Shown piece by piece: positions 1 through 64,000 of a stretch of DNA of 64,000 bases. The translations under genes and the position numbers were made by a program. Within the stretch, counting starts at the first letter, position 1. Every line of letters starts with the position of its first letter. Below the pieces are notes generated by a model. The model was not told the DNA's origin and made no database searches. It worked only from the letters and a program-made list of their open reading frames with translations. This DNA is from Monosiga brevicollis MX1 (taxonomy: Eukaryota; Opisthokonta; Choanoflagellata; Craspedida; Salpingoecidae), in assembly GCF_000002865.3 (NCBI RefSeq), contig NW_001865041.1, positions 144,486 through 208,485 of the forward strand, written 5' to 3'.

Positions 1-3000
1 CGCGGACACAGCGTAGTAACCCTCGCTGCAGTCCTTGCAACTCTGCTGATTGGCCTCGTCCTGGAACTGATGGCTGGGGCACTTGGAGCAAACACGGTCT
101 GAGCTTGACGTACCCGCAGCGTGCTCATAAGTACCCGCGGCACAATGTTTCCAGGGCTGGCATTGCGTGTCCTGGTTGTTGGCATTACCGCTGAAGCTGC
201 CCACGGGGCAGCCTGAGCAGGATCGATCCGAGGTCAACGTGGCGGCCACACTTTGAATCTCGCCCGACGCACAGAGGGTAGCAGCTGTGCATTCTTCTGC
301 GTTCTTCGTGTTTGAGTAGGATGAGCCCGAGATGCAGTTGGTGCAAACGCGGTCCCGAGCCAGAGTGGCCTCAGCCAAGATGCGAGTGCCGGGCATGCAG
401 TCGGTCACCGCCACGCAATCGGCTGCGTTGACCGTGGCACTGTACTTGCCCGTGTCACAGTCGGTGCATTGGCGAGGGCGCGTTGACGAGGGCGTGCGGG
501 AAACGTACTCGCCAGGCTCACAGCTTGAGATGGGCTTGCAGTCACCCAAACCAGCTTCATCCGAATAACCCGTCTGGCCATCGCAAGCAGCGCAGATGGT
601 GTCCGTGTAGTTGGTGCCGGGAGCAGCAGTGAAGGTGCCTGGTTGGCACACCGTGTGCGGCTTGCACTTGGTTTCCGTGTGGGCATAGCGGTCCATGTAA
701 AAGCCGGGGGCGCACGCGCTGCAAACGCGGTCGCTCGTTCGCGTGGCTTGCACTGAGGCAAACTCGCCAGCCTGGCAGAGTGTGACCGTCTTGCAGGAGA
801 CTTGACCGGCTTGATCTTGGTAAGTACTGATGCCGTCGCACATGATACGAGTCGTGGTACCACCGGGGCAACCGTAGCCAGGTTCACAGTACTGGATATC
901 AGTGCGCGTTCGAGGGCCACCGCCGACGCCAAAGTACGATGACGGGATTTTCATGCAGGTCGCCTGGCCAGTCTGGTTCTGGAAGGCGCCGACACCGCAC
1001 TCGGTGCATGAGCTCTGACCGTGTTCGGGCTGACCGTATCCCTTGGCACAGGGCTCGCACACGGCGCTGTTCGAGGAGCCGCTGTAAGTACCGGGCGCGC
1101 ACACGCCGCACTCGCGCTGAGAGCTGACGGTACCGGCCACGGTAACGTAGTGACCGACATCACAGTTGCGCAGCGTCTTGCACGAGTTACGGTTCACCTG
1201 GTCCTGGTACTGGGTTGACGAAGAGCACGCTTCGCACTCACGGTCATTAGACTCGGTACCGCCGACTGAGATGTAAGTGCCGACGGGGCAGGTGGACATG
1301 ACAGTGCACTGGCGGTTGGATGAGTGTGTGCACTGGGTCGTTGTGAATTCGTCTTCACCGCAGGGCTCGCAGTTGACACAAACACGCGAGGTTCGGTTGA
1401 CGTAAAACCTAGCGGGACACGTGTCCTTGCACGTCTGCGTGGACACGTCCAAGACCTTGGGGGCCGCGCAGTCCGTGCAGCGGTACCCCAGACCGTCGCA
1501 GTCGGCACAGCTGTCATCGCAGTCCGTGCACGTGCCGCCAGCACTGTACTTGCCGTACGAACACTCGGTGACGCACTGTCCGTGCTCGAGGTGAGTGCCC
1601 TCGGGGCAGCTCTTGCACTCCGTGTCCAGGGGGCCCGAGCACGTTTCGCACTTGGGATGGCAATCGGCACAGTATGGTGCGTTCAGGTGCTTGCATTGGC
1701 CAGCAAGGTACTCGCCATCAGCACAGTCGCTCTCGTGCAGACAGGTCGCGCACTCGAGGTCAGTGGTTGGGGTGCCCTCCACCTTGATGTACTGAGTGCC
1801 AACAGGGCAAACACTCATGGCCTTGCACTGCTGGAGGTTCTTCACATCACCGTAGTTGGTCACGCCGTCGCACGTCTGGCACACGCGATCCGAGGTTTTG
1901 GTGCCGTCATTCTCGATGTACGAACCCACAGGGCAGTCAGACCAGGGTTTGCACGATGCTTGGTCGCTAACGTCCTGGAAAGTGCCAGTGGCGCAGGCCG
2001 TGCACTCGCGGTCCGATGTCAAGGTGGCATTCTTCGATTCATACATGCCGACATCACAAGGGGCCGAGACGGGCACGCACTCGGTTTCCGAGTGCTGATC
2101 CGTGGCCATATACGAGTTGCCCGGAGAGCAAGCGGTACACGTGCGATCTGCAGTGGCAGAGCCGGCGCTGTTGACGGCCTTGCCGGCGGGACAGAGGCTA
2201 AGGGGCGTACAGCTTGCCGAGTTGGTGGTGTTGGAAAAACCGGCTTCACGGGCACTCGAAGTATCGTCCGGATCACAGCCTTCGCAGCTTCGATCGGTGG
2301 AAGAGGTACCAGCCGCAAGGACATACTGGCCAGCCACACAGTCACGCATCTTCGAGCACGCCGTATCGAAATGGTCAATGTCGTCGTTGAAGAAGCCGGC
2401 GGGGCAAGTGGTGCAGATGGCGTCGCGGATCTCGGTGGGCAGCTGCGAAGCGTAGGTACCGTAGGAGCAGTGGGTCACGTTCTTGCACACCGACTGGCCT
2501 TGCTGATCCTGGTAGGTATCACCCGTGACGCAGCGCATCGCCTGGCCACCAGTGCACCGGTATCCCACATCACACTGGGCAATCTCCTTGGCGGACACGC
2601 GGTAATATCCTTCCGGTACATCTTTGCACGCGGCCTGGTTGCTCTGGTCCTGATACTGGTCAGAGCTGCAGGCGCTGCATTGGCGATCGCTGGTCAAAGT
2701 GCCGGGCGTGGACACGTAGCTACCGGCCCCACAGTCACGCCAAGCCGAACAGGCCGCCTCTTCATGGTCCACGTTGTTTTGGAAGGAGCCAGCGGCGCAA
2801 GTCGCGCAGGCGCGGTCGCTGGTGCGGGTGGGGGCCACTGCCTGGGGAACAACTTTGCACGGACAAACACTTGGAGAGATTGGGCTTGTCCGTGAAGGTG
2901 TTGGTGGGGCAGGTCGTGCAAGTGCGGTCGGAGGAGGAAGTGGCGGCCTTGGCCACATATGTGCCGGGGGCGCACTCCGTCAAGAGCTCGCACTTGTTGG

Positions 3001-6000
3001 TGTCGGCGTTGGCATACGAGTTCTCATTGGGGCAGGCCGAGCAGACCGTGTCCGAGGTCTTGGTCGCAGCGGTGTCCACAAACTCGCCAGGTTTGCACAC
3101 GGTCACAGGCTCGCACGCCTCATCCACGTGCTCAGGATCATCCTGGAAGGTGTTGGCCGGACAGGCCGTGCACCGGCGATCTGTGGTGGTCGTGGGGTCA
3201 TTGCTCGCGTACTCACCCAGGCTGCAGTCCGATGCCGACTTGCAAGTGGCACGGCCAGACTGATCCTGGTACTGGCTGATGCTGGAGCATTCTTGGGGTT
3301 GGTAGTCACCGCCGGGGCAAGCGTAGCCGACCGGACAGGGGCTGATGCCCGTGCGGGTGCTGCTGGTGCCACCAGTGCCGTACGATCCAGCCGGGATGGC
3401 CGTGCACGAGGTGGAGCCAGCGCTCGAGTACATGCCCGCACCACACTCGGTGCAGATGGCGGCACCCTTGCTACCTTGGTAAGTACCAGCAGGGCATTGC
3501 GAGCACTGCACAGCGTTTTGACCATCGGTGTACTTGCCGGCAGCGCAGGTGCCACAAGTGCGGTCGGTGGACGACGTCTCCTGCTTCGTCACGTACTCAC
3601 CGGGGGAGCACACGGTCCAAGGAGCGCATTCATCACTGTTGCTTGCCGATGTGAAACCGCTGGAGCAGGGTGAGCAGAGGCGATTCTGGGTCGCGGTCGC
3701 ATCACGGGAAATCCGGGTGCCTGGAGCACAGGTGGAAAGCGCGGTGCAGACGGCATCCGAGGTGGCCGTGCAGTCGCTAGAGCGATATTCAGAGGTGTCA
3801 CATGTGTCACACTTGACACACTCATCTCGCTGCAGGTGGTGGAATTGGCCGGACGGGCAGTTGGAGATGCACTGCCGAGTGGCCGCGTTGAGGGTGCGAG
3901 GGGCAGTGCATGAAGTGCACGCGTTGCTGCCAGCGGCCTCACAGGTCGCACAGGTCGAGTCACAGTTCTTGCAGTTGCCAGACGTGCCGTAGGTACCAGC
4001 AGGGCACGGGTTGACGCACTGCTTGTTGGCGTTCAGCACGTAAGCACCGGGGCAAGTGAGACATTCACTTGAAGAAGGACCCGAGCAAGTGGCACATGAA
4101 CCATCGCAAACCTTGCAGGAGGTTCGTGAGGTACCACCATTGCAAGTTCCAGTGAGATATTCATTGGCCGCACAGTCACGCGCAACAAGACAGGTGGCGC
4201 ACTGGCGATTCGACTTGGCTGTGGGGGCCACCGCCTGATACTGGGTGGAAGTACACCTGGTCAGGACCTTGCAGCTCGTCTGGCCGGACAGATCCTGGTA
4301 GTTGTTGACGCCGTCGCAAGGGCTGCAGACCCGGTCCGAGGACGAGGTGGGTGCCCTCGATTGGAAGTAGCCAGCCGCACACACGGCGCTGTACGAGGTG
4401 CAGCCTGTGTTGGCATAGCCAGTCGCGTATTTGCCGGAGGGACAGGATGTGCAAGCACTTTGTCCAGTACCACTCGTGTAGGTACCGGGCGGGCAGGACG
4501 TGCGGGTGCAGTCACCAGGGCAATAAGAGCCTCGGGTACAGGTGGCAGTGGAGGTGGAGGAGGTGCGGTAGACGCCCGGGCTACACGCGGAGCACGACGA
4601 GGCGCCGGCAGTCGAGGTCACACCACCGGTGCAGACCTTGCAGCTGGTTTGTCCCCGTTGGTCCTGATAAGTCCCAGCGGCACAGGGTTGGCAGGTGGAG
4701 TAGCCACGGCCCGGGGCATACTTGCCGGTGGGGCAAGACTTGCAGCTGGTCTGGCCCGCTTGGTCCTGATAGGTACCGGCAGCGCAAGTGGAAGCCGAGC
4801 AGGAGTTGCACGAGCTACCGGTGGGGCATCGCACCTGGCGAGTACGATCGGGCGAGTAGTAGCCGGTGGAGCAGGAGCGGCACCCGGTCTGACCCAGCTG
4901 GTTCTGGTATTGACTGGAGGGGCAGGTCTTGCAGTTGGTCTGACCGGCTTGGTTCTGGTACTTTCCAGCAGGGCAGGCGTAGCGAATGCAGTTGGAGTGG
5001 GGGCAGTAGTAGCCCGAAGAGCAGGTGGCCAGCGTGGAGGAGGAGCTGCGGTACTTGCCCGGAGTGCAGGTGGTGCAACGAGTGGAGCCCGTCGAGCTGG
5101 TATACTGGTTGGAGGGGCAGGGCTTGCAGCTCGACTGGCCGTACTGATCTTGATACTGACCCGAGGGACACGACGAACAGGAAGTAGCACCGGCAAGAGA
5201 ATAGGTACCTGGGCTGCAGGTATAGCGGGAGCAGCTACCGGGGCAACGGGAGCCAGCAGGACAATAGGCTTGGGAGGACGAAGTACGGCGGTAATAGCCA
5301 GTGCTGCACGACTTGCAGCTCGTTTGACGGTACAAATTTTGATACTGGGACGAGCTGCAGGCTTTGCAGCTGGACTGGGCGTATTGGTTTTGATAGGTGC
5401 CCGGGGAGCAAGAAGAGCAGCTGGACCAGCCCGAGGACGAATAGGTGCCGGTGGGGCACGAGTTGCAGTAGTTCTTGCCGGTCTGACTCTGGTACTTGCC
5501 CGCGGTACAGGCGTAGCGGCGGCACCCGGTGCAGTAGTAGCCACGGGGACATGCCAAAATGGACGAGCCGGAGGAGTAGTAGCCAGACGAGCAGCTGTTG
5601 CAGCGGGTGGCACCATACGAGGGCTGGTAGCTGTTGCTAGGGCATGAGTAGCAAGAGGTACGGCCAGAGTAGGGCTGGTAGGTGCCTGGTCGGCAGCTGT
5701 AGCGGTAGCCCCTAGTGCAGTAGTAGCCTGGCTGGCAGCGGTATACGCGGTTGTTGCTCACGTAGTAGCCGCTGGGAACGGTGTAACAGGAGGTACGACC
5801 CGAGTAGGGCTGGTACTTGCCCGAAGGGCAGGTGTAGCAGTAGGAACGGCCCGTGTAGGGCATGTACTTTCCAGCCGAGCAGGTGCGGCAGGCTGAGTTG
5901 GCGCTGCCGGTGCTGTACTTGCCCGAAGGGCAAGAACGGCAGCTGGAACCCGAGGCGTAGGTGCCCGAGGAGCAACGCGTGCAGCGACCGCTGTAGGCGT

Positions 6001-7700
6001 TACCAGCATAGCCCGAGTAGCAACGACATCCACCATCGCAATTTGAGGAGGAATCGCAGCAGCCGTCACACGAGTATGAGCTCCAGTACCAGAGCCAGCC
6101 CCAACCATAGTAGGAGCAGCTGCAATCACAGCTCGAGTCGCGGTCGCAGCCCGAGCAGTAGCAGCCCGAGCAGGACTGGTAGTATGAGGTGCTGCGACGC
6201 AGACGCTTGAGACGGTCGAGGCCTTCAGCGTCGTTTTCGTCACCGTCACCGGCAGCGGCAATGGCTTCGACCACTTGGGCAATCTGGGTGGAGTCGGCAA
6301 GGAAAGCGACGAGGCGCTCAAAGTCAGCCAGGCGCTGAGAGGAGGAGGCGTAGCTGGGTTGTTGGGCCAGGGCGTCGCGCACAGAAGCCAAAAGGCCCTT
6401 TTCACGGCTGGCATCAAGGAGTTGCTGAATATGAGCCACGCTGGCGGCCACAAAGGTTTCGCTGACATCCTTGCCCGTGGTGCCATAATCGCTGTTGTCC
6501 CTCCAAAAGGGAATCAAATCACGCCAGGCGACGCCGTCCTGATTCTTGAAGATGGCCTCAAAGGTCTGGTCGAGAACGCGGCAATCGCTGAGGTTGGCGA
6601 GCGCGCAGGCATACTGGAGGACATCTTGCCAGGTGTGAGAATCTTGCAAGAGGCCGAGTGTCATGTGGACGGCCAAATCGGAGCCCTTGGTTTCGGCATA
6701 ATGAACCACACCCTTGGGCATGTACAAGACGTCGCCGGGTGACATGACAAACTCGGTGCAGTCCATGCGCTCGAGGTCGGCCTTGGTGAATGAAGAGCAA
6801 CCTGGGTGTGGAGGCAAGTGCAAGCAAGCAATGTATCTCGTGAGCGGCAAACAGGGCTTCGCCAAAACGCAGGTGAACTTTGTGATGGGAGAGAAAAGGG
6901 GAGTGGGAGAAGAAGAACATGGGGTGGTTGGAGTTACAAAGACACGGGCGCCGAACGGGGATGGGCGTACCTTGAACGTTCTCGCGAACCATCTCGTTGA
7001 GCTCGGCACGCTGGGCGTCTGTGGTGACTTCGGAGCTAGCGTTGACGCGGGGGATGCAAGTGTGCCAAACCTTGCGACCAGCCATGTGGACGACGACAAC
7101 ATCGTACTCGTCCGTGTGAGGCTTGAGCGCTTGGGCTTCCATGCCCGAGGCGTAGACGTGGGGTGTCACGGTGGTCAACAGCAAGCCCTGAAGGGCATCG
7201 ACCAGGGGCAGGGAGGCATGGGTCTCGAGGTGTTCAAAACGAAAGACAAAGCTACCACCGTTGTCGAGGACAGAGTCTACGTCAGTGTCCTGAGTGGGGC
7301 GGGGAAGCTTATCACCCGTCTTGGATTGGGCTGAGACCGCGTTGGGATTGGTGGTTGCGCTAAACGAGTTGAAGAGTTGCTTGGTCAACTCGCGGGGGTT
7401 GGCAACCAGCTCCTGAGGCATGAGGCCTTCGCCAAAAGCGGCTTGAACGCGAGATTCATTCCGTGTGTTGAGGCGAAACTGCTTCTGGCGGAAGCTGTCG
7501 CGGAAAAATTCCTGGAAGCGCGTGGCGCCAAAGAAAGATTCCAAGTAGGGGGACGAGCGCACAAAGGGCAGGTCCTCGAAGGACGCGGTATGTAGGGCGC
7601 CAAGGCGGGCATCGCTCACGGACACCTCGACTTCGGTGGCCAAGACCACAGCCGCCGTCAGCACGAGGGCCAGCGCGGCCCAAACGGCAGACCGGGCCAT
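1..7700 (-). CDS. Secreted JmjC/cupin-4-like domain protein with a giant cysteine-rich repeat ectodomain (5' part, runs off the window)
   Basis: Start ATG at 7700, followed by a clear signal peptide (MARSAVWAALALVLTAAVVLA). Exon 1 is 6971-7700; the intron is 6802-6970 (GTACGC...CCCAG); the next exon begins at 6801 and stays open to the left edge. Residues of about 25-440 look like the cupin-4 (NO66/MINA type) JmjC fold: PHTDEYDVVVVHMAGRKVW carries the HxD metal pair near residue 195, and PGDVLYMPKGVVHYAE carries the distal His. A basic RLKRLRRS site (about 6191-6217) then separates it from hundreds of residues of repeats rich in Cys, Gly, Ser and Tyr (units such as GTYQDQxGQTSCKxCP), TNFR/ephrin-receptor-like, with furin-like CxxC blocks near 4000 and 1600-1450. 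The reading frame changes once near 2840; both sides continue the same repeat pattern, so this is a sequencing error, a small unseen intron or an allelic break. Enzyme activity is inferred from motifs only. Receptor or matrix function is likely, but the C-terminus is missing. Confidence 0.85.
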
Positions 7701-7757
7701 GTTGGCATTCACGGATGGCAACCCCTCTGCAAGACCAAGGGTGGGGGCGGCGGGCAT

Positions 7758-8123
7758 TCAGGGTGTGTGAGAACACAAGTGGCGGACTCGAATCAAAAAG
7801 GCCGGCATGTCACGGTGGCGTCAAGTCAAGCCAGTGACCGGGACCGTGCTGATGGGCAGCGAGAGAGGAAGAGGAGGGGGGGATGTCAAGACTTGCATCG
7901 ACACATACCAGCAGCAAGGCACGTCAAAGAAAAGGCAAGAGGCGGCGCAGCTCAGGCAGCGGCGCACACCAACCTCACCACCACAAAGGCAGCGGTTGGC
8001 AGACTTGATTGAGAGATGTGTGATGTCTGCTACCCAGTCCCGATACTTGTTCGGTCCTGAGCCGGGCGTCCAACCCAATGCAACCTCGCGCTCGAGGGGA
8101 AAATAACGCCGTCCGTCCGACGA

Positions 8124-8185
<62 letters not shown>

Positions 8186-8551
8186 GGTGTTAGCATTCTT
8201 GGGTGGCGTGCTGCACTTTTCTTTTGTTCTTGAGGCTTTCAAACGAAGAAAACAGTTGCAAGTCGCGTAAGGGTTGAAGGTCGAGGGCGTGGTCTTGGGG
8301 GAGGGCGCTTGACTCGTCTTATTTCTTACTCAGGAAGACGTGAGAAGGGGACAGGAAAGAGGGAGAGGAGGGAGAAGAAGAAAGACACACACAACATGTT
8401 GTGATTTATTATGGTGCTAATGGTGTTATGGTGCACCTGCCACAAAGGCGTGATCCAAGGGGGTGGTAGGTTGTTGGTCAACCCTGTGACATCTCCTACT
8501 CAGGTCAAGGCCATTTGGTAATGCCACTTGGCCAGCGTCGGACACGGATAA
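7758..8551. other. Intergenic spacer between divergent genes
   Basis: This is the shared upstream region of the JmjC-like gene (leftward) and the small membrane-protein gene (rightward). Apart from the GA microsatellite at 8127-8184 and purine-rich stretches near 8340-8390 I see no gene or clear motif in it. Confidence 0.6.
8127..8184. repeat. (GA)n microsatellite
   Basis: About 29 uninterrupted GA units lie upstream of the JmjC-like gene. The Ser-Leu repeat reading frames that cross it on the minus strand are artefacts of the repeat. Confidence 0.95.
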
Positions 8552-8559
8552 TATAAATA
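8552..8559 (+). promoter_or_regulatory. TATA box (TATAAATA)
   Basis: A perfect TATAAATA lies 218 bp upstream of the ATG at 8770. Transcription would start near 8580-8590, leaving about 185 bases of leader. The motif is clear; its use as a promoter is inferred from position. Confidence 0.45.
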
Positions 8560-8769
8560 GACCCCCGAGATGGGGTCATTGTATAGATATGATCGTCTTC
8601 ACTGTCAGGAGATGTCACATGATTCCCCACTTCGCCACCTACATTACCCCACTCACACTCCTCAGCTCTTTGGGCAGCAAGAACAGACATGCCCCTTGGA
8701 AATAAATAATGTTAGATTGAAGAATGACAATCGATCATTTTGCCAAGACCTCACTTCGCACCAGTCAGA

Positions 8770-8922
8770 ATGGTGGTCATCGAGTGGCTGGTCCTGGCGA
8801 TCCTGCTGATATTGGCCGTCCTGGTCAATGTGGTCGACGACATCTTCTCGTATCTGCGCCGCTCACCGCCATCCAACGCCAATCAGCACGAGGCTCAAGC
8901 CCAAGCCAAAAAGGCCTTGTGA
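8770..8922 (+). CDS. Small single-pass membrane protein, 50 residues
   Basis: An ATG at 8770 opens a 50-residue frame without introns, ending in TGA at 8920-8922. Residues 2-28 are strongly hydrophobic (VVIEWLVLAILLILAVLVNV), followed by VDDIFSYLRR and a polar tail rich in Ala, Gln and Lys. This is the layout of a small integral membrane protein, N-out or N-in unknown. I do not recognise a family. It sits behind a TATA box at 8552 and diverges from the JmjC-like gene. An in-frame ATG at 8740 would add ten residues; the 8770 start puts the hydrophobic segment at the N-terminus. The short length leaves some chance that it is not translated. Confidence 0.5.
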   Translation: MVVIEWLVLAILLILAVLVNVVDDIFSYLRRSPPSNANQHEAQAQAKKAL

Positions 8923-9319
8923 GCCTCCGATGCAGGCAACGCTTTTTCTAGACGCGCACCCGTGCAGACACACGCAGACATGCACGCGCGCATGCCACCA
9001 CATAGACATGCAGGGTTGATGCAAACATGATGCTGGGCTGCAAAGGTGCCTAGTGGCGCTGAGCGCCGAGACAATAGGTCCCCTGCTTCTGCTGCCTCCC
9101 TCCCCCTCCCTCCCCCTCTTCTCGGTGCCGCGCACCCGTCAGCGATCCGAATCGATGCTTCGCTTTTGACCCGCCATTCCGAGTTTGTCAGACAACATTA
9201 ACGGCCACAATGTCAGCCAAAGCAAGCAGCATGCTAGAAGCTGCAGCCTGCAACCACAATAGTTTTTGCTCCAAAAACACCGTTGAACCAATACATATTT
9301 TCACACGGCTCGTTTCCCG

Positions 9320-9369
<50 letters not shown>

Positions 9370-9598
9370 TGAACACGTTGCACGACGTTTCCTTCGGGTT
9401 CTTCATTTTCACCAAAAACTCAAGCCAGTGGCCTGAGCAGTGTCATTGAACTTTTAAGAAGAAGCATAAGGGGCAGCGCTGGCTGTGAGCCTCGTACCTC
9501 TCTGATTGGGCTCAGTTGCCGTGCACTTGCTGGTCCGATAGCGGAACCAATATACCATCAAACCTCGGCCTTGTCTTCTCAACACCTACACCACTGCC
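8923..9598. other. Intergenic spacer with (CA)n tract
   Basis: Probable 3' end of the small membrane-protein transcript and upstream region of the RBM39-type gene. It holds a CA microsatellite at 9321-9366 and a pyrimidine-rich stretch near 9095-9120. No convincing reading frame. Confidence 0.6.
9321..9366. repeat. (CA)n microsatellite
   Basis: About 23 CA units lie some 230 bp upstream of the RBM39 start codon. Confidence 0.95.
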
Positions 9599-12426
9599 AT
9601 GGCTGACCTTGATTCAGTGGAAGCCATGCTCGATGCCGACTTCCATGGCAAACCCATGCCTGCCGTAAGTCTTCACCATCTGCCCTGCTCTGCTCTGTTG
9701 CAAACCACTCCACTCCTGGCTGGCTCCCGGAAGATGATTTGTAAACGTCCTTTTGCCTTCTGGTCATCTCTTCCGTGCATTAGTTTTGGGAGGATGAGTC
9801 CTTGGTTCCACGCAGTGGAAGTAACTTCTTCCACACGTGTTTCTTGGGGGTGTTCTTTCATGTTTGGCCGTCTCTTTGTGATTTGTGCGCTTGTCCAGTC
9901 TTGGCCTCGCCAGTTGTGGTTGAATCAGAATAATATGCATGTGTTATCATCTTAGGCATACGTGCCTCGAAGCTCAGGGGGATCTCCTCTGACGGGTACG
10001 GCTCCACCTCGTGCTGTTGTGCTTGGAGTGATTGTTGTCTGAAACATGCCCACAATACCATTGTGTGTCATCACCGCGTTTTCTTCCATCTGGGTCTGAG
10101 TGGGCGGTGGTTGACCATCGCCACTTTGACATACTGACGAGAGCATGGTCATCGAGGTGCTTTGCTCACCCACCATTTTTTTGACTCGCGTTTGTCTGCA
10201 CATGTGCATAATCAATAGAATGGCCGTGACAAACAGCCTGAAGGTCCGGCGGCACCACCGACTGATGGACCCCGCCAGGAAGAGCAACGCAGCAGCCGAG
10301 ATCGCGATGAAGCCCCACGAGAGCGCAGCAGCCGAGATCGCGACAGCGACTATCCTCGCGCTCGCTCTCGCGGTCGCGAAGATGAGCGCCGCCGCTCTCG
10401 CTCTCGTGACCGTGATGTCCACCATCGTTCCCGCAGTCGAGATCGCCACGATGACCGTGACCGTGGACGCTACCGCGATGACCGTTACGATGATCGTTAC
10501 CGTGATGATCGTTACCGTGATGATCGTTATCGTGATGACCGTTACCGTGATGACCGTCGTCGCCACCGTCATTACCGCGATGACGACTATGATCGCCGTC
10601 GTGGTAGCCGTCGCCGCTCGCCGAGCCCTCCCCGTCCTGCACCAGGCCCGCGCCTCAGCGAGGAGGAGCGTGACGAGCGCACAGTCATTTGCTCTCAACT
10701 CTCGCGCAAAACGACCGAAGCTGATCTTTTTGATTTTCTCGAGCAAAATGCCGGCAAGGTGCGTATCAGCTCGCCACGTGCATGTTTCAATGCTCTTTCA
10801 TCTCGACATGCATGTCAACACCGAGCTTATTCGCTCTTTTTGCGTGATGATGCCTCATGTCGTGTGACTTTTTTTTTCCCTAGGTTCGCTCAGTAAGCAT
10901 GGTGCGGGATCGTAACACCGGGCGCGGAAAGGGCGTGGCATACGCCGAGTTTCTTGAACCCGAATCAGTGCCCACCGCGCTGACTCTCAACGGCCAGCGT
11001 CTCAATCACGCCCCCATTGTCATCATGCTTACGCAAGCGCAAAAGAATCGCCAGGCCGCCGAGAAGGCACGCCTTGAGCGTGAAGCCATGACCCGACTGC
11101 ACATCACCAACTTATCAGAGCAAGTCACGGATGACGAGACGCTGCGCGAGCTCGTCAAGGTCTTTGGTCGTGTACGCGAGTGCAAGCTCGTGCGCGATGA
11201 AGAAGGCCAACCAAAGGGCGAGGCGTTTGTGCGATACGATGAGCCCAATGAGGCCAACCTGGCGCTTGACGGCCTCAATGAAATGACTTTCCTCGGCAAT
11301 ACCCTCAGAGCCACACTGGCGGCACAGACCGGGATGGCCAGTGGAGCACCGGCCTTGGGCGCAAACATGCCCCCGATGGCCGGTGGTGTGCCGCCCATGG
11401 CCGGCAACATGCCCGGTATGCCCGGTGGTATGCCCGGGGGCATGCCTGGGATGCCCCATATGGGTCGAGGTGGGCCCATGCCTGGTATGATGCCGGGCAT
11501 GGTTCCTGGTGGCATGCCTGCGCCTATGATGCCCGGCGCCAACCCCAACAACGCACAAACCGATACCGACGATACGGAGCGCGGCGGACTGCGCCTCAAC
11601 GGCACCTCACGTGTTGCTTTAATGCATCGCCTGGCTTCACGCGCTAGTATGTTTTCCCCTTCGTGTGGCCGTTTGTATTTTCCCAAAAGTTTTGTTTGGT
11701 GTTGACTCGTCTTGCTATCCAGCATGTGACACGTCACATTCGGCCAGTATATCGTTTGCCGTCCGATCGGGTCTCGCCAATACAGTTGGTGTTTCCCAGT
11801 GGTCGAGATGGTCAGAAGACCTGGCCAACATCAAATTCGGGTCGGCATTCCAGCCTCGTCTGCACTTGGTTGCAACTGGCCTCCATGTTACCCAAACCTT
11901 CTTCATATGCGTGTTTCCAAGTGTTCACTTGTCATGTTCTTCTCACGCTCTTCTTCTTTTCTAGACATGGCTGTGCCAGGCATGCCAGGCGCCAAGCCTC
12001 CCAAACCAGAGTCACCCTTCCTCGTTCTCCACCACATGTTTGATCCAGCCAAGTATGTACTTTGGGTGCTAACCCATTTTACGTTTGTTTATGTGGCGGC
12101 CCGACTTGGCTTATATTGTCCTGATGTTATGCGTCTGTGTTCTCAGGGAAACCGAGGCAAACTGGGACAAGGACATGGCCGAGGAGGTCTTGGAGGAGTG
12201 TACCAAGAGTGGACCCGTTTTCCACATCGTAGTGGACAAGACCTCGCAGGGCGACATCTACCTCAAATTCTCCGACACGCGCTCGGCTGCGCACGCTAGC
12301 TCTGTGATGAATGGCCGTTTTTTCGATGGCCGTCAAATCACGGCTGAATACATGACTCAGGATGAATACTATGCCAAGTACCCAGCTGCGAAGGCTGCCC
12401 TGACACCTTTGCAGCCGGCGGCCTAA
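9599..12426 (+). CDS. RBM39: RBM39/CAPER-type splicing factor (three RRMs, last one a UHM)
   Basis: Five exons: 9599-9664, 10219-10758, 10884-11646, 11965-12052, 12147-12426, all junctions in phase, 578 residues. The N-terminus MADLDSVEAMLDADF matches the start of animal RBM39 (MADDIDIEAMLEAPY). Next comes an Arg-rich domain with RYRDD tandem repeats, RRM1 (about 177-250, RTVICSQL), RRM2 (about 271-345, TRLHITNL), a Met-Gly-Pro-rich linker, and a C-terminal RRM with the RFF variant of the U2AF-homology RxF motif (MNGRFFDGRQIT). RBM39 is a nuclear splicing coactivator that binds U2AF65/SF3B1 ULM peptides through the UHM. The Met-rich linker and RYRDD repeats are not in the human protein as I recall it. 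An extra cassette exon near 9956 is possible but would not keep phase. Confidence 0.93.
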
Positions 12427-12982
12427 GCTGATTCAAGGCATCCGTGATGCTGCTACCGCCACAAGCCTGTTCTGGCTTTGACGCATCTCGCGTTCTCTTT
12501 CGCTTGATATCGTAGTTTTACTTCTCTTGATTGACCTGTCTGTTTCTGCTGTTGCGCCCTTTGCGCTACTTTGCCCCGAGTCTTTCGATGTTCTTTGTCT
12601 TCATGAGCTATCCAACTTTCAATATGATGCAACTGTGTTGTTCGTCAGCACCCTTTAAATTCCCGCATTTCACATCGAACACTTCCACACAACACTTTCC
12701 TTCCATGCGGCTTTTCCCCCTGTTCGTTGTTCTGCTTTCCAAGTCGTACCCTGGTTCGCTCTTTTTGTCAAACACATGACGGCAAGTGCGATTCTCCCCC
12801 CTCCTTTCTTCACGCCTCTGCGTTGACCAAACCAGAGGAGAAGGCGGGCTTGACCCGTCCTTAATTGAGGCTGTGCCACAACCCCAATCTCATGCGTTCA
12901 AAAGCATAACAACATTGACATTGTATTTGTGACTTGGTGGTGGATTGCTGTCACCATATTCGGTCAAAAGAGAATGCCCTGA
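12427..12982. other. 3' spacer between convergent RBM39 and QTRT2
   Basis: T-rich sequence with no gene seen. It should hold the 3' untranslated ends of both genes. Confidence 0.6.
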
Positions 12983-14568
12983 TTAATGTTGGTTTGATCC
13001 ACGGAGCTTGGCGATCCAAGCGGACAAGTCTCCACGCCGAATCGCATCACGCGCATGTGCCATCAAGGTTTGAAGCTGGAAGTGGTTGTGCCTGTTGTGC
13101 AGGCGCCACACAAGAGCAAGACATGGCGCGCACAGGAAAATGAGCAGTAGCAACATCCGACCAACCACGACGTCACAAGCATCTCTATTCACACGCCAGG
13201 CATCGGGGACAGGGCTAGGACAAAGCAGACCAACGCATACGTACAAGGTCAGCAGGATTGACGCAAGCATTTCGTGAGTCACATGGAGGTGGTGAATGTA
13301 GGCGCGGCCGAAATTGCGGCAAGCATAGCACTCACAGCCCGCCACGAGCGGAGCCATGTCATCCTAGATAAACAACAGATTGTGATGTATTGGTCGTCTT
13401 GCAAAAGGTGGCGGCGCTCCTTCCTTTGTGTGCTGCATACAACAAACCTTGTTGTGTGCGGCCCACAAAGACAAAGTGCCTGGCGGTCCATCAGGGCCTG
13501 TTGGGGTATGGAGAGGTGGAAAGACGGGTAAGCTGGAGAAAATACCAAGCCATGGCAGGCGGTCGCACAAACCGCAGTGAAGAGCAATTCCATCCTCGGC
13601 TGCTTGAACTGCAAGCTGGCCATCTAGAAGATCAACACCGGCCTCGATGGCGGCCAAAAGTTGGTCTAGATTGCAAACCAGCCCAGGCCCGAGGTGGGTG
13701 AGGTGAATGAGAAAATGGCATTGCATCGCGGGTGGCACCAGGGCGAACCGAAGGTAGCGGTGGCGTTGATCACGCGCAGCTTGTCGTCTGGTAATGCATC
13801 CTGGGCCGATTGTGTGCACAAATGAGCTGGGTGCACGCCGACAACAGCGTGAGCGCGTGTGGCGATGTTCGAAACGCAACGTACGCAGCAAGCATGTAGT
13901 ATTTCGGAAGCAGCATCAGGACTTTGACCCGCAAATGGACTATCAATGTAAAAGCCTGGTTGAACAAGGGTTGACAACAGATGAGCGAGCTGGGGCTTTC
14001 GAGAAGCGGTGCGGCATTAACATTGCTGGTCGCAACCGACCGGCGACTTGGGGCGCAAGGGCCACCATGTGCTCGGTGCAGGCAGTGCGCGCGCGCTGCG
14101 AACTGCCACCGATTATTGGCAGTAGCATGGCCGTGGCGGCAGGCACACCACCAGCCATGATGGTGTCGACCCAGCCTTTGGTGCGTTCAACGGCACGCCT
14201 AAGCATCAAAACATGCATTCCCCAAAGGAGGAGATTTTGGGTGAGTGTCAACGGCGATATATCTGCAGCCAAAATTGCATGAGTGTATGATACATACAAT
14301 TGACGCTTTTCACTCGCATGGGCAGACTGGCTGTCGCACAGGGCCAAGGCCAGATCGGGCTGGCATCGCTCGAGAACGCGAAGCAGGACGTCTGGTGTGA
14401 TCTACGCCGCATGATGAGCATGGTCATCAAGTCAAGCTAGATTCGCATGCACAAATCATACTTTACGCGAGCAGGACAGGGCAAGCAAGCTCACCTGCAC
14501 ACGGCCCGACTGATTCCAAATGGAAGTGCCAGTATCCGTATTGAAGCCATCGGGTGTGAGGTAGGTCG

Positions 14569-14652
<84 letters not shown>

Positions 14653-15207
14653 GCACTGCCGGTCCGGTGGCCAAGCGTGCACATTGGTACCGGGAGTTGA
14701 GCAAAGCGTCGATAGCTCAAGTCGGTGGCTGATTGCAAAGCTTTGAAGGGATCTGGGAAACTATCATGGGCATTGAGTATGGAGAGGGGTTTAGCATTGG
14801 AATGGTGGAATGGCAGCAGCAGCAGCAGCACAGTCGAGGCCAACGAACGAACATTTGTGACACAGTCGTCTGAATTGGCCCGTTCTCCAGTTGTGCAATG
14901 AGGTCAGGTTGGAGGTGCTGCAGGGCGCCTGTTTGCGATTGGAGTTTTCCTGAGAATTCAGATGCAAGGCAGACCGACAATTTGGTTTAACCAAAAGGGG
15001 AGCGTACCGCCTTCGGTGTGGAGCAGACAGCAGGGCGTCGGAATGCTCTCGTTTTCAAACAGGAGCTTGCCAACTCGCGCACGTCCCGACCGGTGCAAGA
15101 CCTCAAACTAGCCAGATGATGAAGTGAACGTGCATCTGCTCGCAGTTGCAATTCAAAGCTCGAGGCCAACCCATTCTTACCTGAACCTTTGTCGCCTTTG
15201 CCGCCAT
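12983..15207 (-). CDS. QTRT2: Queuine tRNA-ribosyltransferase accessory subunit 2
   Basis: Twelve exons (minus strand): 15181-15207, 15008-15107, about 14853-14928, about 14691-14752, 14495-14568, 14298-14401, 14041-14198, 13885-13955, 13749-13800, 13526-13665, 13245-13363, 12983-13091; about 363 residues, near the human 415. Similarity to human QTRT2 runs end to end: IPTPCCLLHTEGG, SIWNQSGRVQ, RAVERTKGWVD, LPDDKLRVI, LLAAIEAGVDLLDG, and the zinc site CECYAC followed by AYIHHLHVTHEML. QTRT2 pairs with QTRT1 on the outer mitochondrial membrane to put queuine into tRNA anticodons; the accessory subunit lacks the catalytic Asp. The borders of exons 3 and 4 are the weakest: the acceptor of exon 4 could be at 14760 instead. 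The acceptor of exon 5 directly follows a (GT)n tract. A divergent partner, NOP9, starts 500 bp away. Confidence 0.92.
14571..14650. repeat. (CA)n microsatellite inside a QTRT2 intron
   Basis: About 40 CA units on the plus strand (GT on the coding strand) run right up to the acceptor AG of QTRT2 exon 5 and replace the usual pyrimidine tract. Confidence 0.95.
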
Positions 15208-15312
15208 GTTGCCTGCACTCCTCCCCTCTCTCTTCGCAATACCCACAAGCGCGCTGATCAAAACGCTGCCCTTCGCCAGCCAGCTGAGCTGAGAGAGAAA
15301 GCGAGAAAGCAA

Positions 15313-15385
15313 GTGTATGTGTGTGTGTGTGTGTGAATGGCAAGAAAAGTCTGACAATTACATGCCCACATGTTCGCCACATGCT

Positions 15386-15430
<45 letters not shown>

Positions 15431-15510
15431 CACACACACTCTCTCTCTCTCTCCCTCACACACACACAGGCACACAGACGCACAGACACGTTCTCTCTCA
15501 TTCTCTCGTT
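15313..15510. repeat. Compound TG/CA/CT microsatellite in the QTRT2-NOP9 divergent promoter region
   Basis: A (TG)n block at about 15313-15334, a (CA)n block at 15389-15440, then CT and CACACA/CAGACA blocks to about 15510. It lies between the start codons of QTRT2 (15207, minus) and NOP9 (15705, plus). Confidence 0.9.
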
Positions 15511-15704
15511 CTCTGCTTGATCAGACGGTATTGTCAGGCAGGAGACGTGTGGTGGACGAGTGTTGTGCTGTAAGCGCTGGCTGATAGAACGTTGGCTGGG
15601 GTTGAGAACTCACGCCTGAGGATACGCTCGTGGTGTTGTATCGTGATCCGCCTCACCAGCCGACCCAAGGCCGTGCCATCAAGACTTGTCAAGAACCAGC
15701 AACG

Positions 15705-18067
15705 ATGGCCGACGCGGTTGTGGATGAGACGCGGCAGGAGATGCTGCAGTACTTTCAGCGTGTGGAGGGCATGCTGGATGCGAATGACTTTCCCTCCACC
15801 GAACAGCTTCAACTCTTTCTGACCAACGTAGTTGAGGAGATCAAGGGCAAAGAGAAACGGCTGGCCTGTGATCTTCACTGCAGCCGCGTTCTGGAGAAGC
15901 TCATTGCCAAAAGCGCCCCCAGCGCCGTGCACGAGCTCACCAAGGGACTGCAAGGGGACCTGCTAGAACTCTGCAACCATCGTTATGGGAGTCACGTCGT
16001 ACAGGCGCTCTACGGTGCCCTGCACAAGTACGATGGTGGATTTGAGGATTACGCGCGCATGGCCCCCGAGGAAACAGACGAGGCCGTCGATGGTGCTGGC
16101 GACCACCCGCCCCCCCTGGGCGAGCTGGACGAGGAGCTCCACCAAGAGAATGTGGAGGCTTACGAGGCTTTTCGTGCAATCATGCTGCAGCTCGGGGCTC
16201 ATCTGATGGAGAATCTTCAGCAAACATGGGAGGACACGTACGCGAGCCATGTCTTCCGCAGCCACGTGTGCTGTCTCTCTGGTATGGAGCTGCCCAAGAA
16301 GCTGCGTGCCAAGTCATCGCAAGGCTATCGAGTGGCGTTCAATCAACTGGATGAAACAGCCATTGAGCCGCCAGGCCTTCCTGTAGACGAGCTTCCCGCA
16401 GTCTACGGCAAGCAGCTGGCCACCCTGGTGGCTCAGCTGAAGACGGAGGCAGAAACTCTGAACCACTACATTTATCACACCACGGCCAGCGCCTGCTTGC
16501 AGGCCCTGGTTCTGGCCACCTTTCGCGTGGTGCGCAAGAAAGCCCACAAGCTTATTTCAGCGTTGTTGCACAGCTTTGGCGAGGATTCGCCCCTGGACAC
16601 AGCCGTCACCAACAGCACGGCCAGCCGCATCTTGGACGTTGCTTTGCAGTATGGCAACGAAAAGCATCGCCACACCATTTTTGAGGCTTGCTTCAAAGGC
16701 GAGCTGCTTGAACGCGCCACGCACAACGTGGCCAATTTTGTGCTTCAACGCTGTCTAGCAGTGGCTGAGCGCGAGGACGTCAAGCTCATCCTGGTCGAAC
16801 TCGGACCCAACCTGGAGGATATTTTGGCCGAAGGCAAAACAGCAGTCATTGCCTACATGCTGGCGGCAGCTGCACGCGTTGGCGTGCAGGAAATGGAGCT
16901 GATGCAGCACTTGGCAGCGGCATTTCATTTTGACTGGGAGAGCAATGTGCAGGATACAGCAGCCTGCTTGCTTAGCGTGAGCACGCTCGAGCGTTGGCAG
17001 GAGCTGGCGGCCGATGACAAGGGCTTGGCCGTTAGCACGCGCTTCAATCGCATGGGCTCTGAATTGGTGCAGGCCGTCTCCAAATTGTCTGCCCGTGCCA
17101 ACCAGCCGCTGCTGCGCAGCTTGGCCTCTTGGGATGCGGCCTTGTTGGCCGACATGGCCCAGCACCGCACCGGTTCCTTTGCTCTGCAAGCGGTGCTTCA
17201 GAGCCCAGCTGTGCTGGATAGTGACAAGCTGCCGTTGGTCAAGGCTTTGAGCGCACACGTGGTCGCCGTGGCCTGCGACAAGTTTGGCAGTCACGTCGTT
17301 GATGCAGCATGGAATGCCGCTCCCATCAAAGTCAAGCAGAGCATGGCCGCTAGCTTGGCTGGTGCTGAGGATAAGTTGCAGGCCTCTCCCCAAGGCCGCT
17401 TTGTTCTGCGCAATTGTCGGATTTCGGCTTTTAAGCGCAACGCTGAGGACTGGTAAGATCAAGCACTGGAGTGCTGACACTTCGGGCGTACCGTGTTGCT
17501 CAGTTTTGAGACTTGCAGCCGGCTCTTCTCAACTGCTCTGTCGCTGGTCCCCCCCCCTCTCCTCTCTATAGGCAACTGATGATGGAATCTAATGCACGCA
17601 AGGCCAAGATGTTTGCCTCCATCATCGACGACGAGGACACGGGCACGCCATTGGTAGAGTCGACGCAGGCGCGCAAAAAGAAGCAACGCGAATCACGCAA
17701 GGGCAAGCGTGCCACTTCAGACAACACGGCCGGGGCTTCTACTGAGGCTTCATCTTCGATCAAGCACAAGGTACGCTACCAGCATTCGTGTGTGTGTGTG
17801 TGTGTGTGTGCACGCTTTGAGCAGTCCCTGCCTTTGTTGTGCCATTTTCGTGCCTCGTTTGTCTGTTCCAGACTCAATGACAATTTTTTTTTTTCCATGA
17901 CACTGGGTTATCATTGTTAGAAGAGCAAGCGCAGCAAGCGCGATCCTGAAGCCGCGGTTGAGGGAGCTGATGATTTGTCATTCTTGGCCGAGGCTCTGGC
18001 GGCGACCAAGGGGGACCAAGGAGGCGCAGGCAAGTCAACCAAGCGCAGCAAGCGCAAAAACGACTAG
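15705..18067 (+). CDS. NOP9: Nucleolar Pumilio-like protein NOP9
   Basis: Three exons: 15705-17452, 17572-17770, 17921-18067; phases agree, 697 residues. Repeated PUF-type helices are visible, for example DLHCSRVLEKLI, NHRYGSHVVQALY, NSTASRILDVALQYG and CDKFGSHVVDAAWN; the end of the core (GRFVLRNCRISAFKR) matches the end of yeast and human NOP9. The tail is rich in Lys and Arg (KKKQRESRKGKR, KRSKRKND), a likely nucleolar signal. NOP9 binds pre-rRNA near the 3' end of 18S and is needed for small-subunit maturation. A GTG-initiated upstream extension to 15630 is unlikely; ATG 15705 (ACGATGG) is preferred. The second intron holds a short (GT)n run near 17791-17811. Confidence 0.93.
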
Positions 18068-18197
18068 AGGCGTTCGGTTCGGCGTTGGCAAATGCACGAG
18101 AGTACTCGTCCCCTGGCTTGACTGCGCCAGTTGGAGTCTGGAGTCGACCCAACACCTTGTCGACGTGGTGTCGACGGGGGTTGGTGTGCGTCGCGAT

Positions 18198-20013
18198 TTA
18201 AGGGTTGGCCGCGCCAGCCTGCAGAATTCGCCAGTGGTGATCAATGTGCTGATCGATAAATGTCGAAATGAAATAATAACTAAACCACCACCCATCAGTA
18301 TCGGGATGAGCCTCATCGTGGGAATGCTGTTGGCCAGCAGCAGCGCAGCGGGAAGGTGGCACGGCCATGAAACAAGACAAAGAGTCAAAAGAGCACAAGA
18401 AGAGACTGGGGCCAGAGGGACGGGGGTTGGAAGCACCTGTGGTCGTAGCCAGGTTCACGGCGCACGTCAATGTTGGCATGCTTGGGCAAGGCCCAATCAT
18501 GAAGGTGCTCTTCAAGAAACGGGTCCGCTGTGCCCTATCAATGGCCGAGTCAGGCTATCAGCTTCAATCGCTTGGGCAAAGAGGCCATGTGGTGGCAAGC
18601 GGGGCCAAGAGCTCCACCATATTATCAAACGCCCTGCCTTACCTGGGAGACGAGAATGGGGGGCAAATCATCCAAATTGGTCTGGCGGAGCAAGCAAACC
18701 GGATCGTAGGCCTAACATGGTATGCACGGTGTGTCAAAGCGTAAGCACACTGGTACACAACGCCAAATGCAGCCTCGATTGGGTGCTTTTCCTCCGAGAC
18801 TGCCGACGTTAAAAACCATCACCACTACCACCACCAATAAGAACAAAACAAACAAAATTGAAACGGCAACAAACCTCCCAAGCAGCTTCGTCGGGACCCA
18901 AGTAGCCTTCAAAGGCACGTCGGCCCCAAGGGCAGTTGGTGGGGTTGCAGATTGGTGCAAATGCAGAGACGCTGTGGTACTGATTGCGGTTTTTCAGGAA
19001 CAGGTTCAAGGCACCCAGCCCACCTATACCAGGCAAAGCACAGGGCCGAAAGTGATGTGTTCATGCGCGTAGCCTTGGAATGCGAGGGATGTGTGTGGGG
19101 GCGCCACTGCGTCGTGGCTAGTGTGGTTGTCCTTGGTCGAGAGGCCATTAATAAAGGGTCCATGGTCGCATCGGCGTCACACAGGTGGTGCGTACCCATC
19201 GAGTGGCCCAAAATACCAACTTGGTTTGTGTTGTGGGGCTGAATCTCAGCGACTAGCTGAGGCAGCTCCTATAACGATAGAGACGCCATGGCGTTGGCAA
19301 CGGGTGAGCACGGCCAAGCTTGAGAGCCCAAGGCGCGGGCGCGACCTGAGTGACGTAAGTGTCCATTTTGTAGTGGTCCCGGTAGTGCTCGGTCGTTGCC
19401 GTCAGGTAAAAGCCAGCTCCTGAGCCAAAGTCGTAGCTATCATCCTCACCAGGCAGGTTGCAGCCACCTGCACCGGACAAGCCCCGAGTACATGGATGAG
19501 GTCAACTTGCGGATGGGCGATGGGTGCAGGAGGTGGCTACCATTTGCTGCACACTACGCAGGGCCCTCAAGGCTGGAGTGGGTGCCAGGTTTGGGGTGGG
19601 GGCGACTCGGGTGGCAGGGGCCTACGGGGGCTGGTATCGGGGCACACGACCATGATGCCGCGCTCGGCTAGCTTGCGCTGAGCACCCGCCTTGGTGATAA
19701 AGTTGGTGTCGTCGCATGTTAGGCCTGAAAGCCAATACAGGACCTAATGCCGTCCGGTCCATGGGAAAAGACGTTTACGGGTGAGTGCGAGCGGGTCCGT
19801 CCACGGATGTCATGGTACAGTGGCAGCACAACGCAGAGAAGGGCTCAACAGGCTGCAACGCACCGGGACTTTCTGCCCAGCAAGGGCTTGTGGAGGTAGG
19901 AAGCAGGCAAAGCCCATGTCACAGTCCAGGGTGTCGGAGCGATGACGGTAGCGGCGGACTTCACCCTCGAAAGCACGATGAGACTCAACCGTGGTCAGTG
20001 AGCGAGCGCCCAT
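18198..20013 (-). CDS. ESD: S-formylglutathione hydrolase (esterase D)
   Basis: Eight exons (minus strand): 19864-20013, 19626-19743, 19346-19467, 19196-19268, 18875-19023, 18643-18711, 18437-18534, 18198-18279; all phases agree, 286 residues (human 282). The catalytic serine lies in GHSMGG, formed across the intron after 19196; the Asp is in [11 protein letters not shown] and the His in EPGYDHS, giving the complete alpha/beta-hydrolase triad. Other matches are [30 protein letters not shown] and [11 protein letters not shown]. It hydrolyses S-formylglutathione to formate and glutathione in formaldehyde detoxification, in the cytosol. In-frame ATGs at 20043 and 20073 could extend the N-terminus by 10 or 20 residues rich in Arg; the shorter form fits family length. 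Confidence 0.94.
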
Positions 20014-20073
20014 GCGGGATCTGCGCAGACCCCGCTGCGCCATCCTGGCGCCGGCAGCTCGAAGGTGCAGCAT

Positions 20074-21779
20074 GCTGATCGTAGCGCTCCTCTAGTTCTC
20101 TTCTCTCCAGCAAACAAGGGGGACCTCACACCACCACCAAGCGTCTTGTCTCGCGCTGGCTGAGGCGGGCTCTGGAGCTGACTCGCTGACTCGGGCTTCC
20201 TGACTCGGGCGCGATCAAGATACGAAGCCAGTGATGGTATTGGAAACTACCGAGAAAGTGCTGACAATAAAACGCTGACAACAATGACACATTGCGCATG
20301 CGCTGCATCAAGAGGGAGTCGACACCTCAGATGCGAAACGGACAAGAGGCAGAAGCAACCATTCCGGGCGTGGTCTGGGGCTGATGAGCTTTGGCAGGGG
20401 ATGGATGAGCTGGAGGGCAGAAGGACCCATTGCGGTCCTAAGGCATGATCCCAAGATGCATCCCATTTTCAGGGTGACCTGGTTTGGCGGGGACATCAAG
20501 GTGCCAGAGAAGACTTCTCCGGAACAAGATCACAGCACGCGCCTATTGCAGGAACTGTCTTTTTTCCTCATCAGCCAGTGGAGTCGAGGTCACGCGGTGG
20601 GACATGCACCCAAGGGTCACGGGTCCCATCCCCTCCGACCTTGCCCTCCAGCTTCAGTGTACATGGGCAACATGGCTCTCGATAGCTGGACGCGATCGTT
20701 GATCATTCACGTCACTACAGAACATCCTGTCACATCCCACGAGCGGTGTGACTACGAGCGGCGTGACTCGGGGTAGAGAAGCGTCGAGAGCGGGGTGGGT
20801 GTGTTGGTTCTGCGATCATCGGACGCTCAGCTTGCTTCTTGAGTCTCTTTTTTTCCCATTTTGCGTCGAAGAACCGCGGTGTCACAGGAGACTCTAGCAC
20901 GCGAAGCAGCCTGATTGACGGGCATCATCCTTCATGAACGCTTACCGCTGTGCAAGTTCACCTGCATCCCTTTGGACACCCCTCGCTACCCCAACATGCA
21001 ATTTACGGGTTTCACCCCCATCCCCACAAAGGCGTTGCGCATGCTTGCCACTGCATGACATCACTCCTGTCGCTCAGCGCGAGCTGCCCCACAGTCGCCA
21101 TCGCTCCTACTGCTGTTGGTCGTGTCGCCCGTGCTTTGCAACACGGCAATCCCGGCATCCCAGACATCACATGAGCCTTTACCCCCTGATCATGACCATC
21201 GCTTGTTGCCATCACGTACGCTTCTCTCCCCGCTTGTCGGATGCTGGGATGCTGGGCCGGGCGACCATGCGACAGGACATCGCGCCATGGTCAGTCAAAA
21301 GACCCGCCCGCCGTTCCCGCTCCCGACCCTGCCATCAACATTGCTCATTCTCTGAGTCCCATGACGTGTGAATCTCGACCACCTTGGCAGTCGCAGCCAT
21401 GAGCACCGCGATCAACAAGAACTGACAGGCGTGGTTCAACAGGTTCAACTGGCACAGCCGTCCTTGTTCGCCCACGATTCCACCTCCATCAAGCTGCGGC
21501 TGTGGCCACGGCAACCCAATGGCACCTCCTTCCCACATCAGTCCACCACACAGCCCACGATGGCGGAACGCTTCGAGTTTGGTAGTGGCATTTTTCCCCT
21601 TTACTTTCTTCCGCGACCCCATGCTACCATCCACCTGTCCTTGCATATTTCGCCTCTGACCCATTGGTCCAGTTCCATGCGCTTGCCACGGCCCCCTTCC
21701 TATTTCGTATCAACACCCAGCACCGGCCTGGCTGAGCACTCTCTCGCTCCCCAACGCCTTCAAGGTTGAAACTGGCAGC
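20074..21779. other. Long spacer between divergent ESD and bZIP-like gene 1
   Basis: About 1.7 kb with no coding frame I can support; the longest frames have poor composition and match nothing I recognise. It contains a cluster of TGACTC half-sites (20179-20206) and a near-tandem 15-mer around 20739-20769 (GAGCGGTGTGACTAC, GAGCGGCGTGACTCG). It probably holds promoters for both genes and the 5' leader of the bZIP-like gene. Confidence 0.5.
20179..20206. promoter_or_regulatory. Three TGACTC half-sites within 28 bp
   Basis: TGACTC occurs at 20179, 20187 and 20201, and a fourth copy at 20764. TGACTC is the core of the AP-1/GCN4 family site (TGA[C/G]TCA). No full palindrome is present. Functional meaning is inference from the bZIP-like gene next door. 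Confidence 0.3.
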
Positions 21780-23222
21780 ATGGCCGCCTTGCCGCCTGTG
21801 AGCACCGGCTTTTTTGCGGGCAACACTCTTGCATCCTCCATGAATGACCGCGCCGCTGCCGCCATCAACAGCAACAACAACTACCCCGGCTGGGGCATCA
21901 GCAACAACAACAACGCAAACGACAACAACGACAACAGCAAGATCGACAAGAGCGACAACAGCGACAGGAATAACAACAACCACAACTTGGGCGGGATTGA
22001 ACTTCCACTTTGGTCCCCCTCACTGATTCTCAATTCGCCCACATGGTTGGCGGCCATCACCTCGGCTGGCGCGGCAGACGGCCATGAGCAAAACACAGCC
22101 TTCAACGGCACGCACTTTTTCAATAACTGGCAAGCCTCATCGGCTCAAGCTCAAGAGCCAGCTCAGTATCGGGCTAAGCAATGTATCCTTGCCTTCAACC
22201 CCACTCGGCCCGAGCCCTGTTGTGCGTCTCCCACCATGGCCTTGCCTGGGGGCGATGTGCCGATCAAGCCGAATACGCTACCGCGCGGAAGCGGTGCGAG
22301 CCTCTCTTCGTCAATGGATGGAGTTGGTCACCAATGGCAGCCTGCAAGCAAAGCTACGGGAGCAGATGCTTATCCATCGGCCAAACGTGCGCACCACGAG
22401 GACAGCTGCCGCACGCCGAGCCCGGCATCCATTGGTTGCGCTCTCTCACCGCTTCTCGAGGCCGCGGATACTGCTGACGCGGCCGGAGCCTCGCCCTCCC
22501 AACCCCTTGAGCAACTCTGTGCTCTCTTGCAAGAGACCCCAGCTGAGCGTGAGATTGAGTCCCAAGTCACATCTAACCAGGCCAACTTGATTCTATCGTC
22601 GCCCTCACCAGGCGATGAGGCTGAGCACTCGGCCTCATGTGTGCTCTCCGCCCTGCACGAGGTGGTCCTGCCATCTGCCGACGTGGTTCAGGACTCTGCC
22701 CTGGGTTACGAGTCGGGAACTGATGCGTCAGTGCATTTGGTAGCGCCTTCGATTCCCACTGCCGTGGACACGGATATCCTGGCTTCAAATCCAGTGCAGT
22801 CTTCGACCTTGGTGGATTTTGGGGTTGACCTCGAGCTACTTGAAGAAGAGACCACGCGCGAGGCGCTAAGCGCCGCGTTTGAGGCCACACCGTCAACCCA
22901 AGCTTCCAAGCCGGCCTTAACATCAACCACCGCTGCCAGCAGCTCCAAGCGCGCTCCGCGTCGCCGGCGACGCCGACGCCACCGGGTGCGACGTCGCATG
23001 GCCGAGTTACCGCCGAGCCAGCAGCAGCGTCAGCGCGACCAAGCTCGTATTGCGGCTCAGCGACGTCGAGCCAAGCAACTGGCCTCTGATGCCCGTGTGG
23101 AAAGCGCCATCGAACGGGCGTTGGCCCGTCGCCAGTTGCTAGAGCAACTCCAGGCAGATCTGGCCTCGCAGCTCGAGGTACTGCGCGGCGTTGTGCGCCA
23201 GCGCTATGGGACCCGCACATAA
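21780..23222 (+). CDS. Atypical bZIP-like protein 1 (480 residues)
   Basis: A single open frame from ATG 21780 (GCATGG) to TAA 23220-23222. The first 380 residues are low-complexity: an Asn/Asp-rich tract near residues 40-70, then Ser, Pro and Ala-rich acidic sequence with an ALPGGDVPIKP motif. A basic block APRRRRRRRHRVRRR is followed by ELPPSQQQRQRDQ, then ARIAAQRRRAKQ and a helical stretch with heptad Leu/Ile/Val (AIERALARRQLLEQLQADL). This has the order of a bZIP domain, but the invariant Asn of the basic region is Ala here. The block is shared with the gene at 26488. It is most likely a nuclear DNA-binding protein, though that is inference; a non-DNA-binding coiled coil is the alternative. 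Confidence 0.75.
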   Translation: MAALPPVSTGFFAGNTLASSMNDRAAAAINSNNNYPGWGISNNNNANDNNDNSKIDKSDNSDRNNNNHNLGGIELPLWSPSLILNSPTWLAAITSAGAADGHEQNTAFNGTHFFNNWQASSAQAQEPAQYRAKQCILAFNPTRPEPCCASPTMALPGGDVPIKPNTLPRGSGASLSSSMDGVGHQWQPASKATGADAYPSAKRAHHEDSCRTPSPASIGCALSPLLEAADTADAAGASPSQPLEQLCALLQETPAEREIESQVTSNQANLILSSPSPGDEAEHSASCVLSALHEVVLPSADVVQDSALGYESGTDASVHLVAPSIPTAVDTDILASNPVQSSTLVDFGVDLELLEEETTREALSAAFEATPSTQASKPALTSTTAASSSKRAPRRRRRRRHRVRRRMAELPPSQQQRQRDQARIAAQRRRAKQLASDARVESAIERALARRQLLEQLQADLASQLEVLRGVVRQRYGTRT

Positions 23223-24792
23223 ATTTTGGGGCTCTGCTCGTACTCGGTGGCTTCTTTGTTTAGCTTTGCTACTGTGGCTACTCAGGTATGCCTTGTTTCT
23301 TCTTTCTGATAGTCTTCTTCTGATAACAGTGACCATATTATTTAGCCGGCACTAAGACTCCCGGCACTTGGCGTTTTCCCCCCCCCCTGATAAAATCTTG
23401 TCTCTTTTGCACTAGCGCGCTTAGCTCTGGCACCTCTTTTTTTTTCTTTCTTTTGTGACCGAAACTGTTTTCTTGTACCGCTTGTTCTCTGTGGCGTCCG
23501 CCCCTTGGTTCAAAGCCAAGCTTGCCTTGGCCCGTGGAACAAGAGCAGCCTTGACCCACACTTGTAGCTGCCACATCGTTCTGAGAACAACAAGCCGTTT
23601 GTTTATTGCTGTGCATTTGTTATTACTTGCAGTGTGCGTTGCTGCTATGAGTTTCCCATATGACGACCGAGTCGATTCGTGAATGCAACTTTGAGTCTTG
23701 TGATTTGAAATGAGACAGGGATCAAGGGCAATGTGGCAGACAAGATGACTTCAAGTCATGGCAGGTAGGAAGTAGATGGATCCCAGCCATGACTGCATCC
23801 TGCCATCATGAATTACGTGGCCCAGGATGCCTTGATCGTGGCCACGTGAGCGGTTCAACATCGTGCTCTACACCACCGCGGGGAGGAGGGGCTGACGCTG
23901 TTGGTGTAGCCAAATGGGGCTCTGTTCCCATTCGTCATGCCCGTCCGCGTAGGCCTTGATCAGAAATGAAGCAACACGCAACACCCTGCTTGGGCACCAC
24001 TCGGGGTCGTGGCGGATGACACTGTCAAGCTGCAGGTGCTCGGCATTTCGTCAAGGGCCAAGGAAGATGTGTTTGTGAACAAAAATTATTTCATCAATGT
24101 CCACCGTAGGTACGACCCATCACATCATGGGAATGGAGAGCGTTTCAGCGAGAGCGTGTCTTGATTCTGTGCGTGGAGTCATTTGATTCTGCAACCGTGC
24201 ATGACACTAAAGTTCATCACCATGTCCTGCAGCCAAAAACAAACCAAACGTCGCCCTGCCCCCAAAATCGCCCAACCTCCCCACTCCAATCTTCCTTCTT
24301 GGCAGTCGCCAAACCAGTCAGTCAGTGTCGAGCGTCTCGAGCTCACCCATCATCCATCCAAACCATCGACTCACAAAATCATGCGATTTTCCAGCATGCC
24401 GAGTGGCACTAACCCCCCTCCCTTTTCGTGTGATGTTGAGTCTCTTGGTTTTTGGTCGATGCCTGTTTGCTGACTTCTCTTCAACACGACGGGCTTTGGG
24501 CCAGCTTGCTGATGGAGCTGGGCGCTCGTTTGGGTGCTCGGGTAAGCGGTCTTGGGCTGGGCGATAGCATGAAACAGAGCGACAGAAGCTACGGTGAGGC
24601 AGAAGATTGATTTTCCCACACCAATGATCGTCATCCCAGCCACCCTACCAGAGGGGTAGAATAGTGGGGCACACACTTTATTCGCTACCCCATCCCAACC
24701 CTTCTTTCGACCGGCGACGTCGACGACGCGAAATCAGGTGGCGTGTCAGTGTGCAGCCGCCCATGACTGCCCTGCCTCAAATATCACGTTGA
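23223..24792. other. Spacer between bZIP-like gene 1 and the assembly gap
   Basis: T-rich 3' sequence of bZIP-like gene 1 to about 23700, then about 1 kb without a supportable gene. From about 24700 it contains GACGTC (near 24716), an inverted repeat (24793-24842) and two CACATGAC copies (near 24940 and 24950), so it may be part of the promoter of the second bZIP-like gene. Confidence 0.45.
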
Positions 24793-24842
24793 TCGCCAAT
24801 TCGGCAAAGGATGCCACCCAGCCCCGTTCGCCGAATTGGCGA
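24793..24842. repeat. Perfect 13-bp inverted repeat with CCAAT core
   Basis: TCGCCAATTCGGC at 24793-24805 is the exact reverse complement of GCCGAATTGGCGA at 24830-24842, with a 24-bp spacer. Each arm is itself nearly palindromic around AATT. It lies upstream of the bZIP-like gene at 26488. Confidence 0.7.
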
Positions 24843-25140
24843 ACTTTCCCATCACCTCGTCGTTGGCACGTCGTTGGCAAAAAAAAAAAAAATGGTCATC
24901 CCCTTCTTGCGTATTTGAGCTGACACCCCTCTCTCGTCACATGACCCCTCACATGACCCAGTCAGGTGGTGGTGCATTTTTTTCCCTTCGTCCCGCTTTT
25001 GCACGTTTGCGCGTTTGATTCTTCATTTGCAGACTTCTCAGCACGCCACACCACTTCCTTTTGTTGACCGGCGACGCGGACGCTGAGGCCTCTGATGCCT
25101 CGCTGCACGCTCAACTTCCCTTTCCTCTCCCCTGTTTCCG

Positions 25141-25846
25141 NNNNNNNNNNNNNNNNNNNNNNNNNNNNNNNNNNNNNNNNNNNNNNNNNNNNNNNNNNNN
25201 NNNNNNNNNNNNNNNNNNNNNNNNNNNNNNNNNNNNNNNNNNNNNNNNNNNNNNNNNNNNNNNNNNNNNNNNNNNNNNNNNNNNNNNNNNNNNNNNNNNN
25301 NNNNNNNNNNNNNNNNNNNNNNNNNNNNNNNNNNNNNNNNNNNNNNNNNNNNNNNNNNNNNNNNNNNNNNNNNNNNNNNNNNNNNNNNNNNNNNNNNNNN
25401 NNNNNNNNNNNNNNNNNNNNNNNNNNNNNNNNNNNNNNNNNNNNNNNNNNNNNNNNNNNNNNNNNNNNNNNNNNNNNNNNNNNNNNNNNNNNNNNNNNNN
25501 NNNNNNNNNNNNNNNNNNNNNNNNNNNNNNNNNNNNNNNNNNNNNNNNNNNNNNNNNNNNNNNNNNNNNNNNNNNNNNNNNNNNNNNNNNNNNNNNNNNN
25601 NNNNNNNNNNNNNNNNNNNNNNNNNNNNNNNNNNNNNNNNNNNNNNNNNNNNNNNNNNNNNNNNNNNNNNNNNNNNNNNNNNNNNNNNNNNNNNNNNNNN
25701 NNNNNNNNNNNNNNNNNNNNNNNNNNNNNNNNNNNNNNNNNNNNNNNNNNNNNNNNNNNNNNNNNNNNNNNNNNNNNNNNNNNNNNNNNNNNNNNNNNNN
25801 NNNNNNNNNNNNNNNNNNNNNNNNNNNNNNNNNNNNNNNNNNNNNN
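25141..25846. other. Assembly gap, 706 N
   Basis: Unknown bases. The right edge opens with a poly-C run (25849-25863). Reading frames that cross the gap are meaningless. The gap lies in the spacer upstream of bZIP-like gene 2. Confidence 0.99.
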
Positions 25847-26487
25847 CACCCCCCCCCCCCCCCAGATCTCGTGTATCCCTATTGACGGGTGTGGGTAGGC
25901 CTGTCTGTCCACCGAGCCTCTTGCTTTCCATGCTATCCTCCATTCCCTGTGCCACAACTCGTGGGTCGGAACGGGAATACAGTCTTTGACTTCGTCATCG
26001 AAACTACCCAGAATACACACAACAACGACGATCGGAAACAACCTGCTCCCCGCACAGTTACTTGCCAGTCTCTGCTAGCCCCCCGCCCCAACTCACACAC
26101 ACACACATATCATCGCCTCCACGGTCTGACACGCAGCATACATTCTCACGCCACCGAGGCTCATTTTCCCTCCGCATCTCTTTTGACTCAAACCTCTCGC
26201 CAGATCACCCACCCAAAGCCACCTGTCCGTTTTTTCGAGTCATTTCTCGTTGATTCCGACGCGTATCCTGTGCGTTGCCATTTCCAAGCTCACTGAGCAT
26301 TGTCGTGCCGTTCGCTTTCCAGCCGTCGACGCATTGCAGTTGACCAGTTTCGCCTGGCCACGGAGGAGCTGCTGCAGAGGTCTTAGCAGGCATTCACTTC
26401 GTGGTTACGATCAAGGCCGCCCCGCTCAGGCAGACATTGTCTTCCCAAGCCGAGCAATTGCTGCCGGCGCGCACAGGCCATCGCATC
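25847..26487. other. Leader or promoter region of bZIP-like gene 2
   Basis: Pyrimidine-rich sequence with many short C and CA runs. No supportable reading frame. A frame continuous with the gene begins with GTG at 26401 but has no ATG before 26488. Confidence 0.45.
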
Positions 26488-27657
26488 ATGGCTGCCACAT
26501 CGTCGGCTCCCAAGCCAGGCGCCGACTTGCAATCGCCGACCCTAACAATGACTGACGAGCACTTTTTCGGATCTTTGCCTCTAAAGATGCAGGGCAACTG
26601 GGCCCGCGCCTCGGGAGCCTCCGACCCATCCTCCTCCTATATCACTACGAGTCTCCCGGAGCTGCCCTTGATCAAGCCCCAAGACTCAGCCTCTGCGGGC
26701 GCAGTCCTAGATGCACCCACCATTGCTTGGTCCCATGCCATACCAGAACCTTTCAGTCCCAGCCTTGACATGGGCAACTGGTGTGGTCCTTTGTCTGCCA
26801 CCCCCTTTGCCCCCGACCACAACGACGAGGCTGACAGCGACATGCTCATTCCCTATCACACGCCGACAACTGGCACCGACGTATCTGCCACCGGCACTAC
26901 CCCAACAGAGGGGGGCGTTCTATTGCCGGGGTTGCCCCTTGAAGCCGTGGGCTTTGATGATTTTAATATGGATGATTCGCATGATGTATCAGACCTGGAC
27001 TTTTTGACCAGCATGGCTGAGTCAGACGGACTTTCCCCCGAACAAACCCCGCTCGATCCGCCCCATTCCATCGTGGACACCAAGCAAGCAAATCAAAACG
27101 AGGCCACGGCCGCCAAGAAGCCCACCAAGCCTCGCCGCCGCCGTCGCCGCCCCGCCATTGGCGACCTACCACCAGAAAAGCAAGTTGCTCAAAGAGCAAG
27201 GGCACGCGCTGCCCTCCGACGCCGGCGAGCACGCCAGGTCGCGCAAGATGCCGTGCGCAATCATCTCTTGGCACGCGCCAATGAACGACAACGCGCCCTT
27301 CATCAAGAGCTCACGCGTCTCCATGGTCAGCGTCAAATTCTTTTGCAGTACATTATCGCCAAGCTGTCTGCGGCCTCACAACTACCGCTCAACACATCCA
27401 TCAATGACATGGCCATCGCCACTGGCAACGACAAAGCCGAGAATAACATTCCCGAGATTCAGAGCGAAACTTCCACCACAACAAGTCCCAAACCCGGTCT
27501 TCTGTCACATGTTCATGAGGCCAAAGCACCAATCAACCCCAGCGCGCGTTTGCCCCTGAAGCAAGCGCTACCTGGCGGTGACATCGAGCTTACGACCGAG
27601 CTCAATTTTGCTGATCTCGAAGGCGCTAATCTAGACCAGGCCTGGAGCGCACCATAA
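26488..27657 (+). CDS. Atypical bZIP-like protein 2 (389 residues), paralogue of the gene at 21780
   Basis: A single frame from ATG 26488 (ATCATGG) to TAA 27655-27657. The N-terminal half is acidic and Ser/Pro/Thr-rich (DDFNMDDSHDVSDLDFL), as in activation domains. The domain order then repeats that of bZIP-like protein 1: KPRRRRRRPAIG, DLPPEKQVAQRAR, ARAALRRRRARQVAQDA, and a helix ending LTRLHGQRQILLQYI. The C-terminus has QALPGGDIEL, a copy of the ALPGGD motif that lies N-terminal to the basic region in the other gene. The invariant bZIP Asn is absent. The stop codon overlaps the end of the opposite DUF952 gene by 27 bp. The transcription-factor role is an inference from composition and domain order. 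Confidence 0.75.
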   Translation: MAATSSAPKPGADLQSPTLTMTDEHFFGSLPLKMQGNWARASGASDPSSSYITTSLPELPLIKPQDSASAGAVLDAPTIAWSHAIPEPFSPSLDMGNWCGPLSATPFAPDHNDEADSDMLIPYHTPTTGTDVSATGTTPTEGGVLLPGLPLEAVGFDDFNMDDSHDVSDLDFLTSMAESDGLSPEQTPLDPPHSIVDTKQANQNEATAAKKPTKPRRRRRRPAIGDLPPEKQVAQRARARAALRRRRARQVAQDAVRNHLLARANERQRALHQELTRLHGQRQILLQYIIAKLSAASQLPLNTSINDMAIATGNDKAENNIPEIQSETSTTTSPKPGLLSHVHEAKAPINPSARLPLKQALPGGDIELTTELNFADLEGANLDQAWSAP

Positions 27658-28706
27658 GCCATCTGCATCGCGCTCAAGGGCTACTTGCTCCACAACCGCG
27701 GCCAAGTTGAGGCCCTTGACCTCTCCTGTGATATCACACCACAACATGGAAATGAGGACGCCGGCTTCTGAGTGAAATCGTGCGTTGCAAACTGTCAACT
27801 CCGCATAGCGGATGGGTCGGATGGTCTTTCTCTGTGCAGATAGAGGCGGGCTGCGCATAGTGTCCAAAACGTTGAAGGCCCGCTAAAATTATGCGTTCTT
27901 TGAGATCGTGGAGCTCCTTACCTTGCGAGTCTTTCATGTAAATATGAATGTAATCTGTACCGCGAATTCGCAGCGTGGCATCCTTTTCCTGGCGTGCATG
28001 ACATTGATCCAGTCAGCATGAGTGAAGAGAGTTTTGCACCACTCCCACGTGCGCCCTTGTGCTCTGTTCGGGCAACGGTGCGTGTGCATGTATGTATTCC
28101 AATGTGTTTCTGCAGGCGTGTCTGCAGAAGACAAAAACCAGTGTGATTTATATCCTGATAGGCTTCTTTCCATCAGTCTGATATGGTGCGCGAGCCATAT
28201 CGACTCTCCCCCTCCCTGTTATCCTTTTTGTTTTTGTCATTGCCTTGTGTCGGGCATGCTAGTTTCATTCAAGCTATACCATCCAGTCTCTGATTTGTGA
28301 GCAAAGAATCCAGCCTCTGTGCGCGCGCGCGCTTTCTCTCTCTCCCCCTCTCTCTTTTCGTATGCGCTGTCCACTCCATTCTTCATTGGAAAGGACCTTG
28401 ACAAAAAAACACGCGGATGGCTTTGAGACTGACCGTAATATCTTCTGGTGCTGGCGGCTCAGTCACCCATCGCACTTCACCTCCGTCATGTAGCTTCAAG
28501 GGGTTCACCTTTAGCACTGTCAAAGCGGGGGCGTCTGCAAAGAAGCGATTGGCCACGGGTGCCACAGCGTGCGCCCGAGACATGTGTACGTAGCCGTCCT
28601 TGGCATCGAGGGCATTGCGAAGAAACCCGGGTGTGGTCGAGGTGGCTTCGTCCTCCTTGGTTGTCAGTTTGTAGACAAAGTGCGGTTGCATGCTTGCCGC
28701 TGCCAT
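27631..28706 (-). CDS. DUF952 domain protein
   Basis: Three exons (minus strand): 28434-28706, 27922-27988, 27631-27791; phases agree, 166 residues. MAAASMQPHFVYKLTTKEDE opens the DUF952 fold, followed by GFLRNALDAKDGYVHMSRAH (family pattern GxxxxAxDxxDGFIHxS), VLKVNPLKLHDGGEVRWV and TDYIHIYMKDS, which matches the terminal FPHIYG motif. DUF952 proteins are small, mostly bacterial and plant proteins of unknown function, related to ADP-ribosyl-transferase folds as far as I recall. The first two exons are secure. The third is chosen because its phase fits and the frame is open, but its acceptor (GTTGACAG) has a weak pyrimidine tract; reading through from exon 2 to a stop at 27734 is the alternative. 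Start ATG 28706 has a good context (AAGATGG). Confidence 0.75.
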
Positions 28707-28965
28707 CTTGCTGCTGGCTGTACCTGTCCAGAGATTGCTGGCCCGCACAGCCGAACAGAACAGCACTGCATTGCCAAGGTTGATGAGTGGGACAAGACAG
28801 GGTCATTGGCGAGCGAGTGGAGACACGTGCGTCAAAATGGATGGCTGAGCAGAAGCTACAAGCCAAACGCCTTGTTTCATCTCCCTAGACATCTCAGACA
28901 AGACCTTCCCGGTCTTGCTGCCAATAGTCGAGGGCTTTACCGCGCACCATGAGCTGAGAGAGAGG

Positions 28966-29425
<460 letters not shown>

Positions 29426-29565
29426 GTATGTCGTGGTGGTGTATTTCGTCTGACATTGCGCGTTGCACCAGCGACAACTTTTTATTTTTTATTTTTTATT
29501 TTTTCGATTTTGGCAGCGCGACGGTCAGGGGGTTTGAAGGAAGGGCTATTCGACAGGTTGAAGAC

Positions 29566-30592
29566 ATGGTATGTCTGCGTTTGTGTTGATCTGCAGGGTG
29601 TTATCGCGTGTACGCAGAACCACGGAGACACGTGATGAGGGGTAGATTGATACTTTTTGCGCATGCAGACTGCCACTGTCGGCTCGCTTGCGCGGCGGCC
29701 TCCTCACCATCTCCTCTGGTCATGAGCGTGTAGGCTGCCAAAGGAGACAGCTATCCGAGCGCGCCCGGAGAAGCACCACCTGCCTATAGCAGCGGTACAT
29801 TGTATCTCTTGAATTTGTGTTTTTCTTTTTCCTCGTTTGTTTGTGAGGCAGAGTGTACTCTTGCAGTTTTGGCCGTGTTCGTTTGTCGCGAGGTGCCGTG
29901 CTCGCTCTCGGCTCATCGAAGCGTGGTGATGTGATGTGTAGGCGCAGATGGCTCCCAATCCATCCCCACAGCCTACCCTGCCGGAATGCAGAGTCCACCT
30001 CCTCAGATGGGGTATCACAATCAACAGCCTTACCCTCAGCAGCAGCAGCCCTACCCGGGCCAACAACCACCCCATCCCATGAGTCCTGCCTCGCAAGGCT
30101 ATGGTGCCCAGCCCTATGGCCAGCAGCCCTATGGCCAGCAGACCTATGGCCAGCAGCCCTATGGTCAGCAGCCACAACAGCCGTACCCAGTCCAGCAGCA
30201 GCCTGCGCAACAGGGATATGCACCGCAATCTTACCAACAACCCCACCAATCAGGTGCGCCGAGGGGGAGGTTTTGGTCTTCTCCTCTTTTTTCTTCATTC
30301 CCCTGCGCAGTTTGCCGTTTTGATTCGTACATCACGCTCGTGGCGTTTTCCTTCTTCTGGCTCATTGCCTTCCCTACAATGTCTTTCCTCCAATGTCTCA
30401 GGCCTGTCAAGTCAAGATCAAGCCACAGCAGCCCGACGGCAACGAGAGCGAGACCAGGACCGAAAGATCATGGGCTTGATCTGTGGTGGCTTTCTATGCT
30501 GCCTCTGTGTGGGCACTGATCGGGCCGCCAACATGGGCACAGCTTGCCTTGATCGCCTCCTCTGCATGGACGTTCACTGCTGGGGCTTTTAA
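29566..30592 (+). CDS. P/Q/Y/G-rich PPxY protein with a short Cys cluster (188 residues)
   Basis: Four exons: 29566-29568 (only the ATG), 29734-29794, 29942-30253, 30402-30592; all phases agree. The start MAAKGDSYPSAPGEAPPAY contains a PPAY motif, the target of WW domains in Nedd4-type ligases. A low-complexity region follows, with repeats of PYGQQ and QQPY, like prion-like or membrane-tail sequences. The C-terminal exon has a charged helix (ARRQRERDQDRK), then a Cys-rich part (GLICGGFLCCLCVG) that could be palmitoylated or be a CYSTM-like membrane anchor. No family recognised with confidence. A first exon that ends exactly after ATG is unusual; it is supported by the GTATGT donor and by phase. 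The alternative is a start at an in-frame ATG near 29985 without the PPAY part. Confidence 0.65.
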
Positions 30593-31205
30593 ACCAGTCT
30601 TTGTGTGGTCTTCCATGCGTTGCGTTCAATGCCCGGTGTTTGCACATCATGCCGTTCTCATCTTGACACATGTGTGCCTTCTTCTTGATGGCCGGGCCTT
30701 TGCATCTGTAGTTTCGTGTTGTCACAGCCGCCCTTGTTCGTTGTCAAGTTTCATATACCATTTGTCCTGGGGTGGTATGTAGATGTGTATGTGGGTGTGG
30801 CATTCTTCTGGTCCTTCACCAACCAATTCAACACCTTTTTATTTCAACAATCAAACCAGGTTCATGGCCCGGAATTCAGAATTTCGATTAGAATGATCCA
30901 AGCGAGTGTTCGGGCGTGTGAGCGAACGCACAGGATGATGGTCTTGAGAGTGGTTCCTTAAATACATGTCAAGGACCGTCCATAGACACGTTGGCAGACG
31001 CACTAGGGGCTTTCGGCCAGACCATCAGAAGCCACACAGGCTCAGGGCCTCTCATCGGTGATTTGAATAGATCGGGGCCAGATTAAAGTCCGTCGTGGGT
31101 TGATGGTGCAACATGCTGCGACAGATCTAGTCACAGTCCAAGCAGACCATCAAGGGCGTGGCGAATAAGGATTATGCGACCCGCCTTGCCACACAGGCCC
31201 GACTT
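30593..31205. other. 3' spacer between convergent genes
   Basis: T-rich then mixed sequence between the PPxY protein gene and ARMH3. No gene or motif seen. Confidence 0.6.
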
Positions 31206-34200
31206 TTAACGACAATGGGTGCTCGGGCACGTCGAACAGTAGCAATGCGCCTGGTGTCTGACCTGTACAAGTCGTTTTTGCGCCTCTGGTGCTTCGTGGT
31301 AGGGTGCATAAGTATCAAGACCATCCTGCTCGAAAGGAGGTGGGTGGCCACGTGCACATTGCAATCGTGAGCTTCTGATGCCAGCTTCAACCCCAGCTTG
31401 TCACACAGCATCACATCCCTTGTTCGAGTCATGAGCCTGCTCCGGTACTTTCCAATGACATTACCTGTAGCTTGAGCGTGAGCGTGTCGTAGTTTTCGCG
31501 CACAACTGTCAAAACATTTTCCGGCGACGGCGGAGCGCCACTGTGGAGCTGCGACCAAGCATCGATCTTAGGCGCAAAGTGTCCAATAATGGCACGAATG
31601 TTGATCAGGCTGGTAGCTAAACGCCCGGCCGCAGTAGCATAGGTGCCCGCAGTTCGGGAGTGGCGCTTGGCTAGCTCAAACAAGGTATCAAACGCGTTGC
31701 GCTCCCGAATCAGCTCATAGTACAGCTGATCATAGCTAAGCGGCCGATCGTTCACATGTTGCAATAAAAATAAAGAGTCAGGATTTCGAGCCGTCACAGG
31801 CTGCGAGCGAGAACTCAAGGCATCATGACAACGCAATAGCAAAACTTGGAAAGTGCAGAACAGAAACGCTCGGGTGCCTCACCTGTCGGGGTCTGGCAAA
31901 AACGTGTCGCCATAAGTGACAAAGAGGTTGTAAATGACCACCACTTGGCGGGCAAGGTCATACACGTCAAATTGCTCCTCAAGAGTGCTTGCGTGCTGCC
32001 AAGGCATGGTCGACCCAGCGCACGAGTTGCGCACACACAGATACACACAAGTGAGAGAGGGGTCACAGAGTCATGGAGGCGCGCATGCTGCTACATCGCA
32101 TCGCCGCGCGTTGGATTGATAAATGTTCAAATTGCCCATCACCAAAACCTACAGCGACGATAAAACGTAGTAAGGCGGCAAGTGCATTCCATAGTTGTTG
32201 CCACTTGAAGTTGAGGCGAACGCGGCTGTGCTTCTCGAAGCAGAGCAAACGATGAATGATCTGTAGAGTCAAGCTGCGACCAAATGACAGAACATGACGG
32301 GTCGGTGAGCACCAGCAGGTTTGCACCTGTCACGACGACATGCGCAAGCGTACCCAAACTGCTCCACATTCAAACTTTTCTTCATGTGGCTCATGAGCAG
32401 TTCGATTGCCACGTCTACCAAGGAAAGCGCGTCGAGTTGAGCCGGCCACCCGGGAAAACAGCTCAACACGGAAGACCTGCTTCGGGATCGTTGCATATGC
32501 AATGGTGGCCACTTACCAAAGATCATCTTGGCCATGGCACCATCATCCAACTGCACGACTTGTGCGGTGCGGTGGCGCATACCCTGATATCCAACATGCA
32601 CATTATTAGAGGAGAAACGGTGTTAAAGAAAGCCTCAAGCGGAATCAATCAACTTTGAAGAGATGCAAAAGAGGAACGCAATGTAACAATGGAAGACCGC
32701 CCCTTCTATGCCAAGGCAGAACAAGGCAAGCATGCCTTTGAACGAACCGATTGAAACATGAAGACAGGGACCTTGACGTTGGGATCGTGGTAAAAGCGGT
32801 TGCAGTTGTCTCGCTTTCGGAAGGAAAAAGATGCGGTTGTGGTCATGAGTGGGCGAGGTGCCACATCTCGAAGCAGAGCAGGAATGAACATGTCAAGGCG
32901 AAGCGCACCTCGCAAGAGATGGTGACGATTTGCAGTGCAAGTTGGGCATAGTGGTGTTGCTCCTCCGGGGCTGTATCTTGAATCATGAAGGATATGAACG
33001 TCAAGAGTGTGCCCACAAGATTGGTAGCTAGTTCAAGTGCAGTCGGGCAAAGCTTTCGTCGTGAGGATGGGGCGACATTTGGAAGCAGGGGCTTGCTTGC
33101 AGCGGCTGTTTTTGGGTCCTACCAGGGGTATCAATGCTGGCTTCACCATCTTCACCATGGGGGTCGGGGCGGCGCATTTGCTCGGCAAGCTCCGTGTGTG
33201 AGAGTACGGTGGCGGCTGCCTCCGAGTTGAGGACAACCAATTGGTAAAGCAGCAGCAGGCAGCACACGTGGACTGGTTTGGCATGCCTGTTTGTGGTTAA
33301 TGCCACGGGCACAACAACGTTAGCTAACGTCGCACTCAAAGGGCTCCAGACATTGACATGCACCCGGAGTAGCTGCATGCTATGCCTTCAAGGAAGGAAG
33401 AGACGTACCGCACGGGAGGGTCGCTGACTGGTGTAAGAATATCTTTGAGTAGATTTCCAAAAGAGCTAAAGAGGCTGGTGGCAGCGGAAGGTGGGCTACC
33501 GCAGAGGGCAATCCACTTGCGATTGCGGCGGGAAAGCTGGTCCACCAGCACTTCACCAAGGCCATGCAACGTCACGGGTTCACTCAGGGCCCGGAGAGCT
33601 TCAGCGTAAGGGTTTTCGCCTTCCTGGCGTTGATACTCGATCATAAGCGCCAACACCTGGCAAGTGGTGGCGCCCAGAAAGGCACGAACTTCGGCCGACG
33701 TGAAGCTCTGCTCAGAAGAAGAGAGAAGGCACACAAAATGAATGCTCAAGCACAGAGGGTATATGTGTGGGTCGCAGGCGTGATGCGAAATCTGGGAACA
33801 GGCTGTCAGGCACTGTGGGTATACGCACTTGGAGCAGCTCGTGAGCCAAAGGCTCGCGCATCAGATATTGCAAAAAGGGGTTTTCGTGAACGTTTTCTGT
33901 GGCAGTGACCAGTACGAGCAGCACTTTCAGCGCCAAATCGTGCAGTAACATGGGTGCTTCAGCAACCATGTTGTACTTGAGGCCCTGAATGAGCTTCTGT
34001 GACAGAGCCAGGAGAAACCGGGCAGTCAGAATTGACCACGGCGAGAACGCTGTGATGCATGTCAGCAACGCGTGCGAGTGTTTCGCGGGTTTAAGGCTGG
34101 TTGGAAAACGCACGTGAACTTTGGAGTCGGCATCCTTGGCCCCAAAGAGGGTGGGAATGAGCTCAAGACCCTTCTGTGAAGCGCAAGGGGTGGGTGGACA

Positions 34201-35031
34201 AGGGATTGTTGGCAAGCAGGGGACGAATCGGCCATGATCAGTCTGTACGCTGCACACGCCAGGGCGAGGGGAGGGGGAAGAAACAGTGACTCGAGTGGCT
34301 TTTACCATGGTCAGATTCTTTTCGAGCATGCCTGTCAACAAGACGCCAAGAGTCTGTTGATCCATTGGCCAAGAGGACAAGCGGACGGGTGAGCGTAAAA
34401 AGATGGCAATCATCATCACGGGTCGGGTAACCTGTTTATCCCACGAGCGAGAGTCATTGTCGGCAGGGTAAAGACGTACACAAAAGGCATTGGCGATGCG
34501 AATTTCATTGCCGTCGGTGAGTTTGAGGATACATTTACTAATAAGCACCTGGACAATGGGCTGTGCGGTGGCATGGGAGGAAAGCAGGGGTGGGGCAGGG
34601 CCAAAGCGTGAAATCCTCACGTCAATGCAGAGGGGCGTGCGTGCGTCTAGCTTGAGGCCAGTGGGGAGACCAGCAGGATAAGGGCGGTGCAGTGGGAAGG
34701 GGTTGCGTACCACGACTTGAGGGGCTTGGTCAATATCCCACTCGTCCACGAGCGTGGCTAGACTGGTCGAGTTGACTTTGAGCAGGAAAAACTCATCCCA
34801 AAACTGGGGACGCTCGGCGCCTGGATTGCCACCGGTCCAAAGGGTGTGATAGATTTGGACAACTTTGGAAGGGGGCAGGTTACGCTCGTGGCCGACGCTA
34901 GTTTTGAGCAGGGCACTGGGAAGATCGCGTGTGGCCACGGCATCTAGAGCCGAGGCGTCGACTTCTCCAGATGGATCAACCCTGGGTGGAGCAGGAGCAG
35001 CCACGCCCGTGGCCACTGCTGGATCTGCCAT
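31206..35031 (-). CDS. ARMH3: Armadillo-like helical domain protein 3 (C10orf76 homologue)
   Basis: Start ATG 35031 (GCCATGG). Many exons, of which the coding blocks I could match in order to human ARMH3 are: SKVVQIYHTLWTGGNP and PQFWDEFFLLKVN (near 34800-34870), VLISKCILKLTDGNEIRIAN (34490-34560), LALKVLLVLVTATENVHENP (33880-33945), TCQVLALMIEYQRQEGENPY (33600-33665), KWQQLWNALAALLRFIVA (32155-32215), LINIRAIIGHFAPKIDAW (31555-31610) and NYDTLTLKLQ ending at 31465. The last exon starts at 31325 (DGLDTYAPYHEA) and, unspliced, ends at 31206. ARMH3 works at the Golgi with GBF1 and PI4KB. Intron borders between these blocks are not worked out, and the last 25 residues could change if a splice at CAG/GTCAGA (about 31265) is used. 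Confidence 0.88.
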
Positions 35032-38000
35032 GGCGTCGATATCTGACTGTGCAAGCACCCAAATAGGGAGAGGGCCCGAGGTTGACTGAGACCGAAGCGC
35101 TTAGCAAAGTGTCCCAAGCACGAGGCAGGTCAGACGCTGATGTCAATGCCCACCACGCAATCAAAAGCAAAAGGGGTCGATTTGGCTTTTGCTTTCGCCT
35201 CGCTGCTTGTCCAGATGGCAGAACCAGCTGCCCAGACCGGGATACAGAGGGGGTTTGAGAAGCAACACAAGGCAAAGTCGGCACTGCCAGCTGCAGCGGA
35301 GCACCCCCCACCAACTGTCGCGTCGCACTTTTTTTTTTTTTTTTGCTGTTTCTCCCCGTGCCTGAGCAAGCGTAGCGTACCAAATGTAAATGATGACAAT
35401 TGTGGGGGTCAAGTTGTGAATGCGGCTACACCTTGACCGATGGAATGTCAGACGCTTCGGACTGGATGACGTGCACTCGAATTGTCTTTTTTTTTTTATT
35501 ATTGAGCTGATGTCAGCATTTCGCTCGTGCGTTGTCGTGGGCAGCTGCTGTGTGATCGGTTGCACACAAGATTGAGCAAGCAAACCCTGGGCGAATGCTG
35601 ATGTTGGGTGCCAAACGGCAGAACGTCGCGATCGACGGCGCCTGTCGTCGAGGCAAAAAACAAAACAAAAACCAACCCCGAAGAGAAAGTCAAGGATCCA
35701 TTGCAATGCCCGCCACCATGGCGAATAGAAAAGCCGTAAGACACGAGTGTGTTCTGAGCCGAGGCGCTTTTACAAAAGAAGTCGGCTAGAAGTTGAATTC
35801 TTGGAAAGAGTGTGCCACGGTCTAATGTCGAAGAAATGGAAGCCCTTTGATGGATGCAGTGTGTTTGTATTTCGCGACCGAACACATTTTGCTCGGCTCA
35901 TTCATTACCACGCCAGCTGCCGGCGTTCTTGGCTCGGCATCATAGACCCTGGTCAGGACACGATTGATCCACTCATGTGCTCGAGTGGCGGTGGGGCACG
36001 CATTTTGGTGTAGTGGGTGCCAAAAAAGCCAGCCAGCCGGGTTTGGCGGTGCGTCAAGTGGTGGCCACGGTGGCGATTATCATGCTTGGCTGTTCTTTCA
36101 TGCTCTGGCGGCGGTCACCGGTCAATGGTGGGAGCATGTTGAGGCCCAAAGAAAGAAAAGCTGTCATGGCATTGTTAATGCTGAATTCTAATCCTCCCGG
36201 GGCACTCCTATGGGACCAATGTGCTAGAGGCTCGAGGACGGCGTGGTCGGCAATACTTCGGACGGGGTCGAAGGGGGGCGGGTCTGCTTTCGCGCTCACC
36301 TATTTCTCTGTGGTTGTTATTGCACTCTGTGAGCCTTGTGCCGAAGATGATGCATGGGATGGTCATGAGCTCGACGACACAAGGGGAGATGATGCTTTGA
36401 CGACATCGGACCAACAGGGATTGAGACCAAAGTCGTACTCGCGTTGCTTCTGTTCAAGTTTCCTTTGACGTCTAACTTGTCCGCCCTCCTGCTCTTGGGG
36501 AACTTCGTGCCCTTGATGCTGCAGTCGCCGCATGATCACTCACCCCTTGTTGGTCAAAGCCATGGACGGCTTTCCCTACGATACCCCTCGAGTACGACTT
36601 GCCATTCGACCAAGTCTGTTTGTCTTCCCCTTCTCTTTCGGCTATGGTTGGCCAGGGGCAACCCCCAGCTCTGCCTGCCCTGCCCTACCCTACAGACAAA
36701 CCGGCGCGGTGTGGTTGCCTCTGATGCCGGATCACTGGGTCCCACCTGTCAAAAAAAAAAAAAAACACCGTCATAACATTCACCTGCATGACTCGCTCAA
36801 GCGACACCATCTTCTGAGGGGCAGGCACACAACTCTTGCGGCCCCTCGTCGAAGCGCACGGATGATGAGTAGCGACCGAATCGAGTACGTTTTGCTTGCG
36901 AATGCGATCGTGCCTCCCCGACCAAACAAAACCAGTGTAAACGAATCAAAAACAAAAATCAGCCATCAAACAACAACAACAACAGCAAGAAGATCGGATG
37001 ATGAAACATCCCCAAAGGTGTGCTCCTCTTCACTAAGCTTGACTGTTTTTTTTTACCCCCTGCGACAAAAGAAAAGGAAGAAAGAGAAGCAAAACCACAC
37101 AAAAGGCGACACACTGTAACGTGCAGTGTATGTGTGTGTGTTTGCTGTCAAGTGTGTATGGTAGTGGCGTAGTGTGTTATGTGTGGGGTGGGGGTGGGGG
37201 TGGTTGGTTGGTTGGTCGTGGGTTGGTGCCGGTTTGTCTTTCACATCTCTCTCTCTCTCTTCTTCCCTTGTGTTTTGTGGGCAAAGTCACTTTTCCAACT
37301 CAGTGGGACTTTGCCCTCTCTGCTCTTTTGGTGTCTGTGTCTGTGTCTGTGTGTCTCTCTCTCTCTGTATGTATGTATCTGTGTGGTGTGTCTCTCTCTC
37401 GTTCGGCATCGCCTCCGTTCCCGTTCCGTTGGGTCCCCTTCCGCCTTGTCCCGGCTCTCTCCGGGCTGTCCCGCTGAGCCTTGTGCCAGTGTCCCCCTGT
37501 AGATTTTTGAGTTGAACAGGGATACACACTTGGATGTTGGGTTGACTGCACACACTCAACTCAACGAACCCTCCGCCTCCTCTTGCTTCTGCGCGCGCGC
37601 GCGCTCTGCCTCTCTTCCCCTCTCTGCCTCTCTCCCTCCCTCTCTCTCTCTCTTGCCCGACCCTTCTTCGTTCTTTCGGCGTTGGTCACCGGCACCCGGG
37701 CCTTGGGGGCAACCGGACCTTGTTGTCACGCGTCATCCCCATTGAACCGTTTTGACGGCGACAAGGAAAAAAAAAAGCCATCATTCCATCGTCAACCTCA
37801 CTCCTCTTTTTCCGGGAGTTAGCTCGACGGGCCTTGATCAATCGATCCATCGTCCCCTCCTCTCCCAAAACATTCTCAATAGGTAAGACCACATCCCCTG
37901 CCACTCTGAAGGCTGCGCCGCGGCAACGATGGGTGCACATCTGGCTGCCACCCTCAACTAAAGACAGCCACCCCCACAAACCCCTCTTCGTCATCTGTTT

Positions 38001-38482
38001 TCTTGAGTTCGCTGGTCAACACCTTCCCTCTTCGCGTCACCCCACTGCCCCGACCCTCAAGGCCCTCGACCTTCCAATCTTTACTGACAAGGCTGTAATT
38101 TGCTCCACTCATTCAACCTTCTTCTTCCCTCATCTGCCCGCCCCTTCTACAGCCGTGTGCCATCTGCCTTCTGCCTCAACTTGTTGGTTTAAATCTCGCA
38201 TCAACCCGTGATCTCCGCTGAACATGCCCTCGTCTTGACATATCCCACGCAGTACAAGCAGTCTGGTATGCCTGCGCTTCCTGGCTTCTCTTGTCTTCCA
38301 TGCCATAGCGCTATACATACATTTGTCTCTTCCCGAGTTCTGTCTAGGTGCCGGGCTGATCTCTCATCCCCACACGCCTTCCCTTGCTGCCAGTAGTACT
38401 GGCGGAAGTTGGGGAGCACGCGCACAAGATCAGGTGTTGTTTTATTCCTGATTCTCGTGCCTTGATCTGGGACCCAATCCAC
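35032..38482. other. 3.4-kb spacer between divergent ARMH3 and the HUNK-like kinase
   Basis: No coding frame here has good composition or a family match. It contains several poly-T/poly-A runs (35330-35344, 35488-35500, 36752-36766), GT-rich sequence (37125-37210), CT-rich sequence (37244-37262 and 37600-37655) and GC dinucleotides at 37590-37601. It probably includes long leaders and non-coding exons of both genes. A small unrecognised gene cannot be excluded. Confidence 0.45.
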
Positions 38483-41400
38483 ATGCTGATTGATCGTCGC
38501 CCGAGCAAGCCGTCCATCGGCGCCGGGCTGCAGACGACGCACACCGCTGGCATGGGCTCCACGGAACCCCTTCCTGCAAGCTCCACCAGCCCCAAAGTAC
38601 CGGCCATGGCCGCTGAAAGCAGGCACACACCCACCCCGTCCCTACCGGACAGCCACACCCTCTCTTCAAACGAATCGAGCCGCCACGGCAGCCGGCGCAA
38701 CAGCATCGCCAACGAGCCTCGTACCCCTTCCCCTTCCCCCTCCCCGCGCCCACAGCCACCCCCCTTGGCTGGAGGCTCATCCTCCCGCCGAGGCTCAGCA
38801 GCCCGCCGCTCTTTCTCCCGCACCGGTCATCGACCCGGCCATCGCTCTCCCTTTAGTCCCCAACCCAGCACCCCCCAACCTGATTTGCACACCGGCTCTA
38901 GCGACGAGGACTCAACATTGGACGTCCTTCAATCCACTTCCCCGGCTTTGCCCGAGCACGAGCCCGTCGTTCGACACCGATCCAATTCTCGGCGCACCTC
39001 CAGCAGCCCAGCCAGTGCGCACACCGTGCGCCCTCCAGCCCTTTGCTACGATGAGCCCACCACTCTCAACGACGCGCGTATGTCAATCCTTGACCCAACC
39101 TTGCAAACACATGTGATTCTTTCCGCACCCCGCCCAGCCCCTGGTCACTCACTTTTTTTTTTCGGTGTCTGATTCCTCGTTTCCGTTGTCGTATACCAGG
39201 GGCCTCGACGGCATCTCCGTCAGATGAGTTGCATGAATACTTCAAATTCAGCCGAACACTTGGCGAGGGTGCCTTTGCCAAAGTCAAGCTGGCGACCCAC
39301 GTTGAATCTCGTGCGTTTCATGGCTTTGGCCCCATCAATAAAGGAAAAACAAAAACAAAAGAATTTCGGTCGCACCTGCCCTGGGCTCATGGGCTTGCTC
39401 CGTTCCACATCATTCCTGCTGCAAACATGACCCGCTTCACTCACCACCGGTTGTGGATGGCGTGCTGTCACAGAAATCCGCGTTGCTGTCAAGATTATTG
39501 ACAAGGCTGCCATCAAGGAAGACTATATTCGCAACAACCTCCATCGCGAAGGCAATCTTTTGAAAATCCTCGCTCACAAGCACATTGTCAACCTCTTCCA
39601 AATTATTGAAACTGGTACGTGTATATAAGTCACAAGGCGTGAGGGAAAAAAAAAGGATTTTTCTCAATGACAAGCGGAGTCTGCCAAGCCTGTTGTGCCT
39701 CACCACCACCTGTCGTTAACACTGTGCAGAGAATCAATATTGCCTCGTGACCGAGCTGGCCGAACGCGGTGAGATCTTGGAGTATATCGTCGCCCATGGT
39801 CCTTTGAACGAGAAGGAGGCTCGCAAATACATACGGCAGATGATTTCGGCTGTCGACTTTATGCATCAATCTAAAGTTGTGCATCGGTGCGTCTGCGCCG
39901 AACTTGCTGGGTACCGGATGCCTCAGCCACCTCACTCGGCTCGTTATGCATGTATGCCCATCTGCAGGGATTTGAAAGCTGAGAATTTGCTCTTGGATCA
40001 TGACCTCAACCTCAAAATTGTTGACCTGGGTTTGGGCAATTCAATCGCTGACAAGGACTTCTTGCGCACACAGTGCGGAAGCCCCGCCTACTCAGCTCCC
40101 GAGCTTCTTGGCGGCAAAAAATATAACGAGAAAGTTGACATTTGGAGCATGTGCGTGCAGTTGCCTTGCTTTCACGCACACTGGGATGCATCGAACCATG
40201 GAGTCACTCACTTGTCTGCTCGTCGCAATTTGCAGTGGAGTAAATTTGTATGCCATGCTAACCGGCAAGCTGCCATTTCCAAGCCATAACGTCACAACTT
40301 TACATGCTCTTATTTTGGATCAAGCCTATGATGTTCCAGATCACTTTTCCCCTGGTTTGTGCGCTTTCGATGCCCGCACCGCGTCGATGCTGGTTGGACC
40401 ACCGTACTTTGCCCGTCTTTTCTCAAGCCCGCGACACGTGTCGTAGAGCTCGTTGATTTACTGAGCCGCATCCTAACTGCCAAGCCGAAGGATCGAATCT
40501 GCATGTCCGATCTGCGAGCCCATCCATGGATTATTGCTGGTGCGTGCTTCTTCTTACGAGATGCGCTCGCACGTGTCTGCCTTGGTCTTGCTTGTTTTCT
40601 TCTTCTTCCGCCTCTCCTCTTCTGTTTTCTTGATATCTCTGTGGTTCACTGGCGCTATGAAGCTGTCTCAATACCAATGTCCTCTGATTTCTTTCACATT
40701 TTACTTTGATCAGGTGGTCCTATGAGCTCCGAGGTACTTGAGCCCCGCCGAGAGGCCAAGGACTTGGATGATGATGTGATCCACTACATGTGCAATGAGG
40801 TTTGTGCTTAAACCTGGTTATTGTCTGAAGGCTCCATCCTTTTATTCTAGATTTGCCGCGCTGGTCGCTCACTTTGACACTCATAATGTGTTTTTTTTTT
40901 CTCCTTTTTTTTTTCTTTTCCTCCCTCCAGCTGGCCTATACACGAGATGAAGTTGTGGAGGCCGTCTTGGACGAGCGCTTTGACAGCACACACGGCTGCT
41001 ACAATATTTTGATGATTGAAAAGAGACGTGTTGGTCGGCCTGGCGCCCGCCGCGATGCGATCATGGCTCAACGCCAGCAGCGCATGCGGCGCAGCCAAAC
41101 GGAAGGGCACTTGGCGCAGTCGCACTTGCATGAAGGTGTGATGCCTCGGCGTGGAAGTGACCGGGCCGCCGACCGTGGACCTCGGCGCATTCGTCGACTC
41201 TCGCTTTCTCAGCCGATCAATCTGGCCAAAGAGGACACTGTGCATCAGGCCGGCCAAGCTGGCAACGTGACTCAGACGACGACCCAAACAAGTCGATCCA
41301 GCGCACGGGGGCGTCATGACGTTGCGCCTCGAGCAGAATCACCTGGCTATCGCCGCAATTCTCTCTCCAGCCTCAATCACTTACGTCGCACCGCGACTAC

Positions 41401-42076
41401 TAATGTGCCCACCGCCGGCCCCGTGAGTCGGCGTACGAGTGATTCAACAGTGGCCACAGCCACTTCGCCCAGCAGTGAGCATCAGAGTGGGGGTGACTCT
41501 CGCCATCAACGCCTGTCGGATATGCTGCATTCCACCTCGCCTCGGGTTCGTTCGGGCTCATTGACGATCAGCGCCCATCGACCCCGCCGCAACACCGGGA
41601 CCTGGGCAGAACCTGCTTCCGCCCACAAACCGGCTGGGACGTCTTCCAACGGGCATGGTCACGGAACTGGTGGCGCCGAGCCGCTTCCCTCCATCATGCG
41701 GCCGCGCACGGACAGCTTGTCTCGTCTCTCCCGCCAGCCCTCCAGCCCCGTTTCGGCAGGAAACGTGGATTCTGAGCGCCCCCTTAAGGTCAATGCCATG
41801 CGTTATCCGTTGTCTCAGAAGATGGTGTCTGCCAAAGACCCACGAGAGATCTTTGGACAACTTTTGCGTGCATTGGAACATCTGGGGCTGGTAGCCCAGG
41901 CAATGCGTGACCCCATGTTAGCTGTTCGGGCCACCAAGAACGATTTGGTTCTAGAGGCTGAGGTGGTTAAAGTTCCACAGCTGTCGCTGCATGGCATTCA
42001 CTTCAAGCGCTTACGTGGCGAGACGTACGAGCACCGCGAGATTTGCACACGCTTGATTGATTTGTTGGACATGTGA
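38483..42076 (+). CDS. AMPK-related Ser/Thr kinase, HUNK-like, with UBA-like and KA1-like domains
   Basis: Nine exons: 38483-39077, 39200-39310, 39474-39614, 39730-39886, 39968-40150, 40236-40354, 40447-40539, 40714-40799, 40931-42076; all phases agree, 876 residues. A Ser/Pro-rich N-terminus is followed by the kinase domain: LGEGAFAKVKL, RVAVKIIDK, HREGNLLKILAHKHIVNL, VVHRDLKAENLLLD, QCGSPAYSAPELL, NLYAMLTGKLPF. The metal-binding motif is DLG (IVDLGLGNS) rather than DFG. After it come a UBA-like segment (DDDVIHYMCNELAYTRDEV), a long Arg/Ser-rich region with phospho-type RRxS sites, and a C-terminal KA1-like domain (HGIHFKRLRGETYEHREICT). The catalytic part is closest to animal HUNK, but HUNK lacks KA1 as far as I recall, so a MARK/SNRK-like ancestor is possible. 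The start could lie in an unseen upstream exon; ATG 38552 is also in frame. Confidence 0.88.
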
Positions 42077-42971
42077 GGACCGCGCAACATGCACGAGGCT
42101 CTTCCTCACACGCACAGGCTCTCAATGCGTGGTGTCGCCCTTCCTGTTTGCGTGCTTTGTTTGTTTGTTTGTTTGTTTGTGGCTGGCATCCCTTTTCGGG
42201 CTTTGCCCAGTATCAGAAAGCGTGCATTGATTGATGCCCCTCCCGCCCCAATGGCCCTGATTTAGTCGACTTGTTTGTGTTTCTTGTTTTTGACCGTTGC
42301 CGTTGTGCCTCTTGGTTTCATTTTTCGCTAATAGCCGACCTTGTAATGGTACGCGCATGCCAGTTTTGTTGTTTCAAAGTTCGTGTGTCTGCAGCTCTTG
42401 TTCTACCAGTACTAACATTGGCTGGGCGGCTCTTTGCCGCCTATTCTACACATGCCCATACTCGGCCGCACTTGGCTCTATTATCCCCCGTTTTTTAAAT
42501 CGAGCCCCTCTAACAAAGACAGTCCTGTCTGCTATCATTTGCACGTCTGAATCCATTTGCACATCTCACATCTCGCTCAAGTAGTGGGGAAAAAAAAAAT
42601 CTGAATCACAGTCTTTCATTTTTCGTTTTTTTTCCAACAAGCACGTTTTTTTTTTTTTTTTTTTCCCTCGCCAAGTGCAACCTTCTCGCGCTGGCTAGTC
42701 CCAGCTCTTTCAAGCCCGGGCCACCGGCACAGAGCTGACGTGGCAGGATAGCATCAACGTAGAGCATTGCTCTGGCTCAAGGTTGCCTGAAGATCACCAA
42801 GCGATATGCTTGTGCTTCACTCAGAGCGTGGCCCTCCAGCGGAGCATTAGGTTCGGCTTGAGGCCCTTCAGGCTGCTCTCAACTGCATTGTTGCTCTGTG
42901 AGCGGCCAAACGAGACACCTGCGTGTGAAAAGGAGCTGTAGGGTAGCCCATTCTCCGCAGCGTGAAACAAA
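42077..42971. other. Spacer between the kinase gene and folliculin
   Basis: 3' end of the kinase transcript with a (TTTG)n run at about 42154-42179, several poly-T tracts (42626-42664), then about 250 bp of mixed sequence upstream of folliculin. No gene seen. Confidence 0.6.
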
Positions 42972-43374
42972 ATGAGTATCGTGGTGGCACTAGGTCACTT
43001 TTGTGAGCAGCATGGACCACGCGTCGTGTATACCACGCAGTCTTTTCACTCGAGCCAGCCGGATGACATGCTGGAGGAGCAGGGCACTGGCTTGGAGATG
43101 ACACCGGTGGTCGAGTATGCCACGCCCACACCTTTGGGCACGCCGGGTCCACCGGGTTTGATGTCAACCCCTCGTCGAACAATCGGGTCGGCCTCCACCG
43201 TAGTGCCCACCTCCGATCATAGTTGCTGTGCTGCATGCGGTTGGCGAGTCCACAGCCCTGGCTTCATCAGCTACGATCACGATGCTGCTGCCTCCTATGT
43301 CAGCCGGCACCACCCTACTCGGCCAGAGGTCTACAGCATTCTTCGACAGGCATGCCTTCGTGCTCTTTCATCCG

Positions 43375-43443
<69 letters not shown>

Positions 43444-45871
43444 CCATCGCGTTTCCAGTCGCTGCGATGCCTCCACTGATCAGTGTTGAACCGCGGACCT
43501 TGATTAGGTGGTGCAAGATCGTCATGGTCCTCTCATCTTTGGTGACCAAGAGCACGGGTTTTGCTTCAGCTATAATTTCACAGTTGCTGATCCCGATGCG
43601 CGCGGCGGCCTACGTCAATACTGCTTTCTTCTTTTAATGAGCGACATTCTGCGACTGGTGGCTTCATGGCACTTTTTACGCCACCATCTCCAGATCCTCA
43701 TACGGGACATGACTTCCAAGGTGCGCCATCGTCCAAGATATCTTCATACAACCCAAAGCTTTGGCCGTGTCCAGATTTCTCCAACCGATGGCTTTTGCCC
43801 CGTGATACGATGGGCTCTTTGGTTGCTTGTTTGCAGGCCGAGAGGTTGGCCCGATTGAAGCAAAACAGCTCCGTCACCTCGTGAGTGTTGCTTTTCTCTT
43901 CCTTATTTCACGTGAGCAAGGGAGATCAGTTGCTCCGGTTGGGCCAGCCATGTCTTGCGTGCTGCTGTACCCATGTCATCACTGAGCCACCCGGCTGGGG
44001 GAACCACTAGACCTCCATCGACGCCGACCCGGCATCAACACCGACGACGGGCGGCTGCCAAACCTTTGGCTGATCTCATCGAGCACGAAGCACTTGAAAC
44101 AGACCTACACTCTTTTTTGGCCTGGTTATTGCGGGTTGGTATCTGCCACTTCCTGAACCGTGGTCTTGAATGTAGTCTGAGCCTTGCGACTACTCATCAG
44201 TGCGCTTGCTTGCTCTTTCCAACCCACTTCAGAATTGTCAAACGCGGCTCTTTGAGCGGCAGTTGGAAGGAGGCAGTCTCCTGGGCCACACCGCTGTACC
44301 TCAAGACGTGGGTCAGGCTGACGCACCACATTCATTATCCTCCTCCCCCACTGCCATGGCCGATGGAAGCTCGCCATCCCCTTTTGGCAGTGTCGCTAGC
44401 ATGCACACTCCATCATTTGCCTTTGATCTTGCAAGCCTGCAAAGTGTATGTATGATTGCAAACACACCGTCTCTAATGGTAGTCTGGAGCATTCCTCCGT
44501 ATACTCCGAGGGTACATGCGACCTGAATACTTTGAATGCGTTTAGGTGTACAACGCACTGGGTGCCGATGGGTTTCGGATTGCCGCCCAGCACGTCGTGG
44601 TGGGAAGTCAGATCGTTGCAGCCGGCTCGCAAGTACGTCAAAAGCAGCGCTTCTTGAGCCAGATTCACCCCCTCAAACATCGTCTCACTTCTCTGGCATG
44701 GGCGCAGACACAGCTGGTCAACGCTGTCCTGCTTCAAATGATGACGTTACTGCCAAAGCATTGCATCACGGTTACGCTCAACGCTAGCACGTACCAGCCA
44801 CCCTTTACCGGAAACTTTTTGGTTTGTATCCACACATTGTCGTCTAACACCTGACACACAGCATCGGGTGCCCGATTTGACCTTGTGGTTGCTGCTTTTT
44901 GCAGGGTCTTGCGGCGAATGTCGACATTCCAGAGCAGTTGGATATGGAGACGACACTTTGCATTCGCTTTGACGAGCCACAGCCCGACGACAGCTTTGTC
45001 AGCCGTAAGCAACCCCTGCCCCCTGCCTCCTCCTTCTCCCCTTGAACTGAGTGTATTTGTTCTCGGAATCGGTCCACATGATCAGTGTGATACAGACGCG
45101 CTGTGGGATTGGGACAGAGCGTCAGTTGACTTGATACCATGGCCTTGCTATCATTGCTTTTAGGCCTTTCTGAGGAAGATAGCTGTGAAGCCCTTCCAAT
45201 TAGTGTCACGGTTCTGGGGGATGCACCGGTCCCACGGCACACGCTGAGCATCGTTCAAGAGGTGATGCACATGTTGTCACAGTCTATATCTGAGGTTCGG
45301 ACCCATGCCGTAGCCAATTGTAGAACGTGTACCCTGAGTGCACTGAGCAAACTTGCTGTTCCATGCACGATCCCACCCAGGAGGCGCAAGAGCAATGGCT
45401 AGTTGTCATTCGTGAGAAGTGGACTCGCTTGGCGCGCCTCTACTTTGCCTTGTCGCGAATGCCCAACCGAAAAGGCTCGGATGAAGACATTGCTCAGGCA
45501 AGACCGATCGATTCTGCTTTGCTTTCTCCACCGCCCCCCCCCCCCCCCCCNNNNNNNNNNNNNNNNNNNNNNNNNNNNNNNNNNNNNNNNNNNNNNNNNN
45601 ACCGATGGTTTTTTTTTTGTTTTTTCCACGGCCCCCCCCCCCCCCCCCCCCCACCCATTGAGCGTGTGTTCCATTGTCTTCCATGTTTACCACGTTGCCT
45701 CATCTGAATTTGGCTTGCCCTCTTCTTCCACTCCACTTTGGATAATAGCGTCTGGGCGTCCGCCGCTATGATGTGCGGGTCCTACGCTTCTGGTGCCAAG
45801 GGCTTTCACGCGTGCTGCGCTCCAAAATTTTGCGATCCATAGCCGACGCAACTCGAAGCGAGGGGCAATGA
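42972..45871 (+). CDS. FLCN: Folliculin, FNIP-partner and RagC/D GAP
   Basis: Eleven exons: 42972-43376, 43508-43720, 43837-43880, 43987-44134, 44233-44445, 44546-44632, 44708-44821, 44905-45004, 45164-45294, 45381-45497, 45749-45871; all phases agree, 564 residues (human 579). The N-terminal longin domain begins MSIVVALGHFCEQHGPRVVY (human [20 protein letters not shown]). PLIFGDQEHGFCFSYNF leads to DPDARGGLRQY, where Arg167 aligns with the human GAP arginine finger Arg164. The C-terminal DENN part matches through PPFTGNFLGLAANVDIP, EEAQEQWLVVIREKW and VLRFWCQGLSRVLRSKIL. Folliculin controls mTORC1 signalling to TFE factors at the lysosome. The donor of exon 1 is the first GT of a long (GT)n tract; the donor of exon 10 is GC (CAG/GCAAGA). 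The last intron contains the 50-N gap. Confidence 0.95.
43377..43440. repeat. (GT)n microsatellite at the folliculin exon 1 donor
   Basis: About 31 GT units begin at the last base of exon 1, so that the repeat itself supplies the 5' splice site. Confidence 0.95.
45551..45600. other. Assembly gap, 50 N, inside the last folliculin intron
   Basis: Fixed-length gap bordered by poly-C. The sequence before it (from ACCGATCGATTCTG at about 45506) and after it (from ACCGATGG at 45601) look like two reads of one segment, each ending in TCCAC[C/G]G and poly-C. Confidence 0.95.
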
Positions 45872-46341
45872 TAACAAAAGGGGCTGTTCTTTCCATTACA
45901 CCTGTTCTTGGGTTGTATACATGGACGGCGTTTGAGCATGCACGGGTTTTGGGGGATCTGCCTCTCTCTTTTTGTAGTGAGTGCCCTCTAGTACCGGGTG
46001 GTCCATGTTGTGTTTCGCGCAAGCATGGGTTTGTGTGGCAGAGGCAGACAAATAGGAAATCAAGAATTTTAGACCAGGGCTTCCGGAGAGAAGGCAATGA
46101 GTCTTGTGCATGGTCAACTACGTCCATGCAGTCAATACACGACGAACATTCATACGTAGAGCCAGCTTGTGTCCCACAGGACTGCAAAGTGTACCAGTGG
46201 GAACACAGCGGAATGCCACAAACCTAATCGAAAACAAGAACAAGCAAACGAGTACATGCCATGCACAGGGCAAAGCCAAACAAACACGTTTCATTCACGG
46301 GAGTGGCCGTAGAGGACAAGAGCTTGGGCTGTTGACAAAAT
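45872..46341. other. Spacer between convergent folliculin and LAMP genes
   Basis: 470 bp of 3' sequence with no gene seen. Confidence 0.6.
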
Positions 46342-48236
46342 TTAGACTTTTGAGTAGCCACTCTTGCGCTTCATGCCGAGGAAGGCATAGCCCAGGAGAG
46401 AAAAGAGAACGACGCCACCCACGATGGCACCAACCACGATGGCCAGTGTATGGTCCTGGTTCTTCTTGCCAGGGCAAGCATCAAGTTGCGCTGTCAACCG
46501 ACAGAGGATGCAAGAGAGAAAGCACAGGAAAGAATGAGCGACAAAAGACAAGTCGCAGAGAAGAGAACCGTCAAGCGAGAAGGTAGCGAGTAAGATGGCC
46601 ACGAACCATTCGGAGCTGGTTGGATGGTATTTTGGTTCGGCTGAATATTGAAAGGCTGCACATTCAAGTCCTCAAAGATGAGCGAGAGGGTCGACTTGGA
46701 AGAGGCCGGGGTCGAGTCGAGTGCCGTGGATTGGTTGCATCCCCAGCCGTAGCCGTGGGCGCTCTTCATGGGTGTGGAAGCATCCGTAAAGTTGACCGTT
46801 CCATTGACTACGCAGGCGAGATGCAATGGGATCAAAAGGTTCAGTAATCAGAGGGACACGTGTTGTTTGATTGTCAAGATGAAACATGATGCCATTTTGC
46901 TGAACTGGTATGCATGATTTGATTTACCTTGCACGTTTGCACTGACAAAGGCGCTGGTGATGCTCACCAGGGACCAGCTGGCCACTGTTTCGAAATTCGG
47001 GGCTGGCCAGACAAGCAAAAGTTTGAATGAGCTCTCTCAAAGTGTGTAGTGGCGCGGCACTCAAGGATGTACACTACACACCGGCAAAACGGCGTTCGGC
47101 TGATTTTTCAGCAGGTGCAGCTGTCGAGCTGGAGTTGGCAGGTGTGGTGTTGGTGGTGGTGGCCTCGGACGTGGTAGTGGTGGCCTCGGACGTAGTGGTG
47201 GTGGCCTCGGACGTGGTGGTGGTGGCCTCGGACGTGGTAGTGGTGGCCTCGGACGTAGTGGTGGTGGCCTCGGACGTAGTGGTGGTGGCCTCGGACGTAG
47301 TGGTGGTGGCCTCGGACGTAGTGGTGGTGGCCTCGGACGTGGTGGTGGTGGTGGCCTCGGACGTGGTGGTGGTGGTGGCCTCGGACGTGGTGGTGGTCTT
47401 GGGTTTGGTGGTGGTGGCCTTGGGCGTGGTGGTGGTGGTGGCCTCGGACGTGGTGGTGGTGGTGGCCTCGGACGTGGTGGTGGTCTTGGGTTTGGTGGTG
47501 GTGGCCTTGGGCGTGGTGGTGGTGTTCTTAGGTTGGGTGGTGGCCTTGGGCGTGGTGGTGGTGTTCTTAGGTTGGGTGGTGGCCTTGGGCGTGGTGGTGG
47601 TAGTTGTTGTCGAGTTGTGTCCAGAAGGAGAGGCGGTGGTGGAGGGAGCAACGGTGGTGGTGACGTGGGAGTTCTCCCCCGCAAACTGCAGGCCAAATAC
47701 AACGCTGCTCTCGGAATTGAAGGCACGGAAGAAATAGGTGGCGTTGGGGTGGTTGCACTGTGGGACACTATGGATTCAAATCGGGATGCAAGATAAGAGC
47801 CGCTCACATGGACGAGGGATGCGGCACGAGGGCGAAAAGAGTTTGGTACCAAAGCCCAGTGGGATGGGCAGCCTCTTACCTGACTGAGCTCGCGTTGGTA
47901 AGCGTCACAGATGTGCTCTTGTCCTGTTGTGAGTGTGTGCAGGCCACGAAATTTCCAATGAAATTGTTGGCATGAAGCTACGGTGACTATCCCAAACGAA
48001 CGCAACGTACGTTGGCCGACGCGGACACCTTGAGTGAGGAAAATTGCAAGAGAGCACAGACGTTGCCAGTGCCCTCTTCTTGCACCTTGACCAAGACAGC
48101 TGCTGCCAAAGCGACTACACCGTTGCCCAGAACAAACGTAGAAGCGCTGTGAATCATCAACCAGGTCAGGTGGCGCCTGCACGTGTGACCATCACTCACC
48201 TTGCAGCGCAAGGAGCAGGCGCAACGCTGCTGCCAT
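46342..48236 (-). CDS. LAMP/CD68-like lysosomal membrane glycoprotein with a mucin-like repeat
   Basis: Eight exons (minus strand): 48200-48236, 48011-48114, 47880-47977, 47082-47767, 46928-47002, 46860-46904, 46607-46807, 46342-46490; phases agree, 464 residues. Signal peptide MAAALRLLLALQVALAAAV (made by splicing exons 1 and 2), a short luminal LAMP-like domain with Cys pairs (GNVCALLQFSS, NFVACTHSQ, QCNHPNATYFF), a Thr-rich stretch with about a dozen TTTTSEA-type repeats (likely heavily O-glycosylated), a second luminal domain (GWGCNQST, LDACPGKK), one transmembrane helix (LAIVVGAIVGGVVLFSLLGYAFL) and the tail KRKSGYSKV. GYSKV fits the lysosomal GYxx-hydrophobic sorting signal (GYQTI in animal LAMPs). 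Two domains with a mucin hinge is the LAMP-1/2 plan; the long Thr repeat recalls CD68. Exons 5 and 6 are short, and their borders rest on phase. Confidence 0.88.
47144..47605. repeat. Coding minisatellite (18-21 bp units, Thr-Ser-Glu-Ala)
   Basis: Units of GTGGTGGTGGCCTCGGAC and variants with an added GTG or with TTGGGTTTGG and TTGGGCGTGG repeat over about 450 bp in LAMP exon 4. On the coding strand they give TTTSEA and TTTPKA. Repeat number is likely to vary between alleles. Confidence 0.9.
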
Positions 48237-48991
48237 GCTGATTGTGACACCGGAGTGATGAGAGGCCCCCTGCACAGGTCCCAGGTAGACTGTGAGGCAA
48301 CAGCAGATTGACAACACCACGCATGGGCCACCAACATCGAGTGCGCACAGCCTGAGGGCATGATCCGAAACTCGGGGCCATGCGGACACGTACAGGAGTT
48401 GCGCAAAACGGCTGTCGGTGGGCGGGCGCACGCGTGCTGGATCTTTGCACCTGCAAAACAACCACAGCATCAATCAGCTAGAGCAGCATGATCCGCACCT
48501 TGGCACACACGTGTGGCTAGCGTGTGCCGACAAGCCACCCAGTGTCACCAGGTCAAGCCGCACCGCCGCTGCCGAGGGGCAGCGATCGCGAGCTGATACC
48601 TGCACAAGCAACAAGAAAACTAAGAGATACTGCTACGCTTGGCAAGGCTAGGTAGAGATGCGAAGCGTGCCCAAGCGGGGCAAGAGGCAGGGAGAGGCGT
48701 GTTGGGCCGGTGTAAGGCAAATGCAAGGCAAAAGCAGAGAAGGTGACTTATCACGGAGCCCATAAAGAGATGATTCCATTGAAGGATACAAAAGAAGAGA
48801 GAGGCTACTTGGAGCGATATTGGAGAACAACAAAGCAAGGGCGATCATGTTTTTGCTGACATTCCGGCGTCGCTGCAAGCTGATGAAAACACAATCCGCT
48901 TGCAACGAAAATCGAATCCACATCAATTCAAAAAAGCGCAGAGAGGCAAAAGGATCTTTTATCCTCAACGACAGTTGTTGACCAAGCAAAC
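48237..48991. other. Spacer between divergent LAMP and NDUFAF7
   Basis: 755 bp with the promoters of both genes; no clear TATA box or gene seen. Confidence 0.55.
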
Positions 48992-51871
48992 ATGTCCGCA
49001 GTCAGCCGATCGGTCATCGCGGCACTCGCGCGGCGGTGGCAGCCCCAAAGATGGCCGCTGCTGGCGGGTTCGGCGCGGACTAGCGGGTGCTGGATGAATG
49101 CGAGGCGAGACCTGTCGACTAGTCATCGGCTGCTACGGTCTGATCAGCAAGTTGCGGGACCCCTTGGCACAACTGACGAACTTTTGGATCACATCGTTAC
49201 GCGTATCGAGCTCAGCGGGCCTCTGTCCATCGCTGACTACATGCAAGAAGTGCTCACCAGTCCCATCGCAGTGCGTTTCGCGAGCTGAAGACGATGAACT
49301 GCCCTCCATTAACATGCCAGCTTCTCTTTTTTTTTTTTGCCTCTTTGCATCACATCCCCCAGTGCAAATGGCATGCTTTCTCTGGCTAAAGAGCAGAGAG
49401 CGCGTTCTCACTTGTCGTGTTCGAATGGCTCCCACGTGGCTAGGGCTATTACAGCCGCGACGGCCAATTCGGCGGCCAAGGTGACTTTATCACGGCTCCA
49501 GGTGTATCTCACATGTTTGGCGAGGTATGCATCTTTGAGCTTGCCACCACAAGCACTTGATATGGGGCCATTTTCTCATGGCCTGCTGATGGATGGGCCA
49601 ATGCATAGATGCTCGGTATCTGGATTACCACGGAATGGCAGGCCTTGGGATGCCCTGATCGCCTGCGTCTAGTAGAGCTTGGGCCGGGGAACGGTGTTCT
49701 TATGCGTGACATAATGACGGCAAGTTGCTGAACTTCTTGCGCCGTTTGATAGGCGAGGCCAGACAACTCCGGGAAGCAGGGTACAATCACAACCTGCATC
49801 CGAGCTCGGCATTCAACGACCCATTCTTGATTCTTCGCAGGTCTTGGATAAACATTTACCAGCGACAAAGATTGACATCAACTTGATTGAGAGCAGTCTT
49901 TTGCTGAGGTTGGCGCAGTTCCTGCCACCCAATGTTGTGTCCTGGCGCGCGCCCCCGTGTGCTGTGCCGCTCAAAGAATCAATCTCAACCCATTGTTTTT
50001 TTTTTTTCCTTTGGGCTTGAATCGTCGCCATGCATCACATGCGTCACGTGTAGTGCAGAACAAGAGGCGACCATTTGCAACCGTGAACGGACCTCCCCAG
50101 CGCCCCTTCAGGACCCCAGCTTGCCCGGTCGGTCCACAGGGCCCTCTTATTCAGTCGACCGACCTTTTCTGCTGTCAACAAACCTCCTGAATTTTTTTTT
50201 TTTTGGGTGGCCATGTGACCAAATCGTTCGATATAGGGCCGTACCGCAAGGCAGACGCCGATCGCCGCCAGCTGCGCTGGTTCCGGCGCCTAGTGAGCTC
50301 GGCCTTCTCTTTGGGTGCTGGGCCGTGGCTGCTGCGATGTTTTCCATGATATGCGCTCATGGAAAACCACTGCTCGTGTAGGATCAACTACTGACCGAAA
50401 ACGCCGATCAAAAAACACATGGCAGCTCACTTGACCCCGTCATTGTTGGTATGTCGCTTTAGCCAGCTTGGAAGTGACAGCCGCTTGTGGACACCTCACC
50501 ACTGTTGTTGATGTGTGACCATCGCACGGCAACTCTCACGGCCAATGCCTTCCAACTTAGTGGCAAACGAATTTCTCGACGCCGCACCAATCTACCAGCT
50601 GCAGTATCAAAATGACCAGTGGCATGAGCGCTTGGTTGATGTCAACCCAGACCCAGCGCCAGGCGAGCTGCCCTTACGGTCAGCATCGCCAGCGGGTCTG
50701 CCTCTCTAGCTGTCCATTCGCCTCGATAGCCCGCTGATGCTGCTGCATTTCATCGAATGCTAGATTTGTGCTGAGTAAAGGTGAAACACCTGTCGTGACC
50801 ATGATCAAGCAGACGCCCTCGTTCCTGCCAGCCCAACCCAAGGATGGGGATGTTGTGGAGTATTCACCTCGTGCGGCCGAAACATGCCTCCAAGTTGCCG
50901 ATTTGCTCGGCCAAAGTGTCGGTGAGTGGTGTTAAACTCTTTGGCTCGCTCTCGCCCAGTAGACGCGCAGTTGCCCGTTTGCTTCATGCGAGCCTCGCAA
51001 GCCAAGGGAAGGGAGAGGGGGACTCAACACTGGGGGTCGAGCCGCTGGGAGACTGATGACTGCTGATGAATTTTTAGGCTCGGCGCTGCTTATCGACTAT
51101 GGCCCCTGGTCTATGGAAACGGGCGACACTTTACGGGTAGGGTTTGGCTGGCTCACGTGTCGTCGTGGCGTTACGTCATCTTGGTCTCATTGTGTTTCAC
51201 CCATATCTCTCTTCGGCAGGCCTATCGACAACACGTGCAAGTCGATGTTCTTGATGAGGTTCGCTCCCTGGCGCTGTGCGTTGTTCCAAGGATGACTGCC
51301 TGGCCTCTTCATGCTTTGTTGTGATTTCATCAATCTTTTCGGCTCCTATCGCCTTTTATGGACTTGATCTGTTTTGACAGCCGGGAACCGCCGATATTAC
51401 GGCCGATGTTAATTTTGCGCAGCTCATGCATCTTCTGCAGAAACATGCACCTGGTGGGTCGATTCTCGCTCAACGAACCCACCTGTCTGGGCATACGCGC
51501 CAACGAAGGGTGTCATTGTTCTGTTCCCTGCCAAACAGGAGTGGCGCAACATGGGCCTGTGGCCCAAGGGAGCTTCTTGCTGCGTCTTGGCCTCGCTGAG
51601 CGTGCGCAACAACTCCTACACAAGGCCAAACTAGCCCAGGTATGCCTGGGTCAAGACAGGACACGGCATCGCTTTGGGCTTTTCCCCTCGGCAAGCTTCG
51701 CGCTCCTCACGACCGCCACATTTCTTTGACCCTGATCAGGATACCCAGCAAGCGCTGGCCATCAAGGCCAATGCCGAGATGCTGGTTCGAGAAGACAAAA
51801 TGGGCCTGAGGTTCAAATGCCTGGGCTTGTCAAGCCCCGCCACCACCCGGTGTATGGCCGGGTTTTCGTAA
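48992..51871 (+). CDS. NDUFAF7: Mitochondrial complex I assembly arginine methyltransferase NDUFAF7 (MidA)
   Basis: Fourteen exons: 48992-49270, 49444-49524, 49609-49719, 49841-49908, 50054-50127, 50255-50292, 50382-50448, 50561-50678, 50764-50921, 51078-51136, 51220-51258, 51381-51453, 51539-51639, 51740-51871; every phase agrees, 465 residues (human 441). An Arg-rich N-terminus (RSVIAALARRWQPQRW) fits a mitochondrial presequence. Family motifs: LSIADYMQEVLTSPI, GDFITAPGVSHMFGE, SAM-binding VELGPGNGVLMRD, VANEFLDAAPIYQL, LLIDYGPW, PGTADITADVNF and FLLRLGLAERAQQL. NDUFAF7 dimethylates an Arg of NDUFS2 in early complex I assembly. The donor of exon 3 is GC (ACG/GCAAGT). The gene is convergent with CBS. 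Confidence 0.94.
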
Positions 51872-52193
51872 AAGTTTGCTCGGTATTGTCTACATTCACG
51901 TTCACTTTGAACAAAATGCACTGGCCGAATCAGTCCCGTGGATTCGATTTCAAAAGGTTGACGGCACGACGCCAAGCGAGAAGACACTTGAACGTCGATG
52001 CCCAGATAGCAAGCGGGCGATTGTTACGGCCGGGAAGCCAACACAAGAACAGTTTGCTACCATTCTTTGCCATAATCGATGAAAACAAAGAAAAAAAAAC
52101 AAGGAACAAACAAAAAAAGGCACTGTGTGCAGAAATGCGCATTCCTCCCTCTGTGTGGCAAAATGGCTAGCAAATGATTGATGCACAAGAGGC

Positions 52194-55478
<3,285 letters not shown>

Positions 55479-56106
55479 TGTGACGGGGACGGCTGGTCAC
55501 GACTGGTCGACGGGACAGAGCAAAAAAGAAAAGTAAGCCAAGGTGGCCAAGGGGAGCGAGGAGAAGGGTGAGGGAGAAGCAGAGTTGAACAACGTGGTTG
55601 ACGACTTTTTTTCTGCTGCTGCTTTTTTTTTTTTTTTTTGGATTATTGCTGTGGTTTGTCTTACATGTACGTCTTCTGTGAGGAACACTGCGTTTGCTTC
55701 GTGGGGGCTTCAAGGTATTCTAAAGTAAGTGAGGCAGAACTTCTGCTTCAAGTTTGAATGGTGCTGCTTCTTCTGTCAACTTTCTTCGTCTGTCCGGCTC
55801 GTCATCATCAGCAAGCGCTGGAACAACAAACACACAAACACAAAGGGCACGAGGCCTTTGTGTTTTGGAGGTAGGGTATTGGTTAATCAAGGTGTGCCGT
55901 ATATACACTTTGCCTGGTATGCTCGTCCGGGTCGCTTGGCCACGCCACTGGTCGGGGCTATTGCAACATCAGCAGCCTTGAAGCATGCGTTACGTAATCG
56001 GTTCTTGAATGAAAACGACACGTGTTTTTCAGGCCAAACCGATAGCAAAATACGAAGAGAGAGAGAGAGAGAGAGAGAGACAGCGAGACGAGACAGCGAC
56101 AGCGTC
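55479..56106. other. Spacer upstream of CBS
   Basis: Poly-T runs (55623-55639), a short (GA)n near 56058-56082 and no supportable gene. It is upstream of CBS and downstream of the helical-repeat gene. Confidence 0.5.
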
Positions 56107-59100
56107 TCATGCTGACAATTCACGCTGAGGTGGTTGGTGCGCTGCCGCCAGCAACCAGCCCGAGGTCAGATGTCCGTCAATGACCCTGTGCACGCACACG
56201 GTGGCACCGCTTGAGCCGACCGTGGTGCTTAATGCGCAGCAGTGGCACACACCAAAAAGTTCATGACCGTTATCGCAAATAGCCAGCACCGACCGAAGTG
56301 AGTGCCATGGAGACCAGGTTGGGGATCGACGCCCCTCCTCTGAGGCCGAGGCCGAGCTAGACGCTGTCGGACTCTTTTCTGCTAGCAGTTCCGCCAGCGT
56401 TACGGGCATCGCGCTAATGGGCGATGCAGGCCCCAGCCCTGCTTCGGGCTCCTATTGAGCAGAATCAGCGCTGGACGCGAGCAGGCAAACTAGCCTCCCG
56501 AGACATGACGCTTCAGACACACCGGCGGCAGACGTTGCAGCAGGCCGAGAGCAAGGGTCGACGATGCATCCACAACCGCCAATGCATGCCTGGACAGTGC
56601 AGCGGCGTGTCAACATGGCCCACTCGTCGCGACCGTCAAGCAGAGGAAAAGATCGATCGATGCCCGTGGTTCTGGGCGAGCGTACCTTGGTGATTTCTCG
56701 ACCATGTCCGGGTTGGGCCGACCTGCCATCGCGGCTAGACGCTTCAAGCATGGCCTCAGCGACCACAGCTGCCAAGGGAAAGACACGCGCACACCACACT
56801 GACATCATCACACAACCGCCGCTGCAATTGTGCAGGCCAGCAGCCTCCTCTTGAGGGGGCAACGGGGACAAGGGTGCATTCTGACCAAGTTGATGGGTAA
56901 CGGCCGGTTGTAAAGCTGCCAGTGGGCGCAAAAGCGGGCCTCAATAGAACCAGCTATTTTCCACACCCAATCAGATGCCATGAGCCATAGCGCAGAACCT
57001 CGAGCGCTCAAAAGATGTCTGTGTGCGTCCTGGACGCATGCATCTACCAAGTGCCTGCTCAAGCGCAGAAAGCGCATCAAGAGGCCGCGACAGCCCCAGA
57101 ATGAGAGCATGCAGGCTGCTGCAAGCCGGAGTCTGAACGTGATCTCGAACGTAAGCCTCAGTTGTTGGGTGCCATGCATGGGCTAAAGCCAGGTTTCACA
57201 GAGTTCAGTTCAAGCAAGCGGATGCGGTGCCAAATCGACTAAAAGACAAACATGAACCTTGATCCGAGAGCTCACTTTGAAAAAAGTCAGCGTCAAGCTC
57301 CTTCATGTCAAACAACAACTGGCAGGTATGCATGCATCATGCACGAGTGAGCCAGATCAGCAGTCGCGTGGTCGGATCAACCCGTGACCAGGCGATCGAC
57401 ACGTCTTAAGCAGTGAAGTTGAGCTAGGCATGGACTCACGTGCAGGAGGTCGAGCAAGAAGCGCTGCGACTCCACACCGTCGGGTTCCCAAACGCGCAGC
57501 CATCTACACCAAAAGGTTTTCCCATGAAGGGGCAAAATGACCTACGCATGCTTCACAAACAACAACAACCCCCCAGGCTCGAATCGCAACCAGGCCGTAC
57601 CGCTTGAGGACATCGAGACACGGCGCGGACCATGTGTGTGGAACTTGGTGAATGTGGAGTTGGAGGGCCAGCGCTACAAACAAGCGCACCGCCATCACGT
57701 CCAAAGTTCCGCTGCAGGCTGCCAAAGCCGTCTACTTCCACTTTTCATGTGAGCATTGATACTGAGGAACTGTCACAGCCCGCAGGCTTTCGCACCTGGA
57801 CCACCAAAGCCAGCTGCCGTAGCATGTCACTTGCAAAGGACCGATGTCGCAGCTGCCGCTCAAACCCCAATAGCCAGGATGCTAGGTGCCTGAGCCCGTC
57901 ACATTGTATTCCGGTATTGAGAGGTAGTATACTGCGCCCCAACTTGTGTGAGCCGAGTACTATACCGTTGCAAGGCCACTCCCAAGATCGCGGGAGCCCG
58001 TGCACTCATGGCCAGTCGCGCCACGCTGCTCAAGCAGCGGATGTCAGTTAGTTCAAAAGTGCGACCATACATGTTAGTTTGTGAGACGCCCAAGGTCTTT
58101 CAGCAAGGGCTGTGAACGCACCTGGCCTCGTCATGCACTGCTTCCAAGAGACAGGTCAAGGATTTGTCATCCAACGCTCGGTCGTTGCCTTCAATAAGCG
58201 CCTAAATGTCCCGTGCAGACAACCGCCATACACAGCCAGCATCAGAATCCTTGTCATGATTGTTTTGGGTCAAGTTTCAAACGCACGACAATCATTCTTT
58301 GCGTCTCGGTATCCTCCGCCGGCAGGCGGGGCAGCTGTTCCAGGATGGGGTGCCAAGGACTGATGTCTGCAGGGGCAGACAGTTTGGCACCAGGATAAGC
58401 GTATGTCATCACACCGTCGGCATTTGTGGCCTCGTGTACAAACCGAGCAGAGGACTCTTGAGCAAAGGTTGGGCTGCCAAGTGCCATAGGGCTTGTAAAG
58501 CGCGCACGTCGCAAAAAGTTAAGCTTGGGTTAGCGTGACACAATTCCATCACGCAATTGGCTGTACATTCAGAATATATAAATAAAATAAAAAAGTTGAG
58601 CATGAGCGATTCACACACGCACGCGCGCACGTACGCACGCGCGTACACAACGACTTGAGGGCTTTTTTTCCCCCAGCACGGGGGGCTTAGTCACCCTTGC
58701 ACGTGCTTTGCGTGTGGCTGATAGCTACAGGACTGGAATATAAGCAAAAGCAGACGTACCATCGAGCGTCGCTTGTGCCGTGGCTAAAAGCTGCAACGCC
58801 ATGCCGTGTGCCCCACCCAAGGTCGTGTGCTGCTGGCGCCGGAGGGCGACAACCTGGTCAAAGGGAATGCGGGAGGCTAAAATGTGACTTGCGGGCTTCT
58901 CCAACAAGCTTTGTAGGTCAGACTCCGTGACGTGCTTCTCGAGCTGCAGTAGGGGGAGCAGCGCTTGGAGTGCACGTCGCCACGCCATAGGGTCCGACTT
59001 CACATAGCCCGGGGCACGCAAGGCCAGACGTGCAAGTGTGCGTAAGATCGGACCGGAATTGAGCATGGCCAGATTGTCTTGCGCAGAGGGACCACGATCC

Positions 59101-60775
59101 AAGGTGCCAATCATGTTGAGCCACAGCGCAACGGCTAGGATGGCGCGCGGGATGCAGGTTTCCGGTGTGAGGCAATCGTCTAGGTGGCGCAGGCATCGAT
59201 GCACTAGGGGCTCCCAAGACAACAGGGCTGCTACCGATGTCATCACGGTTTGACTGGCAAGTTGCTCCAGCGCAGCACTGCTGTGGGCTAGCTGGGGGCA
59301 GGCAGGACGTGTTGGGTGGGCATCGAGGATGGCGGTAAAGTCGAGGAGCTCGCTGCCTTTTATGGGCCAGCTCCAACTGCAAGCCAGAGCCCAAACATGC
59401 CCACGAGTTTGATCTCGGGGCGTGGTAATGTTCTCAGTGAACACAGCGGCGTGATACTGACGACAGATCCGAGCGAGATTGTGTCGTCGGTCAGGGTCAC
59501 GGCTATACTCGCGCTGCCACTCCTCGCATCGGGCGAGAAACGGACCAGGACTGGGACCGGAGTGAGTCTCATCGTGGACGCGCGGGACGAGCCACAGCTG
59601 AGCCAGGACCTCAAAGTACGGCAGCCGCTGAACGATGGCGGGATGCTCGGCCCAATGAAGAAGGTGTTGAGTCAAGCGAGCTGCATCTTGGGCGGCCTGC
59701 GGCGACTTGTGCTGGCGGACTGTGGCCAGTTTCAGCAAGGGCAAGTGCTCGAGCTCAAGCACGGGCAAGCCCAAAAGCAATTCTGTCGTGAAGTGCACGA
59801 CGGCGTCGGCATAAGAGCCTTGACTGTTCATCAGGCATTGGTGGAGGCAGGTACAGACGGCTTGCAGGGGCAGGCCTTCCAGTAGCCGTTGACCGTGATG
59901 GTTCATGTGGGCAAAGAGGGCGAAAAGAAGGTTGTTGGGTTCTCCAACAAGGCGCTTGAGAACGAGAAAGGCGAGCTCGCGCCAGCTGGCAAGCAATTGA
60001 GGATGGCGCAACTCGAGGCTTTGTAGGTGTAGGAGGTGCAACAGAAGCTCAGCCCGAGAGGGCACCAGCTCTTGGCAGCATTTGGCGAGAAAGGCGATGC
60101 TGCATTCAAGGGGCAGGACGGGTAGGAGATGGTGTTGGCGAGCATGCACGGCCAGGCGGACAGCCAAACGCAGTCCTGTTGGAGAGCCCTATCCTCAAAC
60201 CGTAGTGGTCGAGCGTGGAATGCGTCCAGGGGGCTTGAGGTGTGCCTTGAAACCCAGCCAAAGTTACAGAACTTTGCTGCGAGACGCACCTGGGCCATCA
60301 TGTGTTGTAGAGCGCGCGCGAGAAGGGTGGGATCTTGGGCAAAGCTACGAGCCAGCAAGCCACGAAGGGCTTGATACGAGCGTTGGAGCTGGAATAAGCA
60401 TTCAAGCGTTGTCATGGGATGGGAGATTGTGTGTTGGCGTGTGTTTGTGCGAGCGTGTGGCAAAGTGTGGCAGAAGTATGGTGATGGGGAGTCCCCTTTA
60501 CCGTGCTCGGCGCTGGGCAGAACCGCGTGGTGGTGGCAGGCATTGATAAGGCCTTCACCCAGGTTTGGTTGTTGGGCCAGAACAAGATCAGCAACAATGG
60601 GCTGACGGTTGAGGGCGGACGAAATCTCAAGCAAAAGAGCGCCTGCCGCCTCTGAGGCAGTTTCAAAGAGGGCGAGCAGCTCCAAGGCACAATAAAGGCA
60701 GACGTCGCCCACTTGCCCGGCTTGATCATGTTGAGCGTGGCGCCGTCGAAGCTCCTCCCGGGTCAGGACCGGCAT
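56107..60775 (-). CDS. Unrecognised large alpha-helical repeat protein
   Basis: Start ATG 60775 (ACCATGC). The first exon (MPVLTREELRRRHAQHDQAG, to about 60505) and a second (to about 60285) lead into a long open block, about 60165 to 58761, that ends at a GTACGT donor. This block is almost all amphipathic helix, rich in Leu, Ala, His and Gln (LLHLLHLQSLELRHPQLLAS, RALQALLPLLQLEKH), like HEAT or armadillo solenoids. I do not recognise the family; adaptor-type or integrator-type solenoids are possible. Downstream, several short minus-strand frames with coding character (58254-58514, 57500-57740, 56808-57179, 56107-56409) probably are its 3' exons, but I could not join them with certainty, so the left limit is provisional. 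The region from 58761 rightwards is the secure part. Confidence 0.55.
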
Positions 60776-60945
60776 GGTGACCTGATGGTGTTTGCGTGTT
60801 GCTGCGGCCGAAGCAGAGGTTGCAAAATTGGGAGCTGACCCAATTGTCGACAAAAACTGACAATTTGGCGGGAAAAAAAAAAAAAGGAGGCTTTGTGCTG
60901 ACAATTCATTTTTGTCATCCATTTCGAGCGTAAGCCCAGTCCTCT

Positions 60946-61365
60946 ATGCAAGGGAAGGACAAAGAGATGGTGCAGAAGCATCCGGAGGTCCCGCCTTCGA
61001 GGCCCACCTTCACCAAACCATTGCTCCCTCCAGTTCCTCAAAATCGGGAGAGACTTGCCTTGACATCACGACTTCACGTGTACAGGTAAGGCACGGCCGG
61101 CCGGCACACGGCAAGGCACCCTGTGTAAAAGTTGAATTCTGGACCGCGTGATAGATGTAGATGTTTGTCTCACAAGATTGCCGAATGCCTTTGTCATGAA
61201 CAGTTCGGCAGCAGGGGAGGCGAAAAGCGAGGGGCGAGGGGAGTGCCGGGTTTGACTTGCTCTGTGCGTCGCGAACGTGACCGTTCTTCATTGACTTGCA
61301 GTTGTCCGAAAGCGTTGGCCCCCTATGACGCTCTTGAATTTACGAGAAGAAGGAGAAGAGGGTGA
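60946..61365 (+). CDS. Short basic orphan protein, 67 residues, two exons
   Basis: ATG 60946, exon 60946-61085, donor AG/GTAAGG, acceptor CTTGCAG, exon 61302-61365 to TGA; phase agrees. The product reads MQGKDKEMVQKHPEVPPSRP, then PTFTKPLLPPVPQNRERLAL, and ends ALEFTRRRRRG. It is Pro-rich with a five-Arg tail and has no recognised domain. The start lies 171 bp from the divergent helical-repeat gene, the usual layout of a shared promoter. Good splice sites and phase support it; the small size and lack of homology keep confidence low. Confidence 0.4.
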
Positions 61366-62537
61366 TTTCAATTCCTTCTTCTGACGAAGCCACATCCGTA
61401 ACTGAGTGCCGTAAACGCAACGCATACGATGAACACCACTACCATACGGGCGGGCTGGCTTGAGATGAGATCTGAGCTGTGTGTCCTAGCACGCCTTGCT
61501 TCCGCTGAACCCCAAGACTGCACCAACATGTGTCGTGACAAGAGTCGTTCCAACTCCTTTGCGACATCAACGTCCCCTTTCTTTGGGATCATCACGTCAG
61601 AAAGAGAAAACAAAAGAGACAAAAGCCAACGAGGTTGGGTCATGGAAAAGCCAAGCCAAGCCAGACAAGCAGAGAGCATGGTAAGGTCCAACCACGCCTG
61701 AGAGAGAGTGATCAGCTTAGGGCTGGGTTGGAGACCATGGCGTAGCAAAGCACACTGCGCTCAGAGAAAGGATGCATTGACGTTTCAAATCAGAGAGGCA
61801 ATCACCGTGACATAAAGTTGGGGTCCGGTTGGGGCCCTCTCTTTGTTTCTCTCTCTCTCTCTCTGATTTTTTTTTTATCCGACACAACAACGGCAGTCGC
61901 CATCCATCTCTGCGCTGCTTTTGTATCACCTCCTCCTCCTCCTCCTCCTCCTCCTCTCCTTCTTCGCCTGCGCTTTGCCTTTGCCCGCTTGCTCGCTCGC
62001 CTTTCTGCCTGTTCGAAGGTGGTGTGGAGGTCTATCGTTTGAACCAGACAAAACCAACCAACAGATCGCTGCAATCAAGTCCTATCCGAGGTGCAGCCAA
62101 GTCGTCGATCTCGCTCTTGGGGCCCGATTAACCAACCAACCCCAAGACACCCCGCGCCCTCCCCGCGCCGCCCGCTTCCTTCTTTCTTTTCGTTTTTGTT
62201 GCCTTCCACTCGCTCAGGCTTCTAGTTTCCTTTCAGAAGCTCTCTCTGGATCCTGGCGCATCCTATCCCAACTTTGCGCCCTGTTGTTGGCTGAATCTAA
62301 TCTCAGCGCTTCCCCGCACATGACAACGACGTGCGCAGCGGGCGGCTGATTGTCTTTTCGCCCTTTTTTCGTGTTTTCATCTTGACCACACCCTAACCGG
62401 ACTGGATCGTTGATATTTTTTCCCCTTGGTGATTGCATCTTCCTTTCCTGGCCGCCCGCCACCTTTCACAGCACCTTTCCCCTCACAACCGCAAGACCTC
62501 TTCGTCTCGGCCTGACGCTGGACGCCTGCCCCGCACC
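61366..62537. other. Upstream region of the solute-binding protein gene
   Basis: No supportable gene. It contains a CT run (61846-61865), a poly-T tract (61867-61876), and a (CTC)n run near 61930-61955, all of which suit a pyrimidine-rich promoter or leader. Confidence 0.5.
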
Positions 62538-64000
62538 ATGGCGGTGCTCGGCACTCGCATCTGGCCATGGGGCTTGCTCCTGGTCACCCTTTTGAGCTGT
62601 CTCTACTTATCTTCCGTTTCAGCTCAGACTGCCGACCCCTGCGACGGTGATCTGACTAGTGTCGAATCTTGCGACTGTGAAGTGTGCAAGGACCACAATA
62701 GCACCTGGCTCGAAGGCAAATGCTGCATCTACAAGGGCATCCCCGCAACCTTGCTGGCTTTTGAACAAGCATCCCAATGGTCGACTCGCCTCAAAGAGTT
62801 CAATCTCTGTACCGGTGCCCGTGTCACGCTGACGTACAACGGGCCTGACGGTCAGGGCAACGAGGATACCATGGAGGCCGATATTGCCGGGGATGTGGGC
62901 ATCTCCTACACTGTCTCGGGTGGAGCCAAAGTTGAATCCAGTGGCGCAGGTTTGTGTCTCGGCTTGCTGAAACCTCTGACCTCTCAACCTCTTATTGCTT
63001 CTCCTACACCATGATTCTCGTCCTTCGCCCGTCACTGTAAACACACCTTGTCCCTCGTAGGCATCTATGACGCATACATTGTTCAGCCACCTTGGCTACC
63101 AGCCATCATTGATGGACTCAGCAACTTGAGCCCCTTCATCGCCAGTTCTCCCGCCCTCAATTGGAACGATGTCAACGCCGCCCTTCGTGCTTCCGTTTCC
63201 TTCAACAACAGCGTTCGGGCGCTTCCCCTCGACTCGGATTATGTTGCCATTGGCTATCGTCAAGACGTTTATGACAAGTGAGCCACAATTTTTCGTTTTT
63301 CCTCCGCAAACTCCGTTCCCAGCTTTCAAGCTTCCGACTGTGACGAAGGTTGTATGCCCCGCTGCCTTGCTGCCCTGATTGACCACACTGCCCTCTCCTT
63401 TTTTCTGACGCGCATTGACACACAGATATGGCATGAAGGCTCCCGAAACACTCGAAGAACTTGTTCAGCACTCCGAGTTCTTGAGCGGGCGTGATCACAA
63501 TGACGATGGCGAGCCAGATTGGGGCTATTGTTTGACCCCACAGGTACAACGCTCTTGTCCATCTGAAGGATTGTTTCGTACCTGTAACATCTTGCGTCGC
63601 TACTACGATGTCTTTCAACAGCCCGAACGCTTCAGCTCCGACCGCATCTCACCGCATCTCACCCTTTTGCTTTCTCTCGGTCCAGGTCAATTACATGATG
63701 GCCTTTGTAGCCCCTGTGCTTCAGAAGTCTGTGCGGGCTTGTGAAGCTGAGGGCCTCTGTCAAGGCGCGCCGACCGGTGAAAACGTGTTTTTCAACGCCA
63801 CCAATATGGAACCCCTCGTCAATAACGCTGGCTTTAGATATGCCATTCGCCTCTTCTTTCGCCTCTTGGCCAGCTCAAACTGCGTTGACGAATTGGCGCC
63901 CATTGGTACAAACAGCTATGCTCGAGGTCAGCGCCATGCGCTCACACTCACTCAAGCCTGCTGAATCTCGCCTGCTCTCGGTCCAAGGTTGATCCGTACC
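62538..64000 (+). CDS. Secreted bacterial-type extracellular solute-binding protein (5' part, runs off the window)
   Basis: Exons 62538-62949, 63061-63277, 63426-63543, 63686-63926, and more beyond the right edge; phases agree. ATG 62538 (ACCATGG) starts a signal peptide (PWGLLLVTLLSCLYLSSVSA), then a short Cys-rich part (CDCEVCKDHNSTWLEGKCC). The rest matches family-1 sugar-type substrate-binding proteins of ABC importers: LPLDSDYVAIGYRQDVYDK, YGMKAPETLEELVQHSEFL and GRDHNDDGEPDWGYCL (bacterial pattern YRKDLFEKYGLxxPxTWEEL, DxNGDGxxDxxG). The gene has spliceosomal introns, so it belongs to the host. Similar ectodomains occur in some algal and protist receptors as I recall; whether a transmembrane domain, kinase or cyclase follows cannot be seen here. 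Confidence 0.82.

Follow-up and report, generated by a model that had tools for sequence, protein, structure and literature searches.

A gene on the minus strand of Monosiga brevicollis, with its ATG at position 7700 of the 64,000-nucleotide stretch of DNA analysed here (G000:C54:144486-208485, hereafter the window), encodes a protein that, judging from its sequence, looks like a single-pass type I receptor with tandem SH2 domains, and that carries an N-terminal JmjC_2 domain of the NO66/MINA kind. The presence of this oxygenase-like head on a giant choanoflagellate receptor, and of about 22 such genes in the genome, leads us to suggest that cell signalling may here involve a type of enzyme known mainly for its place in the nucleus.

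Gene structure and domain architecture

The start codon opens a hydrophobic leader (7638..7700, minus strand, as are all features of this gene), a likely signal peptide with a 10-residue mean hydropathy of 2.87, in line with the signal peptide assumed in the preliminary description; this leader and the transmembrane (TM)-like helix described below were judged by eye and by crude hydropathy alone. Exon 1 (6971..7700) comprises 243 codons and one base, its last residues being ...ENVQ, and is followed by a phase 1 GT..AG intron of 169 bases (6802..6970). Exon 2 begins at 6801, the protein joined across both exons reads ...ENVQGCSSFTKADLERMDCTEFVMSPGDVLYMPKGVVHYAE..., and the intron position appears to be shared by paralogs, C35a and C55 among them. 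A Cys-rich array then extends in a first frame over 2852..6184, with Ephrin_rec_like followed by TNFR_c6 repeats, and in a second frame over 1..2844, from where it continues outside the window, whose edge cuts the gene. Between the two, a local frame change falls within a repeat (~2851-2833). The array resumes at once in the other frame and no base was restored in our analysis; we cannot tell whether an assembly or sequencing error, a real indel or an unrecognised (odd) splice is the cause. The second frame stays open for ~6 kb past the window, up to a stop at G000:C54:138503, and the two frames end to end give ~4,505 residues.

In a Pfam search with the joined protein, the JmjC_2 profile (PF08007) matched residues 169-296 (6644..7196, interrupted by the intron) with 63.7 bits against a cutoff of 22 (E 1.6e-17), Cupin_8 scored slightly below its cutoff, and phmmer matched the head to NO66 (E 2.9e-10), which bears out the JmjC/Cupin_4-like assignment made earlier from the letters alone. 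Both metal-binding elements then proposed were also recovered in the alignment with NO66 and MINA: the HxD motif as H195-T196-D197 within PHTDEYD (7110..7118), and the distal histidine as His277 within GVVHYAE (6701..6703). The cosubstrate lysine, for which a line-up had been suggested as a check, corresponds to Lys210 (7071..7073), 15 residues past H195, which aligns with the lysine of the NO66/MINA G-x-K-x-W motif and which we take to have a role in 2-oxoglutarate binding. H195, D197, K210 and H277 thus all align with NO66 and MINA residues. As for the fold, the structure predicted for a paralog displays a JmjC fold matching active hydroxylases, with NO66/MINA as best fold match, so that this part of the earlier proposal stands for that paralog alone. 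Most alignments of the model end by residue ~332, and the ~150 residues between the JmjC domain and the repeats gave no Pfam match in the window protein. A chance motif was ruled out by the Pfam and PDB matches and by the recurrence at 22 loci.

The preliminary description took the remainder to be more than 2000 residues of TNFR/furin-like repeats in a simply secreted protein. The repeats proved to be a longer array, of ~3,600 residues, with Ephrin_rec_like and TNFR_c6 matches (best E 8.9e-33 and 6.9e-54 to 8.8e-12, by piece) and with 390 Cys among the 3,630 residues from residue ~450 to the helix. Beyond the window, further TNFR_c6 and Ephrin_rec_like repeats are followed by one hydrophobic TM-like helix, GLSAGVVAVIALMVVLLVVVALGFAVW, and by two SH2 domains above the Pfam cutoff (G000:C54:139290-139484 and G000:C54:138813-139049), in both of which the FLVR-like motif has its Arg intact (GDFVVRES and GNFLIRES); the idea of a secreted-only protein was given up because of this helix and these SH2 domains. 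C-terminal of the helix there are 392 residues with 11 tyrosines, some of them within the SH2 domains. The gene thus has the parts of a receptor of the phosphotyrosine system, namely a leader, a single TM-like segment and intracellular SH2 domains, the leader and the helix being recognised by hydropathy only. A Pfam search of the last 1,999 residues found this SH2 pair and matched no kinase, which places this gene outside the RTKB family, whose membership requires a tyrosine kinase domain.

A family of JmjC-headed loci

In the same genome, 39 exon matches to the N-terminal 427 residues of the window protein were found, which by our own grouping correspond to 22 loci of this type (the window gene included) and one RIOX-like locus on C39; the JmjC_2 profile gave 43 exon matches, other JmjC genes among them. 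The HxD motif, the lysine and the distal histidine are each kept at 22/22 loci. In an alignment of 18 loci (A2), in which C44 has no exon carrying Cys 215, four cysteines of the window protein, at positions 215, 245, 258 and 309, are conserved in 17/17, 18/18, 18/18 and 17/18, respectively, the sole exception at Cys 309 being C34b, perhaps misaligned. These conserved head cysteines would fit disulfides formed in the secretory pathway. A leader, defined as a 10-residue mean hydropathy of at least 2.0 near a Met, was found at 18/22 loci; the script overlooked C41a and C41b, where leaders are visible on reading, C51 falls just short of the threshold (1.96 vs 2.0), and C12b, without a scored leader, has its first Met further upstream. 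Over the JmjC exons, dN/dS lies between 0.14 and 0.34 in six of seven close pairs, the remaining pair being saturated. Cys-rich frames follow the JmjC domain in C12a, C32, C46, C41a, C41b, C34a, C44, C17, C56, C18, C35a, C35b, C34b, C55, C51 and C54b, and this recurrence argues that the joining of JmjC domain and array in the window gene is not due to chance. Two side observations concern other large proteins. An Ephrin_rec_like match on C48 (G000:C48:714260-714388, minus strand) is part of a 7,060-residue open frame and may belong to an even larger receptor of the family; a JmjC locus of that strand lies upstream of it, at 718136. L053-L056 are JmjC paralogs with large ectodomains; of the two L053 frames searched, one gave no Pfam match and the other Big_5 below cutoff.

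Different tails are found under this head. SH2 domains lie downstream on the same strand at four loci: in the window gene, read through from head to SH2 apart from the frame change; in C12b and C47, each with two SH2 domains ~7 kb downstream and Ephrin_rec_like matches in between, the joining stretch having been read only partly; and in C55, with one SH2 domain, where the helix was read and the head-SH2 stretch only partly. By our arithmetic, from 114 SH2 exon matches in 39.5 Mb, only ~0.3 of 22 loci would be expected by chance to have a same-strand SH2 within 10 kb. A kinase of the RTKB kind is present downstream on the same strand at five loci (C51, C38, C18, C56 and C54b); helix and kinase were read in C51, C56 and C54b, and the kinases of C38 and C18 were assigned by position only. 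Those of C56 and C54b are without the HRD motif (HSRTVLVSALSGRN and HGYLCAAN), and the JmjC receptors L049 and L045, which are without it, are likely pseudokinases on this criterion. Finally, at C12a, C32, C41a and C41b the frames on the same strand close with a hydrophobic helix followed by a short tail, which contains tyrosines in C41a and C41b; C46 is a near-duplicate of C32. Kinase and SH2 outputs are therefore found under one kind of head within a single genome.

A tree was built from the heads of 15 receptor loci (out of 22), the RIOX sequence of C39 and seven bacterial rows, and in it these heads fall into a single group (95/92; 94% of bootstrap trees). The RIOX and bacterial rows had no resolved position, and the tree did not separate a RIOX from a bacterial JmjC_2 origin. 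Within the group, C55, with SH2 downstream, is sister to the kinase-bearing RTKB2 (91/85), C12b and C47, which also have SH2 domains, cluster with each other, and the window gene is placed elsewhere on a long branch. This arrangement suggests that tails have been exchanged under one kind of head, although the long branches call for care. The contig search across genomes yielded one bacterial relative (L057), the scan of viral contigs yielded none, and a match was found in 18/282 further bacterial genomes.

C51 is RTKB2

The tail of C51 contains six repeats, the fifth and sixth of which hold SEEVYGAVVD and CEEVYEAIAD. According to the RTKB2 study, RTKB2 of M. brevicollis has six RM2 copies, and the peptides SEEVYGAVVDKKK and AEEVYEAIADKKK used there derive from RM2 repeats five and six (PMC3584944). 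This match of the tail repeats to the peptides, together with the six copies, identifies C51 as RTKB2 and confirms M. brevicollis as the organism; only the first letter of AEEVYEAIADKKK differs from the genome (A for C). The joined N-terminus of C51 scores 44.8 bits for JmjC_2. RTKB2 (G000:C51; L040, L058) therefore bears an N-terminal JmjC_2 domain that is missing from the published domain list, which, in the part of the source available, comprises Cys, HYR, SCR, EGF, tm and RM2 without naming JmjC (PMC3584944). The kinase is given there as starting at residue 1450, which leaves room for the JmjC part. Furthermore, nine RTKB-kind kinase loci were counted, namely six (RTKB2 among them) whose kinases are 56-95% identical to that of RTKB2, together with C18, C56 and C54b, a number equal to the nine RTKB members stated in the same source (PMC3584944), C51 being the sole locus identified directly. 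The identification of C51 as RTKB2 with a JmjC head is the most useful practical result of this work: kinase and tail of RTKB2 were previously expressed and assayed (PMC3584944), so that the idea of a JmjC receptor can be tested directly on a protein whose parts are already cloned.

Discussion

The domain order (the frame change apart), the homology, the fold of a paralog and the conservation of the active site are established; what goes past anatomy and conservation we infer. The outer part of this giant receptor would comprise, after the leader, a JmjC_2 domain at the N-terminus, as in the Fe(II)/2-oxoglutarate oxygenases of the NO66/MINA kind, and ~3,600 residues of disulfide-rich repeats; inside the cell would lie tandem SH2 domains with a tyrosine-bearing tail. 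We favour, with moderate confidence, that the head is an active protein hydroxylase, most likely in the secretory-pathway lumen, whose substrates would be the Cys-rich repeats of its own or sister receptors, or other surface proteins. The SH2 tail would dock to phosphorylated partners, for example kinase-bearing sister receptors of the RTKB2 kind, which would place the oxygenase on receptors of a phosphotyrosine network. The lumen is proposed because P4H, PLOD and ASPH act there and JMJD8 is reported there. JMJD8, which has a signal peptide and is reported in the ER lumen, provides a precedent for a JmjC protein of the secretory pathway; unlike the window gene, it is a JmjC-only protein that clusters with JMJD7 and has no receptor, SH2 or kinase parts, as far as the available part of the source goes (PMC5684140).

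The main rival, which we hold to be rather unlikely, is that the JmjC head only binds a ligand or acts as a sensor (for metal, 2-oxoglutarate, a peptide or some group on the surface of prey); in it, metal would serve recognition and not turnover and binding would trigger the kinase or SH2 tails. The N-terminal, membrane-distal position across 22 loci, the pairing of one kind of head with tails of the kinase, SH2 and short types, and the sister relation of C55 and RTKB2 are what would be expected of a binding module with exchanged output. However, the metal and 2-oxoglutarate-type residues are all kept in the whole family, beyond the needs of binding alone, and the fold of the paralog model is that of active hydroxylases. 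Choanoflagellates eat bacteria, and this, together with the receptor anatomy and the TM-like helix, would also accommodate an ecto-oxygenase whose extracellular targets would be prey bacteria, matrix or other cells, partly as the preliminary description had it. Such an enzyme would require external Fe(II), 2-oxoglutarate and a reductant, and among the papers listed by our literature search no precedent for it was seen; we regard it as quite improbable.

It is less probable still that a secreted JmjC protein with repeats and an adjoining Cys-rich SH2 receptor were falsely fused by assembly or misreading. The one frame change at ~2851-2833 would offer a seam, but it lies within the repeat array, ~3.8 kb downstream of the JmjC domain, whose second half shares one open exon with ~1,100 repeat residues. 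In addition, Cys-rich frames follow the JmjC domain in the 16 paralogs named above, and the kinase start in the published RTKB2 model accommodates a JmjC part. A gene-fusion artefact was rejected on account of the recurrence of the domain order in the paralogs. A more far-reaching reading, which we consider unlikely, would be a receptor class with a working 2-oxoglutarate oxygenase at its tip, for which hydroxylation of a partner, of a neighbour's receptor or of prey would be the signal sensed or sent, read by interchangeable tyrosine-kinase and tandem-SH2 tails. If true, it would mean oxygen- and metabolite-dependent cell-surface signalling before animals. JmjC oxygenases have been studied mostly in nucleus and cytosol, and the 22-locus family would tie 2-oxoglutarate/O2 chemistry to phosphotyrosine receptor signalling in an organism closely related to animals.

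Among known proteins, NO66/RIOX1 and MINA53/RIOX2 are the best match to the head in sequence and fold, with the JmjC_2 domain, the HxD...H residues and the G-x-K-x-W lysine in common. They are nuclear or nucleolar and have C-terminal dimerisation and winged-helix domains, whereas the window protein has a leader, conserved cysteines, Cys-rich repeats, a TM-like helix and SH2 domains. The leader peptide argues against histidyl hydroxylation of ribosomal proteins by the window protein, and a separate RIOX-like locus exists on C39. RTKB2 shares with the window gene the kind of head, a Cys-rich region and a TM-like helix, and has a tyrosine kinase and six RM2 repeats in the place of the two SH2 domains. 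Animal receptors of the Eph/TNFR/EGFR type likewise combine Ephrin_rec_like/TNFR_c6 repeats outside with one TM-like helix, whereas in the window gene SH2 domains replace the kinase or death domain; we know of no oxygenase domain in such animal receptors. The host of the JmjC-headed receptor is a choanoflagellate, a single-celled relative of animals and not an animal. In the available parts of three papers on these kinases, the ectodomains are described as Cys-rich, HYR, SCR and EGF, and JmjC is not mentioned (PMC10263333, PMC3584944, PMC8662651); by word counts, "cupin" is absent from PMC10263333 and PMC8662651, and "JmjC" from PMC8662651. A literature search on choanoflagellate JmjC/cupin proteins and on receptors with JmjC ectodomains showed none among the papers listed, a set without the 2008 publications on the genome, the kinome and the phosphotyrosine system of Monosiga. 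The modules are thus known, in an order that we did not meet in discussion in the literature searched, and automatic domain databases may well show it.

Other features of the window

A simple (GA)n repeat (8127-8184) lies directly upstream of the gene. Runs of N at 25141-25846 (706 bases) and 45551-45600 (50 bases) are either assembly gaps or masked stretches. On the plus strand, an ORF with a NOP9-like PUF domain (15630-17456, E 7.8e-82) presumably belongs to a nucleolar protein family, and another ending in a KA1 domain (40853-42076, E 4.7e-12) may be the last part of a gene for a MARK/AMPK-type kinase.
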